Positions 1 through 64,000 are shown, counted from the stretch's first letter. The stretch is 64,000 nt of DNA from Bacteroidota bacterium (GCA_947479755.1 CANKAM010000007.1:58057-122056); one strand, 5' to 3'. The notes: generated by a model not told the origin, from the letters alone. Program-made: numbers and translations.

Positions 1-1
1 A

Positions 2-520
2 ACCGTTGGAATAATAGGCTACGGAAACATGGGAACTGCTTTTGCGCGGAGGCTGCAGAGTTTCAGTGTAATGGTATTAGCTTATGATAAGTACAAAGAA
101 AATTTTGGCGATGATTTTATTATTGAAGCCAACATGGATGCCATTTTTGAAGAGGCAGAAGTTGTCAGCCTGCATGTTCCGCTGACAGAAGAAACACAGT
201 ACTTAGTGAACGATGAATTTTTAAGTCGTTTTAAAAATCCGATTTACCTCATCAATACTTCACGCGGGAAAGTGGTGAATACAGAAGATTTAGTGAAGCA
301 CATAAAATCAGGAAAAGTGTTAGGAGCTTGTCTGGATGTTCTGGAGTATGAAACCTCATCACTTGAAAAATTAGAACCAAAAGATTTACCACCTGCGCTT
401 AAATATCTTTACGAAAGCGATAAGGTAATTCTCTCGCCACACATTGCCGGCTGGACATTTGAAAGCAATCAACGCATTTCATTGGTATTGGCAGAAAAAA
501 TTGCGAAAATCTTAAAATAG
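2..520 (+). CDS. D-isomer 2-hydroxyacid dehydrogenase (SerA-like), 5' end outside window
   Basis: The reading frame is open from base 2, so the listed ATG at 29 is internal and the N-terminal substrate domain lies off the left edge. The visible 172 or so residues begin in the NAD-binding Rossmann motif (GYGNMG) and continue through the family's catalytic segments: an Arg in INTSRGKVV, a Glu in LDVLEYE and the His in LSPHIAGWT. This is the oxidoreductase fold that converts 2-hydroxy acids to 2-oxo acids with NAD, and 3-phosphoglycerate dehydrogenase is the commonest member. The substrate cannot be set from the C-terminal half. The next gene, an aminotransferase, would fit serine or phosphonate-related metabolism, but co-transcription is doubtful because a promoter box lies between them. 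Confidence 0.85.
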   Translation, partial: TVGIIGYGNMGTAFARRLQSFSVMVLAYDKYKENFGDDFIIEANMDAIFEEAEVVSLHVPLTEETQYLVNDEFLSRFKNPIYLINTSRGKVVNTEDLVKHIKSGKVLGACLDVLEYETSSLEKLEPKDLPPALKYLYESDKVILSPHIAGWTFESNQRISLVLAEKIAKILK

Positions 521-563
521 GTTTCTTCACAAATATTTAATGCAAGGCTGAAATAGGTTTAAA

Positions 564-571
564 TACCTTTG
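564..571 (+). promoter_or_regulatory. -7 promoter box TACCTTTG for the PhnW-like gene
   Basis: Exact match to the Bacteroidota -7 consensus TAnnTTTG. It overlaps the TTG start proposed by the ORF track, which argues that translation starts at the ATG 19 bases further on. No clear TTG sits 17-23 bases upstream, so the -33 half is weak. Confidence 0.5.
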
Positions 572-589
572 GCAAAATTTTTTCTGAAA

Positions 590-1669
590 ATGGACAAACT
601 TCTCTTCACACCCGGACCTTTAACCACTGGCAAAACCGTTAAAGAAGCTATGCTTCACGATTACGGCTCGCGCGATTCCAAATTTGTAAACATGGTGAAA
701 GAGGTGAGGGCAAAGTTGTTGACTCTTGCCGGAGTCTCACAAGAAAAAGGATATGAGACAGTTATTATCCAGGGCTCAGGCACGTTTGGAATCGAAGCAA
801 CTATTTCCTCCTCTGTTCCCCGCGATGGACATTTGTTGATTGTTATAAATGGCGCGTATGGTCACCGCATGGCAAAGATTTGCAGTGTGCATGGTATAAA
901 ACATACTTCACTTGTTTTTGCAGAAAATGAAATTCCGACTATTGAGAAAACAGAAGCTGCATTGAAAAATGACAGCAGTATAACACATATCGCAATCGTT
1001 CACAGCGAAACAACCACGGGAATATTTAACCCTATTAAAGAGTTTGGCGCACTTGCTGCAAAATATAACAAGACTTATATTGTTGATGCCATGAGCAGTT
1101 TTGGTGCTGTTCCTGTTAATGTTGCTGACTTCAATATTGATTTTCTGGTTTCATCTTCCAATAAATGTATTGAAGGAGTTCCGGGGTTTTCTTTCATTAT
1201 TGCTAAACGCGAGAAGCTGATGCAATGCAAAGGACAGGCGAGAAGTCTTGTTCTGGATGTTTTTGCCCAATGGGAAGGTTTGGAAAATGATGGGCAATTC
1301 CGTTTTACACCACCTACTCATAGCATTGCTGCATTTCACAAAGCACTGGAAGAATTAGAAAAAGAAGGTGGTGTTTCTGCACGTGCCGCCCGCTACAAAG
1401 AAAATTACCATACCCTTATTGCAGGAATGCGCAAACTGGGTTTCAAAGAATACCTTGAGCCCGAAAAACAAGGTTATATCATCACCTCATTCCTCTATCC
1501 TGAGGGCAATTTCAACTTCAAAGAGTTCTATAACTCATTAAATGATAGAGGTTTTGTTATTTATCCCGGCAAGCTAACTCAGGCAGATGCATTCCGAATT
1601 GGGAATATTGGTCAGCTGTACAAAAAAGATGTGGAGGCTTTATTACAAGCGATAGAATCGCTCTTATAA
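590..1669 (+). CDS. phnW: 2-aminoethylphosphonate--pyruvate transaminase-like class V aminotransferase
   Basis: PLP enzyme that moves the amino group of 2-aminoethylphosphonate to pyruvate, giving phosphonoacetaldehyde and alanine. The 359 residues match the family length and run from FTPGPLTT at the N-terminus through IIQGSGTFGIEA (cofactor phosphate region) and VDAMSSFG (Asp166) to the Schiff-base Lys192 in SSSNKCIEG. I chose ATG 590 over the tracked TTG 569 because the latter lies inside a promoter box and adds seven non-family residues. No phosphonatase or other phosphonate gene is near, so it may act in making or recycling aminoethylphosphonate of lipids or glycans. A related serine- or alanine-glyoxylate aminotransferase activity cannot be excluded, but the motifs favour PhnW. 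Confidence 0.82.
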   Translation: MDKLLFTPGPLTTGKTVKEAMLHDYGSRDSKFVNMVKEVRAKLLTLAGVSQEKGYETVIIQGSGTFGIEATISSSVPRDGHLLIVINGAYGHRMAKICSVHGIKHTSLVFAENEIPTIEKTEAALKNDSSITHIAIVHSETTTGIFNPIKEFGALAAKYNKTYIVDAMSSFGAVPVNVADFNIDFLVSSSNKCIEGVPGFSFIIAKREKLMQCKGQARSLVLDVFAQWEGLENDGQFRFTPPTHSIAAFHKALEELEKEGGVSARAARYKENYHTLIAGMRKLGFKEYLEPEKQGYIITSFLYPEGNFNFKEFYNSLNDRGFVIYPGKLTQADAFRIGNIGQLYKKDVEALLQAIESLL

Positions 1670-1810
1670 TTATTAAGTCTTATTGTCGTTTATACCCGAT
1701 TCTCGTCATTTAAACGATTAACACCCTAATTGTTAGCAAATTTTAACACCCCCCTTGAACTTTCGGGCAGGATTATTGTTAATGTTACAACATCATTTAA
1801 AAAGTACATT

Positions 1811-1957
1811 ATGACCAAGCCGAAAAGAAAAATTAGCAAAACGCCACAAAAGAGGATTAAAGTGCAGTTGGATTACAAAACCATCATCACTATTAACAGA
1901 ATGGAATCCCTGAAACTTTGGCTCGAAAGATACCCGGAAGCAAAGGTTCTTGCATAA
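1811..1957 (+). CDS. small basic protein of unknown function (48 aa)
   Basis: A short, Lys/Arg-rich protein beginning MTKPKRKISKTPQKR with a more ordered second half (VQLDYKTIITINRMESLKLW, then a pattern like LERYPEAKV). The ORF track starts at a TTG 81 bases upstream; I prefer the ATG because the preceding sequence is AT-rich spacer and the upstream residues look non-coding. It has no signal peptide or membrane segment. The basic tail could bind nucleic acid, but that is a guess. It stands alone between a plus-strand metabolic gene and a minus-strand block. Confidence 0.5.
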   Translation: MTKPKRKISKTPQKRIKVQLDYKTIITINRMESLKLWLERYPEAKVLA

Positions 1958-2099
1958 GAACCAAAAATTTATCTGACAGGAAAGCTATTTTGTCATGTTT
2001 GACATGCTTCCTAATCTATTATCAGTTCTTGATATAGATTTCTATCAAAGAAGACTATTAATATTGGCTTTTAACTCTAAAAGCTAATTATTTTATATT

Positions 2100-2981
2100 T
2101 TATCGCTTAATAATCAATTTGCCCGTAGAAATCTGAATTTCTCTTCTATCAGAAACTCTGTAAATATATGTTCCATTGGTAAGATGAGCGATATTTACAT
2201 CTTGCTTATTTTCACTAACCTGAAATAATCCGACTTTTCTTCCTGTAACATCAAACAATTCAAGATTTGCATCTGTTTTTAAATTTATAATATGCAATGT
2301 GTTTTGAGCAGGGTTGGGTCCAATACCAACCTTTAATGTTGTTGAGTGATTTTGAATTCCTGTATTATCAAAAGCAAAAGCTAAATCGTCTATAAATAAG
2401 GTGGATCCCACAATTCCATGGTCGCCTGCACATGAAATTAAAACAATAACTGCGGTGTCGGGAGTTGCACCTGAAACATATTCAATAGAATCCACAAATT
2501 GTTGGTAGCTGGTAGTATTCTGGATAAACTCAATACGTGTATGCCCTACAACATCACGTGATGTCCCGTTCCATTTACTCAATGTTACTTCTACAGAGCC
2601 GGTATCCCCATTAACAGGGTTATAAATATACCAGCCTGTCATGGAAACAGGGCGTTGATCATACGCTATTCCTCCGCTGATACTTCCATCTGTGTTAATA
2701 ACTCCGGTTGCACATATTCCGGGGACAATAAAAGTGGAAATTGTTTTTGTTACTAGTCTAATTGCACTTGAACCACTATGAATTTCACCTGCTGTAGTGG
2801 TTTTTATTGCCGTTCCTCCGGGTAATACAGATGCTATTAATGAATTAATAGTGCCCCAACCATTGGGGTCGTCATAGCCTGGTCCGGCTGTCCAATCTTC
2901 AAAACCAGGATTAGGTATAGATTGTGATTTTGTATCAATTGAAAAAAAGGCTAATAAAATTATTGGTATTAATTTTTTCAT
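2100..2981 (-). CDS. T9SS-exported protein with PCMD-like domain, paralogue A
   Basis: 293 residues: a signal peptide (MKKLIPIILLAFFS...KSQS), a beta-rich body and a C-terminal T9SS type A sorting domain (GPNPAQNTLHI, TGRKVGLF, GTYIYRV, basic end). The body contains PGFEDWT near the N-terminus, AIRLVTK, GVINTDG, RPVSMTGWYIYNP and KWNGTSRDVVG. This order resembles the putative carbohydrate-metabolism domain PCMD (PF13201), a beta-sandwich found on Bacteroidota surface proteins. It is a clear paralogue of the plus-strand protein at 10517-11404: the same segments occur in the same order. It is the last gene of a five-gene minus-strand block. Ligand unknown; the domain assignment is by eye. Confidence 0.8.
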   Translation of the reverse strand: MKKLIPIILLAFFSIDTKSQSIPNPGFEDWTAGPGYDDPNGWGTINSLIASVLPGGTAIKTTTAGEIHSGSSAIRLVTKTISTFIVPGICATGVINTDGSISGGIAYDQRPVSMTGWYIYNPVNGDTGSVEVTLSKWNGTSRDVVGHTRIEFIQNTTSYQQFVDSIEYVSGATPDTAVIVLISCAGDHGIVGSTLFIDDLAFAFDNTGIQNHSTTLKVGIGPNPAQNTLHIINLKTDANLELFDVTGRKVGLFQVSENKQDVNIAHLTNGTYIYRVSDRREIQISTGKLIIKR

Positions 2982-3017
2982 ATTTTTTTTGTTTGGTATT
3001 AAAATTAAAGGGATGTT

Positions 3018-4655
3018 TTATTTTATAACTATTCGCTGAACAGATTGATAATTCCCGGCTGAGATTGCGACCAAGTAGATCCCTGCTGCATATTTCTCAG
3101 GGAATTCAATTTCATCTAAATAATTTCCGGCAGGTTTATTTTTTTGAGTCATCAGCAGTGATTTTTCGCCCAAAACGTTAATGAGTTCAACTTTAAGATC
3201 TGAAGTAGTTGGTAAAATATAATTCATCGAAATCATATCTGATGCAGGATTTGGAAAGACAGTTACTTTAAGAGGATTACTATCAGGATTATCAATACCC
3301 GATAACAAGTCTCCATAAATATATTGAAAGCCCATTACCATCATTTCCTCTTCAGAAGTTAACCCCCAATAAATGGTATCAGAGGTGTAATTTCTATATC
3401 GGGCGCGGTGTATCCAACCTAAACGGGGGTCAACCTGTAGAAAATTATCATAAAATCTAAATGTAGCATCCACACCAAAACGGTGATAACCTACATTAAA
3501 GTCCTGCTCATAGCTGTACCAGCTTTCATATTCCTGTGTACCCATTGTTCCGTCAGGATTACGAAGAAAGATATCATAGTCGGTTCCGTATTTGTGCGTG
3601 TGTCCATATAGTTGCCATACTTTCCAGTATTTGGTTTCATTTACATCGTTTGCTACCTCAACAAACTCATGTTCTATATTATCCGGAGGAATGGCAATAC
3701 TAAAAACCGGATAATTTCTGATAAGCATAAAATCTGAAGCAGTGCCAATGGGTTGCGTGTAAATGTTCATATAAAGATCGCAAGCCATAACGGTGTCAGG
3801 GTTTGGGTTGCGTATATGAAGGTTGAGATCAAGAACAGAGTTTTGCGCCCAAAAATAGGCAGTTCCTGTAGGCAAATCATATTCCCACATATTGGGTCCT
3901 GTTCCTATTCCATCCGTAACATCAGCATGTGAACTCAGTGCTTCTGGTCTTAATCCTTCAGCATAGTTATTCTCACCACCGGGAGAAAATTTATAAATTA
4001 CGAAGTGATGTGTGTTTGATGGGAGCAGAGTAACAACTTTTGGTATTTCAATATTGCTTGATAAACGTGGGTCATGTTTAATATAATAATAATCTTCAGT
4101 GGCCGGGGGCACTAAGATTTTTCCGATATAAATCTGGAAGCCTTCTCCGCTTGCGGGTGGAGTTGGATTTGGATAAGAATCATCTTTCCCGGCTCCGCTG
4201 TAATACAAATCTATTACATCAGTATCCACAACTGTTCCGGTTTGAGGTGCACCTCGCAAAATCCATTGGCGCATCAGTTCAATTTCTTCCTTCGCTAATG
4301 AAGTAAGACCGCTGGGCATATTATTTCCTTCTGTTCCCGCCAGAGTCATGTGAATATTATTTTCATTTAAACCATGTACAATTTTGCGTAAAAGAAAACT
4401 ACGGTCAACATATCCGGGTGTTATTAGTTTGTCACCTTTTGCAGCAGCAGTGGGATTAACCGGAGTTGCATTTACCAAAGCTGAATACAGTGCAGATTCA
4501 GAAAGAGTAACATTGAACGTTGGTGTAACTCCACTATGACAGCTTGCGCCTGCACAGTTGGTTTGAAGGAGTTGATGAATCTGTGTAAATGTGCTTTGTG
4601 ACTTTACATTGATGGAAAGAAGCGCGAAGAAAATAACGGGTAAAATATTTTTCAT
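3018..4655 (-). CDS. secreted cytochrome c-like / PHM-type copper monooxygenase fusion, T9SS cargo (copy 1)
   Basis: 545 residues with four parts. (1) Signal peptide to about residue 19. (2) Cytochrome c-like domain, residues 22-135, with C34AGASC39H40, a CX4CH motif instead of CXXCH, and a candidate distal Met113 in NNMPSG. (3) A region of about 170-450 carrying all six copper ligands of peptidylglycine-hydroxylating/dopamine-beta monooxygenases in order: H216-H217 (THHFVIYKF), H280 (LHIRNP), H352-x-H354 (GHTHKYG) and Met438 in TSEEEMM. (4) T9SS sorting domain (VFPNPASD to the end). The fold oxidises C-H bonds using two copper ions, O2 and an external electron donor. The heme domain could be that donor, which is inference. 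It lies 34 bases downstream of its paralogue. Substrate unknown. Confidence 0.8.
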   Translation of the reverse strand: MKNILPVIFFALLSINVKSQSTFTQIHQLLQTNCAGASCHSGVTPTFNVTLSESALYSALVNATPVNPTAAAKGDKLITPGYVDRSFLLRKIVHGLNENNIHMTLAGTEGNNMPSGLTSLAKEEIELMRQWILRGAPQTGTVVDTDVIDLYYSGAGKDDSYPNPTPPASGEGFQIYIGKILVPPATEDYYYIKHDPRLSSNIEIPKVVTLLPSNTHHFVIYKFSPGGENNYAEGLRPEALSSHADVTDGIGTGPNMWEYDLPTGTAYFWAQNSVLDLNLHIRNPNPDTVMACDLYMNIYTQPIGTASDFMLIRNYPVFSIAIPPDNIEHEFVEVANDVNETKYWKVWQLYGHTHKYGTDYDIFLRNPDGTMGTQEYESWYSYEQDFNVGYHRFGVDATFRFYDNFLQVDPRLGWIHRARYRNYTSDTIYWGLTSEEEMMVMGFQYIYGDLLSGIDNPDSNPLKVTVFPNPASDMISMNYILPTTSDLKVELINVLGEKSLLMTQKNKPAGNYLDEIEFPEKYAAGIYLVAISAGNYQSVQRIVIK

Positions 4656-4689
4656 AAAAATATTGGTTTAGGGTAAAGTTTTAAGTTCG

Positions 4690-6345
4690 TTATTCAAAAA
4701 TAATTTTTGCGGTTTGATTTCCTGAATTAGTTGAAATGGTCATGGAATAAAATCCCGGAGTAAGACCTAATGCGCTTTGACTTAGCTGCAGTTTTTGTTT
4801 GCCTTCGGTTATTGAAATGTTTTTAGAATAAACTTCTCTGCCCATCATATCCAAAAGAAGAATCGTGCCTTCTGAAGAATTGTCGCAGTTGAATGAAAGG
4901 TTAATAATATCTCGTGAAGGGTTGGGATAAACATTAAAATAATTAAAAACACTTTCTTCTTCTTTAACACCGATGGTTACAGGTTCTGTGGTGTATTGAA
5001 TATATGAAACAAACATTTCATCGGTAGTTCTCAGTCCGAAATAAACCGGATCCGGGCCGGGGTTATTATACATGGTTTCATGTATTAAACCATCAGAAAA
5101 ATCAACTTCCAGCATGGGGTCAAATGTGCGGAAAGGTGGATGCGCCCAGTCGTAATACCCTTGGTTAAAAGTATAGTCAGTATTATAATGCCCGTCATAA
5201 ATAAGGTCACCTTTAGTGCCGTCTGAGTTGCGCATCCAGATATTGTATTCTTTACCTAATTGGTGTGTGTGAGCCATTATTGACCAGATATACCAAGTAT
5301 AAGCCGAGTCGGCATTAAAATGATTTATAGTATAGATTGAATCGAGTCCGGTTCCCGGAATAACAAGGTTTGTTGGATCATCTCCACCATAATAGATTGG
5401 ACCGGCAATCATTTCGGTTTGGGCTGTGCCAATGGGTTGTGTATAAACATTTGAATATACTTCGGCAGGAAGGATTGAATCTTGATTGTAATTTGGAATG
5501 TGGTAATTCAAGTCAATAACAGAATTTGCTTCCCAACTAAATGCTGTACCCTCAGGAAGAAGAAGGTCTTGACTGTTGGGCCATTGACCTAAAATGTTAC
5601 TGGTGTAATAAACGCCTGCTGCATCAAGAACGGTGTTCACCGGTCTTAATCCGGGAAGAAAATTTGAATCTTGTTGGGGGTAATATTTATAAAGTGCGGT
5701 GTGATGTGAGTATTCATTAATTTCGGTATTGATACGATATACCTCTTTTGCCGCAGGCATCTTAGTGGCATATTTATAGAAAACCTCTTTTTCTGTTGCG
5801 GGAGCTAAAAAGAAGGGCCCATAATGAACCTGAAAACCTTCTGATGGGTCAGGTGGGGTAAGACGAGGAATTCTTGGCATTCCAGGTCCGCTGTAATAAT
5901 CAGCCAATACCTGGATGTCAATATAATGATTAGTATCACCAGCTCCCCAAAGAATCCACTGGCGGATAAGTTCAATGTCTTTGTTGGCCATTGCTGGTTG
6001 TCCGCTGGGCATTGGATTTCCCATTTGATTGGTCAGATGATTAACACCCACATCTATAGCATTTGCCACCTTTTTGAAAAGAAAACTGCGCTCGGGATAA
6101 CCGGGGTCAACTAATTTATAACCGGCTGTATTTGCTGCCGGGTTTACAGGGGTAATATTTATCAGGTTTTGATAAACTGATGAAGTGGAACCTGACAGGT
6201 TTAATTGTGCAGATGGGCTTCCACCACTATGGCAGCCTGTTGTACATTTTGTTTGAAATAGAGTATGAACTTGCTCAAAAGTTGATTGCGCAAAAAGGTA
6301 ACTTGATAAACTAATTAGCTGAATTGAAAGCAGAAATTTTTTCAT
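4690..6345 (-). CDS. secreted cytochrome c-like / PHM-type copper monooxygenase fusion, T9SS cargo (copy 2)
   Basis: 551 residues from the ATG at 6345. The tracked start at 6408 runs into the upstream gene and precedes an obvious signal peptide (MKKFLLSIQLISLSSYLFAQ), so it was rejected. The layout equals copy 1: a cytochrome c-like domain with C34TTGC38H39 (a CX3CH motif) and Met112 in GNPMPSG. Copper ligands follow at H214-H215 (YSHHTALYK), H282 (YHIPNY), H359-x-H361 (AHTHQLG) and Met444 (TTDEMFV), then a T9SS sorting domain (VYPNPSRD). The two copies differ widely in sequence and in heme spacing, so the duplication is old and may have separated substrates. The enzyme should act outside the cell or on its surface. 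Confidence 0.8.
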   Translation of the reverse strand: MKKFLLSIQLISLSSYLFAQSTFEQVHTLFQTKCTTGCHSGGSPSAQLNLSGSTSSVYQNLINITPVNPAANTAGYKLVDPGYPERSFLFKKVANAIDVGVNHLTNQMGNPMPSGQPAMANKDIELIRQWILWGAGDTNHYIDIQVLADYYSGPGMPRIPRLTPPDPSEGFQVHYGPFFLAPATEKEVFYKYATKMPAAKEVYRINTEINEYSHHTALYKYYPQQDSNFLPGLRPVNTVLDAAGVYYTSNILGQWPNSQDLLLPEGTAFSWEANSVIDLNYHIPNYNQDSILPAEVYSNVYTQPIGTAQTEMIAGPIYYGGDDPTNLVIPGTGLDSIYTINHFNADSAYTWYIWSIMAHTHQLGKEYNIWMRNSDGTKGDLIYDGHYNTDYTFNQGYYDWAHPPFRTFDPMLEVDFSDGLIHETMYNNPGPDPVYFGLRTTDEMFVSYIQYTTEPVTIGVKEEESVFNYFNVYPNPSRDIINLSFNCDNSSEGTILLLDMMGREVYSKNISITEGKQKLQLSQSALGLTPGFYSMTISTNSGNQTAKIIFE

Positions 6346-6391
6346 TATTGAAATTAATTTTGTGTAAATATATTTTTTTCTATTGTATTTA

Positions 6392-7129
6392 TTATTTACC
6401 TGACACAATCATTCTTTTTGTAATGCGTGTCTTGCCGTTGGCTATGGTATAGAAATAAGTGCCCGGAGCAAGCTTTTCAGCACTGTAATTAATGGAGTTT
6501 ACTCCGCTTACTGCATTAATCTTACTGCTGTGCACGGCTCTGCCAAGCATATCAAACACATAAAAAGTAACAGTTTCCGATGTTGGGCTGTTGAACTTAA
6601 TGGTTGTAGTGCCGCTAAAGGGGTTTGGTATGTTTTGTATCACATCAAATTTGGAGGTGTTGAGTGTTTGAATACCCACATTACCAACATATAGTGTAAA
6701 TACATCAAGTGAGTAAGGAAGCTCAACCGTATCTAAATCTAATAGACCATAAACTATTACATCAAATAGTATGGGATAAACACCTACGGTATCATTTACT
6801 GTTCCGTTAATAATAAAGCATCCCTGTGTTCCACCGGGGTAGGTGCAGGTACCCAAAGTGCTGTTGCATTGGAAGGAAAGCCCTACGGGCATTCCGGTTA
6901 TGGAAGCCAGTTTAATACTGTCAATATGAACGGTAACAACAGAAATGGTGGTATCGGTTGGAACGGTTACGGTCATAGTCTGGTTATAGGTTTCACCGGG
7001 GTTTACAATACTGTCGGGCAGCATGGGGTAAACTAATCCTACAGCATTGGGGTCGGTTGTGCATACCTGGGTAAAGCCGGTTGCCGAAACTGCGATAATA
7101 AGTAAGAGTGCGAGGTAGATTTTTTTCAT
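6392..7129 (-). CDS. small T9SS-exported protein with an Ig-like/putative adhesion domain
   Basis: 245 residues: signal peptide (MKKIYLALLLIIAVSATGFTQ), one beta-rich domain of about 140 residues and a T9SS sorting domain (QNIPNPFSGTTTI, DMLGRAV, GTYFYTI, TKRMIVSGK). The domain contains the sequence MPVGLSFQC and the Cys-bearing TLGTCTYPGGTQGCF. Its pattern recurs at the N-terminus of the 968-residue protein at 26597-29503 (MPAGLAYSC, then SRGCVKICGTP), so the two share a module. It is encoded 46 bases upstream of copy 2 of the copper monooxygenase on the same strand. The function is unknown; binding or structural support at the cell surface is plausible. Confidence 0.75.
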   Translation of the reverse strand: MKKIYLALLLIIAVSATGFTQVCTTDPNAVGLVYPMLPDSIVNPGETYNQTMTVTVPTDTTISVVTVHIDSIKLASITGMPVGLSFQCNSTLGTCTYPGGTQGCFIINGTVNDTVGVYPILFDVIVYGLLDLDTVELPYSLDVFTLYVGNVGIQTLNTSKFDVIQNIPNPFSGTTTIKFNSPTSETVTFYVFDMLGRAVHSSKINAVSGVNSINYSAEKLAPGTYFYTIANGKTRITKRMIVSGK

Positions 7130-7162
7130 TTTGGGTTTGGTTGTTTATTATTGATTTGTTCT

Positions 7163-8836
7163 TTAAATTTTTACTGCGTTTATAAAAAAATTGGTTTGGT
7201 TACCTGAAATTTTTATGCGGTATGAACCCCGTGGTATGTTGAGTTGAAGCACGTTTAACTCAAACTGCTGTTTACCCGGCTTTGTAACAGTTATGTTTTC
7301 TTCAACCAATTTTTTACCCAACAGGTCAGTCATTTCCAATTGATATATCCCTGTTTCGGTTACGGTAAACTCTATTTGTGCTGTTTCTGCAAATGGATTA
7401 GGAAAAATGTGTGCATCATTCAGCGTGTTTTGCCCCTCATTTATTGCGGCTGGGTATTGCTTGAGTATTGTAAATTGATCCTGTATAACACCACCGGCAG
7501 TTAGGTAATGCGCATCAAGGCGGTCACCATCAATATCAATAAAAAGTGAACCTAAGCAGGTGTCGCACAGTTGCATGGTAAACATTGACGCTATTTCAAC
7601 CGGGTTATAGGCGCTGTTACTGCTGCTGTTACCTGCTATTGCATAAACAGTTCCTTTTCCGGCCTGCGGCCCTGTAAGATATTTAACGTATGCCTCGCCT
7701 AAAGCATCGTTTCCGCTGGTGCCGTTAACTAACATGTCTGAAGTAAACGAGGCATTTAGTCCATAATGTCCGTTAATCAAATGGCTGCGCTGGTAGCTGT
7801 GGTCGTGTCCGTTAAGCACCAAATCAACGCCATACTTTTCAAGTATTGGGTTAAAATGCCTGCGGCTGGATTTGCAAAAGGGCGACCAATCAGTAACAAA
7901 CTGTGCTGCACTGTAAGGCATCTGATGCCAAAAGGCTATTTTCCATTTTTTGGTAGTGGCTGCAAGATCGGCTTTCAGCCATGCTATCATGGGCGAAGTA
8001 AAACTGGTATCTGAATCGGTTACCCCTAGCCAATCAAAGGTAGAATCTTGTGAGCCAATCTCTGAATTGAGTGAAATGAAGTGGATATTACCGTAATCAA
8101 ATGAATAAAATATTTTGAGGTTAGAAGGCACACCACCTAATTCACCATGTGTTGGAGGGTCAATAATATCAAGATACGGACCTGTGTGAGTGGCAGGATC
8201 TAAGGTGCAAAAATCCGGCTCCCAGGGGCAAATGCTGTTGTAATCATGATTGCCTGAGGTAGAGGCAAAAGGCAACTTTGGAAACAGATGATGATACCCG
8301 TAGATACTGTCAAATACTTTTACGGTATATTCTGAATCGGTGCCATCGTAATAAGCATTATCGCCCAACCAAAGCCAAAGGTCGGCAGGTTTGGTAGCGG
8401 CAGCGTGTTCAATATAAGATTCGCGCACCAATGCTTGTCCGTCATTTCCATGTCCCATATCACCCATAGCCCAAAGCCTTACAGGGGTAGTGGTGTTGGT
8501 ATCGGGTGCGGTGGTAAAATAATAGTTAGAATTGGTTGCCCCCAACATTGCTGCGCTACTGCCTACGTTGTAAAAATATTTGGTGTGAGGCGCAAGCGCA
8601 GTAATTTTTACGCGATGCTCGGTAGTAACATTTGCACTGTCAATAATAAAATCGGTTGAGCCCAACGTTGAACCATAATAAACGCGGCTGTCGGTAGCCA
8701 CATCTGTGCGCCAGCGCAAAATCATGCTGGTTTGTCCGGGACTTTGCAGATAGGGTCCGCGGATGAGAGTTTGAGATTGCGCCTCAGAAATTACAGCTAA
8801 AAAAAGGAAAAATAAGATAATGTGTTTCAGTTTCAT
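7163..8836 (-). CDS. purple acid phosphatase-like metallophosphoesterase, T9SS cargo
   Basis: 557 residues. After the signal peptide there is a fibronectin-like purple acid phosphatase N-domain (RGPYLQSPGQTSMILRWRT). The calcineurin-type catalytic domain follows with its metal motifs in order: AMGDMGHG, WLGDNAYYDG, STSGNHDYNS, FWHQMPY and LNGHDHSYQR. A T9SS sorting domain closes the protein (FPNPFAETAQI). The family hydrolyses phosphomonoesters with an Fe-Zn, Fe-Mn or di-iron centre. Outside the cell it would release phosphate from organic phosphate. It is the first gene of the five-gene secreted block and is divergent from the gene at 8931. Confidence 0.88.
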   Translation of the reverse strand: MKLKHIILFFLFLAVISEAQSQTLIRGPYLQSPGQTSMILRWRTDVATDSRVYYGSTLGSTDFIIDSANVTTEHRVKITALAPHTKYFYNVGSSAAMLGATNSNYYFTTAPDTNTTTPVRLWAMGDMGHGNDGQALVRESYIEHAAATKPADLWLWLGDNAYYDGTDSEYTVKVFDSIYGYHHLFPKLPFASTSGNHDYNSICPWEPDFCTLDPATHTGPYLDIIDPPTHGELGGVPSNLKIFYSFDYGNIHFISLNSEIGSQDSTFDWLGVTDSDTSFTSPMIAWLKADLAATTKKWKIAFWHQMPYSAAQFVTDWSPFCKSSRRHFNPILEKYGVDLVLNGHDHSYQRSHLINGHYGLNASFTSDMLVNGTSGNDALGEAYVKYLTGPQAGKGTVYAIAGNSSSNSAYNPVEIASMFTMQLCDTCLGSLFIDIDGDRLDAHYLTAGGVIQDQFTILKQYPAAINEGQNTLNDAHIFPNPFAETAQIEFTVTETGIYQLEMTDLLGKKLVEENITVTKPGKQQFELNVLQLNIPRGSYRIKISGNQTNFFINAVKI

Positions 8837-8884
8837 TGTGTCAAATCTGCCTCAATAAACCGGTAAGGCAAAAACTTTTTTGTT

Positions 8885-8892
8885 TAGTTTTG
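8885..8892 (+). promoter_or_regulatory. -7 promoter box TAGTTTTG
   Basis: Exact TAnnTTTG match in the 94-base divergent gap, 38 bases before the ATG of the plus-strand gene at 8931. No good TTG lies at the usual distance upstream. Confidence 0.4.
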
Positions 8893-8930
8893 TACGAGTT
8901 GCTTAATCTTAATAAGAGTAAAAATACAAT

Positions 8931-10421
8931 ATGAAAAAACAAGACGAAGCCTTATTTCAATTAATAGAATCACTCAGCACCAATGAAAAAGGACATTTTG
9001 TAAAATACACCTCAGCCCTGCCGGGAATAAAAGGGTTACGGTATATGCAGCTATTCAACATCTTGAGTAAAATGAAAGACTATGATGAAGGACTGCTTCA
9101 AAAAAGACTTACTAAACTCAGTTTCACTAAACAAGCGCATCGCGTTCGACATTATTTGTACCAGTTGCTGCTCAATTTTTTAGAAAGCTACCACCGTAGT
9201 GAAACAGAAACAGAAACAAACTTAAAACTGCTGCTAAGGGCTTCTATATTGAGTAGCCGCAGGCTCTACAACCAGTCAAATAGTTTGTTGCGAAAGGTGG
9301 AAGCATCAGCAAAAGGAACGGGTATGCGCTCACAAAAAATTGAAGCCCTGAAATTGCGTTTACATAATGAGCAAGGGCTTAATAATTCTCATGCCGAGCA
9401 TCCCATACTTGAAGAAATAAACAGGGAAGCAATGCTGAACTATTGGGTTTCGGAAATCAATAAACTAAACACGTTTTTTTATGACCGATATGAGCAGATT
9501 GGTAGTGCAAAAACAAAAGAAGAAAAGGAAAAATATATGCTTCTTTTCAACAGGGTAAATACCCTAATTGATGAAGAAAAAATGGACCCTACAGGACTGA
9601 TAATTTTGCTTAACCTGCGTTTTATTTATGGAGTAATGATTAATGCCAAAAAATTTTCGCAGAAAGCCTTGGATCAAGGATATCACCTTATTATGACTAT
9701 CCCTGATTTACAGAAAAATAAAAAATTATTTTCCTTTTTCAGTGATAATTATATGTATTATTTTCTTCATCTGAAAGCGTTCAGTAAAGTGAAGAAAAAA
9801 TTGGTAGAATTAAACCAATGGTTAGATAAGCAACACTTCACAAAAGAAGAACACGATACCATAAGGCGTATCATTTATTTACAAAAATTTGACCTCCTTT
9901 TAGCCGACCATAATCTGCTTGCTGATACTGATTTTATAACCGAATTATTCAACTGGTTTGATACCCATAAATTGATTGATATTTATGAAAACCATTACCA
10001 CTTTAATAAGGTTGTTTACCACCTGTACACAGACCAGTCCAAAGAAAGCCTAAAGTATATAAACCTGTTGCGCAACAACCGTGAGTATAGTTTGCAGCAT
10101 CCGCAGCAAAGCACAGAACTTGAGTTTCTGAACATAATTATACACTGTAAGTTAGGCAATATTGAACTGATGGAAAGCCTTGTAAGTAGTCTGAAAAGAA
10201 AAACAATCCGGGCAGCGGTTGAACATTCTGTTCCTCATTCCGACATGGTTGAACTGTTTGCTAAGTATTTCAATAGCCATTCTTTACAAAACACGGCCAT
10301 CCTGCAAGCTGCGTGGGAAGAAGAGCTAATCACCGATTTAAAGAAACTGTTCCCGAAAACACCGCAAAAAATAGAGCCTCTTACCTTTGATTATGTGTGG
10401 TATTTTGAAGAGGTGTTTTAA
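8931..10421 (+). CDS. all-helical cytoplasmic protein of unknown function (496 aa)
   Basis: I do not recognise a named family. The protein starts MKKQDEALFQLIESLSTNEKG, has no signal peptide or membrane segment, and is rich in Leu, Lys and Glu with heptad-like helices throughout. This suggests an alpha-solenoid or TPR-like scaffold. The first 100 residues (helices around KMKDYDEGLLQKRL and HYLYQLLLNFLESY) look like a separate domain. Neighbours give little help: it is divergent from the phosphatase and followed by a T9SS cargo gene with its own likely promoter. Confidence 0.75.
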   Translation: MKKQDEALFQLIESLSTNEKGHFVKYTSALPGIKGLRYMQLFNILSKMKDYDEGLLQKRLTKLSFTKQAHRVRHYLYQLLLNFLESYHRSETETETNLKLLLRASILSSRRLYNQSNSLLRKVEASAKGTGMRSQKIEALKLRLHNEQGLNNSHAEHPILEEINREAMLNYWVSEINKLNTFFYDRYEQIGSAKTKEEKEKYMLLFNRVNTLIDEEKMDPTGLIILLNLRFIYGVMINAKKFSQKALDQGYHLIMTIPDLQKNKKLFSFFSDNYMYYFLHLKAFSKVKKKLVELNQWLDKQHFTKEEHDTIRRIIYLQKFDLLLADHNLLADTDFITELFNWFDTHKLIDIYENHYHFNKVVYHLYTDQSKESLKYINLLRNNREYSLQHPQQSTELEFLNIIIHCKLGNIELMESLVSSLKRKTIRAAVEHSVPHSDMVELFAKYFNSHSLQNTAILQAAWEEELITDLKKLFPKTPQKIEPLTFDYVWYFEEVF

Positions 10422-10456
10422 TAAAATGGAGCACGTTAACTTTTACCACAATAAAT

Positions 10457-10483
10457 TTGGTTTATTAAAAAAAATTACATTAG
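10457..10483 (+). promoter_or_regulatory. probable promoter TTG-N16-TACATTAG
   Basis: A -33-like TTG in ATTTGG and a -7-like TACATTAG (one base from TAnnTTTG) separated by 16 bases, 34 bases before the ATG at 10517. Confidence 0.35.
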
Positions 10484-10516
10484 CAGCCATTATTAACTAC
10501 AAAAACAAAAACAAAA

Positions 10517-11404
10517 ATGAAAAAACTTTTACTTTCAGCATCGGTTTCAATTCTTTTCTCTGGAATTGTATCTGCACAAATTAACAACGGAGGGTTTGAA
10601 ACATGGGCGGCTGATGGCAGCAACTGTCAGTCTCCGGTTCAATGGGGAACACTTAACGGCAGCACAAGCGTTTTAGGTATCTGCACAGCAACAAAAGAAA
10701 CTGTAAATATTCATGGAGGTGCAGCGGCACTTAAGTTAACAACAAAATTTATCGGTTTCCCTATTAACCAAATGGCACCCGCTCTTTGCACAAATGGCGT
10801 TATTAATACTACCACACAGGCTATTGATGGAGGAGACCCTTTCACAGAAAGACCTGTTGCATTTACAGGTTGGTATTTAGCAGCACCATTAAGCGGTGAC
10901 CAATATTCTTTTGAAGCTGCTTTAACCCACTGGAACGGTTCTTCAAGAGACACTATAGGCAAAGCAACTTTTTCAGGAACGGCTACAGTTAGTGTTTACA
11001 CGCAATTTACTGCAACAGTAATATACACCGATGTTATTAATCCCGATACACTTATTGTAGCTCTGCTTCCAAGTAATCCTGTAACACCTGTAGCTAACAG
11101 CTCTGTTACATTTGATGATTTGGAATACACAAGTTCAGGTGTTGGTATCAATGCTGCCGATGCTAAGGAACGCATTACTGTTTACCCTAACCCGGTTTCT
11201 GAAAACCTGTATGTAAACATGGCAGGTATCTTAGGTGCAAATGTTTCAATCTTTGACATCACCGGCAAAAAAGTTGCTCAGCAAATTCTTACCGAAAAAC
11301 TTAATAGCGTTAACGTTGCTTCATTGGCAAACGGAATGTATGTTTATCAGGTAAACAGCAACACAAACGGAACTTTGAAAACAGGTAAGTTTATTGTGAA
11401 ATAA
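10517..11404 (+). CDS. T9SS-exported protein with PCMD-like domain, paralogue B
   Basis: 295 residues with a signal peptide (MKKLLLSASVSILFSGIVSA), a beta-rich domain and a T9SS sorting domain (VYPNPVSENLYV, ITGKKVAQQ, GMYVYQV, TGKFIVK). It shares with the protein at 2100-2981 the segments GGFETW, AALKLTTKF, GVINTTT, RPVAFTGWYLAAP and HWNGSSRDTIG, so the two are paralogues on opposite strands about 7.5 kb apart. The resemblance to PCMD (PF13201) is by pattern only. An inverted repeat and a strong terminator follow immediately, so this is a single-gene unit. Confidence 0.8.
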   Translation: MKKLLLSASVSILFSGIVSAQINNGGFETWAADGSNCQSPVQWGTLNGSTSVLGICTATKETVNIHGGAAALKLTTKFIGFPINQMAPALCTNGVINTTTQAIDGGDPFTERPVAFTGWYLAAPLSGDQYSFEAALTHWNGSSRDTIGKATFSGTATVSVYTQFTATVIYTDVINPDTLIVALLPSNPVTPVANSSVTFDDLEYTSSGVGINAADAKERITVYPNPVSENLYVNMAGILGANVSIFDITGKKVAQQILTEKLNSVNVASLANGMYVYQVNSNTNGTLKTGKFIVK

Positions 11405-11409
11405 ATTCC

Positions 11410-11471
11410 GTCATGCTGAACTTGTTTCAGTATCTCTGATATAAAAGACCCTGAAACAAGTTCAGGGTGAC
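11410..11471 (+). repeat. interspersed inverted repeat, GTCATGCTGAAC family (R1)
   Basis: Two half-sites, each a small hairpin (ATGCTGAA/TTTCAG and CCCTGAA/TTCAGGG), facing each other across a short AT-rich linker so that the whole 62 bases can fold back. Four further copies lie at 15847, 20935, 22457 and 32848. This copy has the plus orientation (AT-type half first). Confidence 0.85.
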
Positions 11472-11480
11472 GAACAAAAC

Positions 11481-11515
11481 AAAAAGGGAGCCAATTTCGG
11501 CTCCCTTTTTGTTTT
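11481..11515 (+). terminator. strong Rho-independent terminator
   Basis: Perfect 12-bp stem AAAAAGGGAGCC / GGCTCCCTTTTT around the loop AATTTC, followed by TTTTTG. It ends the T9SS gene at 10517. Confidence 0.9.
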
Positions 11516-11526
11516 GCTTTAATCCA

Positions 11527-11534
11527 TATCTTTG
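11527..11534 (+). promoter_or_regulatory. -7 promoter box TATCTTTG for the bacilliredoxin gene
   Basis: Exact TAnnTTTG, 60 bases before the ATG. A TTG ends 15 bases upstream inside the terminator's T-run, which is shorter than the usual spacing. Confidence 0.5.
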
Positions 11535-11593
11535 CAACAAAATAAGATTGCAGTTGTTAAATCAATCACCAACTAATTAAATCACTAAATAAT

Positions 11594-12007
11594 ATGTATC
11601 CCGAAGAAATTGTAATACCAATGAAAAAAGACCTGACCAGTGCAGGTTTTACCGAACTAACAAATCCCGATGCAGTTGATGCAGCTATAAAAGCAGAAGG
11701 CACTACACTGGTTGTAGTTAATTCTGTTTGCGGATGTGCAGCAGGAGCTGCCCGTCCGGGAGCTAAACTTGCTATTCAGAATTCAGGCAAACGTCCTGAC
11801 AGAATTACAACTGTTTTTGCTGGTTTTGATACCGAAGCAGTTGCACGTGCCCGTCAATACTTTGCTCCATATCCTCCATCTTCACCTGCAATGGCTTTAT
11901 TTAAAGATGGCAAACTGGTTCACTTCATCGAGCGTCACCATATTGAAGGTCGCTCGGCCGAAATGATTGCACAGAACCTGATGGGGGCTTTTGAAGAGTA
12001 TTGCTAA
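11594..12007 (+). CDS. BrxA/BrxB-family bacilliredoxin
   Basis: A 137-residue thioredoxin-fold protein with the family's characteristic CGC active site (NSVCGCAAGAARPG), the start MYPEEIVIPM and the closing FIERHHIEGR-type segment seen in YphP/YqiW proteins. The family removes low-molecular-weight thiols (bacillithiol in Firmicutes) from oxidised proteins in the cytoplasm and is also common in Bacteroidota. It has its own promoter box and stands as a single gene between a terminator and an inverted repeat. The identity of the thiol used in this organism cannot be read from the window. Confidence 0.92.
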   Translation: MYPEEIVIPMKKDLTSAGFTELTNPDAVDAAIKAEGTTLVVVNSVCGCAAGAARPGAKLAIQNSGKRPDRITTVFAGFDTEAVARARQYFAPYPPSSPAMALFKDGKLVHFIERHHIEGRSAEMIAQNLMGAFEEYC

Positions 12008-12016
12008 AATTTCATA

Positions 12017-12076
12017 GCCACTAATTACACTGATTTACACTAAATTCATTCGTGCTAAATTCGTGCAATTAGTGGC
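12017..12076 (+). repeat. inverted repeat GCCACTAATTACAC, just before a GTG start
   Basis: 14-base arms GCCACTAATTACAC (12017-12030) and GTGCAATTAGTGGC (12063-12076) pair with one mismatch. The centre has internal echoes (CGTGCTAAATTCGTGC). It ends 16 bases before the start codon of the NhaD-like gene, so if transcribed it would form a hairpin next to the initiation site. It resembles the repeat at 14759. Confidence 0.75.
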
Positions 12077-12092
12077 AAAACAAAACAAATAA

Positions 12093-13265
12093 GTGCAATT
12101 AGAGTTTGGTCTTTTCGCACTCATCTTATTGGGTGTTGCATTATTTCACAGGCACACGCTTAAGGTTGCATTAGCAGGGCTTACAGCCCTGCTTTTTTAT
12201 AAGCTTTTTTTTACGGCTGACTCTAGTTTAGCTCAGTTGCTTGCCCACGAATGGAAAAGCCTGGTAAACCTTTTTGGTTTGCTCCTGGGTTTTGCCATTC
12301 TTGCCAAACAGTTTGAGTTGTCGGGTATTCCGCGTATGCTGCCCAAGTATTTGCCTGATGACTGGAAAGGCGGCTTTGTATTGCTATTGCTGATTGCGGT
12401 TATGTCTTCATTCTTAGACAACATTGCTGGCGCAATGATTGGCGGAACAATTGCCTTGGTTGTTTTTAATGGAAAGGTTCACATCGGGTATCTTGCTGCT
12501 ATTGTTGCAGCCAGTAATGCAGGTGGTGCAGGCAGCGTAGTGGGTGATACTACTACAACCATGATGTGGATTGATGGTGTTAGCGCATTGGATGTTACCC
12601 ATGCTTATGTGGGAAGCGCGGTTGCCATTTTAATCTTTGGAATCATTGCTTCCATTCAACAGGATAAGTACCAGCGGATAGAAAAAGATGGTTTGAATAA
12701 TGTAACCATTGACTACAAAAAATTAGTTGCAGTTGCGCTTGTTCTTGTCGGAGCAATTCTTGCAAACATTTGGTTAGATTTTCCCGCAGCAGGTGTTTGG
12801 GTTGCTATTTTATTGGCAACACTTTTTACAAAAACTCCCTGGAAAGAAGTTAATCATGCCCTCAGCGGTGCTGTGTTTTTGCTGGCCTTGGTGCTGTGCG
12901 CATCCATGATGCCGGTAAATGATTTGCCTTCTGCTTCATGGCAAACTACTTTTGGTTTGGGCTTTGTTTCGGCAGTGTTTGATAATATTCCGCTTACGGC
13001 ACTTGCATTGAAACAGGGTGGCTACGATTGGGGAGTTCTTGCTTTTTCAGTAGGGTTTGGCGGTTCCATGATTTGGTTTGGTTCTTCTGCAGGTGTTGCA
13101 ATTTCCAATATGTTTCCCGAAGCAAAATCAGTTAGCGGGTGGATAAAAAACGGATGGCATGTAACGCTTGCTTATATTATTGCGTTCTTTGTAATGTTGT
13201 TGGTGATGGGTTGGAATCCACACGCTCCGCATAAAGAAAATGTACAACACCATTCCTCTGAATAA
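12093..13265 (+). CDS. NhaD-like sodium/proton antiporter (ion transporter superfamily)
   Basis: 390 residues with about 11 hydrophobic segments. Two internal motifs mark the NhaD/ArsB/CitT fold: SSFLDNIAGAMIGG and the later AVFDNIPLTALAL, each with a buried Asp, plus SNAGGAGSVVGDTTTTMMW, the signature stretch of NhaD. The protein likely exchanges Na+ or Li+ for protons across the inner membrane. The start is GTG, since the first membrane segment follows directly and no ATG is suitably placed. Its stop codon overlaps the ATG of the TerC gene by one base, so the two are translationally coupled. A citrate or arsenite carrier is possible from the fold but less likely from the motif. Confidence 0.8.
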   Translation: MQLEFGLFALILLGVALFHRHTLKVALAGLTALLFYKLFFTADSSLAQLLAHEWKSLVNLFGLLLGFAILAKQFELSGIPRMLPKYLPDDWKGGFVLLLLIAVMSSFLDNIAGAMIGGTIALVVFNGKVHIGYLAAIVAASNAGGAGSVVGDTTTTMMWIDGVSALDVTHAYVGSAVAILIFGIIASIQQDKYQRIEKDGLNNVTIDYKKLVAVALVLVGAILANIWLDFPAAGVWVAILLATLFTKTPWKEVNHALSGAVFLLALVLCASMMPVNDLPSASWQTTFGLGFVSAVFDNIPLTALALKQGGYDWGVLAFSVGFGGSMIWFGSSAGVAISNMFPEAKSVSGWIKNGWHVTLAYIIAFFVMLLVMGWNPHAPHKENVQHHSSE

Positions 13266-14023
13266 TGCTTAACATACTTCACGATATTTTAGGAAACGAT
13301 ATACAGGCTGCGCTGCTTATAATTCTCAATTTAATTATTCTGGAGTGTTTGCTTTCTATTGACAATGCCGCTGTGTTGGCCACCATGGTGTTGGATTTGC
13401 CCGAAAAACAAAGAGGCAAAGCATTGAAATACGGTATCATCGGAGCTTATATTTTTCGTGGCATCTGTCTGATATTCGCGTCTTACCTTATTCAGTTTAT
13501 GTGGCTGAAAGCGGTGGGCGGCATTTTTCTTATCTGGTTGTGTGCCGATTATTTTATCACAAAAAAAACACCCGAAACCGAAGACGATTTACTGAACAAA
13601 AAAGAAAACCATTTTTACAAATGGATACATAAACACTTTGGCAAATTTTGGTCAACTGTAGCCTTGATTGAGGTGATGGACTTAGCCTTTTCAATGGATA
13701 ATGTATTTGTTGCTGTAGCTTTTTCTGATAATATTTATCTTATCTGGACGGGTGTTTTCATAGGCATATTAGCCATGCGTTTTGTGGCGCAGGGTTTTGT
13801 AAAGTTGCTGGAAAAATTTCCGGAACTTACCGCAGTAGCTTTTATTGTTATTGGAATTTTAGGTGTGAAGCTGGTTGCTTCATTTGGCTGCGATTTTTAT
13901 CCCGAATATGGCTTCTGCCAATTCCTGAACGGGCACAATGCAGACATGATCATATCCGGCTTTACCGTTGTTATGTTTTTGGCACCTGTGGTTTACAGGC
14001 TGCTGATTAAGAAGGATAATTAA
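13265..14023 (+). CDS. TerC-family integral membrane protein
   Basis: 252 residues, seven or so membrane helices, with the family's duplicated acidic motif: LLSIDNAAVLATMV near residue 30 and AFSMDNVFVAVAF in the second half. TerC proteins are linked to tellurite resistance and, in other bacteria, to metal loading of exported enzymes or manganese efflux. Here the gene is coupled (TAATG overlap) to an NhaD-like antiporter, which points to ion homeostasis. Its last four bases overlap the convergent purQ stop codon. Which ion it handles is not visible. Confidence 0.88.
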   Translation: MLNILHDILGNDIQAALLIILNLIILECLLSIDNAAVLATMVLDLPEKQRGKALKYGIIGAYIFRGICLIFASYLIQFMWLKAVGGIFLIWLCADYFITKKTPETEDDLLNKKENHFYKWIHKHFGKFWSTVALIEVMDLAFSMDNVFVAVAFSDNIYLIWTGVFIGILAMRFVAQGFVKLLEKFPELTAVAFIVIGILGVKLVASFGCDFYPEYGFCQFLNGHNADMIISGFTVVMFLAPVVYRLLIKKDN

Positions 14024-14712
14024 ACTCCCACCGCACTCAGCAGCGAGCGGAAAATAAACTGCCCGTCCGTATTGTTTAGAACCGGATCCGAAGCACGCTC
14101 AGGATGTGGCATCATTCCAAAAACATTGCGCCCTTCGTTGCAAACTCCTGCAATATTTTCAAACGAACCGTTAGGGTTGGCTTCGTCAGTTAGGTTTCCA
14201 TTTTCATCGCAGTAGCGGAAAAGAATTTGCTTGTTGGCATTCATCTTTTTCAGCGTTTCGGTGCCAGCAAAAAAACGGCCCTCACCATGCGCAATAGGTA
14301 TTTTCAACGCTTTAGTTAATGGAATTTCAGCAGTTACCAATGACTCATTCGTCTCTGCTTTTATAAAAACATTTTTGCAGATAAATTTATGGCTGGTATT
14401 ATGCAACAAAGCTCCAGGAACCAGATGCGCTTCGCACAAAATCTGAAAACCGTTGCAAACTCCCATCAGGTAGCCGCCTGCGTTGGCATGTTCAATCACC
14501 TTTTCCATGATGGGCGAAAAGCGCGCAATAGCACCCGAACGCAAATAATCACCGTAAGAAAAGCCTCCGGGTAATACAATAAAATCACAACCTTTCAGGT
14601 CTTTGTCTTTGTGCCAGAGTTCTTCCACCAGTTGCCCCATACCATTACGTAGGGTATAAATCATGTCCTGATCGCAGTTTGAGCCCGGAAATATTACAAC
14701 GCCAAATTTCAT
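14020..14712 (-). CDS. purQ: phosphoribosylformylglycinamidine synthase subunit PurQ
   Basis: 230-residue class I glutamine amidotransferase that supplies ammonia for the fourth step of purine synthesis. The start [16 protein letters not shown] is typical; the nucleophile Cys is in [11 protein letters not shown] and the His/Glu pair in [23 protein letters not shown] is a PurQ signature. I moved the start from 14763 to the ATG at 14712, because the extra 17 residues precede the conserved N-terminus and a -7 box lies at 14734-14741. PurL and PurS partners are not in the window. It is convergent with the TerC gene, overlapping it by four bases. Confidence 0.95.
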
Positions 14713-14733
14713 TTTTCTTTGAATTTTATCGCG

Positions 14734-14741
14734 CAAATTTA
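14734..14741 (-). promoter_or_regulatory. -7 promoter box TAAATTTG for purQ
   Basis: Read on the minus strand this is an exact TAnnTTTG box 21 bases before the chosen ATG. It lies inside the longer ORF, which supports the shorter protein. Confidence 0.45.
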
Positions 14742-14758
14742 TCGTTTTAAAAATAGTT

Positions 14759-14816
14759 GCCACAGATTACACTGATTTTCACAAATTAATCTGCGCTAAT
14801 CTCTGTAATCTGTGGT
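14759..14816 (+). repeat. inverted repeat CCACAGATTACA ... TGTAATCTGTGG
   Basis: Perfect 12-base arms (14760-14771 and 14804-14815) with internal partial symmetry (TTAATCTGCGCTAATCTC). It lies in the gap between divergent purQ and the MORN-repeat gene. Similar in size and layout to the repeat at 12017; both look like copies of one interspersed family. Confidence 0.8.
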
Positions 14817-14905
14817 AAAACACACCGTTTTCAACTATTCGTCTAAAGCAGGTAACTAATTGAATAATCATCAGTAAAACGTCTTTGATAAAATTGAATC
14901 GCCAA

Positions 14906-15832
14906 ATGAAGTTTTTCTACGCTATAGTTTTTTTACTGTTCAGTATCACTGCATTCTCACAGACTTCCGAAACCTACAAAGGCAGAAAAGTAAACGAAAA
15001 AGATGCCGCAGGACAAAAGCAGGGGCATTGGGTAATCCTAAACGCAGGCGGAAAATTTCCCGGTTTTGCTGAGGGCGAACTTACCGAAGAAGGCGATTAC
15101 CTCGACAACAAAAAAATTGGCATCTGGACAAAATATTACCCCGGTGGAGTTAAAAAACATGAACTCACCTTCACCAACAACCAACCCAACGGCTACGCCA
15201 AATTCTATTATAAAGACGGATTGCTGCAGGAAGAAGGAATGTGGAAAGACAACAAATGGGTAGGCGAGTACCGCTACTATCACGAGAACGGAAACCTCTT
15301 CTATAACTGGGTTTACAATGCATCCGGCAAACGTGAAGGCACACAACAATATTTTCACGAAAACGGAAACCTGATGATTGAAGGTTCCTGGAAAGAAGGT
15401 TCAGAAAGCGGTTTGTTGAAGGAGTATTATGAAAATGGTTCAGTAAAAGCCGAGAAAACATTTGCAACCGGAAAGATTGAAGGTGCCACCGTTAAAAACT
15501 ACGAACAGAGTAAACAGTTTGACGATAATGCGCCCAAAGCCAAAAAGCTGGCAGAGAGCATCAGACAGCAACATCAGACAAAAGGTGTAAGCGCATCAGC
15601 CGATAAAAACATTTCTGTTGTTAAAGAAGAAAAAACCGCCAACGTAGGTATGATTGGTGACGGACAAAAAACCACCTACAATAAATTTGGCAAGCCTTTA
15701 CTTTCAGGTGTTTTTCGCAACAGTATGCTTATTGACGGTAAAGAAAACGTCTATGCCGAAGACGGCACCTACCTTAAAACCTACATTGTTAAAGAAGGTA
15801 AACGTGTAAGTGAAGAGGTGAATAAACCTTAG
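14906..15832 (+). CDS. secreted MORN-variant (YwqK-like) repeat protein
   Basis: 308 residues from the ATG at 14906 (the tracked TTG adds seven residues before the signal peptide MKFFYAIVFLLFSITAFSQ). The mature part has at least five MORN_2-type repeats of about 22 residues with the pattern G-x-W-x-x-Y-Y-x-x-G-x-x-x-x-x, for example GIWTKYYPGGVKK, GYAKFYYKDGLLQ and GEYRYYHENGNLF. The last third is less regular. Such proteins are often labelled YwqK-family antitoxins, but in Bacteroidota most are exported and have no toxin partner, as here. A scaffold or surface role is more likely. It is monocistronic. Confidence 0.8.
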   Translation: MKFFYAIVFLLFSITAFSQTSETYKGRKVNEKDAAGQKQGHWVILNAGGKFPGFAEGELTEEGDYLDNKKIGIWTKYYPGGVKKHELTFTNNQPNGYAKFYYKDGLLQEEGMWKDNKWVGEYRYYHENGNLFYNWVYNASGKREGTQQYFHENGNLMIEGSWKEGSESGLLKEYYENGSVKAEKTFATGKIEGATVKNYEQSKQFDDNAPKAKKLAESIRQQHQTKGVSASADKNISVVKEEKTANVGMIGDGQKTTYNKFGKPLLSGVFRNSMLIDGKENVYAEDGTYLKTYIVKEGKRVSEEVNKP

Positions 15833-15846
15833 AAATAATTAGCCCC

Positions 15847-15905
15847 GTCACCCCGAACTTGTTTCAGGGTCTGATGATAAGATGCTGAAACGAGTTCAGT
15901 ATGAC
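15847..15905 (-). repeat. interspersed inverted repeat, GTCATGCTGAAC family (R2)
   Basis: Reverse orientation relative to R1: the GGG-type half comes first (CCCCGAACTTGTTTCAGGGT), then GATGCTGAAACGAGTTCAGTATGAC. It follows the MORN gene stop by 14 bases. Confidence 0.8.
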
Positions 15906-15926
15906 GAAAATTTTCCTTTCCTTTGA

Positions 15927-15991
15927 AGTCCTTTTTTGAGCGTTGTAAAAAATCAGTTTTGATTTTTTACAACGCTCAAAAAAAAAGGACT
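15927..15991 (+). promoter_or_regulatory. very long perfect hairpin in the cysS leader
   Basis: Arms AGTCCTTTTTTGAGCGTTGT... (15927-15955) and the complement (15960-15991) pair over 29 bases with only three unpaired A's and a GTTT loop. It ends 12 bases before the cysS ATG and is followed by TCTTTTTATT. A near -7 box (TTCCTTTG, one mismatch) sits just before it, so the hairpin would be at the very 5' end of the mRNA. It could be an attenuator, an mRNA stabiliser, or a terminator for upstream transcription. Confidence 0.7.
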
Positions 15992-16003
15992 CTTTTTATT
16001 GTT

Positions 16004-17473
16004 ATGACAGAGCAGAAACTTGTAATTTACAACACCCTCACCCGCCAGAAAGAAGATTTCAAACCCATCAACCCGCCATTTGTTGGCTTGTATGTATGCG
16101 GTCCTACGGTTTACAGCGATGTACATCTGGGCAACGCCCGCACCTTCGTTTCCTTTGATATGATTTACCGCTACCTGGTGCATCTTGGTTACAAAGTGCG
16201 CTACGTGCGCAACATAACCGATGCCGGACATCTGGAAGGCGACCGCGATGAAGGCGATGATAAATTTGCCAAAAAAGCAAAGCTCGAACAATTGGAGCCA
16301 ATGGAAATTGTTCAGAAATATACCAACGGTTTTCATGAGGTGATGCGCGAGATGAACACACTTCCGCCAAGCATTGAACCCACTGCCACGGGCCACATCT
16401 GCGAGCAGATTGAAATGGTAAAAAAAATTCTTGCAAAAGGATATGCCTATGAAATAAACGGCACCGTTTATTTTGATGTAGAAAAATATAACAAGGAGTT
16501 CCCTTATGGACAACTCACCAACCGCAAACTCGAAGAATTGTTGGAAGGCACACGCGAGTTAAGCGGACAAGACGAGAAAAAAGGTCGTCTTGATTTTGCA
16601 TTGTGGATAAAAGCAAAACCGGAAACACTCATGCAATGGCCATCACCTTGGGGCCCCGGTTTTCCGGGTTGGCACATTGAGTGCTCGGCTATGAGCAGCA
16701 AATATTTGGGCGATACGTTCGATATTCACGGAGGCGGAATGGATTTGCAGGCAACGCACCACACCAACGAAATTGCACAGTCGCAGGCATGCAACCATAC
16801 AGCACCTGTTAATTATTGGATGCACACCAACATGCTTACCGTAAATGGTGTGCGCATGTCAAAAACTGCCGGCAACGGTTTTCTTCCGGGCGAATTATTT
16901 ACCGGAAATCATCCGCTGCTCGACAAAGGCTATGCGCCCATGGCAGTCCGCTTTTTCATGATGCAGACACATTACGGAAGCACGCTCGATTTTTCTAACG
17001 AAGCTTTGCAGGCATCAGAAAAGGGCTATGCCAAATTGATGAATGCAATGAAAACAGTAGACAGTTTAAAAGCATCTGCAACATCAACTTCAAACATTAA
17101 AGAGCTGCAACAAAACTGCTACGATGCCATGAACGATGATTTCAATGCACCGATAGTTGTTGCCAATTTATTTGAAGGCGTGCGCATCATCAACTCGGTA
17201 AACGATGGAAAAGAAACTATTACAGCCGATGACCTTGCCTTGCTTAAAACCACCATGCAGGATTTTGTTTACGATGTGCTGGGCCTGAAATCAGAAAACT
17301 CAAACACCGCCAACGACAAAGCTTTACAGGGTGTTATGGAAATGATTCTCTCCATCCGCAAAGACGCAAAGCAAAATAAAGACTTCGCCACTTCCGATAA
17401 AATCCGCAAGGAACTGGAAGCAATCGGTATCCAAATCAAAGACTCAAAAGAAAAAACAGAATGGAGTTTTTAA
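16004..17473 (+). CDS. cysS: cysteine--tRNA ligase
   Basis: 489-residue class I aminoacyl-tRNA synthetase. It shows the zinc-ligand Cys and substrate site in YVCGPTVYSDVHLGNARTF (HLGN is the HIGH motif), the second Cys in WHIECSAM, His in ATHHTNEIAQ, and the KMSKS equivalent in VRMSKTAGN. The C-terminal helical and anticodon regions are complete. I chose ATG 16004 (MTEQKLVIYNTL) because the 27 upstream residues of the tracked ORF are encoded by the long hairpin. The stop codon overlaps the next gene, whose ATG lies at 17461. Confidence 0.97.
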   Translation: MTEQKLVIYNTLTRQKEDFKPINPPFVGLYVCGPTVYSDVHLGNARTFVSFDMIYRYLVHLGYKVRYVRNITDAGHLEGDRDEGDDKFAKKAKLEQLEPMEIVQKYTNGFHEVMREMNTLPPSIEPTATGHICEQIEMVKKILAKGYAYEINGTVYFDVEKYNKEFPYGQLTNRKLEELLEGTRELSGQDEKKGRLDFALWIKAKPETLMQWPSPWGPGFPGWHIECSAMSSKYLGDTFDIHGGGMDLQATHHTNEIAQSQACNHTAPVNYWMHTNMLTVNGVRMSKTAGNGFLPGELFTGNHPLLDKGYAPMAVRFFMMQTHYGSTLDFSNEALQASEKGYAKLMNAMKTVDSLKASATSTSNIKELQQNCYDAMNDDFNAPIVVANLFEGVRIINSVNDGKETITADDLALLKTTMQDFVYDVLGLKSENSNTANDKALQGVMEMILSIRKDAKQNKDFATSDKIRKELEAIGIQIKDSKEKTEWSF

Positions 17474-18507
17474 GAAAATTGACACTTTGTCACACTGAGC
17501 GTGTCACCCTGAGCGTAGTCGAAGGGCGAAGGGTCTTATTATTATCCTTTGTTGTCATTTTCTTTGCTGCTTGCCAACCAGACAAACCCAAACCCGTTGA
17601 CATCGCCGTTCCTCCCGCCAAAGTTGTCCCAACTCCCGACTTCAACCAGGACTCCGCTTTTCAATTTGTAAAAAAGCAAGTTGACTTCGGTCCCCGCGTT
17701 CCCAACTCTGCAGCTCATGCAAAGTGTGCTGATTACCTCACTGCAAAATTCAAAGAATACAAAGCTGACGTAATCGTTCAACAAGCCGATGCCAAAGCCT
17801 TTGACGGAAAAGTGCTGAAGATGAAAAACATCATTGCGCAATGGCAGCCCGAAAAACAAAACCGCATCCTGCTCTGCGCCCATTGGGATACCCGTCCCTT
17901 TGCCGATCAGGACAAAACAGATTTAAACAAACCCATTGACGGTGCCAACGATGGTGGCAGCGGAGTAGGAGTGCTGCTCGAAATCGGTCGTCAGCTTGCA
18001 GTTCTGCAACCCAATATCGGTGTAGATATCATCCTCTTCGATGCAGAAGATTACGGCCAGCCCGATGGCGGTATGCAGCAGGAACAGCAGAACTCCTATT
18101 GCCTTGGCTCACAATACTGGGCTACCAACAAACACAAACAGGATTATTTCCCGCGCTACGCAATTCTGTTAGACATGGTAGGTGCTAAAAATGCAACCTT
18201 TACCATGGAAGGCGGCTCTATGCACTATGCCCCCACAGTTGTAAAAAAGGTATGGGACACCGCTTTGCGCCTCGGCTATTCATCATACTTTGTTTACGAC
18301 CAGACCAACCCCATTACTGACGACCATTACTACCTCAACACCTTAGCCGAAATTCCTTCCATAGATATCATCCACTACGACCCCGCCACCAAATATCACT
18401 TCGCTCCCGTGTGGCACACCCATAATGATAATATTGACAACATTGACCCTAAAACACTGAAAGCAGTAGGGCAAACATTGCTGGAGGTTGTGTATTCTTC
18501 GCACTAA
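17461..18507 (+). CDS. M28-family peptidase / glutaminyl-peptide cyclotransferase-like lipoprotein
   Basis: 348 residues. Zinc-site motifs are LLCAHWDTRPFAD, DGANDGGSGVGVL, LFDAEDYG and VWHTHNDNIDNI, in the order expected for M28 aminopeptidases and the related glutaminyl cyclases (Asp, Glu, His). A lipobox-like FFAAC at about residues 34-38 follows a hydrophobic stretch, so the mature protein is probably a lipoprotein. The ATG lies inside cysS (13-base overlap). Residues 8-24 are encoded by an interspersed repeat, so the signal peptide has an unusually long, repeat-derived n-region. Single-zinc cyclase activity is favoured over aminopeptidase activity, but not proven. Confidence 0.82.
   Translation: MEFLRKLTLCHTERVTLSVVEGRRVLLLSFVVIFFAACQPDKPKPVDIAVPPAKVVPTPDFNQDSAFQFVKKQVDFGPRVPNSAAHAKCADYLTAKFKEYKADVIVQQADAKAFDGKVLKMKNIIAQWQPEKQNRILLCAHWDTRPFADQDKTDLNKPIDGANDGGSGVGVLLEIGRQLAVLQPNIGVDIILFDAEDYGQPDGGMQQEQQNSYCLGSQYWATNKHKQDYFPRYAILLDMVGAKNATFTMEGGSMHYAPTVVKKVWDTALRLGYSSYFVYDQTNPITDDHYYLNTLAEIPSIDIIHYDPATKYHFAPVWHTHNDNIDNIDPKTLKAVGQTLLEVVYSSH
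17489..17535 (+). repeat. CACTGAGCGTGTCACCCTGAGC repeat embedded in a coding start
   Basis: A repeat unit of the type CTGAGCG...CCCTGAGCGTAGTCGAAGGG, with GTCACACTGAGC and GTCACCCTGAGC as direct half-copies. It lies wholly inside the N-terminal coding part of the M28-type gene and is translated as HTERVTLSVVEGRR. Confidence 0.7.
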
Positions 18508-18529
18508 GGGTGTTTAAGTATCGGTAATT

Positions 18530-18892
18530 CTATGGATACTTAACTATGTGCAACAATTTCATTTTTGTAAATTGCAATAAGAGAACTCTCTTTAAGGAGG
18601 AACTGATTTTCCCCAACTGAAGATCAAAAAGGCGTATCAATTCTGCATTACTTATGTTTCCCTTTTTCACCAATACTAGTTTAGAAGGCTTACCCTCGAG
18701 TAAAAATGATTCTAAAAAATCATTGTCTTTGGTAATAATAATTCTGTTTTCGGTTTCAGCAATAGTATTTATGGGATTATCCTGTGTTTTGTTTTTGTCG
18801 GGAAGTTCAAGCGTATGAATTGAATCAAATCCCTTTAACCGTAAAAAGTCTGAAAGTGATTTTGGAAGCTGAGCATCAAGAATAAATTTCAC
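18530..18892 (-). CDS. DUF5615 PIN-like toxin component
   Basis: 120 residues beginning MKFILDAQLPKSLSDFLRLKG with an acidic centre (ETENRIIITKDNDFLESF). The Asp of ILDAQLP and the pair in TKDNDF match the PIN-like nuclease core of DUF5615. These proteins pair with DUF433 proteins as type II toxin-antitoxin systems, the toxin acting as an RNase. The ATG overlaps the upstream DUF433 stop by four bases, giving coupled translation with the antitoxin first. RNase activity is inferred from the fold. Confidence 0.85.
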   Translation of the reverse strand: MKFILDAQLPKSLSDFLRLKGFDSIHTLELPDKNKTQDNPINTIAETENRIIITKDNDFLESFLLEGKPSKLVLVKKGNISNAELIRLFDLQLGKISSSLKRVLLLQFTKMKLLHIVKYP

Positions 18893-19125
18893 GAAGCAAT
18901 TTTGTAAATACTTTTTATTTGAGTCAGCTTTGCAGCATATTCAATACAAGCAAGAAAATCTTCCTTTTGAAGGTCAGCATAATCTGCAAGTAGTTCTTCT
19001 ATACTCATCCCCGAAGTCATCATTTCAAGCATACTGTCAACAGGGTAACGAAGCTCGCGAATAGTAGGCTTTCCATGACATATATTTGTGTCAATGGTTA
19101 TCTTGCGCAATAGATTTTCTGTCAT
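18889..19125 (-). CDS. DUF433 antitoxin
   Basis: 78 residues with the DUF433 pattern: ITIDTNICHGKPTIRELRYPV, then a helix pair ending SGMSIEELLADYADLQKED. DUF433 folds as a small winged or helix-turn-helix domain and usually binds its own promoter. It is the first gene of the pair, 18 bases after an exact TATCTTTG box, and overlaps the toxin gene by four bases. Confidence 0.87.
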   Translation of the reverse strand: MTENLLRKITIDTNICHGKPTIRELRYPVDSMLEMMTSGMSIEELLADYADLQKEDFLACIEYAAKLTQIKSIYKIAS

Positions 19126-19143
19126 TGCTTAAATTATTTTCAT

Positions 19144-19151
19144 CAAAGATA
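19144..19151 (-). promoter_or_regulatory. -7 promoter box TATCTTTG for the toxin-antitoxin operon
   Basis: Exact TAnnTTTG on the minus strand, 18 bases from the DUF433 ATG. The -33 half is not clear. Confidence 0.5.
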
Positions 19152-19170
19152 AACTAGTGCATTTAAAAAA

Positions 19171-19200
19171 TAAAATCCCGCTTTTGGCGGGGTTTTATTT
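19171..19200 (-). terminator. Rho-independent terminator
   Basis: Stem TAAAATCCCGC / GCGGGGTTTTA with loop TTTTG; a run of six T follows on the minus strand. It may end transcription from the minus-strand T9SS gene whose stop is at 19338. Confidence 0.7.
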
Positions 19201-19284
19201 TTGCAGTAGTAAATAACACTGCTGCTGTAAAAAGTAGTTATGTTTTCATTTTTTTTCGGGTTGTTTAGTTATTTGTGGTAAGCA

Positions 19285-19318
19285 GCAAAACCTTCGCGTA
19301 TTTACGCGGAGGTTTTGC
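19285..19318 (-). terminator. long stem-loop 20 bases past the stop codon
   Basis: GCAAAACCTTCGCGTA pairs with TACGCGGAGGTTTTGC (one wobble pair, two-base loop). It lacks a T-run on the minus strand, so it may stabilise the 3' end rather than terminate; the hairpin at 19171 has the T-run. Confidence 0.5.
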
Positions 19319-19337
19319 CAAAAACATTGAATTTCAA

Positions 19338-20768
19338 TTACCTCGCCACCATCAGCTTATGCATAATCTGCTCACCGTTGGATGCAGTAATGCCTATGAA
19401 ATAAAACCCTGAAGGATATTCTGAAACCGAAATAGTTTCGGTGTTAAGGTCACCCGCAACAATTGCTTTGTTGTCAGCAACGTTCCGGATTAAACGACCT
19501 GAAACATCATACACACCTACTGTTACCGTAACATCATCAGTAAAGCTGTAGTTAACAGTTGCCTGTGATGAAGCAGGATTTGGGAATATAGTTGACATAG
19601 TTTCTTCGCTTAATTCAGTAAATGATTCTTCTTCGTCTGTTTTGTTAGAGCCGCATGCACCTAACACCCAACCTTGATTAAGGCGCGTAGGAACCTGTGA
19701 TGTGTTTACGCAACTAGTGCTGTTGTTCCTGCACATATATACTTTGTTACTTCCGCAACGGATATCCAGTACACGCACCTGCGCTACATCTTGTTTTACA
19801 CATCCGCGTGCATCGGTTACGGTAAGTGTGTAGTTGGTTGTTACGTTAGGGCTTACAGTAATAGAAGCAGTAGTAGCTCCGTTGCTCCACTGATAAGAAT
19901 AAGGAGGCATGCTTCCGTTTCCGCTACCCGAGAGTGTAACACTCTGTGAACCGTAACCGATGTATTTTGTTTTATCAACACCTGCATTAGCCACCGGAGG
20001 CTGGTAAACAACAACCGATTTATAATCGCTGCTTGATAAACCGTTTGCATCGGTAACAGTTAAAAGGTAAAGCTCATTGGAAGTAGGAGAAACCGTAACG
20101 TTTGCAGTTGTTCCCACAACCGCAGGAACATATTGCGCTTCCCATAAATAAGTATAGGGAGCAGTTCCACCCGATACCGTTGCGCTTAATATAGCGCTGC
20201 CACCCAGGCAATAGTAAGCAGTGTTTCCTGCATCAACAACTGGACCTGATAAGTTGATAACCATCTCAGGATTTCCGTTGCAACCGTATGGCGGAACACC
20301 AACACCTGCTGCTTCAGCACCCATAAGGGTCATGCTGGTAGGCGCACCTACAGTAACATAGGTAAAGGTAACGCAAGCCGCACCTGCAGGACCACATACA
20401 CACGTCCATGCATTAGGAAAAGGAAAGGTTGAATTAACCGGCCATGAAATAGCATCGTACACTAAAATCTCCGGACCGTAGCTGCTGTTATCAGCACCAT
20501 AAACGGCAGCAGTCTGCGGGCTGGTAAGCGAAGCCGGAAACGAAGAAAAGGTTGCACCGCCATCAAGCATAACTGCCCAAAGACCTGTTTGTCCTTCGGC
20601 ACCGCCCGTACCTCTGCCTGCGCAAAAGGTAACAGTGTATTCATGTAAACCACCGCCAAGGTCGGTATGCGAGTTAAGCGTGAACGATGAGTTATCACAC
20701 GCCTGTGAATTAAATGCGCCTGCAACTGTTAGTGCAAGGGCTGTTAAGATTGAGTAAAGTGTTTTCAT
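19338..20768 (-). CDS. T9SS cargo with PKD/SprB-like Ig domains
   Basis: 476 residues from the ATG at 20768. The 57 upstream residues of the tracked ORF precede a clean signal peptide (MKTLYSILTALALTVAGAFNSQA) and were dropped. The first 200 residues form a Cys-containing domain of unknown type (CDNSSFTLNSHTD, TFCAGRGTGG, CVCGPAGAACVTF). Two PKD- or SprB-type Ig modules follow (GGTAPYTYLWEAQY and PPYSYQWSNGATTASITV), then a Cys-rich linker and a T9SS sorting domain (IFPNPASSQATVNY). Probably a surface adhesin or structural protein; no catalytic site seen. Confidence 0.8.
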   Translation of the reverse strand: MKTLYSILTALALTVAGAFNSQACDNSSFTLNSHTDLGGGLHEYTVTFCAGRGTGGAEGQTGLWAVMLDGGATFSSFPASLTSPQTAAVYGADNSSYGPEILVYDAISWPVNSTFPFPNAWTCVCGPAGAACVTFTYVTVGAPTSMTLMGAEAAGVGVPPYGCNGNPEMVINLSGPVVDAGNTAYYCLGGSAILSATVSGGTAPYTYLWEAQYVPAVVGTTANVTVSPTSNELYLLTVTDANGLSSSDYKSVVVYQPPVANAGVDKTKYIGYGSQSVTLSGSGNGSMPPYSYQWSNGATTASITVSPNVTTNYTLTVTDARGCVKQDVAQVRVLDIRCGSNKVYMCRNNSTSCVNTSQVPTRLNQGWVLGACGSNKTDEEESFTELSEETMSTIFPNPASSQATVNYSFTDDVTVTVGVYDVSGRLIRNVADNKAIVAGDLNTETISVSEYPSGFYFIGITASNGEQIMHKLMVAR

Positions 20769-20934
20769 AATTGTTTGTTTTAAGTGATTACTGTTCGTCT
20801 TGTTTGGGAGAGCAAAACTACGGGGCTTGTAAGCGGTATTTTTAACGCAATGGATAGATGAAAGGCGTGTTTGTATAAGTGTACCCGTTTTAAGAAAAGG
20901 TGTGTTTGATGTACCGATGAACGACATTGTTACC

Positions 20935-21029
20935 GTCACCCTGAACTTGTTTCAGGGTCCTTTTATCAGCACAGGCTGGCTCAATGTTCCCCAGACATTG
21001 CCCAGATGCTGAAACAAGTTCAGCATGAC
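20935..21029 (-). repeat. interspersed inverted repeat, GTCATGCTGAAC family (R3), long linker
   Basis: GTCACCCTGAACTTGTTTCAGGGT and GATGCTGAAACAAGTTCAGCATGAC are separated by about 45 bases, more than in the other copies. Reverse orientation relative to R1. It fills much of the 351-base gap 20769-21119; apart from it and the terminator at 21044 I see nothing there. Confidence 0.85.
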
Positions 21030-21043
21030 GTTAGGAAACAAAA

Positions 21044-21074
21044 AACCGTCCGGCGCTCGCGGTACCGGACGGTT
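21044..21074 (-). terminator. Rho-independent terminator of the LamG gene
   Basis: Perfect 10-bp stem AACCGTCCGG / CCGGACGGTT; on the minus strand it is followed by TTTTTTG. It is 45 bases past the stop of the gene at 21120. Confidence 0.85.
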
Positions 21075-21119
21075 ACTCAATCATCACCCGCCATGAAAAC
21101 GAGAGATGAACCACAAAAA

Positions 21120-22328
21120 CTAATCTTTGATTAGCCTGAGTGTCTTGCCCGAATTTAATTCAGTAATGAAATAAATGCCGGGTGCAAACTGTTCCATGTT
21201 CAGCGTTTGTTTTTGCTGAACAGGAACACTAAGCAATGTTTCGCCCAAAACAGTGCTCAATGTAAAATAACCGGGTGTTGCCGTTTCAACCGTTATGTTG
21301 CCTGATGATGGATTAGGATAAACAGAAACAGATTCAACGAAATTGTTTTCATCAACACCTACACAAGAACTTACGGTTACTATAACCGAGTCGGTATACT
21401 GTATGTTGTTATTGTCATACACGCTGGCATAAATAATATGTTCACCATCGCCCAAAACATTACCGTAAATGGAATTGGTGGCATCGTTATCACCGTTGCT
21501 CCAGTTGTAATCGCACTGCTCGCTGGGAGCGGTAACGTTTGTAAACTCATTGTCATTGCAGATAGAAATAGAACCTGCTGAAATGAAATCATAATGACTG
21601 TTGAACAATGCCCCTATCTGAATATCAACTAATGCAGCATTCCAGAAACGCAGGTCATCAATTGCTCCGTTAAAGTAGGCGTTGGTGCCGCTTCCGTTTA
21701 CACCACTTCCTATTTTACCGGCAGTACCCGAAATCATGTAATAATATAATGAGTTTCCTGATCCTGAATAAGTAACTGCATCGGCTACACCGTTTACATA
21801 TATATCAATATCGGAGAGTGAGTTAAAAACCACAGCAATGTGATACCAGCTTCCGGCAACAAGCTGCGTAGTTCCTATTGCACTTATTCTTGAGGTTGGC
21901 CCCGGAAGTCCACCGTTTCCTATACTTGCAATTACTTCACCTGTTTGCAAAAGATTAATCCATGCTCCCGAATAATACGAACCATTGTCTTCATTCATAA
22001 AAATAGGATTACGTGCTCCTATTGCGTTTGATTTAATCCATGCCGAAAATGTAAAAGGAAACTGACATTTGAATTCACCGGATATGTCATTGTAAAGGAA
22101 AACAGTTCCACTGGTGGTGTTCAATGCACTGGCGGCATTACCATGGCGGTCGGTTTCAAAGGTTGGTGTGCCGTAAACATAAATGGATTGATTGTATGCA
22201 GATGAATCAGCCGTTGAGTTCTGCATTTTTAAATCAACTACTAAGGATGTTGAACTTGCGCATTGCGAGAAGGCATTGTTGGCAAGCAACATGGTGCCTG
22301 TCATAAATAGTGTGTAGAGTTTTTTCAT
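21120..22328 (-). CDS. LamG/concanavalin-like domain protein, T9SS cargo
   Basis: 402 residues. After a signal peptide (MKKLYTLFMTGTMLLANNAFS) comes a LamG-type jelly-roll of about 200 residues, recognisable by FTFSAWIKSN, GSWYHIAVVFNSLSDIDIYV and NGAIDDLRFWNAAL. A short Ig-like stretch (CDYNWSNGDNDATNSIYG, reading as a second beta domain) precedes a T9SS sorting domain (VYPNPSSGNITV, GIYFITEL). LamG domains bind sugars or proteins, so this is probably a surface lectin or adhesin. Monocistronic, with its own terminator. Confidence 0.88.
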   Translation of the reverse strand: MKKLYTLFMTGTMLLANNAFSQCASSTSLVVDLKMQNSTADSSAYNQSIYVYGTPTFETDRHGNAASALNTTSGTVFLYNDISGEFKCQFPFTFSAWIKSNAIGARNPIFMNEDNGSYYSGAWINLLQTGEVIASIGNGGLPGPTSRISAIGTTQLVAGSWYHIAVVFNSLSDIDIYVNGVADAVTYSGSGNSLYYYMISGTAGKIGSGVNGSGTNAYFNGAIDDLRFWNAALVDIQIGALFNSHYDFISAGSISICNDNEFTNVTAPSEQCDYNWSNGDNDATNSIYGNVLGDGEHIIYASVYDNNNIQYTDSVIVTVSSCVGVDENNFVESVSVYPNPSSGNITVETATPGYFTLSTVLGETLLSVPVQQKQTLNMEQFAPGIYFITELNSGKTLRLIKD

Positions 22329-22456
22329 ATTGTGGATGAGTTTTAGTTTGAAGCAAAACTATCGTTATGAAGAGCTACTCTTTTATGCTAATGGAAAGGT
22401 GAGGAGAATGAATTAATAAGTGTAGAGAATTGCGGGAAATCTGTGATGCAGGTCAC

Positions 22457-22539
22457 GTCATGCTGAACTTGTTTCAGCATCTCTCACAAAATAAAAAGAC
22501 CCTGAAACAAGTTCAGGGTGACGGGACTTCAGTATGACG
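22457..22539 (+). repeat. interspersed inverted repeat, GTCATGCTGAAC family (R4) plus an extra half-site
   Basis: Complete 66-base copy (22457-22522) in plus orientation, followed by a partial third half (ACTTCAGTATGACG). It lies in the 276-base gap between the LamG gene and the LytTR regulator, in which nothing else is visible. Confidence 0.85.
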
Positions 22540-22604
22540 ATTATTACCAATTAACAACCGTTGCGTCAACTATTATTACCTGTATGCCTTTTGCAAATAT
22601 CTGT

Positions 22605-23345
22605 TTACAGATTTTTCAGAAACTCAAGCAGCTTCTCGCGCTTGCGCACCGAAACGGGAATGTTGATACCGTCACTCATTTCAATGGAACCTCCATCTGT
22701 TTTATCTATGCGTGTGATGAAGTTTACATTCACCAAATGTGAATTGTGAACGCGGATAAAATGATTACCCAGCAAGTCTTCGTACTCTTTCAGGTTTTTA
22801 GAAACCATAATGCTGGGGCGGTTAACAATGTAAAACCGTGTGTAGTTTCCGTCTGCCTCACAGCGCATGATGTCGTCTAATTTAATGAGGTGTATAGACT
22901 CCATGTCTTTCAATAATATCTTGCGACTGCCGCCTGTGAGTTGTTTTAAGTTTTGTTCCAGCAACTCTAATTTTGTTCCCAGGTTTTCTTTGTCAATCTT
23001 CTCCAATGCTTTGTTCACAGCTTCTGTCAGCTCAATCGGGTCAACGGGTTTAAGCAGGTAATCAATAGCGCTGAGGCGCAATGCTTCAATGGCATATTTT
23101 GCAAAAGCAGTGATAAAGATTACTTCAAACGAGCGTTGTTCCAGTTTGCGCAAGAGGTCAAGCCCGGTGCCGTCATTCATTTCCACATCAAGGAAAACAA
23201 GGTCGGGATGCTCCGTTGCAATCAGCTTCAAACCTGTTGCAACGCCATCTGCTTCTACTATTTCAGCTTCAGGAAAATTATGTTGCAGCATCAACACAAT
23301 GCCTTTGCGCACTTCGTTTTCATTGTCTATAACTGCAAGGATCAT
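22605..23345 (-). CDS. LytTR-family response regulator
   Basis: 246 residues. The receiver domain (1-120) has the phospho-acceptor Asp53 in LVFLDVEMNDG, a Thr switch in FITAFAKYA and the Lys of DYLLKPVDP. The C-terminal LytTR DNA-binding domain begins near LLKDMESIHLIKLDD and includes FIRVHNSHLVNVNFI. It is the second gene of a two-gene operon, overlapping the kinase by four bases (ATGA), so the two proteins almost certainly work as a pair. LytTR regulators bind direct repeats, which I did not find in the immediate upstream gap. Confidence 0.95.
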   Translation of the reverse strand: MILAVIDNENEVRKGIVLMLQHNFPEAEIVEADGVATGLKLIATEHPDLVFLDVEMNDGTGLDLLRKLEQRSFEVIFITAFAKYAIEALRLSAIDYLLKPVDPIELTEAVNKALEKIDKENLGTKLELLEQNLKQLTGGSRKILLKDMESIHLIKLDDIMRCEADGNYTRFYIVNRPSIMVSKNLKEYEDLLGNHFIRVHNSHLVNVNFITRIDKTDGGSIEMSDGINIPVSVRKREKLLEFLKNL

Positions 23346-25324
23346 ATCGGTAAGTTTATCAGCACGGTTACACCAACTCCACCGTTGGCTGTATTGTCTA
23401 TTACTTCAAAGTTCGCATTTTTCTTTTTTGTCTTTCCAAGCAACTTCAGTCGCTCCCAGGTTATATCCATTGCCCGTGATTTATGTTCACTTGGTTCTTT
23501 CTTCTCACTCAAACCTGTTCCGTTATCTTCAATTTTTATCTGCAAAGCATTATCCACTTCAGTGATAAGGATGTTGATTTTCCCTTTGCGGTCACTCAGT
23601 TCTTTAAAGCCATGTTCAACTGCGTTCTCCAGAAAAGGTTGTGTAATCATGGATGGAATCAACACATCACGCAGGTCGTCATCCATTTCAATTTCATAAT
23701 CAAAACGGTTGCCCATTCGCACCTTCTGTATCTCCAGATAATTCTCCATCAGTGTCTTTTCTTCTGCCAGACTCACCTGATTGTCAAGCGTGTTTTCCAA
23801 AATCTGTCGCATCAACTTTGATAAACGAGAGAGATAACCCGCAGCTTTGTTAGGGTAGCTCTTATCATAAAAGAAACCCTGCACCGAGCCCAGCGCATTG
23901 AACAAAAAGTGAGGATTAATCTGCGCACGATAAAACCGTTGCTTCAAATCCAGCAACTCAAATTCTTTCTTAATCCGGTAGCTGCGAAACACAAGGAATG
24001 CTATTACCAGCAACACAACAACACCAACAATTACTGACAACAACTGTATGTTGCGTTGGCGTATTAACAAGTCTTTTACTTCTGCTTCGGTGGTGATGCG
24101 TTTTATTTCTTCTTCCTTTTTTTCGGTTTCGTATTTCACCAAAAGCTGTTGCAAATTCTTTTCCGTTTCTTCTTTTTTAATAGAGTCCGAAACCGCAATA
24201 CTCTTCTCCAGCCATTCGGTTGCTTCCTTGTATTTACCAAGCCCGCAAAGCGATACATACTTCTCTTTATACACCTTTGCAAGTTTATCAACTCTGTTTT
24301 TCTTTTTCGAAAGCGCTATCAGTTCATCTTCCTTTGCAAGTGCTTCAGTGTATCTTTTCTCTCTGTTAAATGCGTAACAAAAGTTAATCAGCAAATCAAA
24401 ACGCTGCAGTTCAAAATTCAACTCGCGTGATATCTTATCCGCTTCTTCAAGGTGGGCAATAGCTTCTTTTACCTTGCCCATATCACTTTCAATTGCCGAT
24501 AAAATCGTAAGGTTATTTACCAGGCCCTCCTGATTTCCCATCTTGCGGTTCAACTCAATTCCTCTCGTCTGATAATAATAAGCTGAGTCAAAATTCTTTT
24601 CGGTGTTGTGATAAATAGCCATGTTGGCATAGCACTTGGAACTGGCCAAATCATTTTTAAGAACCAGACTCTTCTGCAAAGCCTGAAGCATGTATTTCTT
24701 TGCTTCTTTAACATCATTGATTTTAAAGTGCAGGCTTGAAATAGCAATCAATCCAGCCATTTCCGGGAAGTCTAATTTGTTTTTACGTGCAAACTCCAGC
24801 GCTTTAAGTCCATAACTCATGGCCTCGTCATTCTTATCCATGTAGTTATAGGCAGTTGACATTCCGCGCAGCAACAACTCATATATTTCTTTGTAACGTT
24901 TGTTGGCTGTGTCTTTTTCTACTTCAAGGGCTTTCAATCCCTTTTTCATATTCACAACGGCATCATCAAACTTGCTCTTCCGGTTATCAATAGAACCTTG
25001 CAGGTGATATGCTTTGGCAAACAGAATAGGTTGTTTGGCTTTTTCAGCATACTGTAAACAGATTTCAAAATGCGCGGTTGCAGAATCAATATTCACCTTC
25101 ATAAACGAAGTGCCAATCCAGTGATGCGCCTGCGACATATTACTGTAATCACCCGGCTTTACAATCGTGTTCAGCCTTTGGTAAACAAGTTTAATTGCCG
25201 AGTCGGCTTTTGTAAGATGTATCTTTTGAATGTCGCGCCACAGACTATCGCTTGGCATTTGTGCAGATGCAAAACCGGAAATTGTGAACGAAAGGATTAT
25301 TAGAATTTGTATTATCATTTTCAT
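23342..25324 (-). CDS. TPR-containing LytS-type sensor histidine kinase
   Basis: 660 residues. A signal peptide precedes about 370 residues of TPR repeats that would lie in the periplasm. A coiled segment (KEETEKNLQQLLVKYETEKK) leads to one membrane helix (LLSVIVGVVVLLVIAFLVF). The cytoplasmic part has the His_kinase (PF06580) motif with phospho-acceptor His near residue 471 (RAQINPHFLFNAL) and an ATPase domain with the N box FLENAVEHGF and DNGTGL. It partners the LytTR regulator that overlaps its 3' end. The signal sensed by the TPRs is unknown; either of the two close ATGs could be the start. Confidence 0.93.
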   Translation of the reverse strand: MKMIIQILIILSFTISGFASAQMPSDSLWRDIQKIHLTKADSAIKLVYQRLNTIVKPGDYSNMSQAHHWIGTSFMKVNIDSATAHFEICLQYAEKAKQPILFAKAYHLQGSIDNRKSKFDDAVVNMKKGLKALEVEKDTANKRYKEIYELLLRGMSTAYNYMDKNDEAMSYGLKALEFARKNKLDFPEMAGLIAISSLHFKINDVKEAKKYMLQALQKSLVLKNDLASSKCYANMAIYHNTEKNFDSAYYYQTRGIELNRKMGNQEGLVNNLTILSAIESDMGKVKEAIAHLEEADKISRELNFELQRFDLLINFCYAFNREKRYTEALAKEDELIALSKKKNRVDKLAKVYKEKYVSLCGLGKYKEATEWLEKSIAVSDSIKKEETEKNLQQLLVKYETEKKEEEIKRITTEAEVKDLLIRQRNIQLLSVIVGVVVLLVIAFLVFRSYRIKKEFELLDLKQRFYRAQINPHFLFNALGSVQGFFYDKSYPNKAAGYLSRLSKLMRQILENTLDNQVSLAEEKTLMENYLEIQKVRMGNRFDYEIEMDDDLRDVLIPSMITQPFLENAVEHGFKELSDRKGKINILITEVDNALQIKIEDNGTGLSEKKEPSEHKSRAMDITWERLKLLGKTKKKNANFEVIDNTANGGVGVTVLINLPI

Positions 25325-25415
25325 ATTGCAAGTATAAACAACTTTGATTTGAGCGATTCCACATTTTCAGGTTAAATAAATGTGAACTTTGCGCTCGAAT
25401 AATTCTATTGTAAGT

Positions 25416-25781
25416 ATGAATTCACACCGTATATTTTCATTGCTGAAAGGCAAATGCCCCAAATGTGAAACAGGAGCTATCTTTTCTGATAAAGGAAACC
25501 TGTTTGTTTTCAGAATGCCTGTAATGCACGAGAATTGCCCGCATTGCGGACATAAGTTTGAGCGTGAACCGGGGTACTTTCTCGGGGCAATGTATGTAAG
25601 CTATGCGTTAACAGTTGCCGTAGCAGTTGCCGTATTTGTACTATGGGAATTGTTTATGCCCGGACAGTATGATTACCGCGTTATTGTACTTATTGTAGTA
25701 GCGCAGGTATTACTCTGGTTTGTCAACTTCCGCTTATCGCGCATTATCTGGATGTACTTTTTTACCAGTAAAGAAGGTTAG
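25416..25781 (+). CDS. DUF983 membrane protein
   Basis: 121 residues from the ATG at 25416; the tracked TTG start adds nine residues. Two CxxC pairs (KGKCPKCETG and HENCPHCGHKF) form a likely zinc ribbon at the N-terminus and two membrane helices follow (ALTVAVAVAVFVLWELF and VIVLIVVAQVLLWFV). The PGYFLGAMYVSY segment is typical of DUF983. The function of the family is not known. It is divergent from the histidine kinase and its stop overlaps the next minus-strand gene. Confidence 0.88.
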   Translation: MNSHRIFSLLKGKCPKCETGAIFSDKGNLFVFRMPVMHENCPHCGHKFEREPGYFLGAMYVSYALTVAVAVAVFVLWELFMPGQYDYRVIVLIVVAQVLLWFVNFRLSRIIWMYFFTSKEG

Positions 25782-26503
25782 TCACTCCTTCTGCGAAAGA
25801 GACCAATTGCTAATTGCACACCTGTATTCCAGCTATAAGTATCGTTATCTACAGGGTCGTTAAAATAGGTAGTCGGGTTTATCCATTCGTTAACTCTGTA
25901 TATATCCGTTTTAAGATATGGGAACTGAACATAAGGACGGATAAAAATTCCACCCGGAAGATTTTCAGTGGAAAGAATAATCTGCACAAAAATTGAACTT
26001 CCTACCAGCAGGTTCTTCTGTATCTCCTCAAATTCTGCCGGGTTAAAAACACCGTTTTCACCAACACGAGTAAACACACGTTCATAACCAAAGTCAAATG
26101 ATAGTCCAAGATTTACTCTTAACTTACGGGTTTGACCAAGTGCTGCTCCAAAGCCTACGTTAAAGGAATTCATCCTCCACTTCAACTCCCGTTCTCCATA
26201 CATTCCATTAATAGGTTGTACTCCACCACCATTTCTCGTCATGTGCCGCCCTACCCAGGTTATATCATACATCAGTTTTCTGCTGCTTCCTCCCAGAGAA
26301 GCACAAAAACCATTTGGAAAAGTAAAGTTACCCATCGGCTTGGTCAGCCAGGTTCTTGTTTCGTTGTAACGACCTACCACATAGTTGAGCCCGCCCATCT
26401 TTGCATAACCAAGGTTATAGCCAAAATTCAGGTAGAAATGAGATTGCGAAAACGTTGTTGTAAAAGAAAAAAGTGCTGCTGTGAGAAGTAGATATTTCTT
26501 CAT
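25778..26503 (-). CDS. outer-membrane beta-barrel-like protein
   Basis: 241 residues with a signal peptide (MKKYLLLTAALFSFTTTFSQ) and alternating hydrophobic strands (HFYLNFGYNLGYAKM, RVNLGLSFDFGYE, WNTGVQLAIGLF). This is the pattern of small Bacteroidota outer-membrane barrels. No enzyme motif or lipobox. It has its own promoter box (TATTTTTG at 26524) and its last four bases overlap the DUF983 stop codon, so the two genes are convergent. Confidence 0.75.
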   Translation of the reverse strand: MKKYLLLTAALFSFTTTFSQSHFYLNFGYNLGYAKMGGLNYVVGRYNETRTWLTKPMGNFTFPNGFCASLGGSSRKLMYDITWVGRHMTRNGGGVQPINGMYGERELKWRMNSFNVGFGAALGQTRKLRVNLGLSFDFGYERVFTRVGENGVFNPAEFEEIQKNLLVGSSIFVQIILSTENLPGGIFIRPYVQFPYLKTDIYRVNEWINPTTYFNDPVDNDTYSWNTGVQLAIGLFRRRSD

Positions 26504-26523
26504 GTTATTGGTTTTTGTTTAAT

Positions 26524-26531
26524 CAAAAATA
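26524..26531 (-). promoter_or_regulatory. -7 promoter box TATTTTTG
   Basis: Exact TAnnTTTG on the minus strand, 20 bases before the ATG at 26503, with TTTTG 21 bases upstream of it. The -33 half lies inside the terminator hairpin at 26541. Confidence 0.5.
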
Positions 26532-26540
26532 GACAAAAAC

Positions 26541-26571
26541 AAACAACCCCTGCAAAATGCAAGGGTTGTTT
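26541..26571 (-). terminator. Rho-independent terminator of the 968-residue T9SS gene
   Basis: AACAACCCCTGCA pairs with TGCAAGGGTTGTT (one mismatch); on the minus strand TTTGTTTTTG follows. Located 25 bases past the stop at 26597. Confidence 0.8.
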
Positions 26572-26596
26572 AGTGAACAATGTATGGTGGAAAACC

Positions 26597-29503
26597 TTAG
26601 TCTTTTGCAATCATCATCCGTTTGGTTGCTCTTACTTCTTTATTGCTTAATGTATAGAAGTAAACTCCCGCAGGAAGATTTCCAGTAAAGAACTCGATTT
26701 TATTGAACCCTGCTGATGCCTGCACCTGACGGGTTTCTAAAAGTTTGCCTTCAATAGTAGTAACAGTAAATACATAATCACCCGGAAGGTCAGAAACAAA
26801 GTTAATCACCGTACTGCTGTTAAACGGATTAGGGATGTTTTGCAACAGATTAAAGCCTGCTGTTCCGTTTTCTTCAATGCCGTTTGGTGGCTGAGTAATT
26901 ACAACCGTAAGCGTACGTGTACAGTTTGCATCGGTAACAGTGATGGTGTAAGATCCTGCTGCTACGTTAAACAAGTCTTCAGTAGTAGCACCGTTGCTCC
27001 ACGAAAGGGTAAAAGGCTGCGATGCTCCCGTTACCTCTACATCAATAAATCCGTTGGAGCCGTCAAAGGTGGTTACGTTTTGCGCCTGAATAGAGTCAAT
27101 TGAAATGGTACAGGTCAGTTCAGGGAAACAGTTTCTGAGGTAAACAGAGTCGCGCTGACCAAAGCCTGAGCAGGTTTCAACAATGGCAGGAAACTCGCCC
27201 GGCACCGGAGGAACAACCAATTGAACCGACTCTGTTTGTCCGGGAGCTAAATCAATATTAAGCTCATCAAATGTATACACCTGATCTTCTGTAATCAGGT
27301 TACAGCTATCTGCATAGTTTATAATCTGGAATGGCGGTACAACAACCGATACAGCTCCAACGCCAATATTGGTTGCCGAAATAATCCATGTTCCGTTGGG
27401 GTCACCGGGGAAAAGTCCGGTAAGCGGAATACAAGGCAATGTTCCGCCCGGCAAAATACTAATCAATTGCTGCGTAATAACAATGTGTGTTCCGGGCAGA
27501 TACTGGTCGTTTACATTAAACGATGTTCCGTCAGGGAAAATAAACACCAGCGGGTCAAGCGCCCAGCCGCTGTCGCCTGTAATGATTGGACAAATTACCA
27601 TGCTTGGACGGCAATAGGCGGTAAGTGTATCCCAAACAACAGGTGTTATATTAGCTTCTTCTGCAATAAAAGGTGTGATGTAATACCAGCCTTCTTCCAA
27701 GCTGTCGGTAAGGTTGGCGCACTGACGCTGAACTGAATAAGATGAGTCATTCAATCCCGGGAAAATATAGCCTGCATCATTAGCTGCAGTTGCCTGTTGC
27801 TGATTGGTGACAGGACCAAAGTCTGAAGGCGTTACTGCCCATGCTACATTAAATCCGGGACTTGCCACAAATCCTTCTGAAATTACCTGAGCAAGATCAC
27901 CACAGCAAAGTGTGTCTTTAGAAACAGATGCAATGCCACCTGCTAAGCAAAGTGTAAAAGGAAATGATTCGCTTGAACAGCCTATAGGAGTTGTAAACGT
28001 TGCTGTGTAAGGTCCGGCTGTGGTTTGTCCGCCAAGGGTATTGCCGGTTGAGTCAACAACTTCAACTCCGTTATTATACCATGTTACATCATACAGTCCG
28101 CTGTTGTTGTTGGTGATTTCCAATGCGTCTATGCCCGGATTAAAAGTAATGAACGGCTGAGCAGGGTCATTTACAAATGATACACGGATTGAGTCTGCAC
28201 GGTTTAAACAGAAGTTGGTGGTGTCGGTAATCAAAAGGTTGTAATATCCTGTAGGACCGGGAACACTTACCCAGACTGCTTCGCTGTCTGAGATGAATGT
28301 TTCGCTTTGCGACCACTGGTAGGTATAAGGACCTGAACTGGTAGTAAGCAATAATGAATCACCAAGGCAAACGCTGTCGTTAGGTAATGCAATCATTGGC
28401 GGCACGGGAGGGTTTGCAAAAACGGTAATGGTATCTTGTGTCTGATAAGTGGTGTCCAGCGCTAAAGCAATGGTATAGGTTCCGAATGTTTCGGGTGTTG
28501 TGAAGTTGAATGTTCCGGGAGCAGAAACATAGGTAGGATAGTTTCCAAGATTATCATTCTGCGATGTTCCGTCCTGGTCCCAGAAGTTCAGACTGAAGGC
28601 AGGATTTTCAAGTACAAGACCAAGGTTGCTCCATGAGTTGGAAAGGTTATTGCTTCCGGCTGATGAGGTATAGTTTTGCGTTCCGTTGGTGAAAGCGAAA
28701 TACAAATCAGGCGCACCTTGACAAACTCCGAAGAGGCTTACTTCTTCAATATCACCACACCATCCTGAACCCGAAGCGGTAACAGTTACATCTGTTAATA
28801 CATAATTGTAAACGGTAGTAGTTAGGCTTGGATAATAATCACCGGGTGTGGTGTAAGATTGCACCGGAGGATTTTGCTGTGTTGAAGTATTTCCGTTGTC
28901 GAAATCCCAATCGTATTCAGTAACCTGGTTAGGTGAGAAATCAAGGTATGCCTCATAAGTAACATCTAACTCACCGCAAGCTGAAGGAGGATTGAAACCG
29001 AAATAAGGATTGCCGCCCGGAGCAGGCTCAACAATTAAAAACAACGAGAAACTTGCAGGGTTGTTAATGGTTCCTATTGGGGTAGTAACGTTTGCCACTA
29101 CCGATACCACTACGTTGTAGTTTCCGGGAACGGTGGGTGTTCCGCAGATTTTAACGCAACCGCGGCTATCCGCTGTTACAGTGTACGCGCAGCCGGGCTG
29201 GTCGCAACTGTAGGCAAGTCCCGCAGGCATACCAACGATTTGGGTAACGGTAATTCCGTTAAGGGTTACGTTCTGTCCGCTTCCCTGGTCAACAAAATTA
29301 CGGGGCATAAAAAAGGTCAGGTTCTGGTCGTAAGGCTGGTTTTGAATGGCATTGGGCAACACAGCCGGACAAAGGGTTGGCGCCACAGGGTTTATACCTA
29401 CTCCGCATTGAGTGTCAATGATGCAACCGGGGCATTGGGCGTAGGAAGTTATGAGTGATAAGTTAAGCGTTATAAGTGCAAACGCAAGTAAGAATTTCTT
29501 CAT
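26597..29503 (-). CDS. large multidomain PKD/Ig-like T9SS surface protein
   Basis: 968 residues. Signal peptide (MKKFLLAFALITLNLS), then a Cys-rich N-domain like that of the protein at 6392 (MPAGLAYSC, SRGCVKICGTP). A PKD domain follows (TEYDWDFDNGNTSTQQNPP), then several Ig-like segments, one reading PYTYQWSQSETFISDSEAVW, and a single SprB-like repeat (ASQPFTLSWSNGATTEDLF). The T9SS sorting domain is NIPNPFNSSTVI ... GVYFYTL. There is no catalytic motif. The PKD and SprB modules point to an adhesin or cell-surface filament. It is a single-gene unit with its own terminator. Confidence 0.87.
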   Translation of the reverse strand: MKKFLLAFALITLNLSLITSYAQCPGCIIDTQCGVGINPVAPTLCPAVLPNAIQNQPYDQNLTFFMPRNFVDQGSGQNVTLNGITVTQIVGMPAGLAYSCDQPGCAYTVTADSRGCVKICGTPTVPGNYNVVVSVVANVTTPIGTINNPASFSLFLIVEPAPGGNPYFGFNPPSACGELDVTYEAYLDFSPNQVTEYDWDFDNGNTSTQQNPPVQSYTTPGDYYPSLTTTVYNYVLTDVTVTASGSGWCGDIEEVSLFGVCQGAPDLYFAFTNGTQNYTSSAGSNNLSNSWSNLGLVLENPAFSLNFWDQDGTSQNDNLGNYPTYVSAPGTFNFTTPETFGTYTIALALDTTYQTQDTITVFANPPVPPMIALPNDSVCLGDSLLLTTSSGPYTYQWSQSETFISDSEAVWVSVPGPTGYYNLLITDTTNFCLNRADSIRVSFVNDPAQPFITFNPGIDALEITNNNSGLYDVTWYNNGVEVVDSTGNTLGGQTTAGPYTATFTTPIGCSSESFPFTLCLAGGIASVSKDTLCCGDLAQVISEGFVASPGFNVAWAVTPSDFGPVTNQQQATAANDAGYIFPGLNDSSYSVQRQCANLTDSLEEGWYYITPFIAEEANITPVVWDTLTAYCRPSMVICPIITGDSGWALDPLVFIFPDGTSFNVNDQYLPGTHIVITQQLISILPGGTLPCIPLTGLFPGDPNGTWIISATNIGVGAVSVVVPPFQIINYADSCNLITEDQVYTFDELNIDLAPGQTESVQLVVPPVPGEFPAIVETCSGFGQRDSVYLRNCFPELTCTISIDSIQAQNVTTFDGSNGFIDVEVTGASQPFTLSWSNGATTEDLFNVAAGSYTITVTDANCTRTLTVVITQPPNGIEENGTAGFNLLQNIPNPFNSSTVINFVSDLPGDYVFTVTTIEGKLLETRQVQASAGFNKIEFFTGNLPAGVYFYTLSNKEVRATKRMMIAKD

Positions 29504-29576
29504 GATTTTTATTAAAATTTAGAACGCGAATGTATAAAATTTTGGCATCTTGCGCTGCCTTATGCCTGCGAAAAAA

Positions 29577-30158
29577 ATGATAGCCGTAAAAGATACCCTT
29601 GTAAGTGATGAAATATTGTCTAAAAAATTTGTGTGCGACCTTGGCGCCTGCAAAGGTGCATGCTGTGTGGAAGGCGAAGGAGGAGCACCCCTAGACGAGG
29701 AAGAAGCACTCATACTTGAGCAGATTTATGAGCAGGTAAAACCCTTCATGAACGAAACGGGCATAAAAACCATTGCGAAAAAAGGTAAATGGGTTAAGAA
29801 TGAAGCCAACGAACTGGAAACGCCTTTGAACTCACGCAACAAACATTGCGCTTACGTTGTGTTTGACGAGAATAAGATAGCCAAGTGCGCCATTGAAATG
29901 GCCAACCGTGCCGGCAAAATAGATTTCAAGAAACCCGTTTCGTGTCACCTCTACCCCATCCGCACCAAGGATATGAAAAGCTACATGGCTTTGAACTACG
30001 AGAAGTGGAGCGTATGCAAACCCGCCCTGAGTTGTGGCGAAAAACTCAATGTGCCCGTTTACAAATTCCTGAAAGAACCTTTAATCCGCAAGTTTGGAAA
30101 GGCTTGGTATAAGGAGTTGGAGGAGATTGCTGCGGAGTGGGAGAAGAATAAAGAATAA
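29577..30158 (+). CDS. DUF3109 (YkgJ-like) putative Fe-S protein
   Basis: 193 residues with eight or more conserved cysteines: VCDLGACKGACCVEGEGG near the N-terminus, KHCAYVVF and AKCAIEM in the middle, then VSCHLYPIRT and WSVCKPALSCGEKL. This is the DUF3109 arrangement, thought to bind an iron-sulfur cluster or zinc. ATG 29577 (MIAVKDTLVSDEI) fits the family start better than the tracked TTG at 29550 or the ATG at 29562. Common in Bacteroidota with no known function. A tandem repeat array follows its stop. Confidence 0.88.
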   Translation: MIAVKDTLVSDEILSKKFVCDLGACKGACCVEGEGGAPLDEEEALILEQIYEQVKPFMNETGIKTIAKKGKWVKNEANELETPLNSRNKHCAYVVFDENKIAKCAIEMANRAGKIDFKKPVSCHLYPIRTKDMKSYMALNYEKWSVCKPALSCGEKLNVPVYKFLKEPLIRKFGKAWYKELEEIAAEWEKNKE

Positions 30159-30173
30159 TATTTCTGATTTAGT

Positions 30174-30286
30174 GCAGTCGGCAATCGTTGACTGCTATGT
30201 CGAGGGCAATTTACTGTGGTCAGCGACTGCCGACTGCTATGCGGAGGACGATTTATTATGGTCAGCGATTGCCGACTGCGATGCGG
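30174..30286 (+). repeat. 42-bp tandem repeat, about 2.7 copies, between convergent genes
   Basis: Units start at 30177, 30219 and 30261 (GTCGGCAATCGTTGACTGCT, GTCAGCGACTGCCGACTGCT, GTCAGCGATTGCCGACTGCG) and each is 42 bases long. The outer ends also form an inverted repeat: GCAGTCGGCAATCGTTGAC against GTCAGCGATTGCCGACTGC, one mismatch in 19. It could act as a bidirectional terminator. Confidence 0.85.
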
Positions 30287-30287
30287 C

Positions 30288-31478
30288 TTATTCCCGTATA
30301 GCCTTCACCCCCGGCAACTCAATGCCTTCCATGTATTCAAGCAGTGCGCCACCGCCTGTAGATACATAGCTCACCTTATCAGTGAGGTGAAACTGGTTGA
30401 CGGCAGCCACCGAGTCGCCACCGCCTACTAAGGAGTAAGCGCCTTTGGCTGTTGCGGCAGCCACTGCCAGTGCCACTTCTTTGGTTCCGCTTTCAAAGCT
30501 GCTCATTTCAAAAACGCCCATGGGTCCGTTCCACAAAATGGTTTTTGAGTTTTCAATAACCGAGGCATATTCCTCAGCCGCCTGCGGACCAATATCCAGA
30601 CCCATGTAGCCATCAGGAATTTCAAACGAAAGGCAGTGAACGGTTTTAGCGGCATTGTCAAATTTATCACCGCAAATGGAATCGCTTGGAAGGTAAATCT
30701 GTACTCCTTTTTCTTTGGCTGCTTTAAGAATATCTAAAGCCGTTTGCAACTTGTCGTCCTCTACCAATGAAGAGCCAACCTGTTTGCCCATCGCTTTAAA
30801 AAACGTATAGCTCATTCCGCCACCTATAATAATGTTGTCAACCTTATCCAGCAAATTGGTGATGATGGATATTTTGCCCGAAACCTTTGCACCACCCATA
30901 ATGGCAGTGAAGGGACGCTCGGCATTTTTTAAAACTTTGTCAATGCTGTTCAGTTCACCACTCATCACATAACCAAACATTTTTTCTTCAGGGAAGAAAT
31001 GGGCAACAATAGTTGTAGAAGCATGGGCGCGGTGTGCCGTGCCGAAGGCATCGTTGATATACACATCGCCCAGCGAGGCGAGTTGTTTGGCAAAGTCCTC
31101 TGTTCCTGCCTCTTCCTGCTTATGAAAACGCAGGTTTTCCAGTAAAAGAACATCGCCCGGCTTTAAAGCAGCGGCAGCAGAAGTTGCTTTTTCGCCAATG
31201 CAATCCTCAGCAAACTTTACATTTAAAGAAAGCAGTTGCGAAAGATGCGCAACAATATGTTTCAGCGAATATTTGTTGGCTGGCCCGTCCTTTGGTCTTC
31301 CCAAATGCGACATCAGAATAACCGAACCACCACCGCTAAGCACCTTCTTTATAGTAGGTATGGCAGCACGTATGCGGGTATCATCGGTAATAACATGCTC
31401 GGCATTCAGCGGCACGTTAAAGTCAACGCGTATCAGGGCTTTTTTGCCGCTGAAGTTATAGGTGTCAATGTTTTTCAT
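30288..31478 (-). CDS. pgk: phosphoglycerate kinase
   Basis: 396 residues, full length. Substrate motifs are [36 protein letters not shown] and the nucleotide-site sequences [10 protein letters not shown] and [11 protein letters not shown]. The enzyme makes ATP from 1,3-bisphosphoglycerate in lower glycolysis. A TACTTTTG box ends only 5 bases before the ATG, so the transcript may be leaderless or nearly so. It is convergent with the DUF3109 gene across the tandem repeat array. Confidence 0.97.
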
Positions 31479-31483
31479 GCACG

Positions 31484-31491
31484 CAAAAGTA
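31484..31491 (-). promoter_or_regulatory. -7 promoter box TACTTTTG right before pgk
   Basis: Exact TAnnTTTG on the minus strand, with only five bases to the ATG. With the usual gap of a few bases to the transcription start, the mRNA would begin at or next to the start codon. Confidence 0.55.
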
Positions 31492-31532
31492 AAAGAAAAA
31501 GATTGCGGAAATGTGGTTTAGTACTCTGCTCT

Positions 31533-31557
31533 CCTCTCCTTTTTTCAAAGAGAGGGG
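31533..31557 (+). repeat. CCTCTC-hairpin interspersed repeat
   Basis: CCTCTCC TTTTTTCAAA GAGAGGGG hairpin next to GGGGCTGAGGTC, 13 bases from the MFS gene stop. The type resembles the hairpin at 52554 and repeats common in Bacteroidota intergenic gaps. It may also end transcription. Confidence 0.6.
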
Positions 31558-31570
31558 TAAGGGGCTGAGG

Positions 31571-32758
31571 TCACTCCACCGCCTTCAACCTCCTACCCAC
31601 CACAATACAAAGCAAGGTAGCCGCAATAGCCAAGTAACCGGCATACTGATAATTCAGCATTCTGCCCGAAGCATCAGTCATTACTATCATACCGCCAATC
31701 ATAGAAGCGCCTGCCGAAGAAAACTGTTGCACAGCAGAATTGATACTCATAAAACTGGCGCGATGCTGTGGCTCAACAGCGCTTGTAATCATAGTCATAC
31801 CCGGAACGGTGCGCCCCGAAATAAAAACAAAAAACAAAACCGAAACCACCAGCACAATCCACAGCGGAGTTGCCTGCACATTGGTAACAATAAACAGCGG
31901 AATAACCGAAAGTAAGGCAAGAATGGTAAACACCTTTGGCTTGCCGTATTTGTCTGAAAGCCTTCCAATCCAGGGCGAGGTAAAGAAGGTAGCAGTGCCG
32001 CCCAGCAGGTAAACATACGTCAGTTCTTTTTCAGAAACGCCCATGTTACTCACCATATACGGACTGATAAACGGTATCACCACAAACTGCCCCATCACCA
32101 TCAGAAACATAAAGAGTAATGCTTTCAGTAAGTTGGGAGTTCGGCCAATGTTGAGGAGAAAATCAAAGATGCGCTCGTCTTTATTACTCTTACCAATATG
32201 AGCGTGCAGGGTAGGAATGTAAAAATAAATTCCCGCTGTAATCACTACACCCGCCAGACCTAATGCATGAAAAGGCAAATGCCAGTCGGCAATAGAGGCC
32301 AGAAACAAACCCAGCGGAACACCTACTGCCGAAGCAAAAGAAAACGATGCCATCACTACGCCCATTGCCCCTGCCCTGCGCTCAAAGGGAAAAGCATCGG
32401 CAATGATGGAATAAACCAACGCATTCATTACACCGCCAAAAGCACCGGTAAGAATGCGGGCTGCCAGCAAAAATTCATACGAGTTGGCAAAGCCGCACGA
32501 AAAAGTTCCAACCGTAAAACAGATGTATGAAAACAGCAGCACTTTCTTGCGGTCGAACCTGTCGGCCACAAACGCAAACATAAAACCAACAACCCCTGCG
32601 CTAAACGTATAAGACGAAACCATCAACGCAAACTGCTGCGGATTCATTTCCAGCAAACGCATCAGCTGCGGACCCAAGGGCATCACAATCATAAAGTCCA
32701 CAATGTGCGTGAACTGAATGGCTGCGAGAAGGAAGAGAAGGATTTTTTCTTTGCTCAT
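31571..32758 (-). CDS. MFS transporter (sugar/drug efflux type)
   Basis: 395 residues, twelve predicted helices. The A-motif lies between helices 2 and 3 (FAFVADRFDRKKVLLF) and a second one in the C-half (WIGRLSDKYGKPKVF). The segment RILTGAFGGVMNALVYS in helix 4 fits the AraJ/DHA1 efflux class. The substrate is unknown. It lies 92 bases upstream of pgk on the same strand, separated by a repeat, and is divergent from the beta-barrel gene at 32922. Confidence 0.9.
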   Translation of the reverse strand: MSKEKILLFLLAAIQFTHIVDFMIVMPLGPQLMRLLEMNPQQFALMVSSYTFSAGVVGFMFAFVADRFDRKKVLLFSYICFTVGTFSCGFANSYEFLLAARILTGAFGGVMNALVYSIIADAFPFERRAGAMGVVMASFSFASAVGVPLGLFLASIADWHLPFHALGLAGVVITAGIYFYIPTLHAHIGKSNKDERIFDFLLNIGRTPNLLKALLFMFLMVMGQFVVIPFISPYMVSNMGVSEKELTYVYLLGGTATFFTSPWIGRLSDKYGKPKVFTILALLSVIPLFIVTNVQATPLWIVLVVSVLFFVFISGRTVPGMTMITSAVEPQHRASFMSINSAVQQFSSAGASMIGGMIVMTDASGRMLNYQYAGYLAIAATLLCIVVGRRLKAVE

Positions 32759-32802
32759 AAAATGGAGGGCGGCAAAGCTAAATGTATTTTGTTTGAAATG
32801 AA

Positions 32803-32836
32803 TTGAGCAGCGTAAACAAATACATCGTTACTTTTG
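32803..32836 (+). promoter_or_regulatory. promoter TTG-N23-TACTTTTG
   Basis: TTG at 32803-32805 and an exact TAnnTTTG at 32829-32836, for the operon starting at 32922. Repeat R5 lies in the resulting 5' leader. Confidence 0.55.
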
Positions 32837-32847
32837 TTTTCTATAAC

Positions 32848-32907
32848 GTCATGCTGAACTTGTTTCAGCATCTTAAAATAAAAACCCTGAAACAAGTTCA
32901 GGGTGAC
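32848..32907 (+). repeat. interspersed inverted repeat, GTCATGCTGAAC family (R5)
   Basis: 60-base copy in plus orientation, ending 14 bases before the ATG at 32922. Read on the other strand it gives the NLFQG / MLKQVQHD peptide that appears in the ORF track at 32755-32967. Confidence 0.85.
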
Positions 32908-32921
32908 ACCCCGAATACAAA

Positions 32922-33590
32922 ATGAAAAAACTACTACTCTTTGCATTCTTAACTTATAACTTATCACTTATAACTTCTTCCACCCACGCACAAAGCTTTG
33001 GCGGGGGTTTAATAGCAGGTGCCACTTTTAGTCAGTTGCTCGGCACAGATATTTATGGTTTTCAAAAAGCGGGTTTTGTTGGCGGTGTGTATGCCAACCG
33101 CAAAATCAAAACCAAATCAGCGGTTCAGATTGAAATGGTTTTTGTGCAAAAGGGGCTCAGAAAATTTTATAAAGACACTATTAGTGGGGGAACACGCTTT
33201 GTTAACCGCAATCTTAATTACATAGAAGTTCCGTTAGTATTTAAATCAAAACTGATAGGACGTTTTGACTTTGAGCTTGGACTATCGGGAGCAGTATTGA
33301 TAAGCACAAAATTCAGAAACGAAAATGGTGAAGGTGAACTGTATGATTTCAACCAACAAACCTTCAATCGTTTTGAGTTTGGCTGCTTGGGCGGCCTTAA
33401 CTTCCGCATCTCCGATAGTTTTGACCTTAACCTTCGCTACTTGAATTCTATTCTCCGCGTTCGCAAACACCAGGCAGGGCAAACACAGATGTATGGCGGC
33501 CTGCGCCTAAATAATGGCGAATACAATTCGGTACTACAGGTGAGCTTGCGCTACAAGTTCAATAATAAAGAAGAGACCAAAGCTGAATGA
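32922..33590 (+). CDS. PorT-like outer-membrane beta-barrel protein
   Basis: 222 residues: signal peptide (MKKLLLFAFLTYNLSLITS), then FGGGLIAGATFSQLLG and evenly spaced strands (GFVGGVYANRK, SAVQIEMVFVQKG, FDLNLRYLNS). The C-terminal strand SVLQVSLRYKFN looks like a barrel-closing strand. This is the porT-type outer_membrane_beta-barrel family (PF13568). It is first in a three-gene operon: its stop overlaps ubiX by four bases. The role is unclear; some relatives help T9SS, but such a role cannot be read here. Confidence 0.82.
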   Translation: MKKLLLFAFLTYNLSLITSSTHAQSFGGGLIAGATFSQLLGTDIYGFQKAGFVGGVYANRKIKTKSAVQIEMVFVQKGLRKFYKDTISGGTRFVNRNLNYIEVPLVFKSKLIGRFDFELGLSGAVLISTKFRNENGEGELYDFNQQTFNRFEFGCLGGLNFRISDSFDLNLRYLNSILRVRKHQAGQTQMYGGLRLNNGEYNSVLQVSLRYKFNNKEETKAE

Positions 33591-34156
33591 GTAAACATAA
33601 AATAGTTGTAGCCGTTACCGGTGCCAGCGGAGCCATTTATGCCAAAGTGCTGTTTGATAAACTGCAACAACTGCACGAACAGATTGAAGATGTTGGCCTG
33701 GTGATGAGTGACAATGCGCGTGATGTCTGGAAGTTTGAGTTAGGTAATACCGATTATGAAAAGCTGCCATTCAAGATTTACAGCAAAAGCGATTTCTTTT
33801 CTCCTTTTGCATCTGGCTCGGCAAAATATAACACCATGATTGTTTGTCCTTGCAGCATGGGAACACTGGCAAGAATAGCGAGTGGCATCTCCAATGACCT
33901 AACCACCCGCGCAGCTGATGTTATTTTAAAGGAGCGGAGAAAATTAATCCTCGTTCCCCGCGATACGCCTTACAGCTTGATTCACATCAACAATATGAAA
34001 ACCATTACCGAAGCAGGTGGAATTATTTGCCCTGCTTCGCCATCATTTTACAGTCAGCCAAAAAACTTTGAAGACCTTGCCGCCACCGTTGTTGACCGTG
34101 CTCTGGATTTAGCAGGGTTGGAAATAAAAAGTTTTCGCTGGAAGGAAAATCAGTAA
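33587..34156 (+). CDS. ubiX: UbiX-family flavin prenyltransferase
   Basis: 189 residues that make prenylated FMN for UbiD decarboxylases. The signature VAVTGASGAIYAKVLFDKL opens the Rossmann fold, CPCSMGTLARIASG contributes to the flavin site and RKLILVPRDTPYSL ends in the conserved prenyl-acceptor region. ATGA coupling with the upstream barrel gene. No UbiD partner lies in the window. Confidence 0.95.
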   Translation: MSKHKIVVAVTGASGAIYAKVLFDKLQQLHEQIEDVGLVMSDNARDVWKFELGNTDYEKLPFKIYSKSDFFSPFASGSAKYNTMIVCPCSMGTLARIASGISNDLTTRAADVILKERRKLILVPRDTPYSLIHINNMKTITEAGGIICPASPSFYSQPKNFEDLAATVVDRALDLAGLEIKSFRWKENQ

Positions 34157-34164
34157 GTTTGGGC

Positions 34165-35217
34165 ATGAGAAACCTCTGGCTGCTATTTTTATTACTCCTT
34201 GCTTCCTGTGCTGCAACCATTCTTGACGAGCCAACCATTATCACCACTTTTCAGGAAAGCGGGCTTGATTGTTCATGGGATCCATCGGGCAGCAACCGCA
34301 TACTCTACTCGCAAAAAGGAACTGACACTTATTATGATATTCACATGTCCTATCCTGACGGAACGGAAGATACGTGTTTAACCTGCGACCATCCTGCTTT
34401 ACCCAACAAGCATATCGCCAACATGGCATGGAGCTACGATGGCAAATGGTGCATTTTTGTTGCCGAAAAAGCGGTGCATCCGGGCACCTCTACCGATGCT
34501 CTTCCGGGATTTGGTGCTTACTGCGATATCTGGATTATGCGCATTGACAGCAGTGCCATCTTTAAAATCGTTGACATACCGAATGATTATGATCACGGTG
34601 TTATTTGTCCGCGCTTTTCGCCCGACATGACAAAGATTTCATGGACAGACAGAGTGGAAGCACCCAATGTTTTGGACGGTAAAAAACTTGCAGGTTATTG
34701 GGTAATTAAAATGGCTGATTTTGCTTTTGACTCAACAGGTGTTCCGGTGGTAAGTAATGTTCAAGTAGTACCAACTGGCGAACCTTCGTTTTATGAGTGT
34801 TACGGCTTTTCGCCCGACAACCAGCGGCTGATTTATTGCAGCAGCGTTAATCAGCCTTCATTTTGGGATCAACACATTTATACCATTAATGTTGACGGAA
34901 CCAATATTCAAAAACTCACCGACAAAAATTATAACGAACATGGGCACTACCGTCATGACGGAAACAAAATTGTGTGGATGAGCAACACCGAAAGCAAAGC
35001 CGGTGGCACCGACTGGTGGATAATGAACTCTGATGGCAGCGACAAGAAACGCCTTAGCTACATGAATGAACCCAAGAACGGACAATATGCAGGACACGCT
35101 CTGTGGGCAGGCCTTGGCTCATTTGACCCCAACAATCAAAACCGCTTTATCAGCGGAATGCAATTAGACCTCATTACACAGGAAGGTAAAATTGTGATTG
35201 TGGAAATTCTTCCCTGA
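34165..35217 (+). CDS. TolB-like beta-propeller lipoprotein
   Basis: 350 residues from the ATG at 34165 (the tracked TTG is two codons upstream). A lipobox (LLLLASC) follows a short signal. The body has at least five PD40/WD-like blades: GLDCSWDPSGSNRILYS, MAWSYDGKWCIFVAE, PRFSPDMTKISWTD, YGFSPDNQRLIYCS and YRHDGNKIVWMSN. A periplasmic or surface propeller anchored by lipid is likely. It starts nine bases after ubiX, so the three genes form an operon, but a functional link to the prenyltransferase is not obvious. Confidence 0.8.
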   Translation: MRNLWLLFLLLLASCAATILDEPTIITTFQESGLDCSWDPSGSNRILYSQKGTDTYYDIHMSYPDGTEDTCLTCDHPALPNKHIANMAWSYDGKWCIFVAEKAVHPGTSTDALPGFGAYCDIWIMRIDSSAIFKIVDIPNDYDHGVICPRFSPDMTKISWTDRVEAPNVLDGKKLAGYWVIKMADFAFDSTGVPVVSNVQVVPTGEPSFYECYGFSPDNQRLIYCSSVNQPSFWDQHIYTINVDGTNIQKLTDKNYNEHGHYRHDGNKIVWMSNTESKAGGTDWWIMNSDGSDKKRLSYMNEPKNGQYAGHALWAGLGSFDPNNQNRFISGMQLDLITQEGKIVIVEILP

Positions 35218-35325
35218 AAATTATTTTTTGGTTTTTTGTAACGAATGACTGTTACATGTATTATGTGAGTATAACCCACATACTATATGATGCAATTCTA
35301 CGTTAACTAATTAAAACCAATCAAC

Positions 35326-36564
35326 ATGAAAAAATGTATCATCGTTTTTGCAATTGTGATTACACTTTGCGGAAACATCCAATCACAACCGGTACAACGT
35401 GCCAACGTTTATTTTAAAAACAACAGCGCAGAACTGACCGCAACCGTTACCGGTTTGCTCGATACCATTTATTCCAAACTGCCCGAGGGCAAAAAAATTC
35501 GCATTGGTCTGGTAGGTGATGGCGAAGATTTTTCGATGACACGTTTCAGCGATGAACGTTTCAATAGCGTTCAGCAATACCTGACTTCAAAAAATGTTAA
35601 GCCTGAATTTATCCGTTATGAAATTACTGCATCGGGTGGTGAAGCGGTGATTGAAAAAGAAGTAGTTATTTCTGCGAAAAGCATCTTGGGTATTGGTGAT
35701 TATTTCGCGAAGAACATTCAATCATTTACCATCAATCCTGCCGAAGAGAATACCATACGCGGGGAGAAAGGAACTGAGATTACTTTTCCCGCTTATGCTT
35801 TTCTGTGCGCTGTCGGTTCAGAGCCCGGAGATAAAATCCGCATTGAGTTGCAGGAGTTTTACAGCCGCGGTGACTTGCTGAAAGCCGACCTGCACACCAT
35901 GTCGGGCAGCAATATTCTGGAAACCGGTGGCACTGTTCATATCGCAGCTTTTTGCGGGAATGAGGAGGCGCAACTTGCAGAAGGTGCTCAAATGACTTTA
36001 GCTTTTCCTTACAAACAATACAAAGAAGGAATGCAAACGTTCAATGGTTTTGCTGAAGACGGAAATCTTGATTGGGTAGCTTCGGGTGAACCAGTTGATG
36101 CACCCGTTTCAGAAGAAGACATGTATTACGACCCGGAAACCGAACAGTATTATAGCAACATCGGTGATGTATATTTTCAGGTGAATAAAAACGAAGCAGG
36201 TTTAGACAGCTATTTATTAAGCAGCGGCTCATTGGGTTGGATTAACTGCGACCGGTTTTATGATGATAATACCGAGAAAATGGAAATTGTTGTGAGCATT
36301 GATACTGCCTTGCATCCATCCGTGCGTTTGGTTTTCAAAAACATTCAATCGGTAATGTCGGGCTATTCAGATGAGACCGGGAAAATACGTTTTGAAGGAA
36401 TTCCGCAGGGCAGTGAAGTGAGTTTGGTTGCCTATAGCATCGTGGATAACAAACCCTACATGGCTATGAAAAACATTGCTGTAACTGCCAACACCGAAGA
36501 AAAAATGATGCTTGCCGAAACCAGCAAGAAATGGATGGAGCGGGAGTTATTAAGCCTCAAATAA
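35326..36564 (+). CDS. secreted protein with OmpA-like N-terminal region
   Basis: 412 residues: signal peptide (MKKCIIVFAIVITLCGNIQS), then a segment resembling OmpA-like peptidoglycan-binding folds: VYFKNNSAELTATVTGLL, KIRIGLVGDG, MTRFSDERFNSVQQYLTS. The rest has Ig-like stretches, including NTIRGEKGTEITFPAYAF (ZU5-like start) and a long acidic loop (VSEEDMYYDPETEQYYS). No sorting domain or lipobox, so it may stay in the periplasm. The OmpA comparison is weak. The coding region is followed by the convergent rfaE2 gene with only two bases between. Confidence 0.72.
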   Translation: MKKCIIVFAIVITLCGNIQSQPVQRANVYFKNNSAELTATVTGLLDTIYSKLPEGKKIRIGLVGDGEDFSMTRFSDERFNSVQQYLTSKNVKPEFIRYEITASGGEAVIEKEVVISAKSILGIGDYFAKNIQSFTINPAEENTIRGEKGTEITFPAYAFLCAVGSEPGDKIRIELQEFYSRGDLLKADLHTMSGSNILETGGTVHIAAFCGNEEAQLAEGAQMTLAFPYKQYKEGMQTFNGFAEDGNLDWVASGEPVDAPVSEEDMYYDPETEQYYSNIGDVYFQVNKNEAGLDSYLLSSGSLGWINCDRFYDDNTEKMEIVVSIDTALHPSVRLVFKNIQSVMSGYSDETGKIRFEGIPQGSEVSLVAYSIVDNKPYMAMKNIAVTANTEEKMMLAETSKKWMERELLSLK

Positions 36565-36566
36565 AA

Positions 36567-37064
36567 TCAGGCTTTCCTAATCTTTTCCTCAATGGCTGAA
36601 GTAGAAAATCCCAGCACAAAGTCAATGGTCTTTACTTCGCCATGGTAGGTTTGCAGAATATCGTAGCCAACGATTTGTTCGGGTTTATAGTCGCTGCCTT
36701 TTACAAGCACAGCAGGGTGGATGAGGGAGATAAGGTTGTAAGGTGTGTCCTCATCAAACAAAACCACGGCATCCACAAATTGGAGCGAAGCAAGAATGGT
36801 GGCGCGTGAGTTTTCGTCCTGCAAAGGGCGATGTTTCCCTTTCAGGCGTTTTACTGAACTGTCGGTATTGAGGCCGACAATTAATACATCGCCTAGGTCT
36901 TTGGCTTTTGAAAGATAGTCCACATGTCCGTAGTGCAATAAATCAAAACAGCCGTTGGTAAATACAATCTTCTTTTCATAAAAACGCCAACGGTTCAGTG
37001 CCTTCTGAAGCGAATCGCCTGATAGAATTTTAGACTGTATAATTTCAAGTTTACTTTTCTGCAC
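36567..37064 (-). CDS. rfaE2: D-glycero-beta-D-manno-heptose 1-phosphate adenylyltransferase
   Basis: 165-residue nucleotidyltransferase with the HxGH motif in FTNGCFDLLHYGHVDYLS and the second loop FSTSAIEEKI. It is the C-terminal half of HldE as a separate protein and makes ADP-heptose for lipopolysaccharide. The kinase half is absent from the window. It is the last gene of the panC-panD-flippase-rfaE2 block and its start overlaps the flippase stop by 14 bases. Confidence 0.93.
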   Translation of the reverse strand: MQKSKLEIIQSKILSGDSLQKALNRWRFYEKKIVFTNGCFDLLHYGHVDYLSKAKDLGDVLIVGLNTDSSVKRLKGKHRPLQDENSRATILASLQFVDAVVLFDEDTPYNLISLIHPAVLVKGSDYKPEQIVGYDILQTYHGEVKTIDFVLGFSTSAIEEKIRKA

Positions 37065-38064
37065 CTTTGGTTTTATTGAAATACGGCACTAAAATTAACG
37101 AAGCAAGACCAACTACCAAAAGCACCAACGTTTGTGAGGTCCATGCCAGCCAGCCAAACGCAAAACCGGTTGTTTTGGGTGTGCCATACAATTCGAGCGA
37201 AAGCATAAGAATAACTGGGTAAGCACCAATTCCACCCGGAATGGCAATAATGCCAAAGGTGCAAAAGACAAAGGCTGCCAGCACCGCACCAAAAGGCAGG
37301 GTTGCCGTTTCAGGAAAGGCATAAAAGCAGATGTAGAACATAAACACATACATTACCCAGATAAATACTGAATGAAAAATAAATGCGCCTTTGTTGTGGA
37401 TGTTTCGGATAGTGATTAAGCCCTCGGCAAAGCCTTTAAACATGCCCATCAACTTTGTATAAATAGCCTGAAACTTTGCTTTCAGAAAATAGAAAATCAA
37501 ACTGCCTGTCACTACTACTATAATTACTACTATGGCAAGAAAAACAGCATTGTTTTGCAGCCCGCTGAACTTAGAAAGCAAGGGCGTTAAAATCTTCTCG
37601 GCCATAAAGCCCGAAAGCAATCCATATTGCGTAGCTATTACAATAAAGGTGAGCAGAAAAAGAAAGAAAACGTCAATCAGCCGCTCCAGAAACACCGTTC
37701 CCAGTAGGGCGGGAAATGGCACTTTTTCATAACGGTTCATTACGCCACAGCGGGTTACCTCGCCCAAACGCGGTACCGCAAGATTAACCAGATAACCAAT
37801 GGTGATAGCAAAAAAGCTGTTCATGAATTTTGGTTTGTAGCCCAATGGCTCCAGCATCATTTGCCAACGGTAGGCACGGCTCATCAGTGGGAATAAACCC
37901 GCCAGAACAGAAATAAATATCCAGCCATATTGCGCATTCTGAAATGAAGCGGTGATTTCGCTTATTTCTTTCTCCGTAAGTTTGCGCATAACCAGCCAAA
38001 CCAAAAACAAACCGAACCCGAGGGAAACAGTTATTTTCAGGATATTAGCTAGAGTTTTGTTCAA
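37051..38064 (-). CDS. lysylphosphatidylglycerol synthase/UPF0104 flippase-like membrane protein
   Basis: 337 residues with eight or so helices. Motifs are LNILKITVS-type N-terminal helix, [19 protein letters not shown] and [17 protein letters not shown], which mark the UPF0104/AglD (LPG synthase transmembrane) family. Members move lipids or lipid-linked sugars across the membrane. It overlaps panD by four bases and rfaE2 by fourteen. The ADP-heptose gene next to it suggests envelope lipid transport, but this is inference. Confidence 0.83.
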
Positions 38065-38414
38065 ACGGTTAGTTTGTTCGCAGCTGTATCAGGAAAAACC
38101 AACGATGGTTTATGGTTTCTAGCTTCTTCAAAATCCACAAAACCATAGCCGATGATGATGATGATATCGCCCGTTTGTACCTTGCGTGCTGCAGGTCCGT
38201 TCATGCAAATAACGCCCGAACCGCGTTTGCCTTTTATCACATAGGTTTCAAGACGCTCACCATTGTTGATGTCCACCACCTGCACCCGTTCGTTCTCTAA
38301 TAGGTTAGCTGCATCCATCAAATCTTCGTCAATAGTTATACTGCCAATATAATTAAGGTCCGCCTGAGTAACAGTTACCCGGTGGATTTTGGATTTCATT
38401 ACTTGTATCATCAT
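38061..38414 (-). CDS. panD: aspartate 1-decarboxylase
   Basis: 117 residues. The self-cleaving motif YIGSITID is intact (Gly-Ser bond making the pyruvoyl group), along with [16 protein letters not shown] and the [12 protein letters not shown]-type segment. The enzyme makes beta-alanine for pantothenate. It lies 13 bases after panC on the same strand, so both enzymes of the pathway branch are co-transcribed. The first or second Met may be the start (MMIQVMKSK). Confidence 0.96.
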
Positions 38415-38427
38415 AGCGGTCGCAAAA

Positions 38428-39273
38428 CTATGGAAATATTAACAGATTATCTATCAGCCTCACATCTCTTATCCAAATGGCAACACAACCTACGGCCTTC
38501 CTTTCAGAATTCCATTCCAGAAGAGGTAGAAGCGTTTCAGAATCAACAATTTCAAAATACTCAAATTTGAAAATGGGATTATGGCTGATGCTGTTTTCAA
38601 AAAACTCCTTTACTTTTTGAGGCGGAAAGGATTTAGCATTCTCTTTTGCTTCAAGCATTGCTTTATAAATAGCTGCGGCTTCAATCTTCTCTTCTTCGGT
38701 AAGGCGCATGTTACGCGAACTCATTGCCAAGCCGCTGGCTTCTCTCAGCGTTGGGCAGCCGATTACATTAACGGGCAGTAGCTCAGCTTTAACCATATAT
38801 CTTATAATAGCCAGTTGCTGAAAATCCTTCTCACCGAAATAGGCATTGTTGGGCTGCACAATTTCAAAAAGCCGTTTTACCACCATAGCAACCCCATTAA
38901 AATGTCCGGGACGGAATTTGCCTTCCATTAAGTTATCTAAACCACCTAGGTCAAAAATAGTGTTGTCCTTTTCAGGATAAATTTCCTCCACCGAAGGAAA
39001 GAACAAAACATTGCAACCGTGTTTTTCCAATAAAGCTTTATCGGCTTCTATTGTGCGTGGATATTTCTTTAAATCATCGGGGTTATTAAATTGGGTTGGA
39101 TTTACAAATACACTTGCCACCACCACATCATTCCCCTGCTTTGCTTTATTAATGAGTGAAATATGTCCGCTATGCAATGCCCCCATAGTGGGAACAAAGC
39201 CCACAGATTTGCCATTTGCCCGCCCCAAGGCAAGAAATTGGTTCAGTTCAGCCGCTTTTTCAAATACCTTCAT
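38428..39273 (-). CDS. panC: pantoate--beta-alanine ligase
   Basis: 281 residues, complete. The HIGH-like motif is [12 protein letters not shown], the pantoate site is [13 protein letters not shown] and the KMSKS-like loop is [11 protein letters not shown]. The enzyme joins pantoate and beta-alanine to give pantothenate, in an ATP-dependent step. First gene of the minus-strand operon; the divergent promoter region up to 39510 separates it from the GT5 gene. Confidence 0.97.
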
Positions 39274-39359
39274 GAATAATAATTAGGAGCAGAAACTACT
39301 GTAAATCAAGCAAAAACGAAATTATATTTCACAAAAAACCGTTCAAAGCTATATTAAAG

Positions 39360-39391
39360 TTTGAATTGTCGTTTTTTATTGCTTACTTTTG
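39360..39391 (+). promoter_or_regulatory. promoter TTTG-N20-TACTTTTG
   Basis: TTTG at 39360-39363 and the exact -7 box at 39384-39391. The leader to the ATG at 39510 is about 110 bases long and contains a 19-codon ORF. Confidence 0.6.
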
Positions 39392-39420
39392 CATACTTAT
39401 TTCCAAAAGCCTGTTGTTCT

Positions 39421-39480
39421 ATGAAGTCCAAAAATCTCTCCCCGGAACAACCAGAAATAAGCAAAACATTGGCAGAATAA
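39421..39480 (+). other. 19-codon leader ORF in the GT5 transcript
   Basis: ATG to TAA, reading MKSKNLSPEQPEISKTLAE, between the promoter and the GT5 gene. No family is recognisable. It may be chance or an upstream regulatory peptide. Confidence 0.25.
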
Positions 39481-39509
39481 TTCACAAATTGTTAAACTAA
39501 ATACAACAC

Positions 39510-40337
39510 ATGAAAAAAGCTAAAGTATTATTCGTTTCATCAGAAATTACGCCTTACTTAGAGGAAAGTCCAATCGGAACTATCGGAAGAAAACTTCCGC
39601 AGGGAATTCAGGAGAGAGGTAAAGAAATCAGAACTTTTATGCCGCGCTTTGGTTGCATTAATGAGCGCAGAAATCAGTTGCACGAGGTTATCCGTTTATC
39701 AGGTATGAACCTTATCATCAACGATAACGACCATCCGCTTATTATTAAAGTAGCTTCTATTCAATCTGCACGCATGCAGGTTTATTTCATAGACAACGAA
39801 GAATATTTTCAGCGCAAACTTACGTATGTTGACAGCGAAGGAAGCCTTTTTGAAGACAGCGATGAGCGTTCTATTTTCTTTTGTCGCGGGGTAATTGAAA
39901 CCGTAAAAAAACTAGGATGGGCTCCCGATGTTATTCATTGCCATGGCTGGATGACCAGTATGTTGCCTTTGATGGTTAAAAAATCATACAGCGAAGATCC
40001 TATTTTTGCAGAATCAAAAATTGTTTATTCCGTTTATGACGATGCTTTTACAGGTCAGATGAACGCTAAAACCGCTCAGAAACTGAAACTGGAAGGTATG
40101 AACGATAAAGACCTTAAGCATTACAAAACACCAAACTATATCAACCTTACCAAATCTGCAATTGACCATAGTGATGCAGTAATCAAAGGAAGTGAAGCTA
40201 CCGAGAAAGAAATCAATACCTACCTCCGCGCTTCAGGCAAACCGGTTCTGGAATACCAAAGCCCTGAAGATTACATGGATGCTTACTCAGAATTTTATGA
40301 TGCCGTTCTGGAAGAAGAAGGCGTTTTGGCTGACTAA
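39510..40337 (+). CDS. GT5 starch/glycogen synthase catalytic-domain protein, C-domain absent
   Basis: 275 residues that match only the N-terminal half of glycogen synthase (VLFVSSEITPYLEESPIGTI, DVIHCHGWMTSMLPL). The ADP-glucose-binding C-terminal domain is missing and the protein ends in an acidic tail (DAVLEEEGVLAD). The start is usual for the family, except that the Lys in the KxGG motif is replaced (SPIGTIGRKLPQ). Such short GT5 proteins are common in Bacteroidota. Whether they make glycogen alone is not known to me. A terminator closes the gene. Confidence 0.85.
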   Translation: MKKAKVLFVSSEITPYLEESPIGTIGRKLPQGIQERGKEIRTFMPRFGCINERRNQLHEVIRLSGMNLIINDNDHPLIIKVASIQSARMQVYFIDNEEYFQRKLTYVDSEGSLFEDSDERSIFFCRGVIETVKKLGWAPDVIHCHGWMTSMLPLMVKKSYSEDPIFAESKIVYSVYDDAFTGQMNAKTAQKLKLEGMNDKDLKHYKTPNYINLTKSAIDHSDAVIKGSEATEKEINTYLRASGKPVLEYQSPEDYMDAYSEFYDAVLEEEGVLAD

Positions 40338-40370
40338 GAATTGAAATCAAAAACTTTGTAAATAATTATT

Positions 40371-40407
40371 TTGCGGTCTTGCCTACAGGCGAGACCGCAA
40401 TTTTTTT
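40371..40407 (+). terminator. Rho-independent terminator
   Basis: TTGCGGTCTTGCC pairs with GGCGAGACCGCAA (one mismatch, loop TACA), then seven T. Ends the GT5 gene. Confidence 0.9.
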
Positions 40408-40415
40408 AAACCCAT

Positions 40416-41741
40416 ATGCAAAACATTTTTTCAGGTAAGAGTTCAGGGTTATTAAGTGCTCTTTTTTTATTTCTGTTAGTTTTTAATTCCTGCAAAAAAG
40501 CAGATACTGTTGGTTTGGAAGTATTGCCGGAAGAAGATCGCCTGCAAGGAGAGCATACAGACACGATTACTGTTTGGGCTTATACACTACGGGAAGATTC
40601 ATTGAGTACAACGGGAACTTCTTTTAATATTGTAGGAAGCCACAACGACCCCATTTTTGGATTATCGAAAGCAAGCATTTACACGCAACTGAAACTTTCT
40701 GCAGCTAATCCTGCTTTCGGAACTAATGCTACAGTTGATTCGGTAGTTCTTTCATTAGCATATGCCGGCTACTATGCAGATATTATGAAATTAGCAGGTG
40801 AGCAAAGTTTCAGCATTCACAGGGTGCTTGAAGACATGGGTGATTCAACCACTTATTATTCAGATGACACGCTTGATTACCAAAAATTACCGTTGGGAAC
40901 TTATACCGGATTGATTGACACACGCGACAGTGTTTTAGTAAACGGCACAAATGAGCCGCCTCAAATGCGAATTCGCCTGAATGACAATTTTGGAAATGAA
41001 CTTTTAAGCTCAACAGCACTTACTTCGGATGAAAGTTTTTTAAGCGACTTCAGAGGTTTTTATATTACTCCAACTACACAAAATTTATTGACAGGTCAGG
41101 GTTCTCTACTCTACATCAGTCCTAGCTCTCCGTATACAAAAATGACATTGTATTATCACAATGATGATACCACAGCGCAGCAAAATTTCAATTTTGTAGT
41201 AACCGCAAACACGGTGCGGTTTAATAATTTCTCACACAATTATTCCAATGCGTTTGATGTTGCTGCTCAGTTGGCAGATTCAACACTTGGTACAGAACGT
41301 TTATACCTTCAGTCCATGCAGGGATTAAAAGCAAAAATCACTTTTCCGCACCTGAATAATTTAGTTGCCAACGGACAACAAATTGCAATCAATAAAGCTG
41401 AATTGATTTTCCCGATTGCGGATGGAACAACTTCGCGGTTAAGCCCCTCTTCAAGACTTGTTGTAGTAAAAAAGGGAACCGATGGAAAAGATAAAGTGCT
41501 TGACGATAACATCAGCGAATCTCCTGAATTTGTTGGCGGCTACTATAACTCAACCAAGTTAGAGTATGCTTTTAATATTCCAAGACATATTCAGGGATTA
41601 CTAAAAGATACAACAGCAGACAAATCAATTTATCTGCGCGTGGCAGGGGCTTCAGTTAGCGGAAACCGTGTGGTTATAAATGGAACCGGAAACGCAGATA
41701 AGCCATTAAAACTTCGTTTGACATATACAATTTTAGAATAA
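40416..41741 (+). CDS. DUF4270 lipoprotein
   Basis: 441 residues. Hydrophobic start with a lipobox (LLVFNSC, Cys about residue 26), then the DUF4270 beginning KADTVGLEVLPEEDRL and a beta-rich body. The family is found in Bacteroidota, often in this place next to a GT5 synthase and glmS. It is probably an outer-membrane-anchored protein with no known activity. The glmS promoter overlaps its stop codon. Confidence 0.87.
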   Translation: MQNIFSGKSSGLLSALFLFLLVFNSCKKADTVGLEVLPEEDRLQGEHTDTITVWAYTLREDSLSTTGTSFNIVGSHNDPIFGLSKASIYTQLKLSAANPAFGTNATVDSVVLSLAYAGYYADIMKLAGEQSFSIHRVLEDMGDSTTYYSDDTLDYQKLPLGTYTGLIDTRDSVLVNGTNEPPQMRIRLNDNFGNELLSSTALTSDESFLSDFRGFYITPTTQNLLTGQGSLLYISPSSPYTKMTLYYHNDDTTAQQNFNFVVTANTVRFNNFSHNYSNAFDVAAQLADSTLGTERLYLQSMQGLKAKITFPHLNNLVANGQQIAINKAELIFPIADGTTSRLSPSSRLVVVKKGTDGKDKVLDDNISESPEFVGGYYNSTKLEYAFNIPRHIQGLLKDTTADKSIYLRVAGASVSGNRVVINGTGNADKPLKLRLTYTILE

Positions 41742-41746
41742 ATTTG
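41717..41746 (+). promoter_or_regulatory. promoter TTTG-N18-TAAATTTG for glmS
   Basis: TTTG at 41717-41720 and exact -7 box at 41739-41746, whose first three bases are the DUF4270 stop codon. The ATG of glmS is 22 bases on. Confidence 0.7.
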
Positions 41747-41767
41747 CCTCATTAAATACAAATTAAG

Positions 41768-43606
41768 ATGTGTGGAATTGTAGCATATATCGGTAAAAAA
41801 GAAGCCTATCCTATAGTAATAAAAGGATTGCACCGTTTAGAATATCGCGGTTACGACAGCGCAGGAGTTGCGCTCATAAACGGCAAATTGAACATTTACA
41901 AATGCAAGGGAAAGGTTGCCGACCTTGAAAATTTTACCAAAGACAAAGACAAATCCGGAACGCTTGGAATGGGACATACCCGTTGGGCAACACACGGAGA
42001 ACCAAATGATGCAAATGCGCATCCGCACGTTTCGCAAGACGGGAAAATTACCATTATTCACAATGGTATAATAGAAAATTATCATCCGCTTAAAGAAGAG
42101 CTTATTAAACGAGGTCATACTTTTAAAAGCGATACAGATACCGAAGTACTGGTTCACCTTATTGAAGACATTCAGAAAAATGAAAAAACCAATTTGGCAG
42201 AAGCTGTTAGAATTGCGTTGAATGAGGTGATTGGCGCTTATGCAATTGTTGTAATTTCTCAGGAAGAGCCAAACCAATTAATAGGAGCCAAAAAAGGAAG
42301 TCCTATGGTAGTTGGAATTGGAACGGATGAATTTTTTATTGCTTCGGATGCAACCCCAATTGTAGAATTCACCAAGAATGTAGTGTATCTTGAAGATGAA
42401 GAAATTGCTATTATCCGCAGAGGCGAAGAACTGAAAATAAAAACCATCAAGAACAAGGATAAAACTCCTTATGTTCAGGAATTGGAGCTGCAGCTTGAAG
42501 CATTGGAAAAAGGCGGTTATGACCACTTTATGCTGAAAGAGATTTATGAACAACCGCGCTCTATTATGGATAGTATGCGCGGCAGACTGAATGCAAAAGA
42601 AGGTATTGTCAGGCTCGGAGGTTTGCGCGATTACGAGCAGAAAATGATAAATGCCGACCGCTTTATTATTGTTGCCTGCGGAACTTCATGGCACTCAGGT
42701 TTGGTTGGCGAATATTTGATTGAAGACTTGGCACGAATTCCGGTTGAGGTGGAATATGCTTCTGAATTCCGTTACCGCAATCCCATTATCACCGAAAAAG
42801 ACGTAGTTATAGCTATTTCGCAAAGTGGCGAAACTGCTGATACGCTTGCAGCTATAGAACTTGCAAAAAGCAAAGGCGCAACCATAATTGGAATTTGCAA
42901 TGTAATCGGTTCAAGCATTCCAAGAATGAGCCATGCAGGTTCTTATACACATGCTGGCCCCGAGATTGGTGTGGCATCAACAAAAGCATTCACTTCGCAG
43001 GTTACTGTTTTAACATTAATGGCTCTTTCGCTTGGGCGCAAAAAAGGAACAATTCCTGAATCGCGTTTCCGTCAATTGCTGAGCGAATTGGAATTAATTC
43101 CTTCAAAAGTTGAAAAACTTTTGAAAGCCAACGACCAGATAGAATACATTGCTTCTCTATTTAAAGATTCGCGCAATTTCCTTTACCTGGGAAGAGGTTA
43201 CAATTTTCCGGTTGCGCTGGAAGGCGCTCTGAAACTGAAAGAGATTTCTTACATCCATGCTGAAGGTTACCCTGCAGCAGAAATGAAACACGGACCAATT
43301 GCATTGATTGACGAAGAAATGCCCGTAGTTTTTATCGCCACTAAAAAAGGTGCTTACGAAAAAGTAGTAAGCAACATTCAGGAAGTAAAAGCCCGCAAAG
43401 GAAAAATTATTGCAATAGTAACCGAAGGCGACACCACTGTAAAAAGCATGGCAGATTTTGTAATTGAAATTCCAGAAACGGAAGAAGAATTAATGCCGAT
43501 ACTTTCTGTAATTCCACTGCAACTGCTCTCTTACCACATTGCCGTTATGCGCGGTTGTAATGTTGACCAGCCTAGGAATTTGGCAAAAGCTGTCACGGTA
43601 GAGTAA
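41768..43606 (+). CDS. glmS: glutamine--fructose-6-phosphate aminotransferase (isomerising)
   Basis: 612 residues, complete. The N-terminal nucleophile Cys2 is in MCGIVAYIGKKEA and the glutaminase motifs are GHTRWATHGEP and NGIIENYHPL. Two SIS domains follow (IVACGTSWHSG, AISQSGETADT; LGRGYNFPVALEGALKLKE), ending in DQPRNLAKAVTVE. It makes glucosamine-6-phosphate for cell wall and LPS. There is no glmS ribozyme leader: the gap to the promoter is only about 20 bases. Confidence 0.98.
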   Translation: MCGIVAYIGKKEAYPIVIKGLHRLEYRGYDSAGVALINGKLNIYKCKGKVADLENFTKDKDKSGTLGMGHTRWATHGEPNDANAHPHVSQDGKITIIHNGIIENYHPLKEELIKRGHTFKSDTDTEVLVHLIEDIQKNEKTNLAEAVRIALNEVIGAYAIVVISQEEPNQLIGAKKGSPMVVGIGTDEFFIASDATPIVEFTKNVVYLEDEEIAIIRRGEELKIKTIKNKDKTPYVQELELQLEALEKGGYDHFMLKEIYEQPRSIMDSMRGRLNAKEGIVRLGGLRDYEQKMINADRFIIVACGTSWHSGLVGEYLIEDLARIPVEVEYASEFRYRNPIITEKDVVIAISQSGETADTLAAIELAKSKGATIIGICNVIGSSIPRMSHAGSYTHAGPEIGVASTKAFTSQVTVLTLMALSLGRKKGTIPESRFRQLLSELELIPSKVEKLLKANDQIEYIASLFKDSRNFLYLGRGYNFPVALEGALKLKEISYIHAEGYPAAEMKHGPIALIDEEMPVVFIATKKGAYEKVVSNIQEVKARKGKIIAIVTEGDTTVKSMADFVIEIPETEEELMPILSVIPLQLLSYHIAVMRGCNVDQPRNLAKAVTVE

Positions 43607-43689
43607 TCCCGAAAATCTGTTTTCTGCAATTTTTTTAACTCCTTTTTAGCTTGTCATACTAGGCTAAAATTGTCATTTGTCGTTGATTA

Positions 43690-43746
43690 GGAATTCTTGC
43701 CGACAGAATACTTCCTTTCATCGGCAGTATTCCTTTTGTTTTTTAT
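43690..43746 (+). terminator. terminator of glmS
   Basis: GGAAT-CTTGCCGA pairs with TCGGCA-ATTCC around an AT-rich loop, then TTTTGTTTTTTATT. The 190-base gap holds no gene. Confidence 0.65.
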
Positions 43747-43796
43747 TATAACATACCTTGCCCCTCTTATTAAACCACTAACAATTATCTTTTACC

Positions 43797-46700
43797 ATGA
43801 AAAACTTTTACTTTTCACTTCTCACTTTACTTTCGTTTTTAATAGTATTTATTCCGGATGATGCGAATGCTCAATCTTGCACTGCTTTTACATCACAACA
43901 AAATGCAACCTGCAATGGCGGATGCAATGGCTCAGGTACTGTAACATTTTTCTTTGGTGGTGGTGGTGGTACTCCAGCATACTCATGGAATACAAATCCT
44001 GTTCAAACTACAGCAACAGCAACTAACTTGTGTGCTGGAACTTATGTTGTTACTGTAACGGGCAACAACGGCTGTGTTGACCAGGCATCAATTACTATTA
44101 CCCAGCCACAGGCAATTAGCGCTACTACAAGTCAGGTTAATGTATTGTGTTATGGAGGAACAACCGGCTCAGCTACAATAACAGTAAGCGGAGGAGGAAC
44201 TTATACTTATTCATGGAATACCAATCCTGTGCAAACAACTCAAACCGCAACTGGGCTTACAGCGGGAACTTATACCGTAATTGCAACAAATACTAATTCA
44301 GGTTGCACGGTTACCAGAACTGTTACCATTACTCAGGGGCCTCAAATAACAGGAAGCATCTCTACAACACCTTCAGACTGCGGACAAAGCACCGGAACAG
44401 CAACTGCTTTAGCAGCAGGTGGAACGAGTCCATACACCTATTCATGGAATACAAATCCGGTTCAGACTACCTCAACAGCTACAGGACTTGCAGCAGGTGA
44501 CTACATCGTTACTGTTACCGATGCAAATGGATGCACCCAAACTGGTCCAGCGACAGTTGAAAATATCGGAGGCCCTGAACTATCTGCTTCAGTAACAAAT
44601 ATAAACTGCAGTGGTGGAGATAATGGAACTGCTACTGTTACCCCAACAGGAGGGACAGCACCTTACTCCTACTCCTGGAACACCTCACCCGTTCAAACCA
44701 CTCAAACTGCTATTGGATTAACAGCAGGAACTTACACCGCAACAGTTACAGACGGAGAAGGCTGTTACGAAACTATTGATGTTACAATTATTGAGGTAAA
44801 TTCAATGATTGTAACTACCACTCAGATTAATATCTCCTGCAATGGAGGAGCATCGGGTTCAGCTACGGCCACAGGTGCCGGAGGAACAGCGCCTTATTAC
44901 TATTTATGGAATACTGTTCCTTCACAAAATGGGCCAACTGCATCAGGGCTTACAATTGGAACTTATACGGTTACAGCAGTAGATGCAAACAGTTGTTCAG
45001 CAACTGCAACGGTAACAATTACACAGGCTGATGTATTTGTTACTACAACCGATCAAAACAACCTAAGTTGCAATGGCGAAAATGACGGAACAGCAACTGT
45101 AAATGTTTTTGGCGGAAATCCCCCTTACCAATTCTCATGGAACAGTAATCCTGTTCAAACTACACAAACCGCAGTTAATCTTGGCGCAGGAAATTACACG
45201 GTAACAGTAACAGATGTAAGCGGGTGTGTTACTACTGCGGGTGTAACAATTACTCAACCGGCTGCAATAACTTTAAGTGCAAGCGCTACAACTACATCTT
45301 GCGGACAAACAGCAGGAACAGCTACTGCAACAGCCAGCGGAGGAACCGGACTTCTCAGTTATTCATGGGATACTAATCCTGTGCAAACAACTGCTACAGC
45401 AACAGGGCTTTCAGCAGGTACTTATACTGTAACTGTTACGGATGAAGGTAATTGTACGGCATCTGCGTCAGCAACCGTAACCTCACCGGGCGGACCATCA
45501 TCTACAACTACACATACTAACGTTAGTTGTAACGGTGGAAATAATGGAACAGCAACTGTTACAGCAACAGGAGGCTCACAACCTTATACTTATTCATGGT
45601 CGGGCGGACAAACCACACAAACTGCATTTGGTTTAACTGCAGGAAACTATACAATTACCGTTACTGATCAGTCAAACTGCACCACACTTTCTACTGTAAC
45701 TATTACAGAGCCACTGCCGCTTTCTATCAGTATTGAAAGTGAAAACGTTCCGTGCAACGGATTGTCTTCCGGCTCAGCAACAGCAACCGTTACAGGAGGT
45801 GTTTCAGATTACTCTTATTCATGGGATACACAACCTGAAGAAACTACCGTTGCAATAAGCGGATTGGATGCAGGCACATACACTGTAACGGTTACAGATA
45901 ATAATGGATGTGAAGCAACAGCCTCTGCAAGCATCACTGAACCGGCTGAATTAACAGCCGCCACTATTCAAACGCATGTATCGTGCTTTGGAGAAACAAA
46001 TGGTGCAGCAACTGTAAATCCTGTGGGAGGAACACAGCCATATTCTTATTCATGGAATACTAATCCTGTGCAAACAACTCAAACAGCTATTGCTTTAACG
46101 GCAGGCGGCTATTCGGTTGTGGTTACAGATGCCAACGGATGTACTGTTACCAAACAAGTAACCATTACACAGCCATCGGCTTTAACTACTAACTATACAA
46201 CAACGCCTGAAGATTGTGGTCAAAGCAACGGAAGTATTGCTGCAACGGTTAGCGGAGGAACAGGTGCTTATTCATATTCATGGAACACTAATCCTGTTCA
46301 AACAACAGCAACAGCAACAGGACTTTCTTCAGCAACCTATACCTTAACGGTTACAGATGAAAACGGATGTGTTGCCACACTTAACGTAAACCTTCCTAAC
46401 GCAGGCGGACTTAATGCAGAAGCTACCAGCACGAACGTAAGTTGCAATGGAGGCGCCAACGGAACGGTAACAGCTAATGCTTCAGGAGGAGCTCAGCCTT
46501 ATTCTTATGCCTGGAACACAAACCCGGTTGAAACTACACAATCAGTTACAGGCTTATCAGCAGGAACATATACAGGAACCGTAACGGATGACAACGGTTG
46601 TGTATTTACTGTAACAGCAACAGTTACTGAACCGGAAGCCCTTACAGTAAGCGCTGAATTTGAAAATATCCTGTGCAATGGTCAGGCAACAGGCTCCGCA

Positions 46701-48062
46701 ACTGCAAACGTTGTTGGCGGAACTACTCCTTATGCATATGCATGGGATACTGAACCAAGCCAAACCACATCAGCAATTTCTACCCTTACTGCCGGCATTT
46801 ACACTGTTGCGGTAACAGATGACAATGGATGCGTTGCTTCTGCAACAGTAAATATTACACAACCGGCAACTGCGCTTACCGCAAGTGTTATAAAAACCAA
46901 TGTTTCGTGCAATGGTGGAAACAACGGAGCGGCAACTGCCAACCCTACAGGGGGAACAGGACCTTACACCTATAGCTGGAATACTGTTCCTGCTCAATCT
47001 GCACAAACCGCTTTTGGTTTACCTGCCGGAAGTTATACGGTTGTAATTACCGATGCCAACGGTTGCACCATTTCAAAAAACACAACCATCACCCAGCCTG
47101 CAGCAGTTGAAACAAGTCTAAGTGTTGTTCCTGCTGCCTGCGGTCAACCAACCGGCTCGGCAACAGTTACAGCAAGCGGTGGGGTGGGTAACTTTACCTA
47201 TTCATGGAACACAACACCTGAGCAAACTACCGCAACGGCTTCGGCACTTGAAGCCGGAATTTATACCGTTACTGTTACCGATGGAAACGGATGCGTTTCA
47301 ACTGAAACAGCAACCGTAAATAATGAAAATGCTCCGCTGTTAGATGCTACAGCTACTAACGCAAGTTGCTTTGGTGCCGACAACGGTATAGCAACAGTAG
47401 CAGCATCAGGTGGTTCATCGCCTTACACCTATTCATGGAACACAAATCCGGCACAAACTACTTCTACTGTTACAGGTCTTGCACCGGGCAGTTATGTGGT
47501 TAGTGTTACAGACGATGGAGGATGTACATCATTTGCAACTTTAGCCATTATAGAGCCAACCGCTATTACCACTTCTACAAGCAGCAGCGACCCAACCTGT
47601 GATGTGTGTGCTGACGGAAGTGCAACTGTAAATGCTTCAGGCGGAACTCCTGGATACACTTATATTTGGAGCAACGGACAAACAGGTGCTACAGCTTCTA
47701 ACCTTGCCGAAGGAACGTATTGTGTTACCGTTACCGATGACAATGGCTGCGAAACCAATACCTGTGTTACCTTAACGGCTCTTGTTACCGGTGTTGTTAA
47801 TGCATCGCTGTCTGAAAACTCATTTACAGTTTACCCTAACCCAACTTCAGGTTCTGTAACTGTTGAACTGGAAACTTCACAGCTTTCAACTATTACCTTA
47901 ACACTTACAAACATGCTTGGACAAAACATCGTGAGCCAGCAAAGTGAAGTAAATGGTTTATTCAAACAAGTGTATGACTTATCTGCTTTTGCAGAAGGGC
48001 TTTACTTTATTACTGTGCGTTCAGAAAATGAAACGTTGTTGAGGAAGGTGATTAAAAAGTAG
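43797..48062 (+). CDS. giant SprB-repeat T9SS surface protein (1421 aa)
   Basis: Signal peptide (MKNFYFSLLTLLSFLIVFIP), 17 tandem SprB-type repeats of 74-80 residues and a T9SS sorting domain (VYPNPTSGSVTV, FAEGLYFITV, RKVIKK). Each repeat has a conserved Cys near its start, a GGT-PY-YSWNTNP core, a TATGL-AGTYTVTVTD turn and an NGC-type end. Every fourth unit (3, 7, 11, 15) carries CGQ instead of CNGG, so the array is a four-unit block repeated about four times. SprB in Flavobacterium johnsoniae is a mobile gliding adhesin; here the repeats point to a fibre or adhesin, with no gliding evidence. Single-gene unit with a strong terminator. Confidence 0.93.
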   Translation: MKNFYFSLLTLLSFLIVFIPDDANAQSCTAFTSQQNATCNGGCNGSGTVTFFFGGGGGTPAYSWNTNPVQTTATATNLCAGTYVVTVTGNNGCVDQASITITQPQAISATTSQVNVLCYGGTTGSATITVSGGGTYTYSWNTNPVQTTQTATGLTAGTYTVIATNTNSGCTVTRTVTITQGPQITGSISTTPSDCGQSTGTATALAAGGTSPYTYSWNTNPVQTTSTATGLAAGDYIVTVTDANGCTQTGPATVENIGGPELSASVTNINCSGGDNGTATVTPTGGTAPYSYSWNTSPVQTTQTAIGLTAGTYTATVTDGEGCYETIDVTIIEVNSMIVTTTQINISCNGGASGSATATGAGGTAPYYYLWNTVPSQNGPTASGLTIGTYTVTAVDANSCSATATVTITQADVFVTTTDQNNLSCNGENDGTATVNVFGGNPPYQFSWNSNPVQTTQTAVNLGAGNYTVTVTDVSGCVTTAGVTITQPAAITLSASATTTSCGQTAGTATATASGGTGLLSYSWDTNPVQTTATATGLSAGTYTVTVTDEGNCTASASATVTSPGGPSSTTTHTNVSCNGGNNGTATVTATGGSQPYTYSWSGGQTTQTAFGLTAGNYTITVTDQSNCTTLSTVTITEPLPLSISIESENVPCNGLSSGSATATVTGGVSDYSYSWDTQPEETTVAISGLDAGTYTVTVTDNNGCEATASASITEPAELTAATIQTHVSCFGETNGAATVNPVGGTQPYSYSWNTNPVQTTQTAIALTAGGYSVVVTDANGCTVTKQVTITQPSALTTNYTTTPEDCGQSNGSIAATVSGGTGAYSYSWNTNPVQTTATATGLSSATYTLTVTDENGCVATLNVNLPNAGGLNAEATSTNVSCNGGANGTVTANASGGAQPYSYAWNTNPVETTQSVTGLSAGTYTGTVTDDNGCVFTVTATVTEPEALTVSAEFENILCNGQATGSATANVVGGTTPYAYAWDTEPSQTTSAISTLTAGIYTVAVTDDNGCVASATVNITQPATALTASVIKTNVSCNGGNNGAATANPTGGTGPYTYSWNTVPAQSAQTAFGLPAGSYTVVITDANGCTISKNTTITQPAAVETSLSVVPAACGQPTGSATVTASGGVGNFTYSWNTTPEQTTATASALEAGIYTVTVTDGNGCVSTETATVNNENAPLLDATATNASCFGADNGIATVAASGGSSPYTYSWNTNPAQTTSTVTGLAPGSYVVSVTDDGGCTSFATLAIIEPTAITTSTSSSDPTCDVCADGSATVNASGGTPGYTYIWSNGQTGATASNLAEGTYCVTVTDDNGCETNTCVTLTALVTGVVNASLSENSFTVYPNPTSGSVTVELETSQLSTITLTLTNMLGQNIVSQQSEVNGLFKQVYDLSAFAEGLYFITVRSENETLLRKVIKK
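43872..47790 (+). repeat. 17-unit SprB coding repeat with a higher-order period of about 920 bases
   Basis: The CGQ-type unit Cys codons start at 44379, 45300, 46215 and 47139, spacings of 921, 915 and 924 bases (307, 305 and 308 residues). The order of unit types repeats with this period. Confidence 0.85.
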
Positions 48063-48083
48063 GCTGAATTAGTTTTGATTACA

Positions 48084-48120
48084 AAAAAGGACGGAGCACA
48101 TCGCTCCGTCCTTTTTATTT
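48084..48120 (+). terminator. strong terminator of the SprB gene
   Basis: Perfect 14-bp stem AAAAAGGACGGAGC / GCTCCGTCCTTTTT with a five-base loop, then ATTT. Confidence 0.92.
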
Positions 48121-48570
48121 ATGCTGTAGTAGAATAGCTTTAACATAGTTTCTAAAAGTGCTTTATCATTAGGCTTAGGTTGTACGTGCATGAAGAATAG
48201 TAATCCACTAATAATCTGTATAAGCTTAGAAATTTTCATTTAAGATTGGCTCATACTTAATTGCTTTAAACACCTTTGGTTTCAAATTGTGCAGAAGAAT
48301 GACAAGTGGCACAAATTTAAATAACACAGTGCATTTTCACATGTAGCAATAAACTCTTCAATGGGTTAATTTTGCTTACTTATACCAAGTCCATTCTTAA
48401 AGATATGTATACTAAAACTAAATATTCAAACCAAAATGGCAGAGTTCATTTTCAATCGATTAACTTGGTCTGCTTGAATAGAAATCTCACTTTGCATGAA
48501 AGATCGTGATTTTTATTGTCAAACTTTATAGGTCACCAACCGTACCCTTTTTCCTACTTTTCTAATATTA
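48121..48570 (+). other. gene-poor stretch, no supported gene
   Basis: About 450 AT-rich bases with no convincing plus-strand ORF. The minus strand has a 56-codon ORF from 48239 to 48069 (MKISKLIQIISGLLFFMHVQ, running through the terminator hairpin). It could be a decayed gene or chance. No repeat family, RNA gene or hairpin stands out. Confidence 0.6.
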
Positions 48571-48626
48571 CTTAACGTATCTATATTTCAGAAGATATTG
48601 AGCGATAAGGTCTTTTTTTACCTTTG
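48571..48626 (+). promoter_or_regulatory. extended promoter, copy A (TTG-N18-TACCTTTG)
   Basis: CTTAACGTATCT, GAAGATATTGAGCGATAAG and TACCTTTG (48619-48626) in order, with TTG at 48598-48600. It matches the element at 49600-49655 at about three quarters of its 56 positions; both lie about 30 bases before an ATG. Confidence 0.75.
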
Positions 48627-48656
48627 ATCTTCAATCAAAAAATAAACCCTAATAAA

Positions 48657-49091
48657 ATGAAAAAACATCTTCTCTTTTGTATAGGGTTACTTCTTTTCTC
48701 ATTACCCCATTCATTTGCAGGCAACACACTTATTGATTCACTTCAATCGGTTCTGAAAGATGCAAAGGAAGATACCGTAAAAGCATTTTTATTAACTGAA
48801 TTAAGCTGGGAGCGACTTGTAACCGGTGATTTCAGAAGCGCACTTCAAAATGCTGACAGTGCTCTTGCTCTCTCAAAAAAATTAAATTACCGTTGGGGGA
48901 TTGCAACAGCATATAACAGAAAAGCCGGAGCGCTTGAAGAGTTTGGAAATTATGCTGAAGCATTGAAAAATTATGAAGCTTCACTGAAAATAAATATCGA
49001 AACGGGTAATAAAAAAGGTATAGCCTCGAACACAGCAGAAATTGTATTTCTGCTTTTTATTTATTTTAGCTGCAAAATATTAACACTATGA
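48657..49091 (+). pseudogene. 5' remnant of a TPR-repeat (probable sensor) gene
   Basis: 144 residues from the ATG at 48657. Signal peptide (MKKHLLFCIGLLLFSLPHSFA), then about two and a half TPRs (TELSWERLVTGDFRSALQNA, YNRKAGALEEFGNYAEALKN). The reading then stops being TPR-like after NKKGIASN: the last 20 residues (TAEIVFLLFIYFSCKILTL) are encoded by a terminator hairpin and its T-run. Full-length relatives are 600-residue TPR kinases such as the one at 23342. The rest appears to have been lost by deletion, though expression may still occur from its strong promoter. A short functional protein is possible but less likely. Confidence 0.6.
49034..49062 (+). terminator. terminator inside the truncated TPR ORF
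   Basis: AGCAGAAAT tgt ATTTCTGCT followed by TTTTATTTATTTT. It sits within the last 20 codons of the TPR fragment, before the overlapping GldL-like gene. Confidence 0.75.
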
Positions 49092-49555
49092 TAAGCAACA
49101 CCCGGCAACAGGCAGTAAACAAACTAAGTCCATACCTTGATAAAGCAGAGTTATTTATGGCAGCATTTATTCTTATTGCCCTTGTTTTTAAAATACAACA
49201 TTGGCCGGGAGCGGGTATTATGCTTACTGTTTTATTATCAACGCTTGCTGTTATTTATTTCCTTAATGCTTTTGCGCAAGACACTAATCCGCAGTCACAG
49301 AAGATGGATATTTTCTTTACTAAACTAATGTATTGGGGGCTTGCCATAGGAGCGCAAGGTTTATTATTTGTGCTGCAACATTGGCCGGGAGGTGATATGA
49401 TGATACTTATCAGCAGCATCAGCTCCGTAGCAAGTATTGTCTATGTACTTAAAGTAAAAAAAGAGCGTGCCGAAGCAGCTGTTTTCAGTAACAGAGTGTT
49501 ATTGCGCCTTATTGTTTTTGCAGTGATTTGTATTACGGCTGTTGTCGGCTATTAG
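49088..49555 (+). CDS. GldL-like membrane protein with a duplicated QHWPG motif
   Basis: 155 residues with five hydrophobic segments. Two copies of a helix followed by a conserved turn occur: VFKIQHWPGAGIML near residue 40 and LLFVLQHWPGGDMMI near residue 95. FKI-x-HWPGA is a known feature of the GldL N-terminus, the membrane protein of the T9SS motor, but this protein lacks the long cytoplasmic part of GldL. It overlaps the TPR ORF by four bases (ATGA). Role unknown; a relation to the T9SS motor is inferred from the motif alone. Confidence 0.75.
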   Translation: MISNTRQQAVNKLSPYLDKAELFMAAFILIALVFKIQHWPGAGIMLTVLLSTLAVIYFLNAFAQDTNPQSQKMDIFFTKLMYWGLAIGAQGLLFVLQHWPGGDMMILISSISSVASIVYVLKVKKERAEAAVFSNRVLLRLIVFAVICITAVVGY

Positions 49556-49599
49556 ATAAGGTAACCAACCCTGACAGGTTTACTTCTCATTTAACACTT

Positions 49600-49655
49600 C
49601 TTAACATCTTCAATTTTCATAAGATGTTGAACGTTATGCCCTTTTTCTACCTTTG
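49600..49655 (+). promoter_or_regulatory. extended promoter, copy B (TTG-N18-TACCTTTG) for the M16 peptidase
   Basis: CTTAACATCTTC, TAAGATGTTGAACGTTATG and TACCTTTG (49648-49655), TTG at 49627-49629. Closely resembles copy A at 48571. Confidence 0.8.
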
Positions 49656-49684
49656 CCACGCAAATTAAAAAACCCAAAAACAAA

Positions 49685-52540
49685 ATGAAAAGAATTTTAG
49701 CATTTGTTGCAGCCGTTACCTTTCTGGTATCGTGCAACAACAACACTACTACCAAGTTCGGAACCAAGCTGGTAGAAGAAGTAAAAAAGAAAGGCGATGA
49801 TATCGTTATTCCTTATCAGAAATATGTGTTGCCTAATGGCTTAACACTATTGGTTCACGAAGATCACAGCGATCCGATTGTACACGTAGATGTTACCTAT
49901 CACGTAGGTTCATCACGCGAAGAATTAGGACGTTCAGGCTTTGCTCACTTTTTTGAGCACATGATGTTCCAGGGTTCTGATCACGTTGCAGACGAACAAC
50001 ACTTTAAAGTTGTGTCTGAAGCAGGTGGCGAACTGAACGGAACTACCAACAGCGACCGCACTAACTATTTTGAAACATTGCCTTCTAATCAATTAGAAAC
50101 TGCATTGTGGTTAGAAGCTGACCGTATGGGCTTTTTGTTAGATGCTGTTACTCAGAAGAAATTTGAGAACCAACGCGCAACTGTTAAAAACGAACGCGGA
50201 CAGAGTTATGATAACCGTCCTTATGGTTTGATTGGTGAAAAAGTTACTCAGGCAATGTATCCTCAGGGACATCCTTATTCATGGCCTGTTATCGGTTACT
50301 TAGCTGAATTGGACAGAGCAAATGTTGATGATTTGAAACATTTTTTTCTGCGTTGGTACGGACCGAACAATGCTACCTTAACTGTTGCCGGTGATGTTGA
50401 CCCTAAACAAGTAGTTGAGTTGGTAGAAAAATATTACGGACCAATTCCTGCGGGACCGGAAGTAAAACCAATGAAGGTTGAAAAAATTACCCTTCCTGAA
50501 GACCGTTATATTTCTTACGAAGACAATATCCGTTTCCCATTAATTCAATTTGCTTACCCAACCGTTGGCAACCGTAACCCTGACGAAGCTCCTTTGGATA
50601 TTCTTGCCGACATTATGGGCGGAGGAAAAAACTCAATCTTTTACGAGAACTTTGAAAAACCACAGTTAGCTGTACAGGCAAATGTTGCTCACCCTTGCAT
50701 GGAACTTGCAGGAGAATTTCAATTAACTGTTCTTCCTTTTCCCGGAAAAACACTGGCTGAAATGGAAGCAGTTATCCGCAAATCAATTGATGAATTTGAA
50801 ACACGCGAAATCAATGATGACGATTTGAACCGCACCAAAGCCATGATTGAAAATCAGCTGATACAACAGTTGGCAAGCGTTGACGGAAAAGCAAGTCTGC
50901 TGGCTAGCTACCAAACCTTTACAGGCAACCCTAACTACATACAAGCTGAATTGAAGCGTTATGCTGATGTTACCAAAGAAGATGTAAAACGTGTTTTCAA
51001 TACCTATATTAAAGGTCAGAAAGCAGTTATCCTTAGTGTTTATCCTAAAGGTCAGCCAACACTTGCTGCAAAGGCAGACAACTACACACCAAAATTTGTT
51101 GACTCAACTTTTGTTCCTAATGACGAACAATACAAAGGTTTGGTTTACAACAAAGCAAAAGATGCTGATGGATTCGATCGCAGCAAACAACCTGCAGCAG
51201 GACCAAATCCTACTATTAAAGTTCCTGATTACTGGACCGAAAATTTTGACAACGGTCTGGCTGCTATAGGAGCAAAGAATGATGAAGTACCAACGGTAGC
51301 CTTGCGTATTTCTATCCGTGCAGGACACCGTTTTGAAGACGCTTCAAAATCAGGTATTGCTAACCTTACTGCTGACCTGCTTGGTGAATCAACACAGAAT
51401 TATACCGGTGAAGAAATTGCAAACAAACTGGAAGTGTTGGGAAGCAACATTGATATTTATGCAGGCAATGAAGAGATTGTAGTAAGTGTTTCTTCACTGA
51501 AAAAGAATTTGGATAAAACACTTGAGTTGGTGGAAGAAAAACTGTTGAAACCTAAATTTTCAATGGAAGATTTCAACCGTCTTAAACAACAACAGATGGA
51601 AGGTATTGCCAACCAGGCAACACAACCAACTGTTATTGCCGATAATAATTTCAAAGAAGCGCTTTACGGAAAAGGCCACATCATGAGCATACCTTCAGTT
51701 GGAACAATTGAAACGGTAGCAAGCATTACATTGGATGATGTGAAAGCCTATTACGAAAGCAAATTCTCTCCTTCTATTTCTAAATTAGTGGTAGTAGGTG
51801 ATGTGGAAAAAGATGAAGTAATTGGTAAACTTGGCTTCCTGAAATCATGGGCTAAAAAAGATGTTCAGTTTGCAGAAGAAAAACCAACACCTGCCATTGA
51901 GAAAACCAAAATTATTCTGGTTAACAAACCACAGGCTCCTCAAAGCGAAATCCGTATCGGATATATTGCAATGCCTAAAGATGCAACAGGTGATTATTAC
52001 AAATCAGGCATTATGAATTTTCCGCTTGGTATGGCCTTCAACAGCCGTATTAACCTTAACCTGCGCGAAGACAAAGGCTGGACTTACGGTGCACGCTCCT
52101 ACTTTCAGGGAAGTAAATTTGCAGGACCTTACCTAGCTTCAGCAGGTGTTAAAGCTAATACTACCGACAGCTCCGTGGTTGAGTTTATGAAAGAGATAAA
52201 CAACTATGCAACCAACGGAATTACAGAACAGGAATTGTCTTTCACCAAAAGTTCAATCGGGCAAAGTGATGCACGTAAATATGAAACATCACAAGATAAA
52301 GCTCAGTTTCTGCAACAGATATTGGATTACAACCTTGACAAAAATTTTGTTGACGAGCAAAACAAAATTCTTGCAAACATTACCAAAGCTGATATTGATG
52401 CACTGGCAAAATCTAAATTGCCTGCGGATAAAATGGTGATGGTAATTGTTGGTGATAAAGATTTGATTTATCCCGGATTATCAAAATTGGGTTACGAGAT
52501 TGAAGTGCGTAACATGTCACTGGATATGGTGAAGAAGTAA
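49685..52540 (+). CDS. M16-family zinc metallopeptidase lipoprotein, two-domain fusion
   Basis: 951 residues in one chain, as in pitrilysin-type M16 proteins. The zinc motif is H88-F-F-E91-H92 (GFAHFFEHMMFQGSDH), with the downstream Glu in KNERGQSYDN. The second half has the same fold without the HxxEH motif and includes the RY-type region (NLREDKGWTYGARSYFQG). A lipobox (FLVSC, Cys17) follows the signal, so it is probably an outer-membrane or periplasmic lipoprotein that degrades peptides. Bounded by a strong promoter and a terminator. Confidence 0.95.
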   Translation: MKRILAFVAAVTFLVSCNNNTTTKFGTKLVEEVKKKGDDIVIPYQKYVLPNGLTLLVHEDHSDPIVHVDVTYHVGSSREELGRSGFAHFFEHMMFQGSDHVADEQHFKVVSEAGGELNGTTNSDRTNYFETLPSNQLETALWLEADRMGFLLDAVTQKKFENQRATVKNERGQSYDNRPYGLIGEKVTQAMYPQGHPYSWPVIGYLAELDRANVDDLKHFFLRWYGPNNATLTVAGDVDPKQVVELVEKYYGPIPAGPEVKPMKVEKITLPEDRYISYEDNIRFPLIQFAYPTVGNRNPDEAPLDILADIMGGGKNSIFYENFEKPQLAVQANVAHPCMELAGEFQLTVLPFPGKTLAEMEAVIRKSIDEFETREINDDDLNRTKAMIENQLIQQLASVDGKASLLASYQTFTGNPNYIQAELKRYADVTKEDVKRVFNTYIKGQKAVILSVYPKGQPTLAAKADNYTPKFVDSTFVPNDEQYKGLVYNKAKDADGFDRSKQPAAGPNPTIKVPDYWTENFDNGLAAIGAKNDEVPTVALRISIRAGHRFEDASKSGIANLTADLLGESTQNYTGEEIANKLEVLGSNIDIYAGNEEIVVSVSSLKKNLDKTLELVEEKLLKPKFSMEDFNRLKQQQMEGIANQATQPTVIADNNFKEALYGKGHIMSIPSVGTIETVASITLDDVKAYYESKFSPSISKLVVVGDVEKDEVIGKLGFLKSWAKKDVQFAEEKPTPAIEKTKIILVNKPQAPQSEIRIGYIAMPKDATGDYYKSGIMNFPLGMAFNSRINLNLREDKGWTYGARSYFQGSKFAGPYLASAGVKANTTDSSVVEFMKEINNYATNGITEQELSFTKSSIGQSDARKYETSQDKAQFLQQILDYNLDKNFVDEQNKILANITKADIDALAKSKLPADKMVMVIVGDKDLIYPGLSKLGYEIEVRNMSLDMVKK

Positions 52541-52553
52541 CACCACCCCCTAA

Positions 52554-52578
52554 CCCCCTCCTTGAAAAAAGGAGGGGG
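52554..52578 (+). repeat. CCCCCTCCTT-hairpin interspersed repeat
   Basis: CCCCCTCCTTGAAAAAAGGAGGGGG, a perfect stem with a short loop, 13 bases past the M16 stop. Akin to the hairpin at 31533. Confidence 0.7.
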
Positions 52579-52584
52579 AACAGG

Positions 52585-52616
52585 AGCCCTGCCGTATTGC
52601 GGTGGGGCTTTTTTGT
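52585..52616 (+). terminator. terminator of the M16 gene
   Basis: AGCCC..CCG pairs with CGG..GGGCT (with a small internal loop), then TTTTTTG. Confidence 0.75.
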
Positions 52617-52651
52617 TGAAAAGTTTTCAATTACTCAACCTTTGCTTTGTA

Positions 52652-52659
52652 TAGTTTTG
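52652..52659 (+). promoter_or_regulatory. -7 promoter box TAGTTTTG
   Basis: Exact TAnnTTTG, 37 bases before the ATG at 52697. No proper TTG at the usual distance. Confidence 0.4.
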
Positions 52660-52696
52660 TTACCCTCAAAAAACGTTAAACCTTTTTATAAAAATC

Positions 52697-53521
52697 ATGA
52701 AGAAAATTATCGTATCGCTTTTTTGTTCAGTTGTTGCAGTTTCTGCTTTTGCATTAAATCCGGTGCGCGAGTATGCCGTTACTCCTGACGAGTATGGCAT
52801 TGAGTATGAAGAAAAGAAAATAACCACAGAAGATGGGGTAACACTGAATGCATGGTGGTTTAAACCACAGAATAAATCAGGAGCAAAAGCCATTATTATT
52901 GCTGATGACGGTGACGGAAACATGGCTGATAATATTGAGCTAATTACTAAATTTACTTCATTGGGGTATCACGTGTTGGCATTTGATTACCGCGGTTACG
53001 GCAAAAGCGATGATTTTAAAATCAATCCTAAAATGATTTGCTATCCGCAATTTGAAAAAGATGTGAAGGCAGTGATGGATCATGTGAAAAAAAATCACGC
53101 CAGCATGTCGAGCAATCTTTACGGAAAAGGAATTGGCGCATCGCTTTTATTAGCTGCTGCTGCAAACCGCACCGATGTTCGCAAAGTAATTGCCGACACC
53201 CCTTTTCTGAAATTAGAGACCTACAAAGCTGCCGTAAAAGCAAAAAGAAGCGAAGATTTAATTGTGCCTATCGGTTACAACAAATTTTTCATGGAGCCTT
53301 TCTTCGCATTGACTGAAAAAGGTGCACACCTTTATGGTATTCTTCTCATTTCGGGCGAAAAAGATGATGTGATTACACCTGACGACATGAAAGAATTAGC
53401 TAAACTTCAGAAAAGTATTACTCAGTATAAAATGATTAAAGGCGTTGGTGCAGCTGATACTTACAATACAGATAAGGATGCTTACTTTGGATTATTGCAA
53501 ACGTTTTTAGAAGCGAAGTAA
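52697..53521 (+). CDS. secreted alpha/beta-hydrolase-fold protein lacking the nucleophile Ser
   Basis: 274 residues. Signal peptide (MKKIIVSLFCSVVAVSAFA), then the core order of a BAAT/serine-aminopeptidase-type fold: NAWWFKPQNKSG, VLAFDYRGYGKSDD (oxyanion loop) and the elbow YGKGIGASLLL. The nucleophile is Gly145 where family members have Ser (G-x-S-x-G). The acid Asp223/224 in SGEKDDVITPDD is kept, but the usual His loop reads KGVGAADTYNT with no His. So two of three triad residues are missing. It may be a binding protein or a dead enzyme. A terminator beyond its stop is embedded in the neighbouring gene. Confidence 0.82.
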   Translation: MKKIIVSLFCSVVAVSAFALNPVREYAVTPDEYGIEYEEKKITTEDGVTLNAWWFKPQNKSGAKAIIIADDGDGNMADNIELITKFTSLGYHVLAFDYRGYGKSDDFKINPKMICYPQFEKDVKAVMDHVKKNHASMSSNLYGKGIGASLLLAAAANRTDVRKVIADTPFLKLETYKAAVKAKRSEDLIVPIGYNKFFMEPFFALTEKGAHLYGILLISGEKDDVITPDDMKELAKLQKSITQYKMIKGVGAADTYNTDKDAYFGLLQTFLEAK

Positions 53522-53527
53522 TTTACA

Positions 53528-54313
53528 TTACTCAGTAACAGGCAGCGAGGCATTGCGGAATACAAGCAATGCCTCGCTGCTGTTTTTTTCGGCATTATCG
53601 AAAAGCATAACAAGGCGTTTGCGCTTACGGTTTTTACTATCGTAAAACCAGATTACAAAGTGCGGAGTAATCATATAGGGTATTCCTTTTACAAAATTAA
53701 TTGAACTGATTTTGTCGCGCATAATAAGCGGTGTGGTTGAATTTCTGAATGACGTAACAATTGAAAACAGGGAAACAAGTGCAACAAGTGCGGGAGTTAG
53801 CATTTGCCAGAAATCACCTTCCATAGCTTCGGTAAAAAAATAAACTCCCATAGCAAAGAACAGGGTAAACTGTAAAATCAGAGTGCCTATAATCTTGTTT
53901 CCTTCTTTATAAGCAGAAACATCTTCCAGCGTTTTAGAATTTGCAAAAATGATGCGGTCCGGAAGTATGTGGCAATAACCGTATTTAGTCTGAAAATAAT
54001 TTTTGCTTTCCTGTATGTGTGAAAAATCTGCTTCGTCAAGAATAGGAGATGATTCGGGTTCTTCAGGCTTTGCAGCTATCAATAATAAAAAGCCTCTGCG
54101 ACCAAGGTAATAAACCATGGCAGCCATAAAGATGTAAGTAAGAATTCCGAACAGCGCGTCTTTAAGGATATCACCATCGCAACCTTCAGTAATGCATGAA
54201 TAGAATAAAGTGAAATAGGAAGTTGCCTGTAAAATGGTAACAACGATAGAGAAAACCAAAATGATTGCTACCGCAATCAATAGTATTCCAAAAAGCCTGC
54301 GAAACCAGATCAT
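53528..54313 (-). CDS. membrane protein with two helix pairs, unknown function
   Basis: 261 residues. Hydrophobic segments lie near residues 5-30 and 55-80, then a soluble part with the pattern NYFQTKYGYCHILPDRIIFA (PH-like strands), then two more helices (TLILQFTLFFAMGVYFF and MLTPALVALVSLFSIVTSF) and a C-terminal domain. This resembles bacterial PH-domain membrane proteins, but the fit is weak. It overlaps a plus-strand terminator at its 3' end. Its start follows the DUF4412 gene stop by nine bases on the same strand. Confidence 0.65.
   Translation of the reverse strand: MIWFRRLFGILLIAVAIILVFSIVVTILQATSYFTLFYSCITEGCDGDILKDALFGILTYIFMAAMVYYLGRRGFLLLIAAKPEEPESSPILDEADFSHIQESKNYFQTKYGYCHILPDRIIFANSKTLEDVSAYKEGNKIIGTLILQFTLFFAMGVYFFTEAMEGDFWQMLTPALVALVSLFSIVTSFRNSTTPLIMRDKISSINFVKGIPYMITPHFVIWFYDSKNRKRKRLVMLFDNAEKNSSEALLVFRNASLPVTE
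53543..53589 (+). terminator. terminator lying inside the convergent gene
   Basis: Perfect 14-bp stem CAGCGAGGCATTGC / GCAATGCCTCGCTG, then CTGTTTTTTT on the plus strand. It overlaps the last 20 codons of the minus-strand gene at 53528. Confidence 0.85.
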
Positions 54314-54322
54314 GCCAGGAGA

Positions 54323-54955
54323 TTAATTCTCCATCTGCATATAGGTTTTCGGAACAGTAAACAGGCTGTTGTCTAATTTTTTCTCTGTTATCTGAAGTAC
54401 TTCCAGTCTTCCTTTTTCGTTTCGCTGAACATCGCGTTCAACAGCATCAATCGGGAAATAACCTTCGCGATCAGGGATTGATAGATAATACATTGCAAAG
54501 CGGTCTTTACGACCCAACACACCCAGCAATGGGAGAAAGAAATCATAATTGCCTTTGGTAACCCAGTAACTGATTTCAGTATTCTCGCTCTCATTTTTTA
54601 CACGCCATTGCTCGCAATCATATCCGCCAATAAAACGATGATTACCTGAACGAACTATTTTAGGTGAGCCAGCAATACGTTCTGTAGTTTTTGCTTCGCG
54701 TTTCATATACAATTTGCGTTCGTGGCTAAGAGCAAGTATTTCTTTTGATCTGAGGTCAACCAACAGTGTTGCTATTATGCTTTTCCCGTCTTCACTTTTT
54801 TCGTCAATGCACACTTTGTTTCCTTTTACAGAATAGCTGTAATAAACTTTTTCATCACCGCTGGTTTTGCGAAAATCAATTACTCCTTCAAACGATTGTG
54901 CGAACGAAGAGATTATAAATCCGGCTGCAATAAAAGTTAGAAAAAGTTGTTTCAT
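54323..54955 (-). CDS. DUF4412 secreted protein
   Basis: 210 residues with a signal peptide (MKQLFLTFIAAGFIISSFAQ) and the DUF4412 order: FEGVIDFRKTSGDEKV, SVKGNKVCIDEKSEDGKS, a central DLRSKEILALSHERKLY and GGYDCEQWRVKNESENTEIS. DUF4412 is a periplasmic or secreted domain of unknown role in Bacteroidota, often in small gene groups. It precedes the membrane protein at 53528, likely in one operon. Confidence 0.8.
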   Translation of the reverse strand: MKQLFLTFIAAGFIISSFAQSFEGVIDFRKTSGDEKVYYSYSVKGNKVCIDEKSEDGKSIIATLLVDLRSKEILALSHERKLYMKREAKTTERIAGSPKIVRSGNHRFIGGYDCEQWRVKNESENTEISYWVTKGNYDFFLPLLGVLGRKDRFAMYYLSIPDREGYFPIDAVERDVQRNEKGRLEVLQITEKKLDNSLFTVPKTYMQMEN

Positions 54956-55099
54956 GGGGTGCTTTTATAAAATTATACGCGCATTTAAACCACATTAAAG
55001 GTAAAATAGTTACACGTTTTTTGATTTTCAACGGATAAACAGAACAAATGGCAGAACTTTTCAACCCTTTGCTGCCAAAATTGCTCAGGTTGCAGACAC

Positions 55100-55483
55100 T
55101 TATTGTTTAGATCCGGCAAACTGTTCGGCATTGTTATTATAGTCATAGGCAATTGTAATGGGGCTATGACTAAGGTCGAACGTTAATTGGTTTGTAGTGC
55201 AGTTTGTGCAGGTAACGGATGTTGACGAAGGTTTCATAATATCCTGTTCCCAGGTTGCTGCCTCGCTGCCTTGCGGTGAAATTCGCACTCTTGTGCTGCT
55301 TACTCTGGAAACGGTAACGGAGTAATTTGCATTTTGATACGATGGTGAAAGTACATTCATAGCTCCAACATACGTTCCGGTAATACCATCGGTAAGATCG
55401 GGAACATCATCATTGTTATTACAGGATGTGTTTACAATACTGATAACAAAGGCAAGCAGGACGATGCTGAAGAAGTTTTTCAT
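55100..55483 (-). CDS. small lipoprotein, lipocalin-like
   Basis: 127 residues from the ATG at 55483; the tracked start adds nine residues. Lipobox at IVNTSC, then an acidic, Asn-rich start (NNNDDVPDLTDGITGTYVG) and about eight beta strands (NYSVTVSRVSSTRVRIS). The layout fits small Bacteroidota lipocalin-like lipoproteins with the LTDGITGTYVG opening. Function unknown. Single gene between two minus-strand genes. Confidence 0.7.
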   Translation of the reverse strand: MKNFFSIVLLAFVISIVNTSCNNNDDVPDLTDGITGTYVGAMNVLSPSYQNANYSVTVSRVSSTRVRISPQGSEAATWEQDIMKPSSTSVTCTNCTTNQLTFDLSHSPITIAYDYNNNAEQFAGSKQ

Positions 55484-55546
55484 GAGAGAAGAATTTAAAA
55501 TGTATTTCAAAGATAGGATTAAAACCCATTTATTAACTTTTGTCTT

Positions 55547-56497
55547 TTACAGTATAATCTGCGCCACAATCAGGTAAATAAAAATACTGAGAATATCCTG
55601 GATAATGGTAGCAAGCGGACCTGAGCCAAAGGCGGGATCTTTGCCAAGCCGCATTAAAAGCCAGGGAAGAAATAATCCTATGCTGGAAGCCACCATTCCG
55701 GCAAGGGTTATGGTAATGCCTACTACCAATGCTATTCTTATGTCAAATCCTCCGATGAGTGCCATGGGTAAACTGAGCACACCAAGTATAAGACCTATCA
55801 TAAGACCGGTAAATAATTCCTGTTTCAGAATTTTTGCGAAGCTTGTCCAGCTGAGTGTTAGCCCTCTGATTACAATGGTTTCGGTTTGTGTGCCTATTGC
55901 ATCGGCAAGGTAAACTATGCCGGGAATAAAAAATGCGAGTGCAATGTTACTGTTCAGTATTTCTTCATAGCGTGCCATAATAAAGGTGGCTAAAAAAGTA
56001 CCGACAAGTCCCACCAGTAGCCAGGGAAGGCGGTGTTGTATCTTGCGCAGCGGAGGTTCTTTTACTGCTTTGCTTGCCCGAGAAGTTTCTTTATGAATAC
56101 CGGCAATTTTATGAAGGTCTTCAACATGTTCGTTTCTCAGCGTTTCAATAATGGTAAGGGTGGGTATTATGCCCATGAACACACCTTGCTTGCTTGTAAC
56201 GGGCACTGACTGCAGTTTTTTATAAATAGCATGGGTTGCAACATATTCAAGCGACTTATCAATATCCACCGGATTGCATTCCGAAATTAGTTTATCAACT
56301 GTATCGGAGTCTTTGCTTTTAAGCAGTATATCTAAACTGACAAAACCCAGCAAAATATTTTGTTCGTCAACTACAAAAATTTGCTGCGTATCATCAAAAT
56401 CATTCGTCTTGATTTGGTTCAGCACCTTAAGAACAGTATCACCGGTATTGGCGAGCGGAACTTTTAAGGTGATGTAATCATTCAGTGTTTTTTTCAT
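55547..56497 (-). CDS. MgtE-like magnesium transporter without the N-terminal helical domain
   Basis: 316 residues from the ATG at 56497 (the tracked TTG adds ten). Two CBS domains (about residues 5-120) are followed by five membrane segments with the MgtE signatures PGIVYLADAIGTQTETI, MVASSIGLFLPWLLMRL and FGSGPLATIIQDILSI. In MgtE the CBS pair senses Mg2+ and gates the channel. The usual MgtE_N superhelical domain is absent, so gating may depend on CBS alone. The substrate could also be another divalent cation. Confidence 0.87.
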   Translation of the reverse strand: MKKTLNDYITLKVPLANTGDTVLKVLNQIKTNDFDDTQQIFVVDEQNILLGFVSLDILLKSKDSDTVDKLISECNPVDIDKSLEYVATHAIYKKLQSVPVTSKQGVFMGIIPTLTIIETLRNEHVEDLHKIAGIHKETSRASKAVKEPPLRKIQHRLPWLLVGLVGTFLATFIMARYEEILNSNIALAFFIPGIVYLADAIGTQTETIVIRGLTLSWTSFAKILKQELFTGLMIGLILGVLSLPMALIGGFDIRIALVVGITITLAGMVASSIGLFLPWLLMRLGKDPAFGSGPLATIIQDILSIFIYLIVAQIIL

Positions 56498-56582
56498 GGC
56501 AGAAAAGTATAACAGTATTTTGCGCAATGACGCAATTCTGCTGTGTTATTTTCCCTGCTAAGATACGCAATATCAGGTATCC

Positions 56583-57131
56583 TTATTTAAGCACACGCTC
56601 GGCTTGCTGTATATGCCTGTCGATATGATAAACAAGAAAACGAAAGGTATCGCCAAGACGCAATTTTACAAGGTTGCTGAGTGAAATAGCTGATTTTGTT
56701 TTGGTGAGGTTAATGGTTTTTGACTGCGTGAGTAAAGAGGCAAGCAGTTGTTGCTGTTTCAAAAAACGGTCAATAGTGGTAAAAGACAACTGAGAGTTGA
56801 GAGGGTTTTTGTCTTTAGGCGATTGCATCTTTTTGACTTCACCGTTCTTTACCTTCATGAGGTTGGCAAAGTAATTTCCAAGCAATCCACTTTTAACGGT
56901 TGAAGCGATTGAAACTTTTTCTGCTTTAAGAATCTGTTTCTGAATTTCGGGTAAATAGAAATCGCCATAGAGGTTAAGGTGTTCTATACATTCCAGTATA
57001 CTCCATGATTCGGGGCTCTTTTTATAGTTGAGCTGAGTTAAAGAAAGTTCTTTGAATTTTTTTACTGCACTGTTAGTGTCTTCAATAATTACGAGCAGCT
57101 CGTCAATTAAAAGGTTGTTGGTTGTTTGCAT
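56583..57131 (-). CDS. DinB-superfamily protein
   Basis: 182 residues. The four-helix bundle has the metal-ligand histidines of the family: His in CIEHLNLYG and the pair in VYHIDRHIQQAE near the C-terminus. The start MQTTNNLLIDELLVIIED and SPESWSILECIEHL match the DinB_2 domain. The family includes metal-dependent thiol S-transferases and many proteins of unknown role. It follows the Crp-type regulator gene on the same strand with a 57-base gap. Confidence 0.82.
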   Translation of the reverse strand: MQTTNNLLIDELLVIIEDTNSAVKKFKELSLTQLNYKKSPESWSILECIEHLNLYGDFYLPEIQKQILKAEKVSIASTVKSGLLGNYFANLMKVKNGEVKKMQSPKDKNPLNSQLSFTTIDRFLKQQQLLASLLTQSKTINLTKTKSAISLSNLVKLRLGDTFRFLVYHIDRHIQQAERVLK

Positions 57132-57188
57132 GGGTTTAAATTTTTATGCAAAGATTGGAGAACCTTTTTTTGTGGTTATTGATTGAAA

Positions 57189-57728
57189 TCAAGAATTCCG
57201 GATGCGGCTTAATGTCTCAGGTGTCATGCGCAGATAGGAGGCAATATATTTAAGCGGAATGTGCTGAAACAGATTTGGTCTGCGTTGCAACACACGGTTG
57301 AGGCGCTCAACAGGTGAGGTTATCATTAAATCTACTTCACGGTCGATCTGCTGGGTAACGAGGGCTTCAAGCAGCTGTATATATTGTTGCTGGCTCTGGT
57401 TGTCTTCATTCACCAACTCCTGAAGCTTTTCTTTTGAAATAAATTTAACCGTTGTTTTGCGAATGGCCTGTATGTAAAACTCGGAAGGTGTGCCTTTAAG
57501 AAATGATGAAAGCGAATTAATAAACGAACTTTCATACCCAAAGCGTATTGTTTGTTCTTCAAACTCTGATAAATAAAAAACTCTTATGGCGCCTGCCATA
57601 ACAAAATACAGGTTTTTCTCTACCTCCCCTTCTTTAATAAGAAACTGTCCTTTTGAAATTACTTTTTTTTCTGCTGCTTTTTCAAAAGAGTTTATCAGCT
57701 TGCGTGTGAAGTCAGGCTCGTTCTTCAT
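57189..57728 (-). CDS. Crp/Fnr-family transcriptional regulator
   Basis: 179 residues. The first 110 form a cyclic-nucleotide-binding-like beta roll (GQFLIKEGEVEKNLYFVMAG). A helical linker leads to a C-terminal winged helix with the segment FQHIPLKYIASYLRMTPETL and RIRNS. The length is shorter than in standard Crp. No Fnr-type N-terminal Cys cluster. It is in a minus-strand run of genes with gaps below 60 bases, from the desaturase to the DinB gene, and so may control this block. Confidence 0.88.
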   Translation of the reverse strand: MKNEPDFTRKLINSFEKAAEKKVISKGQFLIKEGEVEKNLYFVMAGAIRVFYLSEFEEQTIRFGYESSFINSLSSFLKGTPSEFYIQAIRKTTVKFISKEKLQELVNEDNQSQQQYIQLLEALVTQQIDREVDLMITSPVERLNRVLQRRPNLFQHIPLKYIASYLRMTPETLSRIRNS

Positions 57729-57750
57729 TTAAGAATTAGAATGTTTTAGT

Positions 57751-58281
57751 CTATTCAACTATGATACTATCATTTTCTTTGCGTACCGAATAGCCAAAGG
57801 TTTTATAAGGTTTTGTTGCGTACCGGTCTTTGTATACTTCTACTAAATAGTTTAAACGGGGATAATGAATTCGCTCGGTTGAAGTGCCTTTTTCAAAATT
57901 ATCAGCAATGGAACGGGGAAAATTTCTCTCGTTATTCTGATAATGTGATTTTACAAATTCTTTTACCATATCAGGGTTTGCTGAAAGAGTTGCAGGCAGT
58001 AACTCTTCCTGCATTAAAATTGGTTCACCATTTAATTTGGCATCTGAAACCATTTCACCTGCTCTTTGCTGAATCTGTTTGTTCACAGAATTAGCTTTTG
58101 GTTTTACAGCGGTTGCGTCAACTTTGACAACAACTTCTTTAACAGTATCAACAGGAACTGATAGTGGCAAAGCAGAAATCTGAACAGTTGTATCTGCTGA
58201 TACAGAATGTTGTTCAGTGCTGCTATTGCTGCAGGCTACTACAAAAAATGAAATGCAAAAAAGCAGTAGCTGTATTTTCAT
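57751..58281 (-). CDS. lipoprotein of unknown function (176 aa)
   Basis: Lipobox at FFVVAC (Cys17) after a short signal, then a low-complexity Ser/Thr/Val linker (SADTTVQISALPLSVPVDTV) and a C-terminal domain of about 90 residues (AGEMVSDAKLNGEPILMQEE, HYPRLNYLVEVYKDRYA). No recognised family. It abuts the DUF3817 gene with no gap and is followed by the Crp-type gene, so an operon is likely. Confidence 0.65.
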   Translation of the reverse strand: MKIQLLLFCISFFVVACSNSSTEQHSVSADTTVQISALPLSVPVDTVKEVVVKVDATAVKPKANSVNKQIQQRAGEMVSDAKLNGEPILMQEELLPATLSANPDMVKEFVKSHYQNNERNFPRSIADNFEKGTSTERIHYPRLNYLVEVYKDRYATKPYKTFGYSVRKENDSIIVE

Positions 58282-58587
58282 CTATTGAATTTTTTTCAGA
58301 ATGGTATGGTCAATATAAAATGTTCCGAAAGGTATGAAAGAAGCCAGTAAAACTTTCCAGGTGGTTTGGGTAAACTTCCATTGGTTTTCTGCGGCAATAC
58401 TAAATGCATAAGCAACATAAAGCAGAAATAAAAGACCATGGACAGGGCCAATTGATTTTACCAATGCAGGGTTGCCTGACATGTATTTGAGCGGAACGCC
58501 AATGAACATTAGCGCAATGAGCGAAACACCTTCAAGAAAGGCAAGTATTCTGAAGCGTCCGGTGTTGGTTTTTAAAAGGTTTTTCAT
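58282..58587 (-). CDS. DUF3817 membrane protein
   Basis: 101 residues, three helices: FLEGVSLIALMFIGVPLKYM, VKSIGPVHGLLFLLYVAYAF and VLLASFIPFGTFYIDHTIL. The FLEG, PVHG and FGTFYID elements are the DUF3817 signature. Function unknown. It is located 18 bases after the pentapeptide-repeat gene and directly before the lipoprotein gene. Confidence 0.88.
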   Translation of the reverse strand: MKNLLKTNTGRFRILAFLEGVSLIALMFIGVPLKYMSGNPALVKSIGPVHGLLFLLYVAYAFSIAAENQWKFTQTTWKVLLASFIPFGTFYIDHTILKKIQ

Positions 58588-58605
58588 TTAGGGTTTAAAT
58601 TAGTA

Positions 58606-59175
58606 TCAGCGTTCAATTTCAATATCGTATTTATCCAGAAGGCCTGCCACGCCTAAGAGAGCGAACTTAGCCTTTTTTATTTTGTTGCCATCGGGGTTAA
58701 TGGAATAGTTATATGCGGAGCGCAAATCTGTTTTTTGTAACAAGGTATTTTCAAACTTTGCATTCAGCAAATCACAATTGTCAAAAACAGCGCCAGTTAA
58801 ATCACACTGGGTAAAATCAACCTCGTGCAATTGTGTGCTTTTAAAAACTGTTTTCTTGATTTTTGTTTTGTAAAAAGATGAATGACTAAGATTGCAGGTG
58901 TCAAAGCTAACGCTTAATCCAAACTCATTACACTTATCAAAGTGCAGACCCAGCATTTTGCAATCTTTAAATGTTACATCGCGTAAGGTTGTTCTCAACA
59001 GTCTTGCAAGACTTAAATTACAAGCTATAAACTTACAGTCAATAAACTTTACATCAGTAAGGTCGGTATTTGAGAGCTCGCAGTTTTTGAACACGCAATT
59101 CTCGTACTCGCCTTTGGTAACCGGGGTTGTGGTGAAGTTTTGTTTATCAAAGGTTTTATCTTGCTGATATTCCAT
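58606..59175 (-). CDS. pentapeptide-repeat protein (Qnr/McbG-like)
   Basis: 189 residues with A(D/N)LXX-type repeats along most of the chain: NCVFKNCELSNTDLTDVKFI, DCKFIACNLSLARL, SFDTCNLSHSSFYKTKI and VDFTQCDLTGAVFDNCDLL. The repeats would form a right-handed quadrilateral helix. Qnr and McbG proteins of this layout protect DNA gyrase from quinolones or microcin B17, so a similar role is possible. It ends in a short charged tail (LLDKYDIEIER) like Qnr dimerisation ends. Resistance is inferred only. Confidence 0.85.
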   Translation of the reverse strand: MEYQQDKTFDKQNFTTTPVTKGEYENCVFKNCELSNTDLTDVKFIDCKFIACNLSLARLLRTTLRDVTFKDCKMLGLHFDKCNEFGLSVSFDTCNLSHSSFYKTKIKKTVFKSTQLHEVDFTQCDLTGAVFDNCDLLNAKFENTLLQKTDLRSAYNYSINPDGNKIKKAKFALLGVAGLLDKYDIEIER

Positions 59176-59220
59176 TAGCAGAAAAGAGAATGCTGTGAAG
59201 ATTAATGTCCGGCAACTTTG

Positions 59221-60402
59221 CTACTTTTTTATGTAGTTAATACTAATCTCGGGCTCGTAATTAATAGGTCCGAAGAGAATGAGAAAGCGTGTTTTCCAGT
59301 TTTTGTTCATCCGCAATTCATAAATAATACGGGCAGGGCCTCCAAAAATAACACGCAGCGGGTTCATGTAAATAGCAGGATTATTAGTCCAGCCGATTGC
59401 AGGAGGCTGAACAGGAGGATCTACAAACGTTCCGAAAATGCGGTCCCATACCAAAAACATTCCTCCTCCCAAATTTGCCATCTGGTGCTCTTTGGCAGAG
59501 GAGTGGTGAACATAATGGTAAGCACCATGACCTCCAAAAAACTGGGTAAGAAAACGTAGCACTGCATACTTTCTTATAAAGTTGTAATGCACCGTAGTAT
59601 GATTGAATATTTCAAAATTATACATCAGCAGTGAGTAGATGCCCATTTCTAAAATAAGTGGTTCGGTGTAAAACAATTTAGAAAGTACGGCCATTGAAAT
59701 AATTTTTGGAAGAAGTAAAACAATATCAAAGGTAAAGGCAAGCGGCACGCCAATAGGATGCAGAAATTCGGGAAGGTGATGCGGCCCATGCGCCACATGC
59801 CACAAAAAGCGCGATACGTGTGTAAGGTAATGCATAAAATAGGCAGTAAATGAATACACAGTAAGGGTAAGCAATAGCGCTAAAATTTTGGAATGCGTGA
59901 CAAACAGTGTTGGTATATACCTGCTGATGCCGGCTGAAAGATATGTTTCGGTTTTTGTAATAAACATAGCGCCATCTGCAAAGCTGTAGCCTGATGCAAG
60001 AAAGATTAATCCACCTGCAAGCAGAAGCACTATACTTGCTGCCAGACCAATAATTCCTGAGGTTGTATATACCAGAAAACTGCGGTAAACAAGTGCACGG
60101 TTTGTTATTTTACTTTTTATAAAAAAGCCGTAAACCGATACAAACTGCCGTGTTAAAAAGGTGATGATGAGCAATGAAACGAATAAAATAAGTACAGTGT
60201 TATTTTTATCAGCATCATTTTGATTCAGGTAATCTTTAAATTCTGAAACGGTTAAAAATTCAGGAAGGGAAGGCAGGATGAGCAGTTCCATGGCTATATA
60301 CCCGGCTGATAAAATAATAATGAGCACAGGCAGCCAGGTAAACTTAGCAGCCTGCTCAGTAGTAATTTCAAAATTCCAGATTTGTTTAAGCACGCGCATC
60401 AA
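59221..60402 (-). CDS. sterol desaturase/fatty-acid-hydroxylase-family membrane enzyme
   Basis: 393 residues with six or so helices and the eight-histidine di-iron motif set: HYLTHVSRFLWHVAHGPHHL, NHTTVHYNF and HGAYHYVHHSSAKEHQMAN. The family hydroxylates or desaturates lipids, sterols or carotenoids with O2. The N-terminal part carries a further pair of helices (FTWLPVLIIILSAGYIAMEL) beyond the core domain. It begins a run of six minus-strand genes. Substrate unknown; a carotenoid or fatty acid is plausible. Confidence 0.88.
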   Translation of the reverse strand: MMRVLKQIWNFEITTEQAAKFTWLPVLIIILSAGYIAMELLILPSLPEFLTVSEFKDYLNQNDADKNNTVLILFVSLLIITFLTRQFVSVYGFFIKSKITNRALVYRSFLVYTTSGIIGLAASIVLLLAGGLIFLASGYSFADGAMFITKTETYLSAGISRYIPTLFVTHSKILALLLTLTVYSFTAYFMHYLTHVSRFLWHVAHGPHHLPEFLHPIGVPLAFTFDIVLLLPKIISMAVLSKLFYTEPLILEMGIYSLLMYNFEIFNHTTVHYNFIRKYAVLRFLTQFFGGHGAYHYVHHSSAKEHQMANLGGGMFLVWDRIFGTFVDPPVQPPAIGWTNNPAIYMNPLRVIFGGPARIIYELRMNKNWKTRFLILFGPINYEPEISINYIKK

Positions 60403-60420
60403 TTGCTTTAATTCAATGTT

Positions 60421-61998
60421 CTATTCTTTTATAAAGCGCTGCACTTCATTGCCTGTTTCAATAAAGTAAATACCCTTTGCAAAACTATTTGTTTTAAGAT
60501 TTGTATTTCTATCAGTAATTATTGTCTGCATTATTTTTTTTCCTTCAGAAGTATAAACCAAAATTTCATTGCCAATCATTTCGGGTGAAACTGCAACATT
60601 CAGCTCTTCGCTTACAGGATTTGGGAAAATACTCCATCTGTTTTTGTCACCATCTAATAAGGTTACTGTTACGTTGGTATTACTGCTGACAATGGTTTTT
60701 ACAAACCAGATATTCATTTTAGTGCTGCGGGTATCGCCCCACACGCTGTAAAGTGTATCGCCACTATAGGTGCAGCTCATAAAATCATTTCCGTTTTCTG
60801 CGATAAGTGAATCAAACTCAATAAACTCGCTCGATAGTTTTTGATTGGGAGAGAATGTTTGTCCGTTATCGGTGCTGGTTGCATAATAAAAATCATAGCC
60901 GGCACTCCAGAAACCGTTGGTTCCTGAATTGCGCCTGTCGCGCCAGGTTACGGCTATATTTCCCTGTTCGTTATAAGCGCCCCATACCATGTCCTGTGCT
61001 TTTCCGTTTGCAAGCGCGTCATCATTTACACGAACGGGGCTGCTCCATGTTTGTCCTTCATCGCTGCTGCGAAATGCCTTAATATCGGCATCTCCGTTTT
61101 GTGCATCAGGGGTTAAGAATACTAATTTGTTAGCATCCGAAGGATGAGTAATGAGCTGATAACCGTTTTTGAAATTGGTATCGTTGGCAGCAGGCAGGGC
61201 AGCATAAACGGTGGAGTATGAAAAGCTTTGTCCCTGATTTGCAGAACTTGCAAAGTAATAGGCAGGATAGATATTCTGCGATGAAACATAACTGGGATAT
61301 ATGGCACAAAATTTTCCGTTAACAGTGGTGGCCGGGGCTGCCATAGGGGCTGCAATTGCATTTCCAATCAGGTGAGTTCCACCTTCAAGGGATGCTATAG
61401 TAGTCCAGGTGTGTCCGCTATCAGCTGAGGCTTTAAAGTAATTGCGGTTTGGCGGTGCAATCCAGGGTGCGGGTTTGGTGGTGATGTAAAGTATTCCTTC
61501 GTTTTCGGTGTTAGAATTATCAACCACCAGCCAGGGACGATCAATAGGACGCTTATTTATAACATCGTACATATCAAATGCCTTGGAAGGTGTATCCCAG
61601 CTTAAGCCCCCGTTGAGTGAGCGGGCTAGATATATACCGCCACTGTCGGGCGCCTGCCTGTAATCAATATAGGAGATGTATAACAATCCGTTTTTTTCAA
61701 ATGCCATAGACACATCAGCTGAGCCATAGCTGCTGCCGAAGTGAGGAAGCACAGCCGCTGTGCTCCAGGTTGTTCCGCCATCAAAGCTTGCGCGTGTTTT
61801 TATGGCAATGCGGAATAAGCCGTTTGTAAACTTCATGCCCATCCAGGCAGCTACTAAGTTTTGATTATTGGTTGGGTTTATGGCAAGGTAAGGCTCACCG
61901 TCAAAAATTACTCCGTTGCTGATATTTGTATTTACTGGTTGGGCGTTTGCTATTTGAACGAAAAGAAAGACTATAAAAAAGAGGATGAGTTTTTTCAT
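60421..61998 (-). CDS. BNR-repeat (sialidase-fold) T9SS cargo
   Basis: 525 residues from the ATG at 61998 (11 upstream codons discarded). Signal peptide (MKKLILFFIVFLFVQIANA), then six Asp-box repeats: SFDGGTTWST, SLNGGLSWDT, SADSGHTWTT, SANQGQSFSY, SSDEGQTWSS and STDNGQTFSP. This is the six-bladed sialidase propeller. The sialidase FRIP motif and the Arg triad are not evident, so glycoside binding or another exo-activity is possible. A T9SS sorting domain closes the protein (IFPNPVSEELNV). It lies 18 bases upstream of the desaturase gene. Confidence 0.85.
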   Translation of the reverse strand: MKKLILFFIVFLFVQIANAQPVNTNISNGVIFDGEPYLAINPTNNQNLVAAWMGMKFTNGLFRIAIKTRASFDGGTTWSTAAVLPHFGSSYGSADVSMAFEKNGLLYISYIDYRQAPDSGGIYLARSLNGGLSWDTPSKAFDMYDVINKRPIDRPWLVVDNSNTENEGILYITTKPAPWIAPPNRNYFKASADSGHTWTTIASLEGGTHLIGNAIAAPMAAPATTVNGKFCAIYPSYVSSQNIYPAYYFASSANQGQSFSYSTVYAALPAANDTNFKNGYQLITHPSDANKLVFLTPDAQNGDADIKAFRSSDEGQTWSSPVRVNDDALANGKAQDMVWGAYNEQGNIAVTWRDRRNSGTNGFWSAGYDFYYATSTDNGQTFSPNQKLSSEFIEFDSLIAENGNDFMSCTYSGDTLYSVWGDTRSTKMNIWFVKTIVSSNTNVTVTLLDGDKNRWSIFPNPVSEELNVAVSPEMIGNEILVYTSEGKKIMQTIITDRNTNLKTNSFAKGIYFIETGNEVQRFIKE

Positions 61999-62151
61999 TT
62001 TGTAAGAATGTACAGGCATTTTATTTTGCACAGAATGTATTTTGTGAAAGCAAATTTAGGAAAAGCCAACAACCACAAAATTGAATTGCTTTGAATAAAT
62101 ATCAGCAGTCTGAAAAGAGAAAGTGTTAGACTTTCTTTCCGGCATTCATCT

Positions 62152-63636
62152 TTAGTTCTTAATGAGTTTTGTCGTCTGTGTCGAATTGCCTTTATATATC
62201 CTTAGAAAATACAAGCCATTTGTCAATGATGAAAAATCATGATTATTAATTTGTTTACCCGTCCAAATTGTTTGTCCTGTTGAATTTAATAATTCATAAT
62301 ATTCGTTTTCCACTTTACCCTCTATATTGATTGAATTAGTAAATGGGTTTGGATAAACATTTAAACTTTTTTGAGCTTCGATGTTTTGTATACCTGAAAC
62401 TGAACACATCTTTAGCATATTGAAAACACCGGTATCTACAACACAGTTTTGCAATTTCATATTGACAATAAAACTATCAATACCGTTTTGCATTTCTAAG
62501 GGAGTTACGATTGGCGAATTATAAGTTGCCCATAACATTGTATTGTTCCAATCAGTAGGATTGTTTACGTTAAGACTATGTGGATTCTGAAAGCCTACTG
62601 TTACAGTTTTCCATGTCCAGAATGCTTGACCGCTGATTTTATTTTCGAGATTTCTTAAAATAGTTGTCAATTTATTCTGCATTCCACCTAAAGTATCTTC
62701 GCCCCATTCGCCACACCAAATTGGAACATTTAAAGAGTTAGAAAGTGCTGTCCAAGCCGGTATATCGGGAGCACTGAAAAAGAAAGTGTAATAATGAAAT
62801 TGGAAACAAATATTTGAATCAGGCAATGAGGTGAAAATAGAGAACTCCTGAGCGTAATTATTCCCTTCAAGCATTATCATGTGGTTGGTGTCAACCATGC
62901 GAATGCTGTCAATTATATTATCATATAGATTAACTAAATCAGGCCACCACCAAATATTTGGCTCGTTTAATAAATCGTAAGCTGCAATTATTCCACGATT
63001 TTTATACCTATCTGCAATTGCCTTCCAGAGTTGAATCGTTCTGTTCTTATTCACGGGTGAGTTCCATAAATCTATAGAATCCGGATCCGCTATAAAATGA
63101 GTTGCCTGTCCACCCGGTGCAGCATGCATATCCAAAACCGCATAAACATTATAGTCTTCACACCATTTCAAAACACTGTCCAAAATTTCCCAACCTTCAG
63201 GTTTGTAGACAAAGGGATTTGCATCGTCTTCTAACAAATTATGATTAAAAGGAATGCGAACTACATTATAACATTCTTGTGAAATCCTTTCTATATCTGC
63301 ACGGGTTATGTAGTTTTTATAAACCGAGTCTTTGAAATTATTAAATGCAACAGGTCCAATAATTGATGTCATTTTATTGGTAATATCTTTTTCAGAAATC
63401 AGTCCACCGCCCCACATCAACCCTTCCCACATTAACCATGAGCCAATATTCACTCCATCAAGATTAATTGCTGTGTTTTGCCCATTATGTATTTTTTGCC
63501 CGTTGCGATGAACGAAAGAAGTATTGTCCCAAATAGCTTGTGCTTGGATTTTATTTATTGAAATTAGAAATACTAACATTAAAAGCAGATTTCTTGTCAG
63601 TCTAAATACTGCTCTTTTTCTCAATGTTTGTTTCAT
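62152..63636 (-). CDS. glycoside hydrolase family 5 protein, T9SS cargo
   Basis: 494 residues from the ATG at 63636 (16 upstream codons discarded). A signal peptide precedes the (beta/alpha)8 domain with VNIGSWLMWEGLMWGG, RIPFNHNLLEDDANPF, the acid/base Glu in DLLNEPNIWWW and the nucleophile Glu in IWCGEWGEDTL. GH5 enzymes cleave beta-glucans, mannans and other beta-linked sugars. The T9SS domain is VYPNPFTNSINI, GLYFLRIY. Exported polysaccharide hydrolase; substrate not readable from sequence. Confidence 0.93.
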   Translation of the reverse strand: MKQTLRKRAVFRLTRNLLLMLVFLISINKIQAQAIWDNTSFVHRNGQKIHNGQNTAINLDGVNIGSWLMWEGLMWGGGLISEKDITNKMTSIIGPVAFNNFKDSVYKNYITRADIERISQECYNVVRIPFNHNLLEDDANPFVYKPEGWEILDSVLKWCEDYNVYAVLDMHAAPGGQATHFIADPDSIDLWNSPVNKNRTIQLWKAIADRYKNRGIIAAYDLLNEPNIWWWPDLVNLYDNIIDSIRMVDTNHMIMLEGNNYAQEFSIFTSLPDSNICFQFHYYTFFFSAPDIPAWTALSNSLNVPIWCGEWGEDTLGGMQNKLTTILRNLENKISGQAFWTWKTVTVGFQNPHSLNVNNPTDWNNTMLWATYNSPIVTPLEMQNGIDSFIVNMKLQNCVVDTGVFNMLKMCSVSGIQNIEAQKSLNVYPNPFTNSINIEGKVENEYYELLNSTGQTIWTGKQINNHDFSSLTNGLYFLRIYKGNSTQTTKLIKN

Positions 63637-63824
63637 TGTCTGTAGTCTTTTAAGGTTGCGGCTAACATTTATAATGCGAAACAAATCTACACCATAGATT
63701 TTTAATTATAAAACAGGTTTTCAACAACTGCTATTAAAAATATTTATAAAAAACTACCATAAATGGTAACCCTACATATTGACCGATTACAGATTTTTGT
63801 ATAAACCAAAAAACCAAAATCAGT

Positions 63825-64000
63825 ATGAAAAAAGTAAAAGCCGTTAAGAAAAAAATAATAACCCCACGAATAATTGATATGGTAATTGTTTCAAAAGCAA
63901 ACCTGAATATTAAATTAATACGTGAAGCAAAAGAGATACCGCAAAAAGATTTGACGGCAACTTTAGGTTTAAACTGTGCCAAATACGAAAGCGGGAAAAA
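63825..64000 (+). CDS. XRE-type helix-turn-helix protein, 3' end outside window
   Basis: ATG 63825 opens a frame that stays open to the right edge (58 residues seen). After a Lys-rich start (MKKVKAVKKKIITPRII) comes a helix-turn-helix segment of the XRE/Cro pattern: LIREAKEIPQKDLTATLG, then LNCAKYESGK with the usual E-x-G-K end. It is probably a DNA-binding regulator or antitoxin. The ORF track missed it because it is cut; the minus-strand ORF at 63734-63982 is its shadow. Confidence 0.6.
   Translation, partial: MKKVKAVKKKIITPRIIDMVIVSKANLNIKLIREAKEIPQKDLTATLGLNCAKYESGK

Follow-up and report, generated by a model that had tools for sequence, protein, structure and literature searches.

The window analyzed here, a stretch of 64,000 nucleotides from a Bacteroidota bacterium, carries two adjoining genes on its minus strand that encode protein A (3018..4655, 545 aa) and protein B (4690..6345, 551 aa, with the ATG at 6345). 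Both reading frames are intact and separated by a gap of 34 bp, and the two products are 35% identical across their whole length. They have the same architecture, in which a signal peptide is followed by a mono-heme cytochrome c module and a copper di-domain of the PHM type, with a type A T9SS sorting domain at the C-terminus. The domain order given in an earlier note on this DNA (cytochrome c-like domain, copper ligands, T9SS domain) is thus present in both. The signal peptides were read from the sequence, and the predicted mature N-terminus of A as well as B lies near a shared QSTF at residue 20. The sorting domains (3024..3260 in A and 4699..4932 in B; these and all features below are on the minus strand unless marked otherwise) exceed the cut-offs of both Por_Secre_tail (PF18962; 35.3 bits in A, 42.6 bits in B) and TIGR04183 (38.9 and 39 bits, respectively).

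The PHM-like copper di-domain covers 3312..4169 in A and 4990..5853 in B. In A the candidate ligands of the His3 copper (CuH) are HH216/217 (4005..4010) and H280 (3816..3818), and those of the His2Met copper (CuM) are H352 and H354 of HTH352-354 (3594..3602) and M438 (3342..3344). The corresponding residues in B are HH214/215 (5701..5706) and H282 (5500..5502) for CuH, and H359 and H361 of HTH359-361 (5263..5271) and M444 (5014..5016) for CuM. Of the Pfam families Cu2_monooxygen and Cu2_monoox_C, just the latter exceeds its cut-off, and it does so in B alone (27.2 bits against 23); A matches no copper-related family, and neither protein matches a cytochrome family. The assignment in the earlier note therefore rested on the ligand pattern HH, H, HxH, M. 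To quantify the conservation of this pattern we used 95 non-redundant homologues (<95% identity, median approximately 42% identity to B) from the window's own genome and from 78 loci found by scanning a single genome for each species, all titled Bacteroidota or uncultured bacterium. It is clear that the His and Met positions do not vary freely among homologues, which the earlier note had named as a reason to abandon its assignment: the columns for all six ligands are 100% invariant in every one of the 95 homologues covering the site, and so is the Glu preceding the CuM Met. B has 14 His columns, of which exactly six are invariant, namely the five of the copper sites and the one of the heme motif, and among the 95 homologues no conserved Cys was found outside the heme motif.

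An AF2 model of B, with its core built from a 90-sequence alignment, reached a mean pLDDT of 93.9 and a pTM of 0.90. When this model was compared with the PDB using Foldseek, the 31 best matches were all human dopamine beta-hydroxylase (DBH) or rat PHM (1.9e-13 to 2.3e-9; best values 1.9e-13 for DBH and 7.8e-13 for PHM, TM by target up to 0.62), and the next unrelated fold appeared only at 7e-7, so that structure prediction returned the PHM-type core that had been proposed. A family profile built without PHM sequences also ranked PHM chains first among its sequence matches in the PDB, with a weak E-value of approximately 0.05, and it sets HH, H, HTH and EM on PHM H107/H108, H172 (H280 in A), H242/H244 and E313/M314 (the Met being M438 in A). 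Single-sequence phmmer searches against the PDB gave no match for A and matched only the T9SS tail of B; they were uninformative, and profiles were needed. Judged by ligands and predicted fold, the cores of A and B belong to the PHM/DBH type, and the invariance of the copper sites speaks for a chemistry that the family has kept.

A and B have in common with rat PHM (PDB 1phm, 1sdw) the two-domain copper core, the aligned ligands in the same order, the Glu before the Met, the HTHxxG motif and secretion. They differ from PHM in the heme c module fused in front, in the T9SS tail, in having no lyase (PAL) domain, in R240, N316 and Y318, which are not conserved, and in the absence of PHM's disulfides, as there is no conserved Cys to form them. 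Human DBH (PDB 4zel), the best fold match, resembles A and B in that its copper core is preceded by an extra N-terminal domain, but this is a DOMON domain, not a cytochrome c, and DBH uses ascorbate.

The cytochrome c module comprises residues 20-138 in A (4242..4598; from the profile match to FoxE and cytochromes c6, and from AF2) and residues 20-137 in B (5935..6288; from the homologue alignment, AF2 and the profile match). The heme-binding motifs are CAGASCH in A (C34/C39/H40; 4536..4556) and CTTGCH in B (C34/C38/H39; 6229..6246). The cytochrome c-like domain of the earlier note is upheld by the Cys, Cys and His, which are invariant across the 95 homologues covering the site, and by the profile match to FoxE, with the correction that the spacing is CX4CH in A and CX3CH in B. 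Across the 95 homologues we counted CX2CH in 35, CX3CH in 36 and CX4CH in 21; a spacing that varies from two to four residues (rarely more) inside one family, while the Cys residues themselves are strictly kept, is unusually loose for a site of heme attachment. The candidate axial heme ligands are M113 in A (4317..4319) and M112 in B (6010..6012), and this Met is kept in approximately 88% of homologues (80 of the 90 aligned). The MP motif is found in 82 of the 95, leaving 13 without it. In three core reading frames (L060, L069, and L079) Cys-Pro replaces the axial Met-Pro; by analogy this suggests His/Cys heme ligation as reported for TfcP.

A heme-module profile, made from the first 128 positions and including stand-alone relatives, matched FoxE (PDB 5mab) at 3.8e-4 and several cytochromes c6 at approximately 0.01 in the PDB, the similarity lying around C-CH, PGxPExS and MP...IxxWIxxGAP. 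Unlike A and B these cytochromes have no copper domain, and FoxE is diheme. AF2 predicted the isolated heme module of A to be helical (pLDDT 87.5, pTM 0.84), and Foldseek found no match for it below E = 1 in the PDB; at the level of the predicted fold the module resembles known cytochromes poorly. The pTM of 0.90 for the whole B chain suggests that the heme module is placed in a defined way relative to the copper domains. The heme module also occurs alone in short lipoprotein-like reading frames (L096, L098, and L099) and in front of a repetitive C-terminal domain (L101), and the copper core occurs alone in L104, showing that these are separable modules that have since been joined.

The earlier note drew attention to the tandem pair. 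The two genes do adjoin, but such an arrangement is not unusual, since seven cytochrome c-PHM proteins are encoded in this genome and Cu2_monoox proteins of Bacteroidota typically carry the fusion. Five of the seven belong to the subfamily of A and B (A and B, two proteins encoded in tandem on contig C18, and a single one on C16), and two are distant CXXCH relatives on C46 and C42. Copies were found in 7 of 7 sampled genomes of the family, with three to six per genome. In a distribution survey that sampled Bacteroidota only, 35 of 395 genomes matched the profile, 21 of those with the heme and copper parts together, and Cu2_monoox_C exceeded its cut-off in 32 of the 395. A heme c motif lies N-terminal to the HH in 33 of the 35 Bacteroidota Cu2_monoox_C proteins inspected (B included), and the two exceptions are one copper core alone and one protein cut by a contig end. 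The fusion is thus the normal state in Bacteroidota, and heme motif and copper domain do occur on one chain in other members of the phylum. The tree contains two deep subfamilies, an SHH type and a VHH type. A and B fall into separate clades in it, both of them old, well supported and represented by orthologues in further genomes. Together with the 35% identity this rules out a recent tandem duplication; by their position in the tree, A and B are old paralogues.

The CXXCH proteins (C46, C42, L107, and L109-L112) have a heme motif and PHM ligands ordered as in A and B, and some are T9SS-tailed. They differ in forming a separate clade, in the CXXCH motif and in having, for the most part, VHH or LHH rather than SHH/THH, with approximately 142 residues from the heme to the HH. 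No relative of B was found in the plasmid collection, where a type II query gave one unannotated PHM-like stretch, in Nonomuraea, and the PHROG comparison gave no match.

As for the substrate, the residues R240, N316 and Y318, which contact the substrate in PHM, are not conserved. Among 90 homologues the R240 position is occupied by S/M/T/Q/G/Y, the N316 position by V/L/I/G/A (mostly V/L/I) and the Y318 position by Y/F/G/I/V. The peptidyl-glycine of a peptide-amidating PHM is therefore an unlikely substrate for A and B. At the R240 and Y318 positions A has Y350 and G442 where B has M357 and Y448, so the copies are indeed divergent, as had been noted, and since they are old paralogues that differ at these two positions they probably act on different substrates.

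A T9SS-tailed PCMD (PF13201) protein is encoded 36 bp downstream of A (2100..2981) and is a possible partner. A PCMD homologue adjoins the cytochrome c-PHM genes at 8 of 8 B-clade loci; it lies upstream of B in divergent orientation or, as in the window, downstream of A on the same strand. This conserved association is the sole lead to the substrate, which might be a glycan or a surface protein associated with the PCMD neighbour. The lead is weak, because PCMD is annotated only as 'putative carbohydrate metabolism' and because the eight loci, being orthologous, do not count as independent cases. Six PCMD-like stretches occur in the genome, of which three are close relatives and only one exceeds the Pfam cut-off; a second PCMD-like T9SS protein lies in the window at 10517-11404 on the plus strand. 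The block from 6392 to 10421 may be an insertion, since a divergent PCMD gene directly adjoins B at other B-clade loci. A gene for a T9SS-tailed protein of unknown function (6392..7129) lies just upstream of B and is possibly co-transcribed, but we rejected it as a functional partner because it is absent beside homologues elsewhere, except at the near-identical locus L013. The T9SS-tailed purple acid phosphatase encoded further upstream on the same strand (7163-8836) was rejected likewise, being absent beside the pair at other loci, and the GluRS/GlnRS gene next to the C18-type pair was treated as incidental.

Export and maturation appear to be provided for, since genes for the T9SS sortase PorU (1395.7 bits) and for Cytochrom_C_asm (cytochrome c assembly) proteins are present in the genome. 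ResB was not found in the genome; given the presence of Cytochrom_C_asm, a missing heme-attachment pathway is no objection. Another T9SS-tailed protein of the window (43797-48062; 1421 aa) has approximately 15 SprB repeats and is adhesin-like.

PHM chemistry takes two reducing electrons per turnover, and in animals ascorbate supplies them. The reading we consider likely is that A and B are exported O2-dependent copper hydroxylases of the PHM/DBH type that act at the cell surface and are fed by their own heme c. Heme c would be attached covalently in the periplasm and the proteins exported to the cell surface by the T9SS, where the Met-ligated heme would accept electrons one at a time from a donor at the cell surface or in the periplasm and pass them to CuH. 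O2 activation by CuH and CuM would follow, leading to hydroxylation of a C-H bond in a substrate outside the cell, and the heme would stand in for ascorbate as the reductant. We infer that a covalent heme ahead of the copper core serves as the electron entry, which is the simplest reading, and retention of the fusion in two separate subfamilies would be expected if heme and copper work together. In heme c-tethered copper nitrite reductase and in cytochrome-LPMO systems the tethered heme feeds the copper site, but the copper folds and chemistry are unrelated to those of A and B and the comparison is an analogy only. O2 activation at a Met-containing copper has been described for PAM and DBM (PMC10371230). 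Against the electron-fed reading we count the weak E-value of 0.05 to PHM, the isolated heme module without a fold match, the 13 of 95 homologues without MP, the PHM-only L104, and the fact that no dedicated electron donor is encoded beside A and B.

Some of the same observations would fit a copper core that is an active PHM-type monooxygenase supplied by small reductants, with a cytochrome module that donates no electrons and could instead be structural, sense O2/NO or redox state, or assist secretion or metal loading. We regard this as unlikely, because the two electrons needed per turnover, the invariance of the heme Cys, Cys and His together with an axial Met kept in most homologues, and the same module order in two distant subfamilies all speak for a donor, while the loss of the axial Met in some homologues (with Cys there in three), the existence of L104 and the precedent of TfcP from Myxococcus xanthus, a cytochrome c whose published role lies outside electron transport (PMC8833165), speak for the alternative. 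It is more improbable still that A and B bind heme and copper without being monooxygenases, as a surface copper binder, a metal or phenol reductase or oxidase, or an H2O2-dependent enzyme. The lost PHM substrate residues, the lack of evident substrate genes and the identity of the nearest cytochrome relative in the PDB, FoxE, which is an Fe(II) oxidase, would agree with such a role, but simple metal binding does not need this exact ligand set, and both copper sites, including the O2-site Met and its preceding Glu, are invariant in 95 sequences. A chance resemblance, in which a coincidental ligand pattern sits on a generic beta sandwich, could draw on the copper core of A that Pfam does not recognize and on the family-profile E-value of just 0.05 to PHM, but it is effectively refuted by ligands that are invariant and in register with PHM and by the 31 DBH/PHM chains that rank above every other PDB fold.

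Returning to the heme-fed surface hydroxylase, no account of a protein joining cytochrome c and PHM turned up in the literature searched, which covers few subscription journals, and the architecture may already be listed in domain databases. PHM and DBH are known mainly as ascorbate-needing animal enzymes. As we read it, the table of a 2020 metalloproteome review has PHM and DBM only among the eukaryotic-type cuproproteins (PMC7435645). The present data point to a widespread and apparently unstudied class of bacterial surface oxygenases, which, if the reading is true, would constitute an O2-dependent modification system at Bacteroidota surfaces. Should the bacterial branch take in electrons through a heme of its own, their passage into CuH could be traced optically via that heme, and this would bear on how electrons pass between the two distant coppers. 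A tentative and rather doubtful extension is that these are phylum-wide, ascorbate-independent PHM-type surface monooxygenases with a tethered heme c that hydroxylate PCMD-linked extracellular polymers or surface glycans, as a third chemistry of the fold beside peptide amidation and amine hydroxylation.

Related genes also form longer arrays. Locus L057 has three head-to-tail cytochrome c-PHM genes (3878-9493), and L064 has four (1859-9497), followed by a convergent gene for a T9SS-tailed M43 metalloprotease. On contig C46 of the window's own genome (L001), the type II cytochrome c-PHM gene directly adjoins a PaaA-like gene (65-1003 and 1138-2760), which, judged by eye, resembles a phenylacetyl-CoA epoxidase subunit.
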